DNA of 50,289 bases from an uncultured Bdellovibrionales bacterium. Lineage in GTDB: Bacteria > Bdellovibrionota > Bdellovibrionia > Bdellovibrionales > UBA1609. Below, piece by piece: positions 1 through 50,289 of the stretch. The notes below the pieces were generated by a model that saw only the letters and a list, made by a program, of their open reading frames with translations, made no database searches and was not told the origin of the DNA. The first letter of the stretch is position 1. Each line of letters begins with the position of its first letter. The position numbers and the translations under genes were made by a program. The stretch spans positions 1 to 50,289 of the forward strand of contig CALLBC010000201.1 in NCBI GenBank assembly GCA_938001965.1, read 5' to 3'.

Positions 1-2091
1 TAATTTTGTGACATATCTGATTCCAGAATCTATTCCATGCACGCGATAATAGGACCTGGCAAAAAGTATATTTAAATCAACACTATCGGGCTCAATCTTT
101 AGAGCCTTTGACATTGCTGCATATGCCTTTTTATACTCCCCTACTCTAATTAATGCTTTCCCTTTTGTAACATATGCATCGATGTCCTCATTGTACTTCA
201 AGAGTGCTTTATCTGCGTATTTAATTGCTTTTCGCGAGTTTCCTTTTGTTAGCTCTAGCTCAGCAAAACTTCCATAAATTTTATAATGACCTCTTACTTT
301 TTTATGAGTTTTATTAAGTACTTCAAAAGCCTCATTAAATTTATATTTAGTTGTTAAGTATTTTGCTAATTGCGATGCCACCTTCACACTTGATGGGTTT
401 ACCTCTAGGGATTTCTCTAATAAATTTACTGCGTCCTCTGATAAGTTTAAATTCCACAAACTTTTAGCGGCCCTTTGAGCAGCTATATCATTTTTTGGAT
501 TTACTCGAATGGCCTCTTTATAATAAGCTTGGGCCGCATTATAATCTTCTTGTTCAAAAAATTGATCCCCTTGCGAAATATAACTTTGATCAGATAAATT
601 AACCTTTTCTTCGCCACCAAAATAACTAACATATAAATTCTCCGCTTTTTTATTAAGCGGATCTAATTTATATGATTTATCTATATGAGGCATTGCCGTA
701 TTTACGTCTTTTAACCTTAAGTGCGAGTCGGCCAAATAGTAGTTAGCCACACTCAAAACCTTATTATCAACGCGTTTTTTCATAGCTAAGGCTTTGTTAA
801 TTTCAGAAATAGACTTCTCATATTGGCTAAAAAATGTATTTCTCATTGCGCCAACGTATATCAATGCTTTTTTGTTTTTAGAGTTATTTTTAATAATACT
901 TTTAAACCGATCAATGGCCTGATCTTCTTGATTCAAGTTAAAATATGTAACAGCAGATAAATACGGTGTAGCAAGCCAGGTGGGCCATAGGCCTTCAAGC
1001 ATGGACACATACTCAAGCGATTCATTGAATTTTTGTTTAGAAACTAAAATTTCAGACTTCAAATAATAAGAAATTGTTGGAGGAAAATCGGAGTCTCCGT
1101 ACTGTTTAATTATTGAATCAATATTTTTCTCAGCCTTAGCCTTATATCCATTAAGCATTAAGTAAATATTGTTACAATTTTCATAGTTTAAAGTTGTTGA
1201 ATCATATTTTTTAGCTATGCCCGTTAGTTTTGTAACGATCTTTAAATTCTCTATATTTTTTTTGCTATAAGGCCATAAGTTATAATAGGAAACACATAAT
1301 AAAGAATACAAGTCCTCGTATGTTGGGTCTGCCTCTAAAACTTTTACAAATTGCTTTTGAGCATTTATATATCCCTCAAATGTATCGGTAAGAAAGTATT
1401 TTATCCCAAGGTCTGCTTCTTTTTTTACAACCTCAGGCCTAAGCTCTACTTTATTTTCTGGGTATATAAATCGTATATCACCACTTGCACTCTTTGATCC
1501 TTGATCTAAATATAAATATGCACCCAGACAGCCAATAGCAATCAGCAAAACCTTCTTTAAAAAGCCGCCTCCTCTTTTTTTATTTTTTACTGGTGTTTTT
1601 TTCGAATTATGTTTTTTATCTTTAGGCTCTTTTTTTGGTTTTACTTTAGAAAAATCATAATTTTGACTTTTATCAATAATTTTTGATTTATTTTTTACTG
1701 GCTTTTTTGGGCTATTGTTTTTATCAACGTTTAAGAATTTTTTTCTTTTATTTTTTGGCTGCTCTATTGGCTTTGGTGTCTCAGGTAATGTTGGCAGCTC
1801 TGGAAGGTCTTTTTGAGTTGTACTACTAACTTTTGTTGTACTTACATCAACATCCCAATTAGTTTCATCATCGTCAAATGAATCTACTTTACTTAAGTTT
1901 GTTAATAAAAAATCGTAAAACTCGCTGTTATGGCTTATTGGTCTCCAGGCTCCCCCTGGATAACTAGAAATACTTTCAGTCCCATCAAAATCACCATTAT
2001 TAATTTGCAACATTACTTCACGGGTTGATAAAGGACCTTGGATTTTTCCCTTACTTGATCTAATCAGCCATTGCGCAGTTTTTTTACTCAT
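1..2091 (-). CDS. TPR-repeat protein with N-terminal GYF_2-like domain, Lys-rich linker and one TM helix; C-terminus truncated by the window edge
   Basis: Minus-strand reading frame open from ATG at 2089-2091 to position 1 (MSKKTAQWLIRSSKGKIQGPLSTREVMLQINNGDFDG...; later KKVLLIAIGCLGAYLYLD and repeated TPR-like helices). Absent from the ORF track because it runs off the edge. Confidence 0.8.
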   Translation of the reverse strand, partial: MSKKTAQWLIRSSKGKIQGPLSTREVMLQINNGDFDGTESISSYPGGAWRPISHNSEFYDFLLTNLSKVDSFDDDETNWDVDVSTTKVSSTTQKDLPELPTLPETPKPIEQPKNKRKKFLNVDKNNSPKKPVKNKSKIIDKSQNYDFSKVKPKKEPKDKKHNSKKTPVKNKKRGGGFLKKVLLIAIGCLGAYLYLDQGSKSASGDIRFIYPENKVELRPEVVKKEADLGIKYFLTDTFEGYINAQKQFVKVLEADPTYEDLYSLLCVSYYNLWPYSKKNIENLKIVTKLTGIAKKYDSTTLNYENCNNIYLMLNGYKAKAEKNIDSIIKQYGDSDFPPTISYYLKSEILVSKQKFNESLEYVSMLEGLWPTWLATPYLSAVTYFNLNQEDQAIDRFKSIIKNNSKNKKALIYVGAMRNTFFSQYEKSISEINKALAMKKRVDNKVLSVANYYLADSHLRLKDVNTAMPHIDKSYKLDPLNKKAENLYVSYFGGEEKVNLSDQSYISQGDQFFEQEDYNAAQAYYKEAIRVNPKNDIAAQRAAKSLWNLNLSEDAVNLLEKSLEVNPSSVKVASQLAKYLTTKYKFNEAFEVLNKTHKKVRGHYKIYGSFAELELTKGNSRKAIKYADKALLKYNEDIDAYVTKGKALIRVGEYKKAYAAMSKALKIEPDSVDLNILFARSYYRVHGIDSGIRYVTKL

Positions 2092-2103
2092 AACACTCTA
2101 ATG

Positions 2104-3357
2104 TTATTCGATTCTTTTGATGGAAGCACCTAATTTTGTTAACTTATTTTCTAATTTCTCATATCCACGATCTAAGTGATAAATTCTATTAACTACAGTC
2201 TCTCCCTTAGCCACAAGTCCAGCTAAAATTAAGCATGCACTTGCTCTAAGATCTGTAGCCATTACCGGAGCACCAGTAAGTTGGTTTTTATTCCCACGCA
2301 CTACACAAACTCTCGCCTTCATAGATATATCTGCATTTAAACGCAATAGCTCTTGTACATGCATAAATCTATTTTCAAATATTGTTTCAGTGACGATACT
2401 TGAGCCCTGAGCTTGGGTCATTAGGGCCATGAACTGTGCCTGTAAATCCGTTGGAAAACCAGGGTGTGGGGTTGTTGTTACATCGACAGCCTTCCAGCTA
2501 TTGGTTTCATTCACACTTACAAAGTTCTCGCCAACTTCAATTGAAAATCCAGACTCACGCATTTTAGAAATTAAAGCCTCTATGTCTTTAGGGTTACAAT
2601 TTGTTACTTTAACCGAACCCCCAGTTATAGCCCCAGCAATTAATAAGGTTCCCGCTTCAATTCTGTCCGCAATGATATGATGCTCTGAAGGAGACAAGCT
2701 TTTAACTCCCTCAATGGTTATAATTCCAGTGCCTGCGCCGCTAATTTTTGCGCCCATTTTTACTAGGTATGCAGCCAAATCAACTATCTCAGGTTCTTTC
2801 GCAGCATTTTCAATGGTCGTCGTTCCCTCGGCAAGAACAGCTGCCATTAGTACATTCTCTGTTGCGCCCACAGAAGGCATATCAAAAATTATTTGTGTTC
2901 CCCTTAAACCGGAGGTTTTTGAAACAACATACCCTGAAGTGACTTCACTTTCTGCACCCAATTGCTCAATTGCATTTAAGTGATAATCAATTGGGCGACT
3001 ACCTATTGCACAACCGCCCGGAAGACTAACTCTTGCTTGTTTATGCCTTGCCAATAATGGGCCTAAACATAAAATGCTTGCTCTCATTTTTCTTACAAGA
3101 TCGTAATGAGCCTCAAAGGTTTTTAATGGCTTAACAACTATCTTTAAAGTGTTTTCATTAAAGCTTGTCTCACAACCAAAAGACTCAAGTAAGTCCCTTG
3201 TTGATTTAATATCCATTAAGTCTGGAACATTGTGAAAAATATGTTCACCATCAGCCAATAAGGTTGAGAATAAAATTGGCAACGCAGCATTTTTAGCTCC
3301 GCCAGTGGCTACTTCGCCATTTAATTTGTTGCCGCCATTAATTACCATTTTTTGCAT
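2104..3357 (-). CDS. murA: UDP-N-acetylglucosamine 1-carboxyvinyltransferase
   Basis: MVINGGNKLNGEVATGGAKNAALPILFSTLLADG start and full-length EPSP-synthase-fold family sequence. Confidence 0.97.
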   Translation of the reverse strand: MQKMVINGGNKLNGEVATGGAKNAALPILFSTLLADGEHIFHNVPDLMDIKSTRDLLESFGCETSFNENTLKIVVKPLKTFEAHYDLVRKMRASILCLGPLLARHKQARVSLPGGCAIGSRPIDYHLNAIEQLGAESEVTSGYVVSKTSGLRGTQIIFDMPSVGATENVLMAAVLAEGTTTIENAAKEPEIVDLAAYLVKMGAKISGAGTGIITIEGVKSLSPSEHHIIADRIEAGTLLIAGAITGGSVKVTNCNPKDIEALISKMRESGFSIEVGENFVSVNETNSWKAVDVTTTPHPGFPTDLQAQFMALMTQAQGSSIVTETIFENRFMHVQELLRLNADISMKARVCVVRGNKNQLTGAPVMATDLRASACLILAGLVAKGETVVNRIYHLDRGYEKLENKLTKLGASIKRIE

Positions 3358-3358
3358 T

Positions 3359-4222
3359 TTATTCTCCAGTCTTATTTATTGCTTTCATAAACCTTGGCAA
3401 TCCAGAGTAATCTTTATGTAGTGATAGATCCATAAAAAAATTAGTTTGTTTAAATAATTCTTCCACTTTTTCAGACTGCTTATCTCCAAACTCCATCAAG
3501 TATAAACCACTAGGCTTAAGCCATGACGCCGCCCTTTCTGTCCAACTTATAATATCTTCTAACCCATGGTGATTTGAAAAAAGAGCAATACTTGGTTCAT
3601 ATTTTTTAACATTTTCTTCAACAAATCCACCTTCAGGATCAATATATGGAGGATTAGCTAAAATTAAATCAAACTGGTTAGTATACTTTTCTATAGATAG
3701 GTCTTTAATATCACCAAGAATAAAATCAACCTTACCGCTCAAGCCAAGCTTTTCACAATTTATTTTTGCCACTTCTAATGCATCTTTACTAATATCCATA
3801 GCCACTAAGGATGCGGCCCCCAGCTCTTTCAATACGCTTTGACCAAGACATCCCGAGCCAACACCCATGTCTAAAATCTTTATATTTTCCTTTCCAGAAC
3901 ACCATTTCAGCGCCTCTTCAGCCAATAGCTCAGTTTCAGGCCTTGGAATTAAAACACTTTTATTTACAAGAAATTTAGATTTATAGAAGTATTTATAACC
4001 AACTATATAGGCAACTGGCTCACCAACAGAGCGTCTTTGTATTTTTTTATTTAATTGCTCCTGATCGGCAATACTAACCTCAAGATCTTCTCTTGTTATT
4101 AACTCATGTAGTTCTAAATTTAAGTGATCTGTAAACAGTAGCTTTGCATCTAAGCCAGCTGACTCAATATTATTTTTTTTTAAGATCACCGTAGCTTCAT
4201 TAAGTAGCGATTTTAAAGTCAT
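3359..4222 (-). CDS. prmC: peptide chain release factor N5-glutamine methyltransferase
   Basis: NPPYI motif, SAM-binding [11 protein letters not shown]; overlaps the prfA stop (ATGA). Confidence 0.96.
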
Positions 4223-5295
4223 TGTGTTTGGTTTTTTAATGCTTCAGCTTGAAAGTGAGCAACGATAGGCTCCAATATTACTTCAACTTTCCCACCCATA
4301 ATATCGTTGATGGCATGAGTGGTGAAACCTATACGGTGATCCGTAATTCTTGATTGTGGAAAATTATAGGTTCTAATTCTTTCAGATCTATCACCTGTTC
4401 CTATTTGAGAAAGCCTGTCATCAGAAGCATCTTTCATCTTCTTTTCTTCAGCAATAGCATGTAACCTTGAATACAATACTTTCATGGCCTGTTCTCGGTT
4501 TGATTGTTGGGATTTACCATCTTGGCAAGTAACAACCAACCCTGACGGAAGATGGGTAATTCTTACCGCCGAATCAGTTGTGTTTACTGACTGCCCACCA
4601 TTTCCACTGGATCTGTATGTATCGATCCTAAGATCATTCGGGTTAATTTTAATTTTAACATCATCAACCTCAGGGATTACAGCTACTGTAATTGTTGAGG
4701 TGTGTACGCGCCCTTGTGACTCTGTTTTTGGAACCCTCTGAACTCTATGCACTCCACTTTCAAACTTCATTTTACTATAAACTTTGTCTCCTGAAATACT
4801 AGCAATAATTTCTTTGAAACCACCAGCGTTGCCGGGAGATGTTGAAATTAGTTGTAACTTCCACTTTTGGTTTGAAGCAAAAAAAGAATAAGCTCTAAAT
4901 AGTTCTTCCGCGAATAAGCTGGCTTCATCCCCGCCGGCCCCAGCACGAAGCTCTAAAATAATATTTTTATTGTCATTTGGGTCTTTTGGTAAAAGGAGAA
5001 TCTTTAAGCTTTCTTCAATCGCATTGGCTTTAGCATTAAGCTCATTGAGCTCTTCCTTCGCCATAGCACGCATTTCTTCATCTTTTTCTGTATCTAGCAT
5101 TTCAAGGCTTGATTTAATGCCTTCTTTGCAACTTTTATACTCTTTATAACTAAGTACGATTTCTTCAACCTCAGCTATTTCTTTCATTAAGTCTGTATAT
5201 TGCTTTGGGTCCGCTGTGATTTGCGGATCCTGTAACTTCATTTGTAAGTGTTCGTAATTACTTTCTACTTCTTCTAATTTTTTAAACATGTTCAA
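4219..5295 (-). CDS. prfA: peptide chain release factor 1
   Basis: GGQ motif ([25 protein letters not shown]), full length. Confidence 0.97.
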
Positions 5296-5357
5296 CCTCT
5301 ATAAATATAAAAACAATTTAGACAAGATAATTTATCTTATTGTAACTATACTCATAG

Positions 5358-7019
5358 CTAATTAGACATGGAAGTCATGAACTCTTCGTTGCTCTTAGCA
5401 TTTTTCAACTTATCTAATAAGAACTCCATACTATCCACAACATTCATTGGCGCCAGTACTTTTCTTAATATCCATAAACGGTTTAAGTCTTTTTTATCAA
5501 TCAATAAATCTTCTTTTCTGGTTCCAGATTTATTAATATCCATACAAGGGAATGTTCTTTTTTCCATTAGCTTACGATCTAAGTGAATCTCAGCATTACC
5601 TGTACCTTTAAATTCCTCAAAAATTACCTCATCCATTCTTGAACCAGTATCAATAAGGGCCGTGGCAATAATTGTTAAACTTCCGCCTTCTTCAATATTT
5701 CTGGCAGCACCAAAAAATCGCTTTGGCTTATGTAGTGCATTTGAATCAACACCACCTGATAAAATCTTACCAGAAGGTGGAACCACTGTGTTGTAAGCTC
5801 TTGCAAGCCTAGTAATTGAATCCAATAAAATTACAACATCATGCTTTTGCTCAACTAAACGCTTAGCTTTTTCAATTACCATTTCAGCAACTTGTACATG
5901 TCGAGTTGGTGGTTCATCAAAGGTTGAACTTACAACCTCGCCATCAACATTTCTGGACATATCAGTCACTTCCTCAGGTCTTTCATCAATTAATAAAACA
6001 ATGAGTTTAATTTCAGGATGGTTTTCGGCAATAGACTTTGCAATATTTTGCATAATTACAGTCTTACCTGTTCTTGGTGGCGCAACAATAAGAGCTCTCT
6101 GGCCTTTACCTAGTGGTGCCATTAGATCAATCACACGAGTTGTATATTCATTTGGCTTATGCTCTAAAATTAAACGCTCTTCTGGGTACAAAGGAGTTAA
6201 GTTATCAAATAATACCTTATCTTTACTTTGCTCCGGTGGTGCATGATTTAAAGTTTCTAATTTAAGTAGTGCGAAATATCTCTCATTATCTTTTGGCGGC
6301 CGAACAGTTCCCGAGATAGTATCACCGGTTCTTAAACCCATTCTTCTAATTTGTGATGGACTCACATAAATATCATCCGGGCCCGGTAAATAATTATAAT
6401 CTGGAGACCTTAGAAAACCGTAACCGTCTGGAAGAATTTCCAAACAACCACTACCAAAAATATCGCCTAGCATTGCCGCACGCTTTAATACGTTAAACAC
6501 TAAGTCTTGGCGTCTCATTCCGGCTGCGTTTTCAATTTTTAATTTTATTCCAAGATCTAGTAACTCTTGGATGTTTTTAGATTTTAGATTTTTTGAGTTT
6601 AAACTGTTTTTTTCTTCATCTGTTAAGTTGATATCACTTAAGTCGATTTCAATTTCTGGCTCATCATTATCATGTCTTCCAGAGTTCCCAGTGTTTCCAT
6701 TCCCATTGCGGTAGTTTCTGTTTTTTCCACCTTTCCCACGGTTATTAGAACGCCTAAAGTCTGACTTAGACCCTCCACTACGGCCTCTACCCTCAAATTT
6801 AACCTCTTTATATCCTGCCTTTTTCTCTTTTGGAGCCGCAGCCTTTTCTTCTGTTTTAGCTTCTGCAGCTTTTACAGGCTCCTTTTTTTCAACAGGGGCT
6901 TCTGCCTTTGGCTCTGCAGCAGCTTTTGTTTTTGCAGTTGCTTTGGCCGTTGTTTTTTTTGTTGTTTTCTTCTTTGTTGCTTTCTTTTTTGCTGGAGCAG
7001 CATCATCAGCTTTCGCCAT
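5358..7019 (-). CDS. rho: transcription termination factor Rho with long Ala/Lys/Pro- and Gly/Arg/Asn-rich N-terminal extension
   Basis: RNA-binding domain, Walker [52 protein letters not shown]. Confidence 0.97.
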
Positions 7020-7298
7020 TACTATAACCTCTTGATATTATTTATATTTAATTTTCCTTGGGATTTATTTAGGTATAACTTAGGCTCGAATCAAAATTAT
7101 TACTCTTTATATTAAAGTAAAACCTTTGTTATGAGCCCATAGTGCTTGATTTTAGACCCAATAGCAAGACTTTAATCTGGAAACAGAATTTATTCATCAA
7201 AGCTCCATTTTTAGTGCCTCAGGCCGAAACAAAATTCCTAAAAAACTGTAAATATTATGACTCTTTTCCCGAAAACTTCTTAAAATTGTTAATATTTC

Positions 7299-7325
7299 TT
7301 AATTTTTGAGCCTCAAATCCGATAA
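7299..7325 (+). promoter_or_regulatory. candidate sigma-28 (FliA-type) promoter upstream of the PilZ gene
   Basis: TTAATTTT-N11-TCCGATAA versus E. coli consensus TAAAGTTT-N11-GCCGATAA (6/8 and 7/8 matches, exact 11-nt spacer). Confidence 0.5.
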
Positions 7326-7394
7326 ATCCTTTGTAAGTTTAATTATATTTTTACCAGCTAGATTATGAATAGCCCAGAATCAGGAGAGTTTTTT

Positions 7395-7763
7395 ATGGAT
7401 TTAAACAGCACAGAAGTAGCGCCAAGAGTAGTGCTTAGCCTTCCTATTTTATTTAGAAAAACCTATGGTCGTCGCGATGAAAACGGCCTATTAAAAAATA
7501 TTAGCTTAACTGGCGCTCTATTAGAGTCTACAAACCAAAACTATATGCCTAATGACAAACTAATTTTCCAAATGCATGTTAGTGGTCGCGAACGAAATAT
7601 AAACGCTAAAATTATTTGGAAAGGCACTAATGGCTATGGTGTACAGTTTTTACCGTTCAACAAAGCGGATGTTCAGTTAATTGATGATTTAATTTATTTT
7701 GTAAATGTTAAAAAAGAGAGTAAAAAAGATTTACTTTCTTCAATATTTAAAAAAGTTAGCTAG
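7395..7763 (+). CDS. PilZ-domain protein
   Basis: RVVLSLPILFRKTYGRRDENGLLKNISLTGALLES; start chosen at ATG 7395 because CAGGAGAG lies just upstream. Confidence 0.8.
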   Translation: MDLNSTEVAPRVVLSLPILFRKTYGRRDENGLLKNISLTGALLESTNQNYMPNDKLIFQMHVSGRERNINAKIIWKGTNGYGVQFLPFNKADVQLIDDLIYFVNVKKESKKDLLSSIFKKVS

Positions 7764-7837
7764 GCTTAGAGTTAAAATTAAACTACCAGCTATATCATAT
7801 CGCCCTAACGTAAACTTCATTCACTAAGGCCTATAAT

Positions 7838-7869
7838 AAAAAAAAGCCACTTAAAAAGTGGCTTTTTTT
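7838..7869. terminator. bidirectional intrinsic terminator between convergent genes
   Basis: A-tract, GCCACTT-aaa-AAGTGGC stem, then TTTTTTT. Confidence 0.9.
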
Positions 7870-7870
7870 C

Positions 7871-9352
7871 TTACTCAATTTGTGTGGTTGAGGTATTAAA
7901 ATCAATGGCTCGTCTTGATCTTTTCTTTCTGTATATTATGAACAGTAGTACAGCCGCTAACAAACCTATAGCTAGTGCCCCAAGCATCATTTTTTGATCT
8001 TTATCCGCAGTGGAAGCTATTTTCTTTGCTTTACGCTTTAAATTCTTTTTCTTCTTCGCCATTACCGGTGGAGGTGGCGGCACATTCACTCTCGGCGGTG
8101 GTGGAGGCGGCGCTACTTTAGCAACTGGCGGAGGCGGTGGTGCCTGCTCAATTGGTGGCGGAGGCGGCGGTAAATCTTGCTCAAATGCATCTGCCGGTGG
8201 CGGTGGTGGTATATCATTTTTTGCTACTACTGGTGGTGGAGGTGGTATATTTTCTTCAATTGGTGGTGGAGGTGGAGCATTAAACTCCTCCTCTACTGGT
8301 GGTTGATTTTGATTATTATTATAATCATTTTGCGCAAGTGACGTAGCCACTGCTGGCCCACCTTCTGACCAATACCTTAACTCATAGCTATCTTCCACAT
8401 TCCCTTTAGAAGACACTGATGGGTTTGTTGCCCAAATTTCTTTCCAGCTCTGAGAGTGACCTAATAAGTTTTTTGAAACCGTTCTAATATTTTCCCCAGC
8501 CTGTATAGTATATATCTGTGGAGATAAATTTAAGTCTTCATAGTAAGTAAGTAACGAGTCACTGTCATTGGGTCTCTGAGGTGAGTTATAATAAACTTTA
8601 TCACCTACTTTTACCCCACGACGAGCTAAAGTTGTATTTACTTTATATATATCTGCCTCTCTATCATCGCCATAAATTTTTTGGCTAATACTTGATACTG
8701 AGTCACCATCCCTAACAATATATATGGCGTTTGCTAAAATTCCATTTTTATTAAATGGTGCTGGCTTAACCTTTTGCACCGGAACCCAACTCTTTTTAGG
8801 TGCATCATCATAATAAACATCATTTGATGCTGTTTCTACAGGATAGCTTTCTTCAGGCGGAGACTCCGGAACAACCTCATTATTCTCAGCTATAGTTTCT
8901 TCTTCAGTGATTGTATTGGCAGCAATCTCTTCAGCAGGTTCGTCTTCAAACTCAAAATCATCTGCAGGGTTATTTGTATCTGCAAATGAATCAGCCTCAT
9001 CAAGTAACTCTTCATCTGTTACATCTTCAATGGCATCACTAGCATCAGCTAATGAAGTATCATCCTCATCACCAAAACCCTCTTCAAGGTCTGCATCAAA
9101 GTCACCGACCTTCTCGCCTTCATCAAACAGGTTTTCATCAGCGGCATCATCTAATTCAGCCACGTCTGCATCTTCATCTGTTAGTGGGTCATAGTCTTCA
9201 TCTTCGCCAAAGTCCTCATCTGCTTCAGTCACTTCCTGTGCTGATTCATCTGATCCCGAGCCTAAAAATGAACACGAAATAATACTTGTCGACAAAAAAC
9301 AAGATAATAAGATTGTTAAAAATAACTTCATCATAACTGCAATCCTTTGCAT
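7871..9352 (-). CDS. lipoprotein with acidic repeats, LysM-type domains, poly-proline segments and C-terminal TM helix
   Basis: Lipobox STSIISC; YIVRDGDSVSSISQKIYGDDREADIYKVN and YTIQAGENIRTVSKNLLGHSQSWKEIWATNP (LysM); PPPPP blocks; MMLGALAIGLLAAVLLFIIYRKKRSRR. Start may be at the internal MMKLF. Confidence 0.85.
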   Translation of the reverse strand: MQRIAVMMKLFLTILLSCFLSTSIISCSFLGSGSDESAQEVTEADEDFGEDEDYDPLTDEDADVAELDDAADENLFDEGEKVGDFDADLEEGFGDEDDTSLADASDAIEDVTDEELLDEADSFADTNNPADDFEFEDEPAEEIAANTITEEETIAENNEVVPESPPEESYPVETASNDVYYDDAPKKSWVPVQKVKPAPFNKNGILANAIYIVRDGDSVSSISQKIYGDDREADIYKVNTTLARRGVKVGDKVYYNSPQRPNDSDSLLTYYEDLNLSPQIYTIQAGENIRTVSKNLLGHSQSWKEIWATNPSVSSKGNVEDSYELRYWSEGGPAVATSLAQNDYNNNQNQPPVEEEFNAPPPPPIEENIPPPPPVVAKNDIPPPPPADAFEQDLPPPPPPIEQAPPPPPVAKVAPPPPPPRVNVPPPPPVMAKKKKNLKRKAKKIASTADKDQKMMLGALAIGLLAAVLLFIIYRKKRSRRAIDFNTSTTQIE

Positions 9353-9518
9353 AAGTTTATGAGATAACTCATCAAGATCTATTAAAACATATGCAAAGTT
9401 GTCTGAGAACGAATATATGCAAAAGCAAGTCCATAGGCTTAACTAATTCTTATTCTTTCAAAGAGACTGGACTAAAGTAATATATTAATTTAACAATTTT
9501 TAACATAAATTAAGCATT

Positions 9519-9977
9519 ATGAAGTACTTAGCAATATTATCACTATTATTTTTCTCGTCCTGTAAATCATCAAACACGGATGACAATACTTTAATAATTA
9601 AAAATAAAAAGCTGAATATAGAAATTGCAGATACAAATAAAAAAAGAGAACAAGGCTTAATGAACAGAGCAAGCCTACCAAAAGATGATGCCATGCTTTT
9701 TATATTTGATCGCGAATCTGTTTTAAGCTTTTGGATGAAAAACACCCTAATACCACTTAGTATTGCTTATATTAATAAGGACTGTGCAATTATTGATATT
9801 CAGCAAATGCAACCAGCCGACAAAAATGACTTAAACCCCAAGACCTACCCAAGCAAAGCTCCAGCTCTTTACGCACTAGAAACTAATATTAATTGGTATA
9901 AAAATAATAATATTAAGGTGGGTGACAAAATTACTATTGATTCAAAAAAGGTAAATATTTGTAACTTAAAAAAATAG
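9519..9977 (+). CDS. DUF192-family lipoprotein
   Basis: Lipobox-like LLFFSSC; EIADTNKKREQGLMNRASLPKDDAMLFIFDRESVLSFWMKNTLIPLSIAYI is the DUF192 signature. Confidence 0.88.
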   Translation: MKYLAILSLLFFSSCKSSNTDDNTLIIKNKKLNIEIADTNKKREQGLMNRASLPKDDAMLFIFDRESVLSFWMKNTLIPLSIAYINKDCAIIDIQQMQPADKNDLNPKTYPSKAPALYALETNINWYKNNNIKVGDKITIDSKKVNICNLKK

Positions 9978-10727
9978 TTTAACTCCGCCCATAATTCCTT
10001 GAGACTCTTTTCGACTAAGCACTGAGCTGTTTTGATATTCTAAAATTTCGAGTACATGCGAACCAAATAACCTAAAGTAGTTATAGTCTAAAAATACTCT
10101 GATTTCATGACGACGCCCAGACCTTCGTAGTGATATATCCTTCTCTGTGTTTTCTTCTGTGTGCGTTAAATGGTACGAGGCCCCAATTGTATCTATAAAA
10201 TACAACATCAACTCGCCACCCCATATATAGTTATTTACATTTTTTAATACACCGGCATCTATTTCTTTAGTTTTATTTACTCCATAAAATAAACTCAAGT
10301 GAGTTGTTTGCTGTGAACTCCCCACTAAGCGAAGAGATAAAGCCACATCACCCAAGTTTTCCTTAGAGTTCTCCGTTAAATAAAAATTTCCTACCACACC
10401 CAAGAATCTTGCATAGGCAGTTATACTGGCCCTATAAACTTCATATCTTGAATCCGCACCATCAATATCTAAATTTAAGTTTCCATACTCTAAACCAAAT
10501 GAGAATTCATATTTTTGATTTTCTTTAAAGTTTTTAGGGAGAACATTTACAATGGGTGCTACTTTCTTTTTACTGCTAGATTTTTTATTTGAGAAAACAT
10601 CTTTAACTGACCAACGTTTAGATTTTTTTTCTTTTGATAAAAATTTTAAATGATCCTCAATTAAATAAGGCGCCGCAAAGCTATAGGCCGGGATTAAATA
10701 TATTATAATTATTAGAATGTACTTCAT
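9966..10727 (-). CDS. hypothetical secreted/outer-membrane protein
   Basis: Signal peptide and alternating beta-strand-like pattern ending in a hydrophobic residue (MGGVKLFF). Confidence 0.6.
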   Translation of the reverse strand: MKYILIIIIYLIPAYSFAAPYLIEDHLKFLSKEKKSKRWSVKDVFSNKKSSSKKKVAPIVNVLPKNFKENQKYEFSFGLEYGNLNLDIDGADSRYEVYRASITAYARFLGVVGNFYLTENSKENLGDVALSLRLVGSSQQTTHLSLFYGVNKTKEIDAGVLKNVNNYIWGGELMLYFIDTIGASYHLTHTEENTEKDISLRRSGRRHEIRVFLDYNYFRLFGSHVLEILEYQNSSVLSRKESQGIMGGVKLFF

Positions 10728-10767
10728 AAATAATAGAGTACCATTATTTAATTTTAAGTTAACTCTT

Positions 10768-11670
10768 TTAAAACTCTCCTGACTCTAAGGCCAGTGCCAA
10801 ACCAAAACGAACCCCTTGGCAGGAAACTGAAAAGCCATTTAAATTAAAATATTCACAAATATTTTTTAAAATACTGATACCACAAGGCAAAACATCGGCC
10901 CGATCAGGATGTATTCCCTTTAATTTTTTTCTGCTTTCTAAATCCATTTTTGATAATTTTTCACGCATAATCTTGAGCTCATCTAAAGAAATAAAATAAG
11001 ACTCAACTTTTTTTACATCAAACTCAATTTCTTGCAGAATACACGACAATGTAGTTGGGGTTCCTGCAACAGCAATAGCTTTATTAATTTCTGGTAGTTT
11101 ATTTTTATGCTTCTCTATTTCTTTTAAAATATAATTATCAATTTTCATTAAGCAATCGCTGGACACTGTATCTAGAGCATTATGAATCTCTGCCAACCTT
11201 ACACTACCAATATCTAAACTAAAACCTTTAATCTCATTATTGTTTATTCCAATAATCTCAGTGGATCCACCACCAACATCAATAACAGAAACATTCTCAT
11301 CTTCTTTATTAACAGAACCTTTATAAGTTAACTGTGCCTCTAATTGACCAGAAATTATTTGAATAGGTATGGAGTACTTTTTACCCAACTCAATAAATTC
11401 GTCTTTATTTTTTACATCTCGCGCAGCACTTGTGGATACGGCCTGAACAATATCTACATCATAGTCATCAATTATTTTTTTATAATCAGAAAAACAAGCC
11501 TCCGCCCTTTTCAAAGCGTCCGGATGAAATGATCTACTTTTATGAACGCCTTGACCAAGCCGAGTGACTCTTTGCTCGTCATGAATTACTTTTAGTATCT
11601 TCGAATTCTCAACCTCTGCTATAAGTAACAAAAAACTATTCGACCCTAAATCAAGCGCGGCTATTCTCAT
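10768..11670 (-). CDS. Ppx/GppA-family phosphatase
   Basis: MRIAALDLGSNSFLLLIAE ... VIDVGGGSTEI ... VAGTPTTLS; ATGA overlap with gatB. Confidence 0.93.
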   Translation of the reverse strand: MRIAALDLGSNSFLLLIAEVENSKILKVIHDEQRVTRLGQGVHKSRSFHPDALKRAEACFSDYKKIIDDYDVDIVQAVSTSAARDVKNKDEFIELGKKYSIPIQIISGQLEAQLTYKGSVNKEDENVSVIDVGGGSTEIIGINNNEIKGFSLDIGSVRLAEIHNALDTVSSDCLMKIDNYILKEIEKHKNKLPEINKAIAVAGTPTTLSCILQEIEFDVKKVESYFISLDELKIMREKLSKMDLESRKKLKGIHPDRADVLPCGISILKNICEYFNLNGFSVSCQGVRFGLALALESGEF

Positions 11671-13094
11671 TTTAACTTTTCTTTAAGAAGTTTATTTATC
11701 ATCTCCGGATTAGCCTGTCCCTTGGATGCCTTCATAATTTGCCCCACAAAGTAACCAAAGAGCTTATCTTTACCAGCCTTATACTGTTCAACTTGGTTAG
11801 GGCTTGCTGCAATAACGTCATCAACCATTTTTTCAATGGCACCAGAATCTGATATTTGCACTAAACCTTGTTCTTTAACAATTACATCAGGGTTTTTGTC
11901 TTCTGTTAGCATTATACCAAAAACTTTTTTTGCAATTTTTCCAGAAATGACTTTTCCATCAATTAATTTAATTAACTCTGCTAAGCGGCTCGATGAAATT
12001 GGAGATTTCTCAATACTTAACTTCTTATCATTAAGCTCTCTCTGTAGCTCAACCATAACCCAGTTAGATGCTGACTTTGCATTTCCGCTCTCCTTAGCCA
12101 CATCCTCAAAATATTCTGCCAAAGCTTTTTCTTGAGTTAAAACTAATGCGTCATATTTTGGAATTTTATATTCTGACTGGAATCTTTCAGCCATATCTTT
12201 TGGCAGTTCTGGAAGCGTACTTTTAACACGATCAATCCACTCTTCAGAAATAATTACTGGTAATAAATCTGGATCTGGAAAAAACCTATAATCATGAGCT
12301 TGTTCTTTTTTTCTCATCGAATAAGTTTTATTTTTAGTCGAATCAAATAGCCTTGTCTCTTGAAAGATTTCACCACCAGACTCTATAACTTCAATTTGTC
12401 GGCTTATTTCATATTCAATAGCCTTCTCAACAAAACGAAAAGAATTAATATTTTTAATTTCAACTCGAGTCCCATATTCTGTTGCATCTTTCTTCATAAC
12501 ACTTACGTTACAATCACAGCGCAACGACCCCTCTTCTAGATTGCCGTCACAAACATCTAAATACTTTAAAATTTGACGAATTGTCCTGGCATACTCTGCC
12601 GCATGGGCTGGAGATTTGATGTCTGGCTCAGAAACAATCTCTAGTAAAGGTATTCCAGCTCTGTTTAAGTTAATCAAACTATAATCACCATGGTGAGTTG
12701 ATTTACCAGCATCTTCTTCCATATGTGCACGGGTAATTCCCACTCTTACTTTTTCGTCATCAACATAAAATTCTACAAACCCACCTTCACATATTGGTTC
12801 ATCAAACTGTGAGATTTGATACCCTTTTGGAAGGTCCGGGTAAAAATAGTTTTTTCTAGAGAAAACAGACTTTCTTCTTATTTCAGAATTTAAAGCTAAG
12901 CCCGTCTTAATAGAGTTTTCAATAGCCATTTTATTTACAACCGGAAGAGCTCCAGGCATCCCCAGTGAAACTGGAGATATGTTCTGATTATCTCCTTTTC
13001 CAAACTCTGTAGAGTCATTGCAAAATATTTTACTTTTAGTATTTAACTGCGCATGTATTTCTAATCCAATTACTGGCTTCCAATCATTAAACAT
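11667..13094 (-). CDS. gatB: Asp-tRNA(Asn)/Glu-tRNA(Gln) amidotransferase subunit B
   Basis: WKPVIGLEIHAQLNTKSKIFCNDS; internal ATG 13094 preferred over the ORF-track start at 13163. Confidence 0.97.
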   Translation of the reverse strand: MFNDWKPVIGLEIHAQLNTKSKIFCNDSTEFGKGDNQNISPVSLGMPGALPVVNKMAIENSIKTGLALNSEIRRKSVFSRKNYFYPDLPKGYQISQFDEPICEGGFVEFYVDDEKVRVGITRAHMEEDAGKSTHHGDYSLINLNRAGIPLLEIVSEPDIKSPAHAAEYARTIRQILKYLDVCDGNLEEGSLRCDCNVSVMKKDATEYGTRVEIKNINSFRFVEKAIEYEISRQIEVIESGGEIFQETRLFDSTKNKTYSMRKKEQAHDYRFFPDPDLLPVIISEEWIDRVKSTLPELPKDMAERFQSEYKIPKYDALVLTQEKALAEYFEDVAKESGNAKSASNWVMVELQRELNDKKLSIEKSPISSSRLAELIKLIDGKVISGKIAKKVFGIMLTEDKNPDVIVKEQGLVQISDSGAIEKMVDDVIAASPNQVEQYKAGKDKLFGYFVGQIMKASKGQANPEMINKLLKEKLK

Positions 13095-14559
13095 TAGCTG
13101 GCTTCTCCTTGAAAGAAATAAGCTGCTCCATTTGGTGCGCAACTTGTAATAACTTTGATTCATTAAATGCCGAAGCTGTTAACTGTACTCCAATTGGCAG
13201 TTTATCTTTTGATAAGGTTACTGGCAAACTCAGTCCAGGTAGTCCCGCTAAGTTTGTTGAAGTTGTAAAGATATCGTTTTTATACATTGTAATTGGATCC
13301 GATATTCTGTCGCCAATCTTGAACGCCGGCGTAGTTGTAACCGGGCTTAAAATAATGTCACAGTCTTTAAATGACTTTTCAAAGTCTTGCTTTAATAAAC
13401 TCCTCACCTGACAAGCTTTTTTGTAATAGGCATCATAATAACCACTGGACAGAGTAAACGTTCCCAATGATATTCTTCTTTTAACTTCAGTACCAAAACC
13501 TTCACCACGATTTCGACAATAAAAATCTATTAGGTCAGCCGCTGGCTTATCATCAAAGTTGGCTCGGTAACCAAACCTAACACCGTCATACCTAGCCAAA
13601 TTACTGGAGGCTTCACTAGTTGCAATAATATAGTATATGGGGACTGAATATTTAGTATGTGGAATACTTACTTCAACAAACTCACAACCCATTTCCTTTA
13701 AAGCATCTTTTGCAATGTCGATCGACTTCTTTACGTCTTCATCAAGCCCACCCTCAAAATACTCTTTCGGTAATCCCACTTTTATTTTTTCAACTTTATC
13801 ATTTAACTTTGTTGACCAGGGTAAGACTTCCTTGCTGGATGTTGTGGAGTCAAATTCGTCATGCCCACAAATGGATTCTAATACAAGTGTGGAGTCTTCA
13901 ATAGTTCTAGAAAATGGGCCTGCTTGATCTAGGCTAGAAGCAAAGGCAACAATTCCATACCTGCTCACTCGCCCATATGTTGGCTTAATCCCAACAACAC
14001 CACAAAAGCTTGCCGGCTGTCTAATCGATCCACCTGTATCTGTGCCAATTGAAATTGGCGCCATTCTTGCGGCCACCGCAACAGCGGAACCACCACTAGA
14101 GCCCCCTGGTACATACTCAGTGTCCCATGGGTTTTTACAAGCTCCAAAATAGGAAGTCTCATTACTCGATCCCATGGCAAATTCATCTTGATTACATTTG
14201 CCAATAATAATTGCGCCACTAGCTTCAAGTTTATTAACTACAGTAGCTGAGTATGGTGGAATAAAATTTTCCAGCATTTTAGACCCGGCCGTTGTTTTAA
14301 GGTCTTTTGTGCAAAGCATATCTTTGATAGCAACAGGCACACCACCCAGTGCACCAATATTTTTGCCCGATGAAACTTTATCATCCACCTTTTGCGCTTG
14401 CTCCATAGCCTTATCGTTTAATGAAATAAACGAGTTTAACTCTTTATCTTTAGCAGATATTTGGTCTAAAAAGGATTGCATTACTTCTGTGGCTTTAAAC
14501 TTTTTACTTAAAATACCACTATGAATTTCTTTGGCTGTTAAATTAATTATATCTGACAT
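13087..14559 (-). CDS. gatA: Asp-tRNA(Asn)/Glu-tRNA(Gln) amidotransferase subunit A
   Basis: Amidase signature GGSSGGSAVAVAARMAPISIGTDTGGSIRQPASFCGVVGIKPTYGRVSR. Confidence 0.97.
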   Translation of the reverse strand: MSDIINLTAKEIHSGILSKKFKATEVMQSFLDQISAKDKELNSFISLNDKAMEQAQKVDDKVSSGKNIGALGGVPVAIKDMLCTKDLKTTAGSKMLENFIPPYSATVVNKLEASGAIIIGKCNQDEFAMGSSNETSYFGACKNPWDTEYVPGGSSGGSAVAVAARMAPISIGTDTGGSIRQPASFCGVVGIKPTYGRVSRYGIVAFASSLDQAGPFSRTIEDSTLVLESICGHDEFDSTTSSKEVLPWSTKLNDKVEKIKVGLPKEYFEGGLDEDVKKSIDIAKDALKEMGCEFVEVSIPHTKYSVPIYYIIATSEASSNLARYDGVRFGYRANFDDKPAADLIDFYCRNRGEGFGTEVKRRISLGTFTLSSGYYDAYYKKACQVRSLLKQDFEKSFKDCDIILSPVTTTPAFKIGDRISDPITMYKNDIFTTSTNLAGLPGLSLPVTLSKDKLPIGVQLTASAFNESKLLQVAHQMEQLISFKEKPANV

Positions 14560-14567
14560 GTTTTCTC

Positions 14568-14837
14568 CTACACTACCGGTGGAACCTGAAACAGATTACC
14601 TTTTACTTGTGGCGCAACTGATAGTGCGTCGCTGGCATTTTCCCAATCATTAGGAATATCTTCCCTGTGAGGGTTAACAATTTCTGTGGGGGTTACTAAT
14701 GGAATTACGCCCTCAGTATTTATTTCGTTTAATTCTTCAAAGTATTCAAGAATTGAGGACATTTGTGCTTTAAATTGAGCTTTTTCTTCATCACTTAAGC
14801 TTAAGCGAGCTAAAGTGGCCACATTTTCAATATCCAT
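14568..14837 (-). CDS. gatC: Asp-tRNA(Asn)/Glu-tRNA(Gln) amidotransferase subunit C
   Basis: IENVATLARLSLSDEEKAQFKAQMSSILEYFEELNEINTEGV. Confidence 0.95.
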   Translation of the reverse strand: MDIENVATLARLSLSDEEKAQFKAQMSSILEYFEELNEINTEGVIPLVTPTEIVNPHREDIPNDWENASDALSVAPQVKGNLFQVPPVV

Positions 14838-15097
14838 AATTTCTCCATTGATTTTAAATTCTTAAAGAATCCCTCTGTTTCTATATCTAAATAATATAGT
14901 GATATATGGATAAACCCTTCCGCTAATTTTGTCCACTTTCTGTAGCATTTTTTTGACTAAAGATCTGTAATCACTTCCGTTGCCTAAAAGCTCTGTTATT
15001 AACGCAAACCCCAAATTTCATCAATAATCATTCTTATCCCTTGGAGCCAATTCTTATTTTTGTATATACTCTCAGGGAAAGGGGCCAAAATAGAAGC

Positions 15098-17119
15098 ATG
15101 TCAATTAAACAAGAATATAAAAAGCTAAAAGAGCTAATCAACCAACATATCTATAATTACCACACTCTAGATAAGCCAACGATTAGTGACTTAAAGTATG
15201 ACAAACTTTTTGATCAATTATTAATGATTGAAGAGGAAAACCCAAGCTTAGTTACTCCAGATTCACCGTCCCAAAGAGCAGGCAGTGCACCCTTAGATAA
15301 ATTTAAAAAGGCTAAGCACAGAATGCCGATGCTGTCTTTACAAAATAGCTACTCACCAGACGACATACATGCTTTTGATGAAAGAATTAAAAAATTTTTA
15401 GGCTCCGACAAGCCCGTGAGCTATATGTGTGAACCTAAACTTGATGGGCTTGCATTAGAGCTCGTCTATGAAAAAGGAATACTTACACAGGCACTGACTA
15501 GAGGAGATGGTGTAACCGGCGAAGACGTAACACTAAATGTTAAAACGATAAAGTCTATTCCGCTCAAACTAAGTTCACCCAAACCACCAGAAATTTTTGA
15601 AATTCGCGGGGAAGTTGTAATGCATAAAAATGACTTCTTAAAACTAAACGAAAAACAACTTGCAGAAGGACATGAAACTTTTGCAAACCCCAGGAATGCT
15701 GCTGCAGGAACTTTGCGTCAGCTAGATTCAAAAGTGGCTGCTAGTCGCCCCCTTAAATTTTATGGATATGCTCCTGGGTTTCTAGAAAATATTAAATTCA
15801 AAAATCACCAATCTTTTCTAAAAAAAGCTGACGCATTTAAAGTGCCAAACTTATTAAATTATAAGATAAAAAAATCACCCTTGCTTCGATTTTGTAAAAG
15901 TGCAGAGGAAATTGTTCAGCACTATTACTTTATTGAAAGTATTCGCGAACAACTAGATTTTGAAATTGACGGTATGGTTATTAAGGTGGACGACTATCAA
16001 CTTCAAGAGGAGCTTGGGTTTATCGCGCGAAGTCCTCGCTGGGCTTCTGCCGCAAAATATAAGCCCTCCCAAGAGACCACCCTTATTAATGAAATTATTA
16101 TTCAAGTGGGAAGAACTGGCGCCCTAACTCCTGTTGCTATAATGGAGCCAGTTAAAGTAGGCGGAGTTACCATTACTCATGCCACACTTCACAATGAAAG
16201 CGAAATTGAACGAAAGGATGTTCGAATTGGCGACACTGTTGTTGTGCAAAGAGCTGGCGATGTTATCCCAGAGGTTGTTGAGGTCGTTACTAAAAAAAGG
16301 CCAAAAACTAGCAAGCCTTTTAAATTTCCGAAGAAATGTCCAGTATGTAAAACTAATGCCGTAAAAAGTGAGGACGAGGCCGTATACAGGTGCTCCAACA
16401 ATGTTTGTCCTGCTATTATTAAAGAGTCTCTTAAGCACTTTGTATCAAAAAAAGCTATGAACATTGATAAGCTTGGTGAAAAAATTATTGAGTCTTTTTG
16501 GGATGCAAAATTAATTAGTAATTATTCTGATATTTATTTACTTTCAAAAGAACAAATCTTAACTCTTGATCGCCAAGGTGAAAAATCTGCAGATAATATT
16601 ATAAAAAGCATTGATAATAGCCGTAACCCTGATTTAGCTAAATTTATTTATTCACTAGGTATTCGTTTTGTTGGCGAGCAAACGGCCAAGTCATTAGCTA
16701 AGTATTATGGAAACATACAAGACTTTTTAAATGCCAAAGAAGATGACTTACTTCAAATTAGTGACATTGGCCCTAAAGTCACCACCTCAATTAGCAATTC
16801 ACTTAAGAACCAAAAGTTTGTGGCTGAAATTAACAAAATAATAAATAATGGTGTTAAAATTAAATCTGTCAGCAGTAAGAACACTAGTAAAAAGCTCGCT
16901 GGGCTCAAAATTGTTGTTACTGGAAGTTTTGAAAACCTTGGTCGCAATGAAATTAAAAATATGATTGAGCTCTCTGGGGGGAGCTCACCCTCATCTGTTA
17001 GTAAAAATACTGACTATGTTCTTGCTGGAGAAGCCGCAGGCTCTAAGCTTGAAAAGGCTGAGAAACTAAATGTTCCAGTATTAGATTGGGAAAAGTTTGA
17101 AGCCCTGTTAAAAGGGTAA
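15098..17119 (+). CDS. ligA: NAD-dependent DNA ligase
   Basis: Adenylation motif CEPKLDGLALELVYEKGILTQALTRGDG, Zn finger CPVC...CSNNVCPA, BRCT end; start MSIKQEYKK at 15098. Confidence 0.97.
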   Translation: MSIKQEYKKLKELINQHIYNYHTLDKPTISDLKYDKLFDQLLMIEEENPSLVTPDSPSQRAGSAPLDKFKKAKHRMPMLSLQNSYSPDDIHAFDERIKKFLGSDKPVSYMCEPKLDGLALELVYEKGILTQALTRGDGVTGEDVTLNVKTIKSIPLKLSSPKPPEIFEIRGEVVMHKNDFLKLNEKQLAEGHETFANPRNAAAGTLRQLDSKVAASRPLKFYGYAPGFLENIKFKNHQSFLKKADAFKVPNLLNYKIKKSPLLRFCKSAEEIVQHYYFIESIREQLDFEIDGMVIKVDDYQLQEELGFIARSPRWASAAKYKPSQETTLINEIIIQVGRTGALTPVAIMEPVKVGGVTITHATLHNESEIERKDVRIGDTVVVQRAGDVIPEVVEVVTKKRPKTSKPFKFPKKCPVCKTNAVKSEDEAVYRCSNNVCPAIIKESLKHFVSKKAMNIDKLGEKIIESFWDAKLISNYSDIYLLSKEQILTLDRQGEKSADNIIKSIDNSRNPDLAKFIYSLGIRFVGEQTAKSLAKYYGNIQDFLNAKEDDLLQISDIGPKVTTSISNSLKNQKFVAEINKIINNGVKIKSVSSKNTSKKLAGLKIVVTGSFENLGRNEIKNMIELSGGSSPSSVSKNTDYVLAGEAAGSKLEKAEKLNVPVLDWEKFEALLKG

Positions 17120-17148
17120 AAAAAAATCCCCAAGCAATCGCTCAGGGA
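17118..17148 (-). terminator. intrinsic terminator of the histone-fold gene
   Basis: On the minus strand TCCCTGAGC-GATT-GCTTGGGGA (9-bp stem with G-U pairs, tetraloop) followed by TTTTTTTT. Confidence 0.8.
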
Positions 17149-17187
17149 CATTAACCTGGAATAAGCATAGCTTATCTGTAAGGCAAA

Positions 17188-17382
17188 TTAGATATGATCT
17201 ATAATAATATCTCTGTCCATAACCGTTTTACGGCCATCAGACTTTGCACTTGCAATACCTTTATCACATAATTTTTGGACAGCAGCGCTTAAAACTGTAA
17301 CTGTTTCTGAAGAAGTGTTACACCCACCATTTTCTTTAATATATTTTTTAACTTTACTTGTTACTACTAAAACATCAGCCAT
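17188..17382 (-). CDS. bacterial histone-fold protein (Bdellovibrio Bd0055-like)
   Basis: 64 aa MADVLVVTSKVKKYIKENGGCNTSSETVTVLSAAVQKLCDKGIASAKSDGRKTVMDRDIIIDHI; R51/T53 and D58 match the archaeal-histone R-T pair and R-D clamp spacing; upstream AGGAGG. Confidence 0.85.
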   Translation of the reverse strand: MADVLVVTSKVKKYIKENGGCNTSSETVTVLSAAVQKLCDKGIASAKSDGRKTVMDRDIIIDHI

Positions 17383-17600
17383 TTGAGCCTCCTAATCAAT
17401 TTGGTAGAGCCTAACTCAAATGATTTGATTCTCAAATATAAATTAACCGGGTTTAAGCCCTGCGTTGCTCGGTTGGTGCGGCGAGTAAAATCGAATTCTA
17501 AATTATTTCACTCACTTAAGATTAACTTATTTTTAATTAAAATTTATTTTTTTTTGCTTATTTTTAATGCTTGATCTGCATTTACCCAAAAACCCATAAA

Positions 17601-17619
17601 AAGCCCATTAGTGGGGCTT
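17601..17619 (-). terminator. probable intrinsic terminator overlapping the stop codon of the metallophosphoesterase gene
   Basis: Minus strand AAGCCC-CACTAAT-GGGCTT followed by TTTATGGGTTTTT. Confidence 0.55.
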
Positions 17620-19026
17620 AAATTGGTCCTCGCTAAAGTACATTAGCTCGGCCTCGCGGCCCCCCTCTTCGTTGGGCTTTATCCAAACAAATGACATTTT
17701 TCCAACTTTTTTTGTACACTCAACATCTAAAAATGCTGGAGACCACGTCCCACTATTTAAATGCTCAATAGGCCCAATCATTTGGTGAAGGGCAATATGA
17801 GTATGCCCATAAACAATTCGGCTCACTCCAGCTATTAGACCCTGAGCACTTAGCGTTCTTTCATGTGGCTCTTTAAAGTCATGAACATTTGAAACAACAG
17901 ACTTCGAATAAAACATAAAAAACGGACCAAATATTAACATTGGTATAAAAGTCCAAAACAGTGAAATATCATAAACCGTTTCTACAAATAAAAAGATTTG
18001 AAATATTAACACTAAGCCCATGAGTAATAAAAATGCCCTGTCTAACCAAAGTTCTTTTGCAATTAAGATCGGGTTGCTCGAAGCTGGATCAATAAAAAGC
18101 TCCTTTAACTCACGAACCATTCTTGGAGTAGCATTAGCTTTTTTTGCAATATAACTATAATTATCTTCCACATTAAAAGGATCTCTTACCCTAGGACGCA
18201 AACGATTAATAAATGATTTAATTAAAATTGTCACAGACCCCCAAAACCACGAAAACACTAATAAGGGTTGGGCCCTCAGCATATACTTAATAAAAAACTT
18301 AACATACTCACTAGCTGACATTAAATAGTTGCGGTCATCATGTGGATTAAAAAATCCCATTCCGTTTATCATGTATCTTGTTGCCATATTCCCAAATGGG
18401 ACCTTTACTTCAATTAAGTTAAACCTTCTAATAAAAGGGGCTGTTGGGTCCTCAATAACGCAATAAGGATCATACTGGTTACCATGTTCAACAAGAGTGT
18501 CTTGATTGCTTATGTAAAACCAATCATTAAAGCGTAAATTTTCATTGAATTCTTCAGGCAAAGCCAAGTGCTTTAAAAAAGCCCTCTTTACATCTGGGAA
18601 ATGCATCTCAAGGTCATGATTACCAATTACAATAATTACTTTATTGTCTCTTAGTATAAACTCCCTAAGTGATGTTACCCACTTTTTATGAAAGCTCAAT
18701 ATGTGATTCATTTTGAAAACTGACTTTGCTTGTTGCGGGTTTAACCCTCTTCTTTTTTCAAGCCATGAAATTTTAAAAATTGGATGCTGTGGTATAGCTG
18801 TTACACTATCAAAATCAAAAATATCACCATTTAAAATCAGCTCTACAGGATCGCCTCCGGACTCTTTTTCAAGCTCTAAGAGAAACTTCGAGAAATCTTC
18901 ATCAAAAAAGAACTCTTTGGTTTTATACTTTTTCCATAATGGGTGTTTTTTATTTTCTGGCTCAGCCTCACAGAGGTGAAGATCAGAAATTATCGCCGTG
19001 TAGCTCGCCTTGGTGAAGTCCTTCAT
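17608..19026 (-). CDS. membrane-associated metallophosphoesterase
   Basis: AIISDLHLCEAE, LNGDIFDFDSV, VIGNHDLEMHFP, VYGHTHIA motifs; internal hydrophobic helices. Confidence 0.88.
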   Translation of the reverse strand: MKDFTKASYTAIISDLHLCEAEPENKKHPLWKKYKTKEFFFDEDFSKFLLELEKESGGDPVELILNGDIFDFDSVTAIPQHPIFKISWLEKRRGLNPQQAKSVFKMNHILSFHKKWVTSLREFILRDNKVIIVIGNHDLEMHFPDVKRAFLKHLALPEEFNENLRFNDWFYISNQDTLVEHGNQYDPYCVIEDPTAPFIRRFNLIEVKVPFGNMATRYMINGMGFFNPHDDRNYLMSASEYVKFFIKYMLRAQPLLVFSWFWGSVTILIKSFINRLRPRVRDPFNVEDNYSYIAKKANATPRMVRELKELFIDPASSNPILIAKELWLDRAFLLLMGLVLIFQIFLFVETVYDISLFWTFIPMLIFGPFFMFYSKSVVSNVHDFKEPHERTLSAQGLIAGVSRIVYGHTHIALHQMIGPIEHLNSGTWSPAFLDVECTKKVGKMSFVWIKPNEEGGREAELMYFSEDQFKPH

Positions 19027-19182
19027 AGTCCCTATATTAAACCTAAAAATATTTTTTTGCTATCTGTAATTAGTCTCTAAGTGCTTATCTAAACTTAAGT
19101 TTATTCCTAATTGCCTTGGTTGGATTTTTTAGACAGCAGAGTACTTTTTAGTCAGTCAAACAAACGCTGCTTTCCCCTCACG

Positions 19183-19197
19183 TGGCACTATAATTGC
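19183..19197 (+). promoter_or_regulatory. candidate sigma-54 promoter (-24/-12)
   Basis: TGGCAC-TATAA-TTGC matches TGGCAC-N5-TTGC; it also contains TATAAT (19189-19194), so sigma-70 is an alternative. Confidence 0.5.
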
Positions 19198-19210
19198 TTA
19201 TTTATCTAGT

Positions 19211-20488
19211 ATGGTTCGGTTAGTTATTATTTTTATTGCATTAATTTTAACTCCCATCCACGCCTTACAGGCTAAGTCTCAAAATGAAACAATTCATAAG
19301 TCAAAGAATTATTCGCATTTTTTAAATGACCCGAACAATCTAATTCCTAAGGAGTTTAAAGCACACCCCGACATTATGCCACGAGTGCATTTTTGGTTTA
19401 ACATTTATACTAGATTCTCTTCAAATGATCATGTTATTCATCACACTTTACACCCATGGATTATATATGAAGTAGTAAATACTGATTTTTATTATTCAAA
19501 ATATAAAAACAAAAAAACTGCAAAAAGAAAGGCAGATGCTTTTGTTAGAAAAAGGAAGCAACACTATAAAAAAATAATAAACCGACTAGCTCGACTTAAG
19601 CGTTTTAATAAAATCAATAAAGCTGAATTGGCTGTTTTAAATAAGATCAAACACTTGGGCAAAAACTATAAGACTCATTTATGGATTGCGCGTAAAAATG
19701 TTCGTTCGCAAACTGGGCAAAATGACTTTTTCCATAATGGAATTAGCGCTAGCACTGAATATTTACCTCATATGGAGCTTATACTTAAACAACATGGACT
19801 TCCTAAAGAACTTGCCTCTTTAACTCTTGTAGAAAGTAGTTTCAATGTAAAAGCAAAAAGTAAGGTGGGCGCCAGTGGTATTTGGCAAATCATGCCCCCT
19901 ACAGGAAAACAGTACGGCATTGTGAATCGCACTGTTGATGAAAGAAACTCTCCGCTAAAAGCTACACTTATGGCCGCCAAATTAATGAAGTTCAATTATA
20001 AACAACTTAAAAATTGGCCTCTTGCTATTACTGCATATAATAATGGGATTGGGAATATTCGAAAATCATTACGCAGAGCCAGAACTAACAACCCGTATGT
20101 TTTAATTAATAATCACAAGCGAGGTGCTTTTGGGTTTGCTTCCTCAAATTTTTATGCAAGCTTTATTGCCGCACTTTATACAAATAAATATTCTAAAAAA
20201 ATATTTAAAATTAAAAAACTAAAACCCATCGCTCTTGAAACAGTGTATTTTAAAAACAAAACTAGTTTAAGACATATTATTCGCCACACAGGAATTAGTT
20301 TAAAGAAAATTAAAGAGCTAAACCTAGATCTTAAAACGAGAGTTGGTTTATCAACTTATTTACCAAAAAGATTCAAACTGTTTTTGCCTGTTGGGTCTGC
20401 AAAAAAAATACTCAACAAAAACACTTACCTCGTCGATGTGGGCGGAAAAAAATCTAAGCCTAATCTTTCGAAAAATCCGCGCTCATAA
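19211..20488 (+). CDS. lytic transglycosylase (MltD-like SLT domain)
   Basis: LILKQHGLPKELASLTLVESSFNVKAKSKVGASGIWQIMPPTGKQYGI ... ITAYNNGIGNI; signal peptide. Confidence 0.92.
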   Translation: MVRLVIIFIALILTPIHALQAKSQNETIHKSKNYSHFLNDPNNLIPKEFKAHPDIMPRVHFWFNIYTRFSSNDHVIHHTLHPWIIYEVVNTDFYYSKYKNKKTAKRKADAFVRKRKQHYKKIINRLARLKRFNKINKAELAVLNKIKHLGKNYKTHLWIARKNVRSQTGQNDFFHNGISASTEYLPHMELILKQHGLPKELASLTLVESSFNVKAKSKVGASGIWQIMPPTGKQYGIVNRTVDERNSPLKATLMAAKLMKFNYKQLKNWPLAITAYNNGIGNIRKSLRRARTNNPYVLINNHKRGAFGFASSNFYASFIAALYTNKYSKKIFKIKKLKPIALETVYFKNKTSLRHIIRHTGISLKKIKELNLDLKTRVGLSTYLPKRFKLFLPVGSAKKILNKNTYLVDVGGKKSKPNLSKNPRS

Positions 20489-22640
20489 CACTTATGAAGT
20501 AACGATCCGTTATTGCAAGTTGTGTAAAAACTTTACTTGAAGTTGTTGGTATCAGTGAAATAGATGTTACGCTTTCTGGGACATTATACATTATAAAACC
20601 GCCACCGGCTCTGCCAATTTTCTTAGGTAGCACTCGACCTCTTTTATCAAAATACACAATGTCTTGGTTTGACCAGCCCTCAAGTTCACGCCCAGGAAAA
20701 ACTTCAAAACCATCGCCCTTAACAAAGCCAACAATAACACCCTTTGTACTATCTTTATTTAGTCGCAAGCTTTTTACTATTTTATCTACCCACGGAGTTT
20801 TAATGACTGGCACCACGTGGTGGTTTTCTTTTCTATTTATTAACTGCCTCGTTAATGCGTAACCATTGCCAGGATCAGACTCAAGTATTGCCAGACCTCT
20901 TTCTCCAGGCCAACGCTCTAAGTTTCTTTGGCCTGAATATATTTCATAAATTTTTTCTGATCCATGTAATTTAACTGAGGTACTCACTTCACGTTGCTCA
21001 ACCATGTCCACACTCTGCAAGGTAATGTGCTTAAGCGGCGATTGTTTAATTTCAACATAAGAGACATGCTCACTGTCAGCAACTGTAAGCTCAATTGGAA
21101 GCTCTTTCCCGTTAACAGTGGCTCTTATTGCTTGTAAACCTGGTAAAACTTTTACAAAGGCAAACAAACCGTCGCCTTTTGTTTCCTGTAACTGATTATC
21201 AATTAAATGTGCTTTATTAAAGTATAATGGCCCAACAGCAAGGTCTCCTGCCAACTCAACTTTGGCACCGGCTATCGGCACACCGTTTTGGTCAACTACT
21301 CTTCCCCAAACTACTGCGTAACCATCATGGCTTTCTTTGTAATCACTAATTAAAGCATCAACTAATGAGTTTTTATACATTCTTATCTTTTGATTGGTAT
21401 TACCAAAGCCAATTGCCAGGCTTCCCCAGTGATTTTTTGCCTCAAGTCGCATTAGCATATTAGAATCTTCCGTAAACATATCACTTGTAATTTTATTTTT
21501 GTCGTCTAACTCAAGCTTACTCATTAGGCCATCAATTTCTATACTTACTTTTTCTTTACCTTTTAAATCAACATCTACAATATTTCCAATTGTGCTCGAA
21601 CCTGAGATAGCCCTAACATTAAACCCTTCTTGATGCGGTTTCATTTTCACTTCGCGCTCAATTACGATGTCATTAGAATTTATTTGTGAAAAATTTAAAG
21701 AGGCAAGATCTAACTCTGCATAGCCCCTAACTTTATTGTTTTCATCTGTTAACTCCGCCACAATATATCCATAAAGTTCTTTTACATTAATCTCAAAATA
21801 ACCTTCTTGGATATTTACATAGCCTTCATCTAAAATTAAATTCTCTTCAATTCGCGCAACTCTAATCTGGTCTGTCATGCCCGTAAAAGCTAGGCCTTCA
21901 GTCATGACAATGTTACCTTTGATTAAATAGCTTTTTTCCTTTTTTTCTTTAACCTCTACAGACTCTTGAGATCTAGTGCTCCTAACTATATTTGGACTAG
22001 CTTGCGGAAGGTGCTTAGCAACATAAATCTTTTTATTATACCCCTGATGAACCTTATCTTTTTCTTTCTCAATAATTCTATCTAAATCACTTTCAAGTGC
22101 CGACTTCTGTTCAGCCCAACTTGCCTGTAGTAAATTGTTGGCTACACTTACTCTCTCAGGGTGGGCGTCATTTGGATTTATTTCCATTTTTTCAACGATA
22201 ACTTCTTCTGGAGCAATTATTTGTCTCTCTAATGCTTTCTCTTTATTTTGCTGCTTGATTATATCTGATGCAGCAATCGTTAAAGCCTTTAAGCGCTGCG
22301 CATTCTTTGTATACTTTATTAAATGCAAGTTCTGGAGCACCCATAAATTTTTGTTTTCACCCCAAAGCAAAGGGCTGTCTTCAAGATTTTCAAACTTTCT
22401 ATTTATAAATGAAGCCGTCCAAGTATTTTGCGAATCTTCTAGGGCTGCAAAGGCTGGAGAGTTTGTATTTAAATTAATTGTTAAAGTTGCTTTGGATAAG
22501 TAGATAACCTCTGGCTCAATATGACTTGATATAAAAGTTATTAACATTAAAGAAATCGTTATGCTCAATAGGCATAAACTTTTTTTAGTAAAATAGCTTT
22601 TTAAATTTCTTATCTGCATATCCCTTCCTAGAATATTCAT
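20460..22640 (-). CDS. large hypothetical protein with N-terminal TM helix and carboxypeptidase-regulatory-like segment
   Basis: Hydrophobic N-terminus; AVVWGRVVDQNGVPIAGAKVELAGDLAVG...; no family recognised with confidence. Confidence 0.7.
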   Translation of the reverse strand: MNILGRDMQIRNLKSYFTKKSLCLLSITISLMLITFISSHIEPEVIYLSKATLTINLNTNSPAFAALEDSQNTWTASFINRKFENLEDSPLLWGENKNLWVLQNLHLIKYTKNAQRLKALTIAASDIIKQQNKEKALERQIIAPEEVIVEKMEINPNDAHPERVSVANNLLQASWAEQKSALESDLDRIIEKEKDKVHQGYNKKIYVAKHLPQASPNIVRSTRSQESVEVKEKKEKSYLIKGNIVMTEGLAFTGMTDQIRVARIEENLILDEGYVNIQEGYFEINVKELYGYIVAELTDENNKVRGYAELDLASLNFSQINSNDIVIEREVKMKPHQEGFNVRAISGSSTIGNIVDVDLKGKEKVSIEIDGLMSKLELDDKNKITSDMFTEDSNMLMRLEAKNHWGSLAIGFGNTNQKIRMYKNSLVDALISDYKESHDGYAVVWGRVVDQNGVPIAGAKVELAGDLAVGPLYFNKAHLIDNQLQETKGDGLFAFVKVLPGLQAIRATVNGKELPIELTVADSEHVSYVEIKQSPLKHITLQSVDMVEQREVSTSVKLHGSEKIYEIYSGQRNLERWPGERGLAILESDPGNGYALTRQLINRKENHHVVPVIKTPWVDKIVKSLRLNKDSTKGVIVGFVKGDGFEVFPGRELEGWSNQDIVYFDKRGRVLPKKIGRAGGGFIMYNVPESVTSISLIPTTSSKVFTQLAITDRYFISVMSADFSKD

Positions 22641-22659
22641 AACTATACGACTATTCTAG

Positions 22660-23106
22660 TTAAAATACCCTAAAGTCGTCAATTGCATTGCCACCGTTAA
22701 GACTTTTGGATAGCTGAAACTGAATACTCTTGGATAAGTGGTTAGCTATGTTCACATCCTTACCAATACTAACAAATTCACCTTGTACTCTTTGGGTGTT
22801 AATAACCTCAATAAAAACTGAGTATGGACGACGATCTCCCAACACCTCAACCACCGCTATATATCTAACCCTGCTGTTTGAGGCTGGAACAAACTTTCCA
22901 CCTTTGTACAAAAATGGCTTAGAGGTAAACTTTCTATTAGACTTATTTACTTTTGGCTTCCCTAAAGGCATAGATTTAGCAACAGCAGCTTGAACAACTG
23001 CCACAGGCTTTTCTACATTATCAATTCTTACTTCATTTGTTGCACAAGATGAAAGCAGAAAAAACACTATTAAAATAAAACTATTTATTCGCAAACTTCT
23101 CTCCAT
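22660..23106 (-). CDS. hypothetical lipoprotein
   Basis: Lipobox FFLLSSC; overlaps the downstream end of the transaldolase-like gene. Confidence 0.7.
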   Translation of the reverse strand: MERSLRINSFILIVFFLLSSCATNEVRIDNVEKPVAVVQAAVAKSMPLGKPKVNKSNRKFTSKPFLYKGGKFVPASNSRVRYIAVVEVLGDRRPYSVFIEVINTQRVQGEFVSIGKDVNIANHLSKSIQFQLSKSLNGGNAIDDFRVF

Positions 23107-23728
23107 CTTTCATAAATTGAGCAATACCTTTGTCTGTTAGTGGGTGAGTAGTCAAACCAGACAACACCTTATAAGGGACAGTTACAACATCAGCTCCAAT
23201 TAAAGCTGACTCTAATATATGAACAGGGTGACGAATACTAGCAACAAGAACTTGGGTAGCCATATCGTAATTTTGATAAATCTGCATAGTCTGACTAATC
23301 AAATCCATGCCGTCGTGACTAATGTCATCAAGCCTGCCCACAAATGGAGAACAAAGTGTCGCCCCGGCCTTACCAACCATTAATGCTTGAAGAGGTGAAA
23401 ACACTAAAGTGACATTAGTTTTTATTCCATCAGCTGCCAACCTTCTTACTGCAACAAGTCCGTCCTCACACATTGGAATCTTAACAACAACATTGTCTTT
23501 AATTTTTGCAAGCTCATGACCTTCTTTTACCATTCCGTCTGTGTCCATGCTTAATACCTCAGCAGACACATAGCCATCAACCTCATTGCATATATCTTTA
23601 ATTACCTCATGGTGGGGCCTCCCACTTCTGGCAATTAGTGTTGGGTTTGTGGTTACACCATCAACCCAGCCTCTTTCATTGGCTGCTTTAATTTCATCAA
23701 TATTTGCGGAATCAATATAAAATTGCAT
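23081..23728 (-). CDS. transaldolase / fructose-6-phosphate aldolase family
   Basis: MQFYIDSANIDEIKAANERGWVDGVTTNPTLIARSGR; VVVKIPMCEDGLVAVRRL. Confidence 0.93.
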   Translation of the reverse strand: MQFYIDSANIDEIKAANERGWVDGVTTNPTLIARSGRPHHEVIKDICNEVDGYVSAEVLSMDTDGMVKEGHELAKIKDNVVVKIPMCEDGLVAVRRLAADGIKTNVTLVFSPLQALMVGKAGATLCSPFVGRLDDISHDGMDLISQTMQIYQNYDMATQVLVASIRHPVHILESALIGADVVTVPYKVLSGLTTHPLTDKGIAQFMKDGEKFANK

Positions 23729-23866
23729 TTATACCCCTATCTTAATAGTTAAATAGTTTTACTAAATATATGCGGGATTCTCGTCAAACTAAAGTCTTTT
23801 ATTTGTTAACTTTGAGATTTACTGATCTAACTGCTCAGGCCTGTTGATAGCCGTTAAACTTTTTTG

Positions 23867-24532
23867 CTAACCGGCAATAACATGTTCTATATTGTATTGT
23901 CCTGCTGATTGACTAGAAAGCCACAGTGCACATTTAATAGCACCACTAGCAAATACATCACGATTTAGCGCCTGGTGCTCCAGTGAAATTGTTTCTTCTT
24001 CTGACATCGCCCAAATTTTATGTACACCATATATTCCCCCGCCCCTAACTGATAGAACTTCTGGCACCTCTTTATTAACAGCTTTTTTTAATGTTTCCTG
24101 TAAAAAGATTCCAGTCCCACTTGGACTATCCACTTTGTGACGATGGTGGAACTCCTCAATTTGAAAATCAAAGTCTTTTGCTATTTCTGAATATGACTTA
24201 AGAAGTTTATTTACAAAAGCAACACCAAGGCTCATGTTTGGAGCCCATAAAACTGGAATATCAGAACTTGCTGTTTTTAGTTTTTCAAATTGCTTATCAG
24301 TAAGCCCCGTTGTTCCGCTCACAAATGGCACCTTGTTGGCAATTGACCAATCTAAAATTTTATCAAAATATTCTGGCGAACTAAAATCAATAATCACAGA
24401 CTTTGAGCTTGCGGAAAGTTCCTCTAAATCACTCTTACGACTTAATTCAATAACTGGTAAATTTTTACTACTTAAAATCTTTACTAATGATTGACCCATG
24501 CGACCACTGGCCCCGGTAATTATAAAACTCAT
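23867..24532 (-). CDS. dapB: 4-hydroxy-tetrahydrodipicolinate reductase
   Basis: ITGASGRMGQSL; EEFHHRHKVDSPSGTG. Confidence 0.95.
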   Translation of the reverse strand: MSFIITGASGRMGQSLVKILSSKNLPVIELSRKSDLEELSASSKSVIIDFSSPEYFDKILDWSIANKVPFVSGTTGLTDKQFEKLKTASSDIPVLWAPNMSLGVAFVNKLLKSYSEIAKDFDFQIEEFHHRHKVDSPSGTGIFLQETLKKAVNKEVPEVLSVRGGGIYGVHKIWAMSEEETISLEHQALNRDVFASGAIKCALWLSSQSAGQYNIEHVIAG

Positions 24533-25407
24533 ATTAGCCCCAAGTTATCTAAAGTCTTTTCCATTTGATGGCTATTCTCTTTGCTCATTTCCACAAGAGG
24601 CAACCTTACTTTGCTTGTTTTTATAATACCCATTTTTTGTAGCGCCCATTTAACTGGAATTGGGTTAGGTTCAATATATAAATACTTTAATAAGTTTTTA
24701 TATTTAGAGAACTCGACCAAGCAAGAATCATCGCCCTGCATGGCCTTTTCAACCAATGAGGAAATTTCACTTGGAATTAAGTGGGAAACCACTGAGATCA
24801 CTCCATGGCCACCCAATAAGCATAAATCCAAACAAGTATCATCATCACCACTTAAAATTAACCAATCACGGTCAACCTTAGACTTTATGCTTTTCATTAA
24901 CTTCATATCACCGGAGGCCTCTTTTGTACCTACGATGTTTTTAATTACACTAAGAGCAGCTGTTGTCTCGTCATTCATAGATACTATAGTTCTTCCCGGA
25001 ACATTATACATTACAATTGGCAAATCAACATTTTGGGCCACCTCAGTAAAATGTGCCTCTATACCTTGTTGAGGCGGCTTATTATAATATGGAACCACAA
25101 CTAATGCAGCATCCACGCCAAGACCCTTGCCCCACAAAGTCATTTCTACAGTTTTTCTTGTTGAATTACTTCCTGTGCCTAAAATAATTTTAGCTTCATT
25201 ATTAAATTTTTTGACACAGTCTACTAAGCTTGAAATTTCATCTTTGTTTAAGTTAGGGCTCTCTGCAGTTGTTCCGTTCACAACAAATTGCTTTAACCCT
25301 CTTTGCCACTGATGATCTAGCAAGGATTCAAATGAATTAAGATCAACAGATCCATCATTTTTAAATGGGGTTACTAAAGCAGTGGTTACTCCTTTATTTA
25401 TTAACAT
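24529..25407 (-). CDS. dapA: 4-hydroxy-tetrahydrodipicolinate synthase
   Basis: GVTTALVTPFKNDGSVD; VVNGTTAESPNL; MYNVPGRT; start MLINKGV at 25407 preferred. Confidence 0.95.
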   Translation of the reverse strand: MLINKGVTTALVTPFKNDGSVDLNSFESLLDHQWQRGLKQFVVNGTTAESPNLNKDEISSLVDCVKKFNNEAKIILGTGSNSTRKTVEMTLWGKGLGVDAALVVVPYYNKPPQQGIEAHFTEVAQNVDLPIVMYNVPGRTIVSMNDETTAALSVIKNIVGTKEASGDMKLMKSIKSKVDRDWLILSGDDDTCLDLCLLGGHGVISVVSHLIPSEISSLVEKAMQGDDSCLVEFSKYKNLLKYLYIEPNPIPVKWALQKMGIIKTSKVRLPLVEMSKENSHQMEKTLDNLGLI

Positions 25408-25570
25408 TTTTCTTCTTTCCATTTTTAAGTTTCTTTTGCTCTAATGCCTTTTTACTTTTAATGTCTGATGGTTCAAATATAATCCACGGTTTTTCAGGGG
25501 GAATAACATCATTTTTAACACCACAAGCACAGGCACCTAGACACACAATAGCTAATAATATTTTTTTCAT
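25394..25570 (-). CDS. small lipoprotein, LptM/YifL-like
   Basis: 58-aa ORF not in the track: MKKILLAIVCLGACACGVKNDVIPPEKPWIIFEPSDIKSKKALEQKKLKNGKKKNVNK; lipobox then CG-x-K-x(2)-x-x-PP as in LptM-type lipoproteins; overlaps the dapA start by 14 bp. Confidence 0.7.
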   Translation of the reverse strand: MKKILLAIVCLGACACGVKNDVIPPEKPWIIFEPSDIKSKKALEQKKLKNGKKKNVNK

Positions 25571-25582
25571 AATTTTTTATAC

Positions 25583-26353
25583 CTAATCATCAATAACTTT
25601 ACTAGATATTTTTTTATTACATAAGAAGGGGTAGGCCTCTAATAGCGATCTTTTGTTTTTTATCTTCTCTAGTGACTTACATTTATTTTTATACACTACA
25701 GCTTTGTTTACTGCTCGTGAGCACCACAAATCAACCTCAGGAAGTTTTGGTGCATCAATTTTTAAAAGATTACAATAGTTTTTGAATTGTTCAGCACTTT
25801 CCTTTCCTGAGCGACAGGCAACAAACCTAAAAATTTTACTCCTTAAACTTTCATCCGCCCTGTAGTCCATGCTGTCGCAGTGAAGGCCAGCTTTTCCTTC
25901 GCAAAGGTTAGTATAGTGCTCAACAGCAGCTAGATCACCATACTTGGCATTAAGCTTTTTTATTTTACTTAGCTCTGTCTTTGCTTTTGAGCATTGCTTT
26001 TCAATTAGGAGAAACCATGCTTTTGTAAAAATAATTTTTAAATTCTCTGGCTCTAACTCTTCAGCTTTTTCAATTTTAGAAATATAGTTTTTATCACTAG
26101 AGTAAAATAGTGTTTTCGACTGTTGAAAGTATTTTTGACTTTTTTCAGACATAAAAATATTTGATAAATTATTCAGCTCTTTTTCTATCTCTTGATTTTT
26201 AGGTTTACTGTTTTTTGCGGAGAGGCCATTAATTAAAAGCTCATAGGCCTTACCGCGACTCCCCTCCAACATAAGCTCTCTAGCAGAAGCCTTAATATCT
26301 GTACTGCTAGCTGATGAAAATAAGTAAATTATAGTTAGTAGAAGGACTCTCAT
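25583..26353 (-). CDS. hypothetical secreted protein, TPR-like
   Basis: Signal peptide, helical repeats (KAEELEPENLKIIFTKAWFLLIEKQCSKAKTELSKI). Confidence 0.6.
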   Translation of the reverse strand: MRVLLLTIIYLFSSASSTDIKASARELMLEGSRGKAYELLINGLSAKNSKPKNQEIEKELNNLSNIFMSEKSQKYFQQSKTLFYSSDKNYISKIEKAEELEPENLKIIFTKAWFLLIEKQCSKAKTELSKIKKLNAKYGDLAAVEHYTNLCEGKAGLHCDSMDYRADESLRSKIFRFVACRSGKESAEQFKNYCNLLKIDAPKLPEVDLWCSRAVNKAVVYKNKCKSLEKIKNKRSLLEAYPFLCNKKISSKVIDD

Positions 26354-26544
26354 ATAATAATTTCTATATTAATTATGATTAAATTCAAGCCCTTCTCAGT
26401 ACGCCCTTTCTTGGCCTGTAAGTTAATTTAAGACACCACATCGAATTCATGGCCCTTTCACTAAAACACTGTGAATTGATTTTGCCCTAATTCCACCCAG
26501 ATGTTATTGGATTAGCCTGTTACTTAGAGATACGGGGGATCTAA

Positions 26545-28163
26545 ATGATTAATAAAACTTTTTCTTTACTATTAGTGAGTTTTTTACTCAGCACTACTGC
26601 TAACGCCAAAAGCTATAGCAGTGGGGACGTATGAATAGCCTTGAAAACATAAAATTTGCCTTTGAGCTTGGTTATGCCCCTTCTGAGTGGAAAAACACTC
26701 ATGCAGGCTGGGACCTTGATGCGGAGGTTTTAAAAGCCAAAACTCACGTAAGCAATAAAAACTACAAGTCTGTTTATGATTATCACAAAATTCTTGCTTC
26801 ATTTTTTAGAAGCACTATGGTTACCATGTAAGTGTTGGCCTTTTAACAACCCTTGCCTCAACACTGCCTTTTACAGTTAAAGCTGCAGAGAATGAGAATC
26901 ATTATTTTGTCTGAGTATACAACTGATGTTCCTTTAACTGATCGTTCATTTGCTTCTATATTACTTACTAAACGAAAAGCATCAAATGCCTTAACTGTAC
27001 CTAAGGGGCCCCTGGAAATTACATTTAGAAAAAAGGGAACAAAAGAATTAAAAACTATGCAACTAATTTGGGAACATACTCCTGAAAAAATACAGCATAG
27101 TCCTGAAGCCACAGTACCTTCACCGGCATTGTTAGCGACCATGCCAATTTCAAACAATAAACCTATTATTAGAAAAAATATGGTTTTACCTGTTTGGAAA
27201 ACACTTACTAAGGACAGTGAGGGCGGTGAAGAAGCTTCTCAATATAAAAATAATGAAAATGTTCACCAAATTGGCGGCAAGGTTAGCTTTATCCCTGAAC
27301 TTGGTAAAGTTATCTGGAAAGCTGAAGAGTCTAATCCTTTTAGTGCCTATATTTATAAAAATAAAAATGGAAAGTTAATTGGTTATGTCAGGGTTTCACA
27401 CTACAGCCACAGTGATGCCGAGTTCAAAGCATTTAAAGCTATTATTGAGCAGTTTAAAGATATTACTGACGGTTTAGTTATTGACCAGATTAACAATCCC
27501 GGTGGCAGTGTATTTTACTTATATGCCCTTGCCTCTGTTCTAACTGATAAGCCTTTAATTGCCCCTAAACATAGAATTAAAATAAAGCAAGAAACTGTCA
27601 GTGAATCCATTTCTTTATTAAAACAAATGGAAGCCGTTAAAGACAACGATAGTGCTCGTAAAGTTCTTGGCGAAACATGGGACGGCTACCCAGTGAATTA
27701 TCAAGTTGCTGAGTTCACAAAACAGTACTGTAACTTTATTATTCCTCAGTGGAACCAGGGCAAGTCTCTTTCTGACCCTGTATATTTGTATGCGGCAGAT
27801 AAAATTATGCCAGATGCAGGCACAAACTATACAAAGCCGATCTTGTTATTAACTAACAGCTTAGATTTTTCTGGTGGAGATTTCTTCCCAGCAATCTTGC
27901 AAGATAACAAGCGTGTAACAATTCTTGGAACTCGTACGGCCGGAGCCGGTGGTTATGTTGAAGAGTTTACTTTTCCAAATAGAATCGGAATTAGCAGCAT
28001 GAGCATGACTGGCTCAATAGCATTACGTGTTAACCAAAAGCCTATTGAGAACCTTGGTGTAACTCCAGATATTATCTACCCAATAACTGCCCATGATTTA
28101 GAAAATAACTACAAAAATTATGTTAAAAAAATTCAAACTGAAATCAACAACCTCATTAAGTAG
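26545..28163 (+). pseudogene. S41-family (CPAF / long deltaproteobacterial Prc-like) protease with frameshifted N-terminal half
   Basis: Consecutive coding pieces in three frames: MINKTFSLLLVSFLLSTTANAKSYSSGDV* (26545), NSLENIKFAFELGYAPSEWKNTHAGWDL... (26631), HYGYHVSVGLLTTLASTLPFTVKAAENENHYFV* (26813-26914), then the main ORF 26853-28163 with LDFSGGDFFPAILQDNKRVTILGTRTAGAGGYV. Confidence 0.75.
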
Positions 28164-28210
28164 CTTCTATTTAGGCCAAGGGTATGCTTGGCCTAAATTA
28201 ATTCTTAAAA

Positions 28211-28546
28211 TTATCTACTCGAAGAATAAGATACACACCTTTGATCAGCATATTTATCTTTTTGTTTTTTAATATCTATAACTCTACTATTTTTTAGTTT
28301 AATAACTATAGTCTCACAAACAAATACGCCATTAACTTCAGCATCATAATAATAGTACTGGTGCTCTATACTTTCATCATCACTTTTCTTTTTATGATAA
28401 GGTTTGGTCCCACCAACTACTGATTTTAACTCGCCTTGAGTCATCCCCCTCTTTAAGTTTTTTTTCTGCTTATATGTTAGGTTGTTAAAATTTAGAGTTG
28501 AACAACCAAATAAAAACATAGTACTTATTAAAAATATGAACTTCAT
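28211..28546 (-). CDS. small lipoprotein, SmpA/BamE-like fold possible
   Basis: Lipobox MFLFGC; LKRGMTQGELKSVVGGTKPY then YYYYDAEVNGVFV. Confidence 0.6.
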   Translation of the reverse strand: MKFIFLISTMFLFGCSTLNFNNLTYKQKKNLKRGMTQGELKSVVGGTKPYHKKKSDDESIEHQYYYYDAEVNGVFVCETIVIKLKNSRVIDIKKQKDKYADQRCVSYSSSR

Positions 28547-28564
28547 GACAATACTCCTTTAAAA

Positions 28565-30904
28565 CTAATCATAACTATTAATTATTACTTTTCTTGGCTT
28601 ACTTCCTTGAGGTGGGCCAACAACACCCTCTGACTCAAAGCACTCCATCATTCTTGCAGCACGAGGATACCCTAATTTAAACTTACGCTGAAGAAGTGAG
28701 GCACTTACCGTTTTTTGACCTGAGACCCATGCTAAAATCTCATCATAGCGCTCATCATAGTCATTGTCTGAACCGGCATTTCCAAGGTCAAACCCACCGC
28801 CAGAACCATCAAGGGCTTTCATTGCCAATTGATCATACTCTGGCTCTCCTTGAGAACGCCAATAATTTGTTACCTCATTAATTTCATCATCTGATAGCCA
28901 AGGACCATGATGTCTCGCAGGCTTTGATAATCCTGGAGCTAAAAATAACATATCACCTCGTGATAATAGCCTCTCGGCACCACTCTCATCTAAAATAATT
29001 CTTGAATCCATTTTACTTGCAACCTTAAAGCTTATTCTTCCAGGGATATTTGTTTTAATTAAACCTGTTACAACATCTTTTCTCGGTGACTGCATAGCTA
29101 ATACTAAATGGATCCCACAGGCACGAGCCATTTGCGCAAGCCTAACAACTGCTTGTTCAACATTTGATTTGTCCACTGCCATTAAATCTCCAAACTCCTC
29201 AACTACAATTACTATGTAAGGCTGTGGCTCATAATAGTAAGAGTCGAATGGCTCCCTCTCATTGAGCTCTTCATGGTACTCCTCATGTTCTGCGATTTGC
29301 TTGTCTGTTAAATGCTCAACCTTTTCATTAAAGGACTCTAATCCGCGCGCTCCAAACTTTGACATGGATCTATACCTTTTTTCCATTTCCTTTATCGCCC
29401 ACCTTAAGGCACTAATTGCTTTTTTAGCCTCTCTTATTGGTGGCATTAATAAGTGTGGGATTTCATTAAAAGTAGCCAAATCAACCTGCTTTGGATCTAC
29501 CAAAATAAGCTTTAATGTTTTCGGCGAATGCCTAAAAATCAACCCTGTTAAAAATGAAACTGTAAATACAGATTTACCAGAGCCTGTCGACCCCGCCACA
29601 AGTAAATGGGGCATTCTTCTTAAATCCACAATTTTATCTTTGCCGTCTGCTTGTTTTCCCATAGCGACTGGTAGCTTTATTTCTTCGTCCCAAAAATCAT
29701 CGGCAGCCAAAATATCTTTAAGGTATACTGTTTCCCTAACTGAATTACTTGTCTCAATACCGACAACATCTCTTCCTGGTATAGGTGCAATAATTCTTAC
29801 AGATTCTGAACTCAGTGCTAAAGATAGGTCATCAGCAAGCTCAGTAATTTTACTAATCTTTACATTAACATTTGGTTTAAACTCAAACATGGTCACAGCT
29901 GGGCCGGTCTTAGCCCCTTCAATTTTCCCTTTAACATTAAACTGCTCCATTTTATTAATTAGAAGCTCTGACTTCCTTCTAATTTCTTTCTGATCTGTTT
30001 TTTGCCTTACACTAGGAGGGTCATTAATTAAATTGAGTTGTGGTAACTCCCAGTTGGCAATTTTTCTATTTATTTTTTTATTTAAAAACACCCTTCTCTT
30101 TTGGGGCTTCTCTTTTTTAGGGCTTGGCACTTTATCTGGTCTTTTTTTAATTAAATTTATTAGTGACTCTCTAACTTCAGTGGGCTCTGGATCAATATTG
30201 TTTTCAATACGAAAAAATCGCCCTTCCCCAGCCGTTGCTGCTTGCCTGCTTACAATGAAAAAATCAAAAACTTTTACCGGTGCATTTATAATCTTTAACA
30301 AAGGTTTTTTTATGGAAAGACTGTGATAAAAGTGAAGCACCCACTCTAACGAGTGAATCGCCCTTAACACTAAGTTTTTTGGCATTACTAAGATTTCTTT
30401 TATGTTTTTCTCAGTAATAAATAGTATTAGACATAGCAGTATCGCCCATAAAAGAATTGAAACTCCTGCCACATTCAAGGCCGATAATAACGATTTTGTA
30501 ATCGCTATACCAGCAACTCCTCCCACCAATATCTCATTATTGAAAAAGCGCTTTTCTGGCCAGTAGAGTGCCATTAAGCTGGCTACAACCAATAACAAGA
30601 GGACTGACCAAACTATTTTCAGAATATTTGAGGACACCTCATCTTTAACAAAACTGTTATATCCTGACTTAATGGAAGCTCCCACAAAGGCCCAAGAACT
30701 TACTCCTAGCAATTGGTAAAACAAATCTGCAATAACAGCCCCTAAAAACCCACAATAATTGGCAATATGAGCTGATTTTACTAGGGAATTTACTGAAGGA
30801 TCCCCCGGCTTATAGCTTAACAATGCTAACCCGGTAAATATTCCAATAGACATCCATGCTATGCCAATGATATCACTTTTAAACTTCTTTAGAAAATTCT
30901 CCAT
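28565..30904 (-). CDS. ftsK: DNA translocase FtsK/SpoIIIE
   Basis: Multiple TM helices, PHLLVAGSTGSGKSVF Walker A, gamma domain at the C-terminus. Confidence 0.95.
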   Translation of the reverse strand: MENFLKKFKSDIIGIAWMSIGIFTGLALLSYKPGDPSVNSLVKSAHIANYCGFLGAVIADLFYQLLGVSSWAFVGASIKSGYNSFVKDEVSSNILKIVWSVLLLLVVASLMALYWPEKRFFNNEILVGGVAGIAITKSLLSALNVAGVSILLWAILLCLILFITEKNIKEILVMPKNLVLRAIHSLEWVLHFYHSLSIKKPLLKIINAPVKVFDFFIVSRQAATAGEGRFFRIENNIDPEPTEVRESLINLIKKRPDKVPSPKKEKPQKRRVFLNKKINRKIANWELPQLNLINDPPSVRQKTDQKEIRRKSELLINKMEQFNVKGKIEGAKTGPAVTMFEFKPNVNVKISKITELADDLSLALSSESVRIIAPIPGRDVVGIETSNSVRETVYLKDILAADDFWDEEIKLPVAMGKQADGKDKIVDLRRMPHLLVAGSTGSGKSVFTVSFLTGLIFRHSPKTLKLILVDPKQVDLATFNEIPHLLMPPIREAKKAISALRWAIKEMEKRYRSMSKFGARGLESFNEKVEHLTDKQIAEHEEYHEELNEREPFDSYYYEPQPYIVIVVEEFGDLMAVDKSNVEQAVVRLAQMARACGIHLVLAMQSPRKDVVTGLIKTNIPGRISFKVASKMDSRIILDESGAERLLSRGDMLFLAPGLSKPARHHGPWLSDDEINEVTNYWRSQGEPEYDQLAMKALDGSGGGFDLGNAGSDNDYDERYDEILAWVSGQKTVSASLLQRKFKLGYPRAARMMECFESEGVVGPPQGSKPRKVIINSYD

Positions 30905-30959
30905 ACGTATAGTTTAATTAACTCTGCCTAAAAGCGATATTGAGGAAAGTCTAGTTTTC

Positions 30960-31613
30960 ATGGAAACAATTAAAATTAATGAGATTTTTTATAGTATTCA
31001 GGGTGAATCCACATATGCGGGCTACCCAACTGTATTTATTCGTACGTCTGGATGCCATTTAAGGTGCACGTACTGTGACACCAAATATGCTTATAATGAT
31101 GGTGAACTTCTTTCTGTTGAAGAAATTATAAAAAAAGTTCAAAGCTATAACCCTGCATATGTTTGCGTTACTGGTGGCGAGCCTCTACTGCAAAAAAATA
31201 TTTATTTATTGCTAAACAAACTTTGTGATTTAAACCTTAATGTTTCTCTCGAAACTAGCGGCGACATTGACTGTAAAAATGTGGACCCTAGAGTTAAAAA
31301 AATCATTGATGTTAAAACTCCTGACAGTGGGGAACCCGACAAGTTTTCGGTAAACAACTTACCAAATAATTTAAGGCATCCTGTCAAGACTGAATATAAA
31401 TTTGTGATCTGTTCCAAAGATGATTTTGCCTGGGCTGAAGAGTTTTGCGTAAAACATGATTTATTTCGTTCTAGCACTGTTTTATACAGTCCATCATTTG
31501 AAAAAATAAATGAAAAATGGCTTGCAGAAAAAATAATTTCAAAAAACTCAAAAGCAAGGTTGCAATTACAACTACATAAGTATATTTGGAATCCTCATGT
31601 TACGGGTGTTTAA
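30960..31613 (+). CDS. queE: 7-carboxy-7-deazaguanine synthase (radical SAM)
   Basis: EIFYSIQGESTYAGYPTVFIRTSGCHLRCTYCDTKYAY; VTGGEPLLQ. Confidence 0.93.
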   Translation: METIKINEIFYSIQGESTYAGYPTVFIRTSGCHLRCTYCDTKYAYNDGELLSVEEIIKKVQSYNPAYVCVTGGEPLLQKNIYLLLNKLCDLNLNVSLETSGDIDCKNVDPRVKKIIDVKTPDSGEPDKFSVNNLPNNLRHPVKTEYKFVICSKDDFAWAEEFCVKHDLFRSSTVLYSPSFEKINEKWLAEKIISKNSKARLQLQLHKYIWNPHVTGV

Positions 31614-31651
31614 ATAAAAACATCTTTAAATAATTCTTACGGGGGAAAAAC

Positions 31652-31948
31652 TTGGAACTAAACTACAATCAATCAGATAACCTATTTGTTGCAAACCTAA
31701 ATGCTGTAAGCCTAGAGAAATTAGTAAAAAGTAAATTAGAAATTTTATTTAAACAAAGAGAAGAAGCCGAAGTTCAAATTAACGGTTTATACTCTATTGT
31801 TATGGAACAAGTTGAAAAACCATTAATCGAGCTATCGCTTAGATCATTTAAAGGCAATCAAGTTAAAACTGCCCAAATGCTTGGTATCAATCGTAACACT
31901 CTTAAGAAAAAGATTGATAACTACCAAATTAAAGCTAAAAATAAATAA
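31652..31948 (+). CDS. Fis-family DNA-binding protein
   Basis: VEKPLIELSLRSFKGNQVKTAQMLGINRNTLKKKI is a Fis-type HTH; TTG start preceded by ACGGGGG. Confidence 0.85.
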   Translation: MELNYNQSDNLFVANLNAVSLEKLVKSKLEILFKQREEAEVQINGLYSIVMEQVEKPLIELSLRSFKGNQVKTAQMLGINRNTLKKKIDNYQIKAKNK

Positions 31949-32050
31949 CACATATTTTAAAACAACAAGATCTATACATCAGCGGGCTCTTTTCTAATTT
32001 GCACCTATGCCAGGACTCGCATTTTTTAAAATTGTAACTCTAAAAATAGG

Positions 32051-33502
32051 ATGTTCATGGACTTACGAAAAGTTCCTCCTCAAAATATTGAGGCTGAAAG
32101 ATCTGTGCTTGGCGGGCTTTTGCTTGACCAGGAAGCATGGGATGAAATTGCAGATATTATATCTGAGGAAGACTTTTATAAGCCTGCTCACCGAAAAATC
32201 TTTGCGTCTGTTAAAGATTTAAACCAAAAAAATGAGCCCACTGACCTGGTAACGGTTTCAAACCATTTAATGTCTAGCAATGAGCTTGATGCTATTGGGG
32301 GCCCAGCCTATCTCGCTGAAGTAATGGACCATACACCTTCTTCAGCTAATATTAGTAATTACGCTAAGATTGTTCGTGATAAGTTTTTATTGCGTCGCCT
32401 AATTAAATTAAATCAAAACCTCTCTGAAAAAGCATTTTCTCAAGATTTTGAAGATGTGAATTCATTTATGGATGAATGTGAAGCAGAGATTTTTGCCTTA
32501 ACAGAGCAAAAAGCTATGACTGGCCTGGTTTCTTCCAGCGACCTTATTAAAGTCAGTATTGAAAAACTCGAGCAGCTCCATGCCCAAAAAGGCCAACTCA
32601 CAGGAGTTCCAAGCGGCTTTACTGTTATGGATAGTATGACTGCAGGGTTTCAGCCTGGCGAACTTACTATCATCGCTGCACGTCCTTCTATGGGTAAAAC
32701 GGCATTTAGTTTAAACTGTGCCTTGCATGCCGCTTTGAGAGAAAAAAAGAGTGTTGCATATTTCTCAGTTGAGATGGGTAAAGAGTCCGTAATGATGAGA
32801 ATGCTTGCTATCGAAGCCAAAATTAAACTCTCAGATATGAGGGTTGGTTCATTAGATAACAAAGCTTGGTCACGCCTAATCACTACAGCTGCAACTCTCA
32901 GTGAAGCAAAATTGTTTATTGATGATACTTCTGGAATTAGCCCTTTTGAAATTCGAGCTAAAGCACGACGACTAAAAGCTAAGCATGGCTTAGATATGAT
33001 AATGATTGATTATATGCAGCTTATGAGCTTAAAACAGCGCGTTGAAAGTAGGGAGCGAGAAGTTTCAGAAATTTCAAAAACCTTAAAAGCTGTTGCCAAG
33101 GAATTAGCTGTGCCAGTTCTTTCTTTAGCTCAGCTTAACCGTGGTGTTGAGGGACGTGCTGACCGCAGACCAATGCTTTCAGATCTTCGTGAATCTGGTT
33201 CAATCGAGCAGGATGCTGATATTATTATGATGCTTTATCGAGAAGATTATTATGACCGCGATAACCCTGACATTAAAGGACAAGCTGAAGTTATTATCGG
33301 AAAGCAAAGAAACGGACCAACTGGTGTTGTTAAGCTGCGCTGGATTCCTGAATATGGTATTTTTGCAAACCAAATTGAGCAGTCAAATGGTCCAAAACCA
33401 CCTTCTCCTAATGGGCCTCCACAACAATTCAACAACAAAGGTCCACAAAACTTTGCTCCAAATGTAAAGCCTATTAGCAAAAATTTTGCACCAGGATCTT
33501 AA
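32051..33502 (+). CDS. dnaB: replicative DNA helicase with Pro/Asn-rich C-terminal tail
   Basis: VPPQNIEAERSVLGGLLLD; IIAARPSMGKTAF; QNFAP tail. Confidence 0.97.
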   Translation: MFMDLRKVPPQNIEAERSVLGGLLLDQEAWDEIADIISEEDFYKPAHRKIFASVKDLNQKNEPTDLVTVSNHLMSSNELDAIGGPAYLAEVMDHTPSSANISNYAKIVRDKFLLRRLIKLNQNLSEKAFSQDFEDVNSFMDECEAEIFALTEQKAMTGLVSSSDLIKVSIEKLEQLHAQKGQLTGVPSGFTVMDSMTAGFQPGELTIIAARPSMGKTAFSLNCALHAALREKKSVAYFSVEMGKESVMMRMLAIEAKIKLSDMRVGSLDNKAWSRLITTAATLSEAKLFIDDTSGISPFEIRAKARRLKAKHGLDMIMIDYMQLMSLKQRVESREREVSEISKTLKAVAKELAVPVLSLAQLNRGVEGRADRRPMLSDLRESGSIEQDADIIMMLYREDYYDRDNPDIKGQAEVIIGKQRNGPTGVVKLRWIPEYGIFANQIEQSNGPKPPSPNGPPQQFNNKGPQNFAPNVKPISKNFAPGS

Positions 33503-33767
33503 TATTATTATTTAATCACTTATTTTTATGCTTAATAGCAATTTAAAATCTTCAAGACATAGTCTTGGATTAACTCAATATATTAAGTCACTTAAGTCAC
33601 CCTTGGCAGGCGAGCAGTACTCACTATTTTTAATAACTTTAGTCGAGATATATTTTATTTATTGAATCAAAAGAAAAGCTATTGTTTGATTTACTTTATA
33701 GAGCATAACGCTAATCGCAAAACACAAACGTTTTGTTACAATAAGTAAACTTCCACGAGGGAATGTA

Positions 33768-33962
33768 ATGAGCGGTCAAGATTTATTTGAAGTATTAGTT
33801 GATTCTACTGGATTAAACGGTTCTGGTATCCGCAATGAAGTGCTCTCATTACTTAAAAGCAACAACCTCGGCATTGAGGATTTAAATTTAAACGTACTTA
33901 GAGAATTAATGGCAGATTACCTACTTGATAATCTACCAAATATTAATAGTAAGCTATTCTAA
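33768..33962 (+). CDS. hypothetical small protein
   Basis: 64 aa, good SD (ACGAGGGAATGT), stop overlaps the rplI stop on the opposite strand. Confidence 0.65.
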   Translation: MSGQDLFEVLVDSTGLNGSGIRNEVLSLLKSNNLGIEDLNLNVLRELMADYLLDNLPNINSKLF

Positions 33963-34402
33963 ATCTTCTCTACAACAACAGCGATTTCACCTTTTAAGCT
34001 ATCACCTAGTTTTATTTCAGCCTTATATTGACCCAACATTTTAATTGGCTCTTCAAGTACTATATCTTTTTTGTCTACTTCAAAACCAATTTTAGATAGC
34101 TCTTTAGAAATCTCAAGAGGAGTGATCGAGCCAAATAACTTGTCTTCTTCACTAGCTTGCATCTTAAAACTTACAGTTTTTCCTGAAATTTCACTTACTA
34201 ACTTTTCACGGTCTGCATGAGCCTTTTTCATTTTAACTTCAGATAGTTTTTGTAAGTGGGTCCACTCTTTTACTTTTCCTTCAGTAGCTAATAGCGCTAA
34301 CTTTCTTGGAAATAAAAAGTTTCTTGCATAACCAGGAGAAACATTTACTAGATCTCCAACTTTACCTAGATCCTTTACATCTTTTTGTAACATTACCTTC
34401 AT
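33959..34402 (-). CDS. rplI: 50S ribosomal protein L9
   Basis: MKVMLQKDVKDLGKVGDLVNVSPGYARNFLFPRKLAL. Confidence 0.97.
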   Translation of the reverse strand: MKVMLQKDVKDLGKVGDLVNVSPGYARNFLFPRKLALLATEGKVKEWTHLQKLSEVKMKKAHADREKLVSEISGKTVSFKMQASEEDKLFGSITPLEISKELSKIGFEVDKKDIVLEEPIKMLGQYKAEIKLGDSLKGEIAVVVEKI

Positions 34403-35310
34403 AATCCGCTCCTCTCCTTTACTTGAGTTGCTTTTCTTAAAAAACGACCTCTAAAATTAAACCAATAGTCCAATACGCCAATTATAACTGTAACAAAGGG
34501 CAATTGAACAACCATACATAAAACCATAATTACTTTTGTGAACATTCCAACTTTAAATACTTCAAAAAAGTTAAATAAAATTGCAAAACCCTGAAAAAAG
34601 TAAGCAATAACACAAACATTTAACACATTAAGAGCTATTAGCTTTAGCAGTGGCAACTTAAAGTCTATAAATGCCAAAGCCAAGCTAGCAATAAACACCC
34701 AAACTAAGTAGTCAGGCACTTTAAAATAACTTAGGCGCCCCGTAAGAGAAGACTTTTGTTTATAAAATAGTTTTAAAACAGACTTCTCAAAAATTACTGA
34801 TACAAATAAAGCTAAGGCAAATACAGCGCAAACAATAGATGGAACCTGATAAGATATTAAACTAATATCCTTTTGAGCTACCAAAGCACTTTCATCAAAT
34901 AGGCCTTTGTTTGTTAGCTCTATCATTCCCCACGTTAAAGCATCTTGTATTATTTTCCAATCCAACTGACCAAGCTGAATAAAAACCATAGATATAACTA
35001 GATATACAAAAGACACAATCCCAACAGCTGTTAAACCACTTTTAAACAAGCTCATTGTTGATTTAAACTCTGTTTGAAAAATTCCAACCAATAAAGCTAA
35101 TGTTAAATAAATCATACAAAGAGCTGGACTAACAAAATAAAGCGCAGCTCCAGCTATTAAAGCTGGAATGTACTTATAGTTCTCTGGCAGCTTTATTTGG
35201 TATGCATTAATAAATATACCAGAAAATAACAAGCCAAAGGGAATTGTTAGTAATGACACCAACCAAGCAAATATATGCCTTGAAGGTGATGTCTTAGCCT
35301 CTGTGTTCAT
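34399..35310 (-). CDS. polytopic membrane protein (DUF2232-like)
   Basis: Many hydrophobic helices; located between rpsF and rplI; ATGA overlap with rplI. Confidence 0.65.
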   Translation of the reverse strand: MNTEAKTSPSRHIFAWLVSLLTIPFGLLFSGIFINAYQIKLPENYKYIPALIAGAALYFVSPALCMIYLTLALLVGIFQTEFKSTMSLFKSGLTAVGIVSFVYLVISMVFIQLGQLDWKIIQDALTWGMIELTNKGLFDESALVAQKDISLISYQVPSIVCAVFALALFVSVIFEKSVLKLFYKQKSSLTGRLSYFKVPDYLVWVFIASLALAFIDFKLPLLKLIALNVLNVCVIAYFFQGFAILFNFFEVFKVGMFTKVIMVLCMVVQLPFVTVIIGVLDYWFNFRGRFLRKATQVKERSGL

Positions 35311-35313
35311 TTT

Positions 35314-35808
35314 TTAATCCCTAGATTCTCTTGGTTCCCTAGAATCTCTAGACGGTCTTGACGAGCGAGAAGCATTCTTTTTTGCAATCTTAGCTTCTTT
35401 TTCTTTTTCTCTTTCAATTGAGCTATTGATAATTTCTCTGTAATTCTCGATATGTTTCGCTAGTGTTGTGCGGTCATCTAGTTTTTTATGAAAAAACCTT
35501 AGAACTTTTTCGTTAATTCTCATTGTTCTCTCAAGTTCAGCAATTGCCTCAGCTTTAGCCTCAAATGTAGAGTGAAAATAGATACCCATACGAGTTTTAT
35601 CAATTTGGTTGGCTAATCGTCTTTTGCCCCAAGTGTCTACATGGTTATACTCACCCTCGTAACTACTTAAAATTTCTTTGTTTTTTTGGAAAAACTTCTT
35701 TTGATCTTCTTCAGTCATTTCTGGGTGAAGAATAATAATTGATTCATACTTACGTTTTGGTCTTGGTACATTCAGTTCCACGTTATCTTCCTTATGGTAA
35801 TTGCCCAA
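35314..35808 (-). CDS. rpsF: 30S ribosomal protein S6 with Ser/Arg/Asp-rich C-terminal tail
   Basis: YESIIILHPEMTEEDQKKFFQ ... TWGKRRLANQIDKTRMGIYFHSTFEA. Confidence 0.95.
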   Translation of the reverse strand: MGNYHKEDNVELNVPRPKRKYESIIILHPEMTEEDQKKFFQKNKEILSSYEGEYNHVDTWGKRRLANQIDKTRMGIYFHSTFEAKAEAIAELERTMRINEKVLRFFHKKLDDRTTLAKHIENYREIINSSIEREKEKEAKIAKKNASRSSRPSRDSREPRESRD

Positions 35809-35915
35809 ATATAATTATTTGAGCAAGGATAAGGCACATTGTTAACATGACACGCCCCTGAGAACAACTTATTTTTGGCCTCCTAAATTTACTTTAATTT
35901 GCGTATAGTTACCTC

Positions 35916-36608
35916 ATGACCATCTATCTACACATTACAGAAGGCCCTCTAAAAGGCTTTAAAATCAGGGTTAAAAATGGCCTTACCCTTGGCGGAGCCA
36001 AAAGCAAGGTGAATTTAAAAGATAAGTATGTGTCAGATATACATGCCAGAATACTAATTGATGAAAATCATCAGTTTATTATTAAAGACGAAGGCTCAGA
36101 GACTGGCACTTATTACAATGGGGTCCGCATTCTTAAGAAGCCTTTAACTGGTGGTGATCAAATTAAAATTGGCCGTTCTGTTTTCGAAGTGAATGTTACA
36201 AGAGACACCCCAACAAAAAACAACAAAAACACAGACTTTTGGTCAGATCTAATTAAAAATAAATACCGAAATATATCACAAAAACCTGATGGAAAGCCGA
36301 TAAGCTTACAAAGCATGGCTCCCATAATTAAACTACACTTTATTAAGGGGCTACAGCTTGAAACCGAGTGGCACATTGGGTATGGGCCACGCATTATTGG
36401 CAGCGAAAGTACGGACTTAAAAATTATGGAAAAAAATGCACCCGCAATCTGTTTTGAACTAATACCCTCTAAAAAAGGGGTTTTATTTCAGACTCTTCAT
36501 AAAAACATTGTGACTGTTAATGGTAAATCTAAAAAACAACATATTTTAAAACAAGATGATTTAATAAAAATTTTCGACAGTGAAATCAAGGTTAGCTTAA
36601 TTCAATGA
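35916..36608 (+). CDS. FHA-domain protein, possibly two FHA modules
   Basis: LKDKYVSDIHARILIDENHQFIIKDEGSETGTYYNGVRI; second half GPRIIGSESTDLKI ... VTVNGKSKKQHILKQDDLIKI. Confidence 0.88.
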   Translation: MTIYLHITEGPLKGFKIRVKNGLTLGGAKSKVNLKDKYVSDIHARILIDENHQFIIKDEGSETGTYYNGVRILKKPLTGGDQIKIGRSVFEVNVTRDTPTKNNKNTDFWSDLIKNKYRNISQKPDGKPISLQSMAPIIKLHFIKGLQLETEWHIGYGPRIIGSESTDLKIMEKNAPAICFELIPSKKGVLFQTLHKNIVTVNGKSKKQHILKQDDLIKIFDSEIKVSLIQ

Positions 36609-37480
36609 AAGATATAATTACTCGCAAAGGAACATTCACTAGCTTTGATGGAACCGAAATTTACTATGAAGTGCGCGGCGAGGGAAAACCTATTGTATTT
36701 GCTTACGGCATAGCCTGCTTAATTAATCATTGGCATCATCAAGTAAAGTACTTTTCTCAAGAGTACCAAACTATTGTCTTTGATTACCGTGGTCACCATA
36801 AGTCACAAGTTCCTAGTGACCCAGAAAAATTAAGCATGGACGATCTTGCCCAAGATATAGTGGAGCTTTTAAAGCATTTAAAAATTAAACAGGCCCATTT
36901 TTGCGGTCATAGCTTTGGAGTTCCTGTTTTATTAAATGCATATAGCTTAAATCCAAAAATGTTTAGTAGCCTAATGTTACTAAATGGGTTTTCAACTAAC
37001 CCCTTTGCCGGGATGTTTGGTACTGATGTTACGCAATATGTTTTTAACGCTCTTAAAACCTTGCAAGAGTATGTTCCAGACACTACGCACTTCTTGTGGA
37101 AGAAATTGCTTGATAGCCAAATTGCAGCAATCCTTCTCAGTCTTGCTGGCGGTTTTAATTTAAATTTAACTGAATTTAAAGATATTGAAGCGTATGTGAA
37201 GGGCCTATCTAACCTACCATTAGACTCCTTAATTAAGATGTTTGAACATATGGTTGAGTACGATGGGTCAGAGGTTTTAAAAACGATTACTCACCCTACA
37301 TTCGTTCTTGGTGGCGCGAAAGATCTAGTTACGCCGTTACGACATCAACTTAAACTTCATAAGGCTATTAAAGGTAGTCAGTTTGTCAAAGTCCCTTACG
37401 GAACACACTGTACACAACTAGATTTACCTGATTTCGTTAATTTAAAAATAGAAAAGTTTATAAAAGAATTTTCAAGTTAA
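36605..37480 (+). CDS. alpha/beta hydrolase
   Basis: FDGTEIYYEVRGEGKPIVF; FCGHSFGVPVLL nucleophile elbow; ATGA overlap with the FHA gene. Confidence 0.92.
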   Translation: MKDIITRKGTFTSFDGTEIYYEVRGEGKPIVFAYGIACLINHWHHQVKYFSQEYQTIVFDYRGHHKSQVPSDPEKLSMDDLAQDIVELLKHLKIKQAHFCGHSFGVPVLLNAYSLNPKMFSSLMLLNGFSTNPFAGMFGTDVTQYVFNALKTLQEYVPDTTHFLWKKLLDSQIAAILLSLAGGFNLNLTEFKDIEAYVKGLSNLPLDSLIKMFEHMVEYDGSEVLKTITHPTFVLGGAKDLVTPLRHQLKLHKAIKGSQFVKVPYGTHCTQLDLPDFVNLKIEKFIKEFSS

Positions 37481-37485
37481 ATATT

Positions 37486-37686
37486 TTAGGCTGACTTCTC
37501 ATTACTATAATCAAATAAACTCAATTGAACAGGACTCTCTTTTTCTTTAACTACTGAATATTGATTTAACTCGCTAATAGCAGCCTCTTGAAATAGATGT
37601 TTCAAAAAAGCCTTCTTTGTTTCAAAGGAGGCTTCTTTCTTGAAACCTAAATCATCCATTAATTCACCAAATGATTTTACGTCCAT
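37486..37686 (-). CDS. 66-aa protein with C-terminal consensus beta-clamp-binding motif QLSLF
   Basis: ...VVKEKESPVQLSLFDYSNEKSA; SD AGGGGG upstream of ATG. Confidence 0.75.
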   Translation of the reverse strand: MDVKSFGELMDDLGFKKEASFETKKAFLKHLFQEAAISELNQYSVVKEKESPVQLSLFDYSNEKSA

Positions 37687-37948
37687 ATTGCCCCCTTTAA
37701 GTCTGCTTCTAATAAAAAATTTAAAGTCATGGTTGTTTATCGACTAAAACAAACTTGCTCTAAACTTTTATATTTATTACTTTTGATGCCTACTTTTGGT
37801 GCTATTTTGAACTGGAATCACTTAAGGTGCTTAACTACTATTAAGAGTATTAATAATGTCTTTATGGTTAAGAGCTTTTTACTATATTTAGCTAAGACTG
37901 TGCGCGTTAGCCCCTAGGTCTAGCAGCTTATATACACTGTCCCCAAGG

Positions 37949-37957
37949 TTATCCACA
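37949..37957 (+). promoter_or_regulatory. DnaA box
   Basis: Perfect TTATCCACA. Confidence 0.7.
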
Positions 37958-37967
37958 AAATTTGTTG

Positions 37968-37976
37968 TTTTCCACT
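37968..37976 (+). promoter_or_regulatory. possible degenerate DnaA box
   Basis: TTTTCCACT, between the two perfect boxes and in the same orientation. Confidence 0.3.
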
Positions 37977-37979
37977 TAG

Positions 37980-37988
37980 TTATCCACA
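37980..37988 (+). promoter_or_regulatory. DnaA box
   Basis: Perfect TTATCCACA, same orientation as the box at 37949. Confidence 0.7.
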
Positions 37989-38064
37989 AAATAATTTAAG
38001 AATTTCAGAGTTCACTAAATTTAAGATCTCTAAAATAAGAACCTATTTTATCAGTTATAAGCAA

Positions 38065-38078
38065 TTCTTTGCAAAGAA
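38065..38078. repeat. 14-bp perfect palindrome
   Basis: TTCTTTGCAAAGAA. Confidence 0.85.
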
Positions 38079-38099
38079 CTGCAAAATTATATTGCAGTA

Positions 38100-38873
38100 T
38101 TACTTGCGACTTTTAAGTGATGAGATCGCAAATTCTCTATTCATAACAGCTATATTTTCAATACTGATTTCTTTCGGACAGGCCGCTTCACAAGCCCCTG
38201 TATTTGTACAGGCTCCGAAAGCTTCGCTATCCATTTGGGCTACCATACTATTAGCTCTTGAGATTCTTTCAGCTTGGCCTTGAGGTATAGCCGCCAGGTG
38301 GGAGAGCTTTGCAGAGGTAAATAAGCTCGCCGATGCATTTTTACAAGCTGCCACACAAGCTCCACAACCGATACAGGCTGCTGAGTTAAAAGCTTCATCA
38401 GCTTCAGCCTTACCAATTGGCATTGCATTAGCATCAACCGCATTTCCAGTATTTGTTGAAATATAACCGCCAGCCTCAATAATTCTATCAAAGGCACTTC
38501 TATCAACAATTAAATCTCTAATAACCGGAAAGGCCTTTGCTCTAAATGGCTCAATTGCAATTGTATCCCCGTCTTTAAATCTACGCATATGTAACTGACA
38601 AGTTGTAGTTCCTTTATCGGGACCATGTGGCTCACCATTAATAACTAAAGAGCAAGTTCCGCAAATTCCTTCTCTACAATCATGATCAAACTCAATTGGC
38701 TCTTGGCCGTTCGATATTAAATCTTCATTCATAACATCTAACATCTCTAAAAAAGACATGTCCGTTGAAATTCCATTGGCATCATAGTTCAAAAAGTGGC
38801 CGCTATCATTAGGCCCTTTTTGTTTCCATACTTTTAACTTCAGATTTAAATTTTTTCCGCCTGCACCAGCCAT
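38100..38873 (-). CDS. sdhB: succinate dehydrogenase/fumarate reductase iron-sulfur subunit
   Basis: [48 protein letters not shown]. Confidence 0.97.
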
Positions 38874-38882
38874 AATATATCC

Positions 38883-40805
38883 TTATTTATAACTTCTGTT
38901 TGCTAATTTTACATATTCAAATTTTAAAGGTTCTTTATTTTCAACCCAGTCTAGTTTTTCTTCAGACTTTAACTCCCAGGCAGAAACATGACAAAAATCT
39001 TCATCATTTCTTTTTGCTTCATTTTCTGGGGTTTGGTGTTCCTCTCTAAAGTGACCACCGCAAGACTCCTCTCTGTTAAGAGCATCTCTTGCCATTAATT
39101 CACCTAATTCTAAAAAGTCTGCTACACGACCAGCCTTTTCTAGCTCAGTATTCTTAAAATTGTTTTCACCAAGAACTCTTACATCTTTCCAAAACTCTTC
39201 ACGTAACTTTGGAATTTCTTCAATTGCTTTTTTAAGCCCTGTTGCGTTTCTAGACATACCAACATACTCCCACATAATATGCCCAAGCTTTTTATGGAAA
39301 TAATCAACTGACTTAGTGCCCTTTATATCTAAAAGTTTTTGTAAACTTTTTTCACACTTCTCTTTGCTCTTTTTAAAAGCCTCATGATTTGTATCAACGT
39401 CTGCAAGTTCAGTATTTGCAATGAAGTTTCCAAGTGTGTATGGAATAACAAAATACCCATCAGCCAGACCTTGCATTAATGCCGAAGCACCAAGACGATT
39501 TGATCCATGATCTGAAAAATTTGCTTCCCCTAAAACATGCAAGCCTGGAATAGAGCTTTGTAAGTTATAATCAACCCACAAGCCACCCATTGTATAATGA
39601 ACCGCTGGAAAAATTCTCATTGGTACTTTATATGGGTTTTCACCAGTTATTTTTTCATACATCTGGAATAGGTTTCCGTATTTATCTTTAATGGCGGCCT
39701 CGCCCTTTTTTTCAATAGCAGATTTAAAGTCTAAATAAACTGCCACGCCTGTAGGGCCAACACCACGACCTTCATCAACCCTAAACTTTGCTTGTCTCGA
39801 TGCCACATCTCTAGGGACTAAGTTACCAAAACTTGGATAAATTCTTTCTAAATAATAATCCCTTTCATTTTCAGGAATTTCATTGGGATGTCTTTTATCT
39901 CCCTTTTCTTTTGGAACCCAAACACGACCATCATTTCGTAATGACTCTGACATCAACGTCAGTTTTGATTGATAGTCTCCAGAAACAGGAACACATGTTG
40001 GGTGAATTTGAGTATAACAAGGGTTAGCAAAATATGCTCCTTTTTTATGACAACGCCATGACGCTGTAACATTGGAGTTCATTGCATTCGTTGACAAGTA
40101 AAATACATTTCCATAGCCGCCAGTACATAACAATACGGCATCAGCACTATGCGATTCTATTTCGCCAGTAGTTAAGTTTCTAACTGTAATTCCTCTTGCA
40201 ACACCGTCTACTAAAACTAAATCTAACATTTCTCTGCGCGCAAAAATTTCAATCTTTTTATTTGCAGACTGCTTCATCATTCCGGCGTACGCACCAAGCA
40301 ATAACTGCTGTCCAGTTTGACCCTTAGCATAGAATGTTCTCGAAACCTGTGCTCCACCAAAAGATCTATTCGATAAAGTCCCGCCATACTCTCTGGCGAA
40401 GGGAACACCTTGGGCAACACACTGGTCAATAATATTATTAGAAACCTGCGCTAGACGATAAACATTAGACTCTCTTGACCTAAAGTCCCCGCCTTTTACA
40501 GTGTCATAAAACAACCTAAAAACTGAATCCCCATCATTTGGATAGTTTTTGGCAGCGTTTATTCCACCTTGAGCTGCAATCGAGTGAGCTCTTCTTGGAG
40601 AGTCTTGAATACAAAAACTTTTAACATTATAACCAAGCTCGGCAAGTGTTGATGCCGCTGAAGCACCTGCCAAACCCGTTCCCACAATTATTACACTGTG
40701 TTTTGTTTTATTCGCAGGGTTCACAAGCTTCATATTAAACTTATGACTTTGCCATCTTTCTTCTATTGGGCCCGTTGGCTCATTTGAACTAAGTTCTTTT
40801 GACAT
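38883..40805 (-). CDS. sdhA: succinate dehydrogenase/fumarate reductase flavoprotein subunit
   Basis: [66 protein letters not shown]. Confidence 0.97.
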
Positions 40806-40821
40806 AATAAAAACCTTTTAA

Positions 40822-41475
40822 TTAGTTATTCATAAACATATATAGGGGTTGAGCAATAAAGCCTAAACAAACAACAGCAGCATATATACAGCCGGCTGTA
40901 TCAATTTTTTTTACATACTTTGGATGATTAAACCCTAGTGACTTAAAAGATGAGCTAAAACCGTGCCCAAGATGAGTCCACAAAATTATTACTGCAATGA
41001 CGTACCATACTACATAGATCGGCTGACTGAACACTTCGACCATGAGTCTATATAGGTCTCGCATAATTACTTCGCCATATTGAACTTCGTACTCTTCACC
41101 AAATTTAAATGTTAATAAGTGATGAATAATAAATACCAAGATTACTACGCCCTGATAAATCATAGTTTTTGCAGCAAAATTAGTTTTCTTTTCTCCAGCA
41201 GGAGTGACAGCATACTTTTTAGGCCTTGCATTTTTATTTCTAATTGTAAGTAGGACCGTATAAATTACATGACCAATTAGAATTGCTAACAACCCAGCCT
41301 CTGCAATATAAATTAGTTTATTGCTTGTTAGTGCGTGCCCATATTCATTATAGGCCTGAGGACCCAAAAAAACTAACAGATTGCCTAGCATGTGAGTTAA
41401 TACAAATAAACTGAGACCAAGACCACAAATTCCAACGATTTGCTTTCGTCCGATCGAAGATGAGAAATAAGACAT
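40822..41475 (-). CDS. sdhC: succinate dehydrogenase cytochrome b558-type membrane subunit
   Basis: SSSIGRKQIVGICGLGLSLFVLTHMLGNLLVF; single fused membrane subunit, no separate sdhD. Confidence 0.93.
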   Translation of the reverse strand: MSYFSSSIGRKQIVGICGLGLSLFVLTHMLGNLLVFLGPQAYNEYGHALTSNKLIYIAEAGLLAILIGHVIYTVLLTIRNKNARPKKYAVTPAGEKKTNFAAKTMIYQGVVILVFIIHHLLTFKFGEEYEVQYGEVIMRDLYRLMVEVFSQPIYVVWYVIAVIILWTHLGHGFSSSFKSLGFNHPKYVKKIDTAGCIYAAVVCLGFIAQPLYMFMNN

Positions 41476-41642
41476 AAGAATTCCTAAATATTTTTAAATT
41501 AATCAGCCAATAAAATATACTTATTTAGCTGTTGTGTCACATATGTAACTTATTGATGTAGCGCAATATATATAACTCCAACAGGAGTGACAGGCCTCTC
41601 TTGAAAGCTTATAAAACAAACATCATTTGAATGGAGAAAATT

Positions 41643-42419
41643 ATGAAAATTTTTGTTTGCGTAAAACAGGTGCCAGACACCGAAACCAAAATTCAATTAA
41701 ATAGCGATGGTAGCTCAATTGAAACTACCAATGTAAAGTGGGTTGTAAACCCATATGACGAATTTGCCATTGAAGAGGCTTTAAATTTAAAAACTAAAAA
41801 TGCTGGCTCAACTGTAACTATCGTTAGTATGGGGCCAAAATCTCGTGTAACTGATGCTGTCAGAACTGCCCTTGCCATGGGTGCTGATGACGGAATAATT
41901 ATTAACTGCGAAGAAGAGCAAGATCTCTTTACTACAGCAAAAGCTCTTGCTGACACTATTAAGGCTGAAGGCGAGGCATCAATTATTTTTGCTGGTAAAT
42001 TAGCCATTGATGGCAATGGCGCCGGTTTGCCACAAGTTATGGCTGAATATTTGGGGCTTCCACACGCCACCGTAATTTCTACTTTTGAAGATCAAGGTGG
42101 AAAATATGTTGTTCAGCGTGAAACTGAGTCTGGCTCAACAAAAACTTACGAGTTAACTGGACCATGTGTTTTGTCTGCCAATAAAGGCCTTAACACTCCA
42201 AGGTATGCTAGTTTACCTGGCATAATGAAGGCTAAGAAAAAGCCAATTAAAGATGTTGAGTTTTCATCACTAAATATCCCGTCCACATTTAAAAAACTAA
42301 CTTACTCAAACCTCACACTTCCTCCTCAAAAACCATCTGTTAAGATGATTGACGGCGAAGCCGGGGCTCAAGCAAACCAGTTAGTTGATTTATTAAAAAA
42401 CGAAGCAAAAGTTTTATAG
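41643..42419 (+). CDS. etfB: electron transfer flavoprotein beta subunit
   Basis: MKIFVCVKQVPDTETKIQLN; internal start at 41643 preferred. Confidence 0.96.
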   Translation: MKIFVCVKQVPDTETKIQLNSDGSSIETTNVKWVVNPYDEFAIEEALNLKTKNAGSTVTIVSMGPKSRVTDAVRTALAMGADDGIIINCEEEQDLFTTAKALADTIKAEGEASIIFAGKLAIDGNGAGLPQVMAEYLGLPHATVISTFEDQGGKYVVQRETESGSTKTYELTGPCVLSANKGLNTPRYASLPGIMKAKKKPIKDVEFSSLNIPSTFKKLTYSNLTLPPQKPSVKMIDGEAGAQANQLVDLLKNEAKVL

Positions 42420-42433
42420 TTTAGGAGAGTTCT

Positions 42434-43396
42434 ATGTCTAATGTTTTAGTATTTATTGAAGGTGCCAATAGTGAATTAAAAAATAGCACTAAAGAATTAT
42501 TATCTGTGGCTAAAAGCTCTGGAGCAACTGTATCTGCTATTGCTCTTGGGCCAGAAGCAAAGGCTTATGCTGATAAAGCGGCACATTATGGGGTTAGTAA
42601 AACTTTTATTTGTTCTGACCAACAGTTTGAAAACTATAATCCTGATCTATTTGTTCCAGCAGTTACTGATTTAATCAAACAGTCAGGAGCCAATATTGTT
42701 CTAGCTTCTTCGAGCTCCCTTGGAAAAGACCTTTTTCCTCGCGTAGCTGCTAAATTAGACTCAGGCTTTGTCAGTGATTGCACTGATGTGCAAATTAATG
42801 GTGACGATGTAACTGTTAAAAAGCCATTGTACGCAGGAAAGTGCAGTGCTGATGTTAAGTTTGATAATAGTGCTATTAAAATTGTTTTAATGAGAGCTAA
42901 CCAATTAAAAATTTCAGAGGCTGACTCTAGCTTGAGTAGCGAGGTTGTTGAGTCTAATCCTCAAGCTCCAGACTTAAAAACATTGATTAAAGATATTGTA
43001 AAAAGCACCTCAGAAAAAGTGGACCTAACTGAAGCTAACATTATTGTTGCTGGCGGTCGCGGAATGAAAGAGGCGGGTCACTTCAAACTTCTTGAAGAAC
43101 TTGCTGATGTTTTAGGCGCAACTGTTGGTGCCTCTAGAGCAGTTTGTGATGCTGGCTGGGTTCCCCACAGTATGCAGGTTGGACAAACAGGAAAAACAGT
43201 GGCTCCAAACTTATATATTGCATGTGGTATTTCTGGTGCTATTCAACATTTAGCTGGCATGAGCAGTAGTAAGGTCATTGTTGCAATTAATAATGATCCC
43301 GAGGCTCCTATCTTCCAAAAATCTACCTATGGAATAGTTGGTGATTTGTTTGATATTGTACCTAAATTAACTGAAGAGTTTAAAAAAGTACTATAA
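42434..43396 (+). CDS. etfA: electron transfer flavoprotein alpha subunit
   Basis: Signature WVPHSMQVGQTGKTVAPNLYIACGISGAIQHLAGM. Confidence 0.96.
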   Translation: MSNVLVFIEGANSELKNSTKELLSVAKSSGATVSAIALGPEAKAYADKAAHYGVSKTFICSDQQFENYNPDLFVPAVTDLIKQSGANIVLASSSSLGKDLFPRVAAKLDSGFVSDCTDVQINGDDVTVKKPLYAGKCSADVKFDNSAIKIVLMRANQLKISEADSSLSSEVVESNPQAPDLKTLIKDIVKSTSEKVDLTEANIIVAGGRGMKEAGHFKLLEELADVLGATVGASRAVCDAGWVPHSMQVGQTGKTVAPNLYIACGISGAIQHLAGMSSSKVIVAINNDPEAPIFQKSTYGIVGDLFDIVPKLTEEFKKVL

Positions 43397-43406
43397 TTAG
43401 GAACTG

Positions 43407-44072
43407 ATGTTTAGAAAGTATTTTTTGCCTTGGCTTATTTTAATTGTGTATAAATTATTATCGGCCACTTGGCGAACCACTGTTATTGAATGCGAACAAC
43501 TAAAAAAAGATCTACAAGATAAGAAGCCAATCATTTTTTCTCACTGGCATGGTGATGAGCTCGCAATAGTTCAGCTAATTCCAAGGTATAAACTTAGTAC
43601 AATGACCTCTAGTAGTAAGGACGGGCAACTGATTGATTTTGTTATTCGAAAACTGGGTGGAAAAACCTCTGTTGGCTCAAGCACTCGCGGTGCTGTAGCT
43701 GCTCTTAAAGGTTTAACTAGGCTTTGCCGATCTGGCCATCCTTCCTCAATGGCTGTGGATGGACCAACCGGCCCCATATACAAAGTTAAACCTGGGGTGT
43801 TTGAACTTTCACTGTTAGCTAAAGCCCGAATTTACCCTGCTGGTGTTGCAAGCAGTAATAGTTTTCATTTTCCAAAATCTTGGAACAAAATTTATTTACC
43901 CAAACCTTTTGCTAAGATTATCGTTTGCCTTGAAAGCCCTATGGCAATTGTTACCAAACAAGACCGAGACAACTACTCTAACCTATCAATAACTCTTGAA
44001 AAACAGCTGAATGATGCGAAGCACAAGGCCTCTAAACTCATTGCTAAGCCAAAAAACGAAGTGATAGCCTAA
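43407..44072 (+). CDS. DUF374-family lysophospholipid acyltransferase-like protein
   Basis: IIFSHWHGDELAIV; GSSTRGAVAALKGL; MAVDGPTGPIYKVKPGV. Confidence 0.9.
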   Translation: MFRKYFLPWLILIVYKLLSATWRTTVIECEQLKKDLQDKKPIIFSHWHGDELAIVQLIPRYKLSTMTSSSKDGQLIDFVIRKLGGKTSVGSSTRGAVAALKGLTRLCRSGHPSSMAVDGPTGPIYKVKPGVFELSLLAKARIYPAGVASSNSFHFPKSWNKIYLPKPFAKIIVCLESPMAIVTKQDRDNYSNLSITLEKQLNDAKHKASKLIAKPKNEVIA

Positions 44073-44108
44073 TAAAGGTATCCATCACTAAACTTCTTTG
44101 GAGTCTTT

Positions 44109-44930
44109 ATGTTGAAATTTATTTTTACATTTTCAGTTCTGCTTGCCTTTATTCCTGCCATTTCTTCTGCGCAAGTGATCGCAACTGTTGGTAATAAAAA
44201 AATTACTAAAAAAATGTTTAACAAAAAATATAATGAGCTTAAAAAAAATGTATTTAATCCACCAAGCCCAGAGCTATTTCTTGAAGATTTAATTAAATTT
44301 GAGGTTGGAGTCCAGGAAGCACGCAAACGAAACTTGCAAAATGACCCCATTGTTAAAGATAAATTCAATCAAGAGCTTTATAAAGCTCTACTCGAGAAGT
44401 CTCTTGGTAATAACATTCAAAAAATTAAAGTCACAGAAGGTGAAATGCGTAAATTCTATAGGCTTAATCCTGAAGTTAAAACAAGCCATATTTTAATTCA
44501 ATTTAAATCTGAGTCTACACAAAAAGAAATCGCCATCGCTAAAAAAAGGGCTGACGAAATCTACAAAGAAGTGCGTAGTAGCAAAAGAAGTTTTCCTGAG
44601 TTAGTTAAACTATACTCTGATGATAGTATCAGCAAAAGAACTGGTGGTGATATTGGTTTTCAATCTGGAGTTAGTCTTGCTCCAACATATTATAATGCAG
44701 CAAAAAGGTTAAAAGTTGGTAAAATTTCAAAACCAGTTCGTACTCGCTTTGGTTTTCACATAATTAAACTCACTGGACTTCAAAAATATAAAGACTCTAA
44801 TAAGAGGCAAGTGCGAGCTGCTGTTTTCGATACTAAAAGAAAAACTGAGTTTGAAAAATTCTTTAAGAAGTTAAATCGTAAATATTCAATTAAAAGAAAC
44901 CGTGGTGAAATTAAAAAGCTCTCACAATAA
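44109..44930 (+). CDS. peptidylprolyl isomerase, PpiC/parvulin type, secreted
   Basis: Signal peptide; TSHILIQFKSES ... ELVKLYSDDSISKRTGGDIGFQSG ... PVRTRFGFHIIKLTG. Confidence 0.92.
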   Translation: MLKFIFTFSVLLAFIPAISSAQVIATVGNKKITKKMFNKKYNELKKNVFNPPSPELFLEDLIKFEVGVQEARKRNLQNDPIVKDKFNQELYKALLEKSLGNNIQKIKVTEGEMRKFYRLNPEVKTSHILIQFKSESTQKEIAIAKKRADEIYKEVRSSKRSFPELVKLYSDDSISKRTGGDIGFQSGVSLAPTYYNAAKRLKVGKISKPVRTRFGFHIIKLTGLQKYKDSNKRQVRAAVFDTKRKTEFEKFFKKLNRKYSIKRNRGEIKKLSQ

Positions 44931-44942
44931 CTTGGCTATCCA

Positions 44943-45890
44943 GTGAAGTTACTATTAATTCTTTACTGTTGTTTTTTCTTTTTATCTTGCAACCAAAATA
45001 AAAACCCAACAATTGTTGTAAAAGTGGGTAATCAGGCGCTTGAACTCCAAGAATTCAAAGTAAAGATTAAACACGAGCTCAATAAATTAAATCAATACCA
45101 GACAATTAAAAAAAATAATCTAAGTATTATTACTAATAAAGTTATTGATGATTATATTTACCACACTCTTATTTCTAATTGGACCAAGAAAAACAACTTA
45201 TTTATTCACCCCAGCACTTTAAAGCAAAAAGTTCTCTCCATAGTGAAAAATTATCCTGATAAAAGTTATTTCCTGGCAGAACTAAAATCACAAAATATGT
45301 CTGAAATTGAATGGACTAATAAAGTAAAATTTTCTTTACTTGAAAAAAAGGCCCTGGATGTTATCAAAAGTAATTTACCAGAACCCACAAAGGAAGAACT
45401 GACTCAATTTTATAATAACAACAAAAATAAGTTCAAAATTAAGGAAAGGGTTAAAATACGACAAATAATTACAGCTGATGAGGCCACAGCAAACAAAGCT
45501 CTTGTCGCCCTGCGCAATAGGTTTTCTTTCTCAAATACCTATAAAAAGTATTCAATTAATTATAGTGAATTTAAAACGCCTCAAATTTCTTGGGTTGAGC
45601 GTGAAAGCCCTAGTTTATTTAAGGACTTATTCAAATTAAAAAAAGGACAATACAGTAATATTTTTAAAAGTGATTTTGGGTACCATATTGCAGAATTACT
45701 TGATAGAAAAAGGGAGCAGCTACTTAGCTTTAATGAGGCTAAAAAGGACATAAGTCACCTATATAGCAAGCAGTTTCAGAAGCAACGGCTTGTAGATTGG
45801 CTTAAATCTGAGCTCGGCGATAAAAAAGTTTTTATTAACCAACAACTAATCAGTACGATTCGTTTTGAACAGAAGGTAACCAATGATTAA
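44943..45890 (+). CDS. SurA/PpiC-like lipoprotein
   Basis: Lipobox FFFLSC; SurA-N-like helices; divergent parvulin domain (KIRQIITADEATANKAL ... IFKSDFGYHIAELLDRK). Confidence 0.82.
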   Translation: MKLLLILYCCFFFLSCNQNKNPTIVVKVGNQALELQEFKVKIKHELNKLNQYQTIKKNNLSIITNKVIDDYIYHTLISNWTKKNNLFIHPSTLKQKVLSIVKNYPDKSYFLAELKSQNMSEIEWTNKVKFSLLEKKALDVIKSNLPEPTKEELTQFYNNNKNKFKIKERVKIRQIITADEATANKALVALRNRFSFSNTYKKYSINYSEFKTPQISWVERESPSLFKDLFKLKKGQYSNIFKSDFGYHIAELLDRKREQLLSFNEAKKDISHLYSKQFQKQRLVDWLKSELGDKKVFINQQLISTIRFEQKVTND

Positions 45891-46842
45891 TAAATTCTCA
45901 TTTCTAATCTCTTTAGTTTTATTTAGTTTTACAGCTCAAGCCGTTGTTGTTGATCAAATTGTAGCAATTGTAAATAATGAAGTAATTACTCAATCGGAGC
46001 TTTTCAGTTACCAAAAAAAAATTCGTTCAAAAAAAGCTTTAATCGATGATGCTTTATTGCAGTTTAGAGATGTGAAAAAACTTTCCACAGATAGTAAGTA
46101 CCTCGTGCAACATTTAATTGATGAGAAAATTTTAGATTCTGAAGTTAAAAAAAATAGTTTACAAGCCACAATCGAAAAGGTTGAGCAAGAAATCCGCAGC
46201 ATAACAAAACGAAATCAGATTTCTCGTAAAGATTTAGTACGCTCGCTTAAAGCCCAAGGAGTTGCCTTTAGTGACTATCAAGCTTTTATTGGTAAATCTA
46301 TTGAACGTAAGTCACTAATTGAAAAACAAATCACATCTAATATTAAAATCTCTGATGAGGAAGTTGTGGCTTACTATGCTAAAAATAGTAAAGGAAACTC
46401 AGGGCAAGTTTACGAATATAAAATTTCACATATTTTATTTCTTCCTAAAAATAATGATAGTGCTGCTGCTTTAAAAAGAGCTGAAAATGTTTTAAAGAAA
46501 GTTAACAGTAATCCAAATAACTACGAAAAAATTGCCCGTCAATACAGCGAGGATCCAAACTTCACTGAAGGCGGGCTACTTGGAAGCTTTAAAGCTGGCG
46601 AAATGAATAGTGAAATTGAAAATGGCGTTAAAAATCTTACTACTGGAAAGGCTTCTCAAATTGTTAAATCTCGTTTTGGCTACCATATCTTCAAGTTAAA
46701 TAAAAAAACTCTTGTTAAAGATCCTGAGCTAGATAAACAACGCGGCCTTATTAAACAAAAATTATTCGCAAAATCTTTTAGGAAGTATTTTCAAAATTGG
46801 TTAGAGAGAAAAAGAGTTGAGTCATATATACGAATTAACTAA
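45883..46842 (+). CDS. surA: SurA-like periplasmic chaperone/PPIase
   Basis: VVVDQIVAIVNNEVITQSEL; YKISHILFLPKNN; ARQYSEDPNFTEGGLLGSFKAGEM; immediately upstream of pdxA. Confidence 0.9.
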   Translation: MINKFSFLISLVLFSFTAQAVVVDQIVAIVNNEVITQSELFSYQKKIRSKKALIDDALLQFRDVKKLSTDSKYLVQHLIDEKILDSEVKKNSLQATIEKVEQEIRSITKRNQISRKDLVRSLKAQGVAFSDYQAFIGKSIERKSLIEKQITSNIKISDEEVVAYYAKNSKGNSGQVYEYKISHILFLPKNNDSAAALKRAENVLKKVNSNPNNYEKIARQYSEDPNFTEGGLLGSFKAGEMNSEIENGVKNLTTGKASQIVKSRFGYHIFKLNKKTLVKDPELDKQRGLIKQKLFAKSFRKYFQNWLERKRVESYIRIN

Positions 46843-46851
46843 CTATTCATT

Positions 46852-47784
46852 ATGAAAAAAATTCTTCTCACAACAGGTGATACTGACGGAATTGGCCAAG
46901 AAGTAACTTTTAAGGCACTTCAAAAAATTGGACCTAAAAAAAAATATAATTTTGTCGTGTTTATCAATAAAAATAGCCGACAACTTTCTAAGTACAAACT
47001 AAATAAATTCAACATTCATTCTTATAATTGCCTTGGTGATTATTTTAACTCTAACCAGCCACTAACCTACAAAGATTTAGTTCTTATTAAAAGCTCTGAG
47101 GCACCAACAGAGTGGGTTGTTCAAGCAACAAAAGCTGGAATAAACAATAAAATTTCGGCTCTAGTAACTGGCCCGCTTTCTAAAACTGAAAGCTTTAAGA
47201 CACATAAGCTTAAAGGACATACCGATTTATTTAGGAAATATATCAAAACACCTTTGTTTATGAGTTTCATTGGAAAATATTTTAATGTTTTACTTCTAAC
47301 TGATCACATCCCCCTAAGCCAAGTATCTACTACAATCTCAAAAGAGCTTTTGACCAATGCCTTAGAGCAATGCTTGCCTATTGCAAAACTAAAACCTAAG
47401 CTAAAAGTTGCTGTAATTGGGTTAAATCCCCATGCTGGTGAAAATAAATTAATTGGCACTGAAGAAGATAAAATTTATTCTCCTCTTATTAAAAAAATTA
47501 ACCGAAATTCAAAAATTAAATTTACTTCCCCACTGGTACCTGATGTGGCTTTTTTTAAGTCTAACTGGAAAAAGTATTCGCTATTTATTAGTCCTTATCA
47601 CGACCAGGGACTCACCGCTTTTAAAATGATTCATGAGCACCGAGATGGTATTCAGCTTACTCTAGGCTTGCCATTTATTAGAACTAGTGTAGATCATGGT
47701 ACTGCTAAAAATATCTATGGAAAAAATATGGCTGATGAGCGCTCTATGATTATGGCTATAAGGTATGCGCTCAAACTAACCTAG
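46852..47784 (+). CDS. pdxA: 4-hydroxythreonine-4-phosphate dehydrogenase
   Basis: TTGDTDGIGQEVTFKAL; GLNPHAGENKLIGTEE; SPYHDQGLTAFK; TSVDHGTAKNIYG. Confidence 0.94.
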   Translation: MKKILLTTGDTDGIGQEVTFKALQKIGPKKKYNFVVFINKNSRQLSKYKLNKFNIHSYNCLGDYFNSNQPLTYKDLVLIKSSEAPTEWVVQATKAGINNKISALVTGPLSKTESFKTHKLKGHTDLFRKYIKTPLFMSFIGKYFNVLLLTDHIPLSQVSTTISKELLTNALEQCLPIAKLKPKLKVAVIGLNPHAGENKLIGTEEDKIYSPLIKKINRNSKIKFTSPLVPDVAFFKSNWKKYSLFISPYHDQGLTAFKMIHEHRDGIQLTLGLPFIRTSVDHGTAKNIYGKNMADERSMIMAIRYALKLT

Positions 47785-47866
47785 TCATATTTGAATATAT
47801 AAGTTCTAACCCTAGATTATATATAAAATCATGGTATATTTATTAAAATAATTAAAGTATGGAGTA

Positions 47867-49240
47867 ATGATGAGCCTTAATTCTGTAATTTTTAGAGAGT
47901 ACGATATCCGCGGTGTTGTTAATAAAGACTTCGACAGCAACTTTGCATTTAATCTTGGAAAGGCTCTAGCTACAAAAATCATAAATCGATTTAATACAAC
48001 TCCACATATGGCTGTAGGTTTTGATGCTCGCATCTCGAGTCCAGAGCTTGCTGAAGCCGTAAGTAACGGTATTTCTTCTGTTGGTGGACATGTTTATTCA
48101 ATTGGCCTAGTTACCACGCCAATGAATTATTTTACTACTTTCTTCTATGAGCAAATTAATGGCGCTATCATGATTACTGGTAGCCACAATCCTCCCGAAT
48201 ACAATGGATTTAAAATGTCAATCGGCAGCAATACTATCCATGGTGACGAAATTCAGGACCTTCGAAAAATTATTGACGATTCTAATTATGCTCCAGAAGA
48301 TCAAGGCAGTATTAAAGATTTTAATATTTTTGAAGATTATTTAAATAGATATAAAACTGAGTTTACTAACCTAAAAAACATCCCTGTGGTTGTCGACTGC
48401 GGAAATGGTACTGCTGGCTGCATTGTTAGAAAAATGTACCAATCTGTGGGCCTGAACCCAACCATCCTGTTTGAACAGCCTGATGGTAAATTTCCTAACC
48501 ATCACCCAGACCCAACTGTTGAAAAAAACTTAAAGGACTTGAAAGAAGCTGTACTTGAGAAAAATGCCCTTGTTGGAATTGGCTTTGATGGTGACTCTGA
48601 TCGCATTGGTGTTGTTGATGAAAAAGGTACAATGATATATGGAGATGAATTAATCGCTCTTTTTGGCAAGCATATCTTAGATAAAAACCCTGGAGCTAAA
48701 ATTATTGGGGATGTTAAATGCTCTGATCGAATGTATTCTTATCTTGAACAAGCTGGTGGAAAGCCAATTATGTGGAAAACGGGACATAGCTTAATTAAAA
48801 ATAAAATTAAAGATGAGAAGTCTCCTTTTGGTGGGGAGTTAAGTGGACATATCTTCTTTGCTGATCGTAATTATGGATATGATGATGCACTATATGCTGG
48901 TTTAAGAATTGTAGAAATTTTGTCTGATACTGGTAAAACTATTTCTGAATTACTTTCTGATCTACCGGAAGGCTTTAACACACCCGAAATTAGAATTGAT
49001 ACTACAGAAGAAAAAAAACACAGTATTGTTGAAGAAATTAAAAAAGAATTTAAAGTTAATACCGATGATTACACAATCAATGAAATTGATGGAATACGAA
49101 TTAGCTTTAAAAATGGTTGGGCCTTAGCTCGAGCTTCAAATACTCAGCCTGTTTTAGTACTTAGATTTGAAGCTAATAACCAAGAAAATTTAAAAATTAT
49201 ACAAGATAGATTTGAATCAATTGTAAAACCATTACTATAA
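47867..49240 (+). CDS. phosphomannomutase/phosphoglucomutase
   Basis: FREYDIRGVVNKDF; MITGSHNPPEYNGFK; GIGFDGDSDRIGVVD; FGGELSGHIFF. Confidence 0.95.
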   Translation: MMSLNSVIFREYDIRGVVNKDFDSNFAFNLGKALATKIINRFNTTPHMAVGFDARISSPELAEAVSNGISSVGGHVYSIGLVTTPMNYFTTFFYEQINGAIMITGSHNPPEYNGFKMSIGSNTIHGDEIQDLRKIIDDSNYAPEDQGSIKDFNIFEDYLNRYKTEFTNLKNIPVVVDCGNGTAGCIVRKMYQSVGLNPTILFEQPDGKFPNHHPDPTVEKNLKDLKEAVLEKNALVGIGFDGDSDRIGVVDEKGTMIYGDELIALFGKHILDKNPGAKIIGDVKCSDRMYSYLEQAGGKPIMWKTGHSLIKNKIKDEKSPFGGELSGHIFFADRNYGYDDALYAGLRIVEILSDTGKTISELLSDLPEGFNTPEIRIDTTEEKKHSIVEEIKKEFKVNTDDYTINEIDGIRISFKNGWALARASNTQPVLVLRFEANNQENLKIIQDRFESIVKPLL

Positions 49241-50287
49241 TTTTTTTTCCATCTCAATGCTTTTAAGCTGAAGATAAAGTAAAACCTTTTCCTCATCTTC
49301 TTTATTAAAGTATAACCGCTCTTTATTATCGATTAATTTTTTAATTTGGCTCTCTAAAAATGAACTGCCTTTTGAAATATATTTAATTTTCTTATCACAA
49401 TTTTTGAGATATAAAAATAATGGGAAGTCTAACGTATCATTAATATTAAAGTTTTGGACATCAATTTCATGGTTCCCCTCAAGCATATTAAATGTTTTAT
49501 CGGGATTTTTCATACTTATAAAATACGCATTAATTAATTTTTCACCAACTTTATAAACACCTATAAATAAATCATCAATGTCTGAGAATTTATCTATTTT
49601 TGTTGTCACTACACTACTAATTTTAACATTTTCATTACTGACTTTTATAAATTCATCTACATCGCTTTTATTGTCAGTTTGTAAAATTAAATAGCCGTTT
49701 TGATCCGAAATTTCAGCACCACATAAATAGCAGTCACTTATATCACTTTGTTTTTTACCGAAATTATCATCTAAATTGAGAACTTTTGCTAAATTTAAAT
49801 TATTCTCTACTTTCTTTATTAAATCTTCTTCTTTTTTTGAAGCATTAATAATTTCTTTTTTCTTCGAAATAACAACACTGGCATCTGCTGAAACAGATTT
49901 ATTCAATGGCTCACTTATTATTTTATTACTCGCTTGCGGCTTGATCTCTTCGTGATGATTTTCACTAGCAATATCTACTTTTTCAGATTTTTTTTCATTG
50001 GTTTGCGTTTTACTTTTATTATCATTGAAGTTTATTTCATTTTTCTTAGTCTTATCTAAATCAACCTTATTTTTTTGCTCTATAACACTAGTACTCTCAA
50101 TAATTGGCTCTTTCTTAAGCTCATCATCTTGGTCGTTGCCTGAAGCCACTTTTATGTTTGCTTGATTTAGCGCTTCCTCGATTTCTAGCTCTTGCTTTGT
50201 TGATATTAAATTATTTAGTAATTCGCTCCCGTCTACAACTAAGCTCTCTTCAGTAACATTAAATACATCTTCATCATTACTTTTTGT
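49235..50287 (-). CDS. hypothetical protein, Lys/Glu/Asn-rich N-terminal part; N-terminus beyond the window
   Basis: Frame remains open upstream of the listed Met at 50149 through to the window edge (...NNLISTKQELEIEEALNQANIKVASGNDQ...); no family recognised. Confidence 0.6.
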   Translation of the reverse strand, partial: TKSNDEDVFNVTEESLVVDGSELLNNLISTKQELEIEEALNQANIKVASGNDQDDELKKEPIIESTSVIEQKNKVDLDKTKKNEINFNDNKSKTQTNEKKSEKVDIASENHHEEIKPQASNKIISEPLNKSVSADASVVISKKKEIINASKKEEDLIKKVENNLNLAKVLNLDDNFGKKQSDISDCYLCGAEISDQNGYLILQTDNKSDVDEFIKVSNENVKISSVVTTKIDKFSDIDDLFIGVYKVGEKLINAYFISMKNPDKTFNMLEGNHEIDVQNFNINDTLDFPLFLYLKNCDKKIKYISKGSSFLESQIKKLIDNKERLYFNKEDEEKVLLYLQLKSIEMEKKL

Positions 50288-50289
50288 AA

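Follow-up and report, generated by a model that had tools for sequence, protein, structure and literature searches.

A Bd0055/HBb-type histone gene, conserved in sequence and chromosomal place, in an uncultured Bdellovibrionales bacterium

Identification of the gene and its product

Is a protein of 64 amino acids encoded by an uncultured Bdellovibrionales bacterium a genuine bacterial histone and, if so, how would it act on DNA? The question is raised by contig CALLBC010000201.1 of assembly GCA_938001965.1; the whole stretch analysed, 50,289 nucleotides in length, is called here the window. A first-pass annotation, made from the letters of the DNA, had placed a small histone-fold protein at positions 17188-17382. 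Both the coordinates and the length of 64 amino acids proved exact, and the strand, absent from that annotation, is the minus strand. The gene and its surroundings comprise the following features:

15041..17119, plus strand: ligA (NAD-dependent DNA ligase), translation inspected; convergent with the histone gene, it marks the orthologous locus
17126..17149, minus strand: intrinsic terminator of the histone gene, 10 pairs and then a U run
17188..17382, minus strand: HBb/Bd0055-type singlet histone gene, 64 aa
17383..17394, minus strand: Shine-Dalgarno region, AGGAGG immediately 5' of the histone ATG
17608..19026, minus strand: metallophosphoesterase-like gene, upstream of the histone gene and on the same strand, translation inspected; syntenic in most relatives

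The reading frame is complete (ATG start, 64 codons and a stop), and its product is MADVLVVTSKVKKYIKENGGCNTSSETVTVLSAAVQKLCDKGIASAKSDGRKTVMDRDIIIDHI. The open frame extends over 67 codons, and the 64-residue protein has neither an extension nor a ZZ zinc finger. Of 46 relatives, 43 have a motif resembling a Shine-Dalgarno sequence ahead of the gene, and the AGGAGGCT of this region is identical across three congeners. The terminator (-15.3 kcal/mol, z -2.8) is located in the gap that the gene has in common with convergent ligA.

When PDB sequences were searched with phmmer, the top match was HBb/Bd0055 of Bdellovibrio bacteriovorus (8FVX, E 2.4e-24), with 64 of 64 residues aligned; the next matches, HTkC and HLp, appeared only at 1e-4. 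The alignment with HBb is gapless, and 45 of the 64 residues are identical (70%). A profile built from 23 relatives matched HBb at E 8e-38, and its matches to HLp, HTkC and archaeal histones were weaker yet clearly significant. Two library models, Pfam PF00808 (15.5 bits, under the cut-off of 21.4) and NCBIfam NF043032 (archaea_histone), score the window protein below their cut-offs and hence cannot decide its nature as sole tests; PF00808 matched 21 of the 23 relatives at E<=0.01. A plain Pfam scan would therefore overlook the gene, and routine annotation may miss histone genes of this kind.

An AlphaFold2 model of the monomer, built from 23 sequences (mean pLDDT 85, pTM 0.60), has two long helices, residues 2-19 and 25-48; residues 56-58 form a further helix of three residues (HHH), which corresponds to a one-turn alpha3. 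In a Foldseek search with this model the five best matches were all HBb crystal structures, with a TM of about 0.8. The profile matches to histone families and HBb, together with the HBb-like predicted fold, confirm the earlier view of a protein made of almost nothing but a histone fold. The very short alpha3 and the resemblance to Bd0055 that had been read from the letters are likewise borne out. As the model is monomeric, the handshake dimer is predicted by homology from the crystal structures of HBb, which is 70% identical. Altogether, these observations identify the window protein as the orthologue of Bd0055/HBb. A chance open reading frame was ruled out by the homology to HBb and by the dN/dS ratio given below.

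Descent and selection

Relatives of the gene were taken from a collection of species genomes, and nearly all of the 57 were labelled Bdellovibrionales or Bdellovibrionota. At 49 of the 57 related loci, including those of Bdellovibrio sp., whose contigs share the locus type, ligA and the histone gene are convergent, on opposite strands. Where the contig extends far enough, ligA is followed by gatC, gatA and gatB. A metallophosphoesterase gene is usually found upstream of the histone gene. Histone matches were found in 55 of 59 related whole genomes. Comparison with two congeners gave dN values of 0.07-0.08 and dS values of 0.80-0.88, and thus a dN/dS of about 0.09. Horizontal transfer and contamination were rejected on the grounds of synteny and near-universal presence among relatives, which point to vertical inheritance; the gene is under strong purifying selection.

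The family has been published, and the window copy is an ordinary member of it, with no sign of a new mechanism. Its value lies in providing a further well-supported case in which the histone of Bdellovibrionales is strongly selected and holds the same position on the chromosome.

Conservation of DNA-contact residues

The main DNA contacts of HBb were ranked by molecular dynamics (MD) in Hu 2024 as N22, R57, S9, T53, T8, S24, K10, K12, K52 and K16 (PMC11317129), and all ten are identical in the window histone. The motif RKTxxxxD is present (R51, K52, T53 and D58), and the RD clamp formed by R51 and D58 with D49 is retained. The dimer core is kept as well (V11, L31, V35, L38 and I59, with I at position 35 in HBb). 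HBb, of which several structures are available (PDB 8FVX, 8FW7, 8CMP, 9EZZ and 9F0E), has the same 64 amino acids in length, the same DNA contacts and clamp, and the same one-turn alpha3. The 19 substitutions that separate the two proteins are mostly conservative or placed on the alpha2 surface, e.g., D29T, K33A, E36Q, L40D, E44A and A56D.

The first-pass annotation had compared the segment around R51, T53 and D58 with archaeal histones. The three positions were correctly read, and the likeness holds for the RD clamp and the RKT motif. It fails for the “R-T pair”, whose archaeal members are T54 and the sprocket arginine, R19; of these two, bacterial singlets have kept just the threonine (PMC10627809). 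The window histone has no arginine in alpha1 and, lacking the sprocket arginine, does not truly have the pair. With HMfB and other archaeal nucleosomal histones it shares the histone fold, the clamp and the l1-l2 DNA motif, but it lacks the tetramer interface (H49 and partners), its alpha2 is shorter and its alpha3 is reduced to one turn.

One pair of alpha2 positions varies in a peculiar manner. Residues 29 and 33 (i, i+4) are D and K in most relatives and in locus L026, K and D in locus L032, and T and A in the window. To judge from the residues, this looks like a salt bridge that has been swapped or lost within one genus.

Mode of DNA binding

The reading that we favour, and consider probable, is that the HBb/Bd0055 orthologue is a dimeric, non-tetramerising and sequence-independent main nucleoid protein that bends and compacts DNA. 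To the orthology, the conserved contact residues and the purifying selection observed here, the 70%-identical HBb would add dimerisation, DNA binding, bending, abundance and probable essentiality. The protein would form a histone-fold homodimer via alpha2, without assembling into tetramers, and would hold the DNA backbone with no sequence preference through alpha1 (T8, S9, K10, K12 and K16), loop l1 (N22 and S24), loop l2 (K52 and T53) and R57, while the RD clamp (R51-D58, with D49) would fix l2 in position. Binding of the dimer would bend and compact DNA with no wrapping, and the protein would act as main nucleoid protein beside HU/IHF.

Bending by HBb has been reported in TPM, circularisation and MD (Hu 2024, PMC11317129). 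The same study described a second DNA interface and, drawing on it and on solution assays, proposed a bend of about 84 degrees over 36 bp. Among 2,125 proteins of attack-phase cells HBb ranked 12th, and in the nucleoid fraction it was the most abundant; it binds genome-wide without specificity, and two studies could not delete it.

A different proposal exists for the same protein. In Hocher 2023, dimers sheathe straight DNA as an end-on filament, one dimer per about 2.5 bp, joined by contacts between a basic ridge and an acidic underside and by exchanged N-termini. The crystal structure 8FW7 argues for straight DNA, analytical ultracentrifugation (AUC) shows >60 dimers on 147 bp, and no FRET occurs between DNA ends (PMC10627809); the N-terminus MA(D/E)VLVV is conserved. 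Against the sheath stand the second DNA interface (T8, S9 and K10), the bending in solution and the different crystal packing described in Hu 2024. In addition, the window protein is neutral at three alpha2 sites where most relatives carry a charge (D/E to T at 29, K to A at 33, D/E to A at 44), with the overall charge unchanged. We regard the sheath as unlikely. The “edge-on” mode mentioned in the first-pass annotation was a fair citation of Hocher 2023; it is, however, disputed by Hu 2024 on the basis of additional crystal forms and of solution assays. Later papers favour bending over end-on coating, and bending is most likely the better description. The window sequence itself does not discriminate between the two models. 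The natural changes at positions 29, 33 and 44 might make this histone a comparison protein for the dispute.

Oligomeric state and histone complement

That the protein might form tetramers wrapping about 60 bp, in the manner of archaeal histones or of the Leptospira HLp, seems very improbable. HLp of Leptospira perolatii (9QT0) and HTkC (9F2C) do share the alpha3-truncated histone fold, and give weak matches (36-38% identity in structural match). Both are, however, face-to-face tetramers, and by alignment to HLp their tetramer residues R48 and N52 are replaced by S45 and D49. At positions 45, 48 and 61 the window histone has S, S and I in place of the archaeal tetramerisation triad F, H and L, which lets Bd0055 bring DNA ends together (Hocher 2023, PMC10627809). 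With the archaeal triad and the face-to-face residues both absent, the window histone should act as a dimer, and HBb is itself dimeric by SEC-MALS.

These features place the protein among the HBb/Bd0055-type dimer histones: it clusters with HBb, has RKTxxxxD, a truncated alpha3 and a short alpha2, and lacks R48 and N52. No notable difference was seen from the alpha3-truncated bacterial dimer histones of Schwab 2024 (PMC11390915), which share the motif, the short alpha2 and alpha3 and the alpha1 lysines, and also lack the face-to-face residues. Neither an archaeal nucleosomal histone (S48, S45 and I61; no R19) nor a ZZ histone describes it: the latter, the second histone of Bdellovibrionales, has a related histone domain preceded by an N-terminal ZZ zinc finger that the window protein lacks.

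No second histone, and no ZZ histone, was found in the source genome, whose assembly is 96.9% complete, so that a second histone could be missing from the assembly. Three genes of the HU/IHF family are present. In many relatives a second histone match falls within a longer frame, of 150-200 codons, a length that would suit ZZ histones; these frames are candidates for that class.

A role outside chromatin, as a local regulator or a partner of the neighbouring ligase, is hardly credible: the neighbourhood with ligA and gatCAB has long been kept, but ligA is convergent and so shares no operon with the histone gene, all DNA-backbone contacts are retained, and HBb is a non-specific binder of the whole genome and the most abundant nucleoid protein.

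A conserved block upstream of the gene

Two further features lie upstream of the histone gene:

17406..17472, minus strand: conserved block of roughly 60 nt, in three congeneric genomes
17423-17437, minus strand: perfect dyad ATTTGA-GAA-TCAAAT, within the conserved block

Unlike the block, the adjacent intergenic DNA is not conserved among the three congeners. By chance, the window would be expected to hold this dyad pattern 0.03 times, and the 13-base core of the dyad, TTTGAGAATCAAA, occurs once in the whole genome, which led us to reject the dyad as a site of a wider regulon. Searches for known RNA elements upstream of the gene gave sub-threshold, chance-like matches only, and no convincing match to the block was found in other genera. 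The block and its dyad are a possible promoter or operator. A more specific speculation is that the dyad is, in this genus, a dedicated cis element of the single histone gene, through which a dedicated regulator, or histone dosage, controls the supply of the chromatin protein; we consider this doubtful.

A divergent histone in small-genome relatives

Eight genomes from three other genera of the family, with assemblies of about 1.4-2.0 Mb, carry a divergent histone (L097:3504-3707, L098:3173-3397, L099:2959-3168 and loci L100-L107). R51 is replaced by L and D58 by H, R57 is lost, N22 is changed to K or R, and the RD clamp is gone. Five of the eight small-genome relatives yielded no copy of canonical HBb when searched with the canonical protein. 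In five of the eight genomes the divergent gene has ligA as its convergent neighbour, and thus appears to be a divergent form of the canonical gene. As HBb is probably essential in Bdellovibrio, these changes look like the mark of a relaxed or changed function. In three of the genomes, a small open reading frame of about 70-100 aa, with a hydrophobic N-terminus resembling a signal peptide, lies directly upstream of the divergent histone:

L097:3089-3337, L098:3404-3619 and L099:2612-2923, same strand as the histone: small open reading frames
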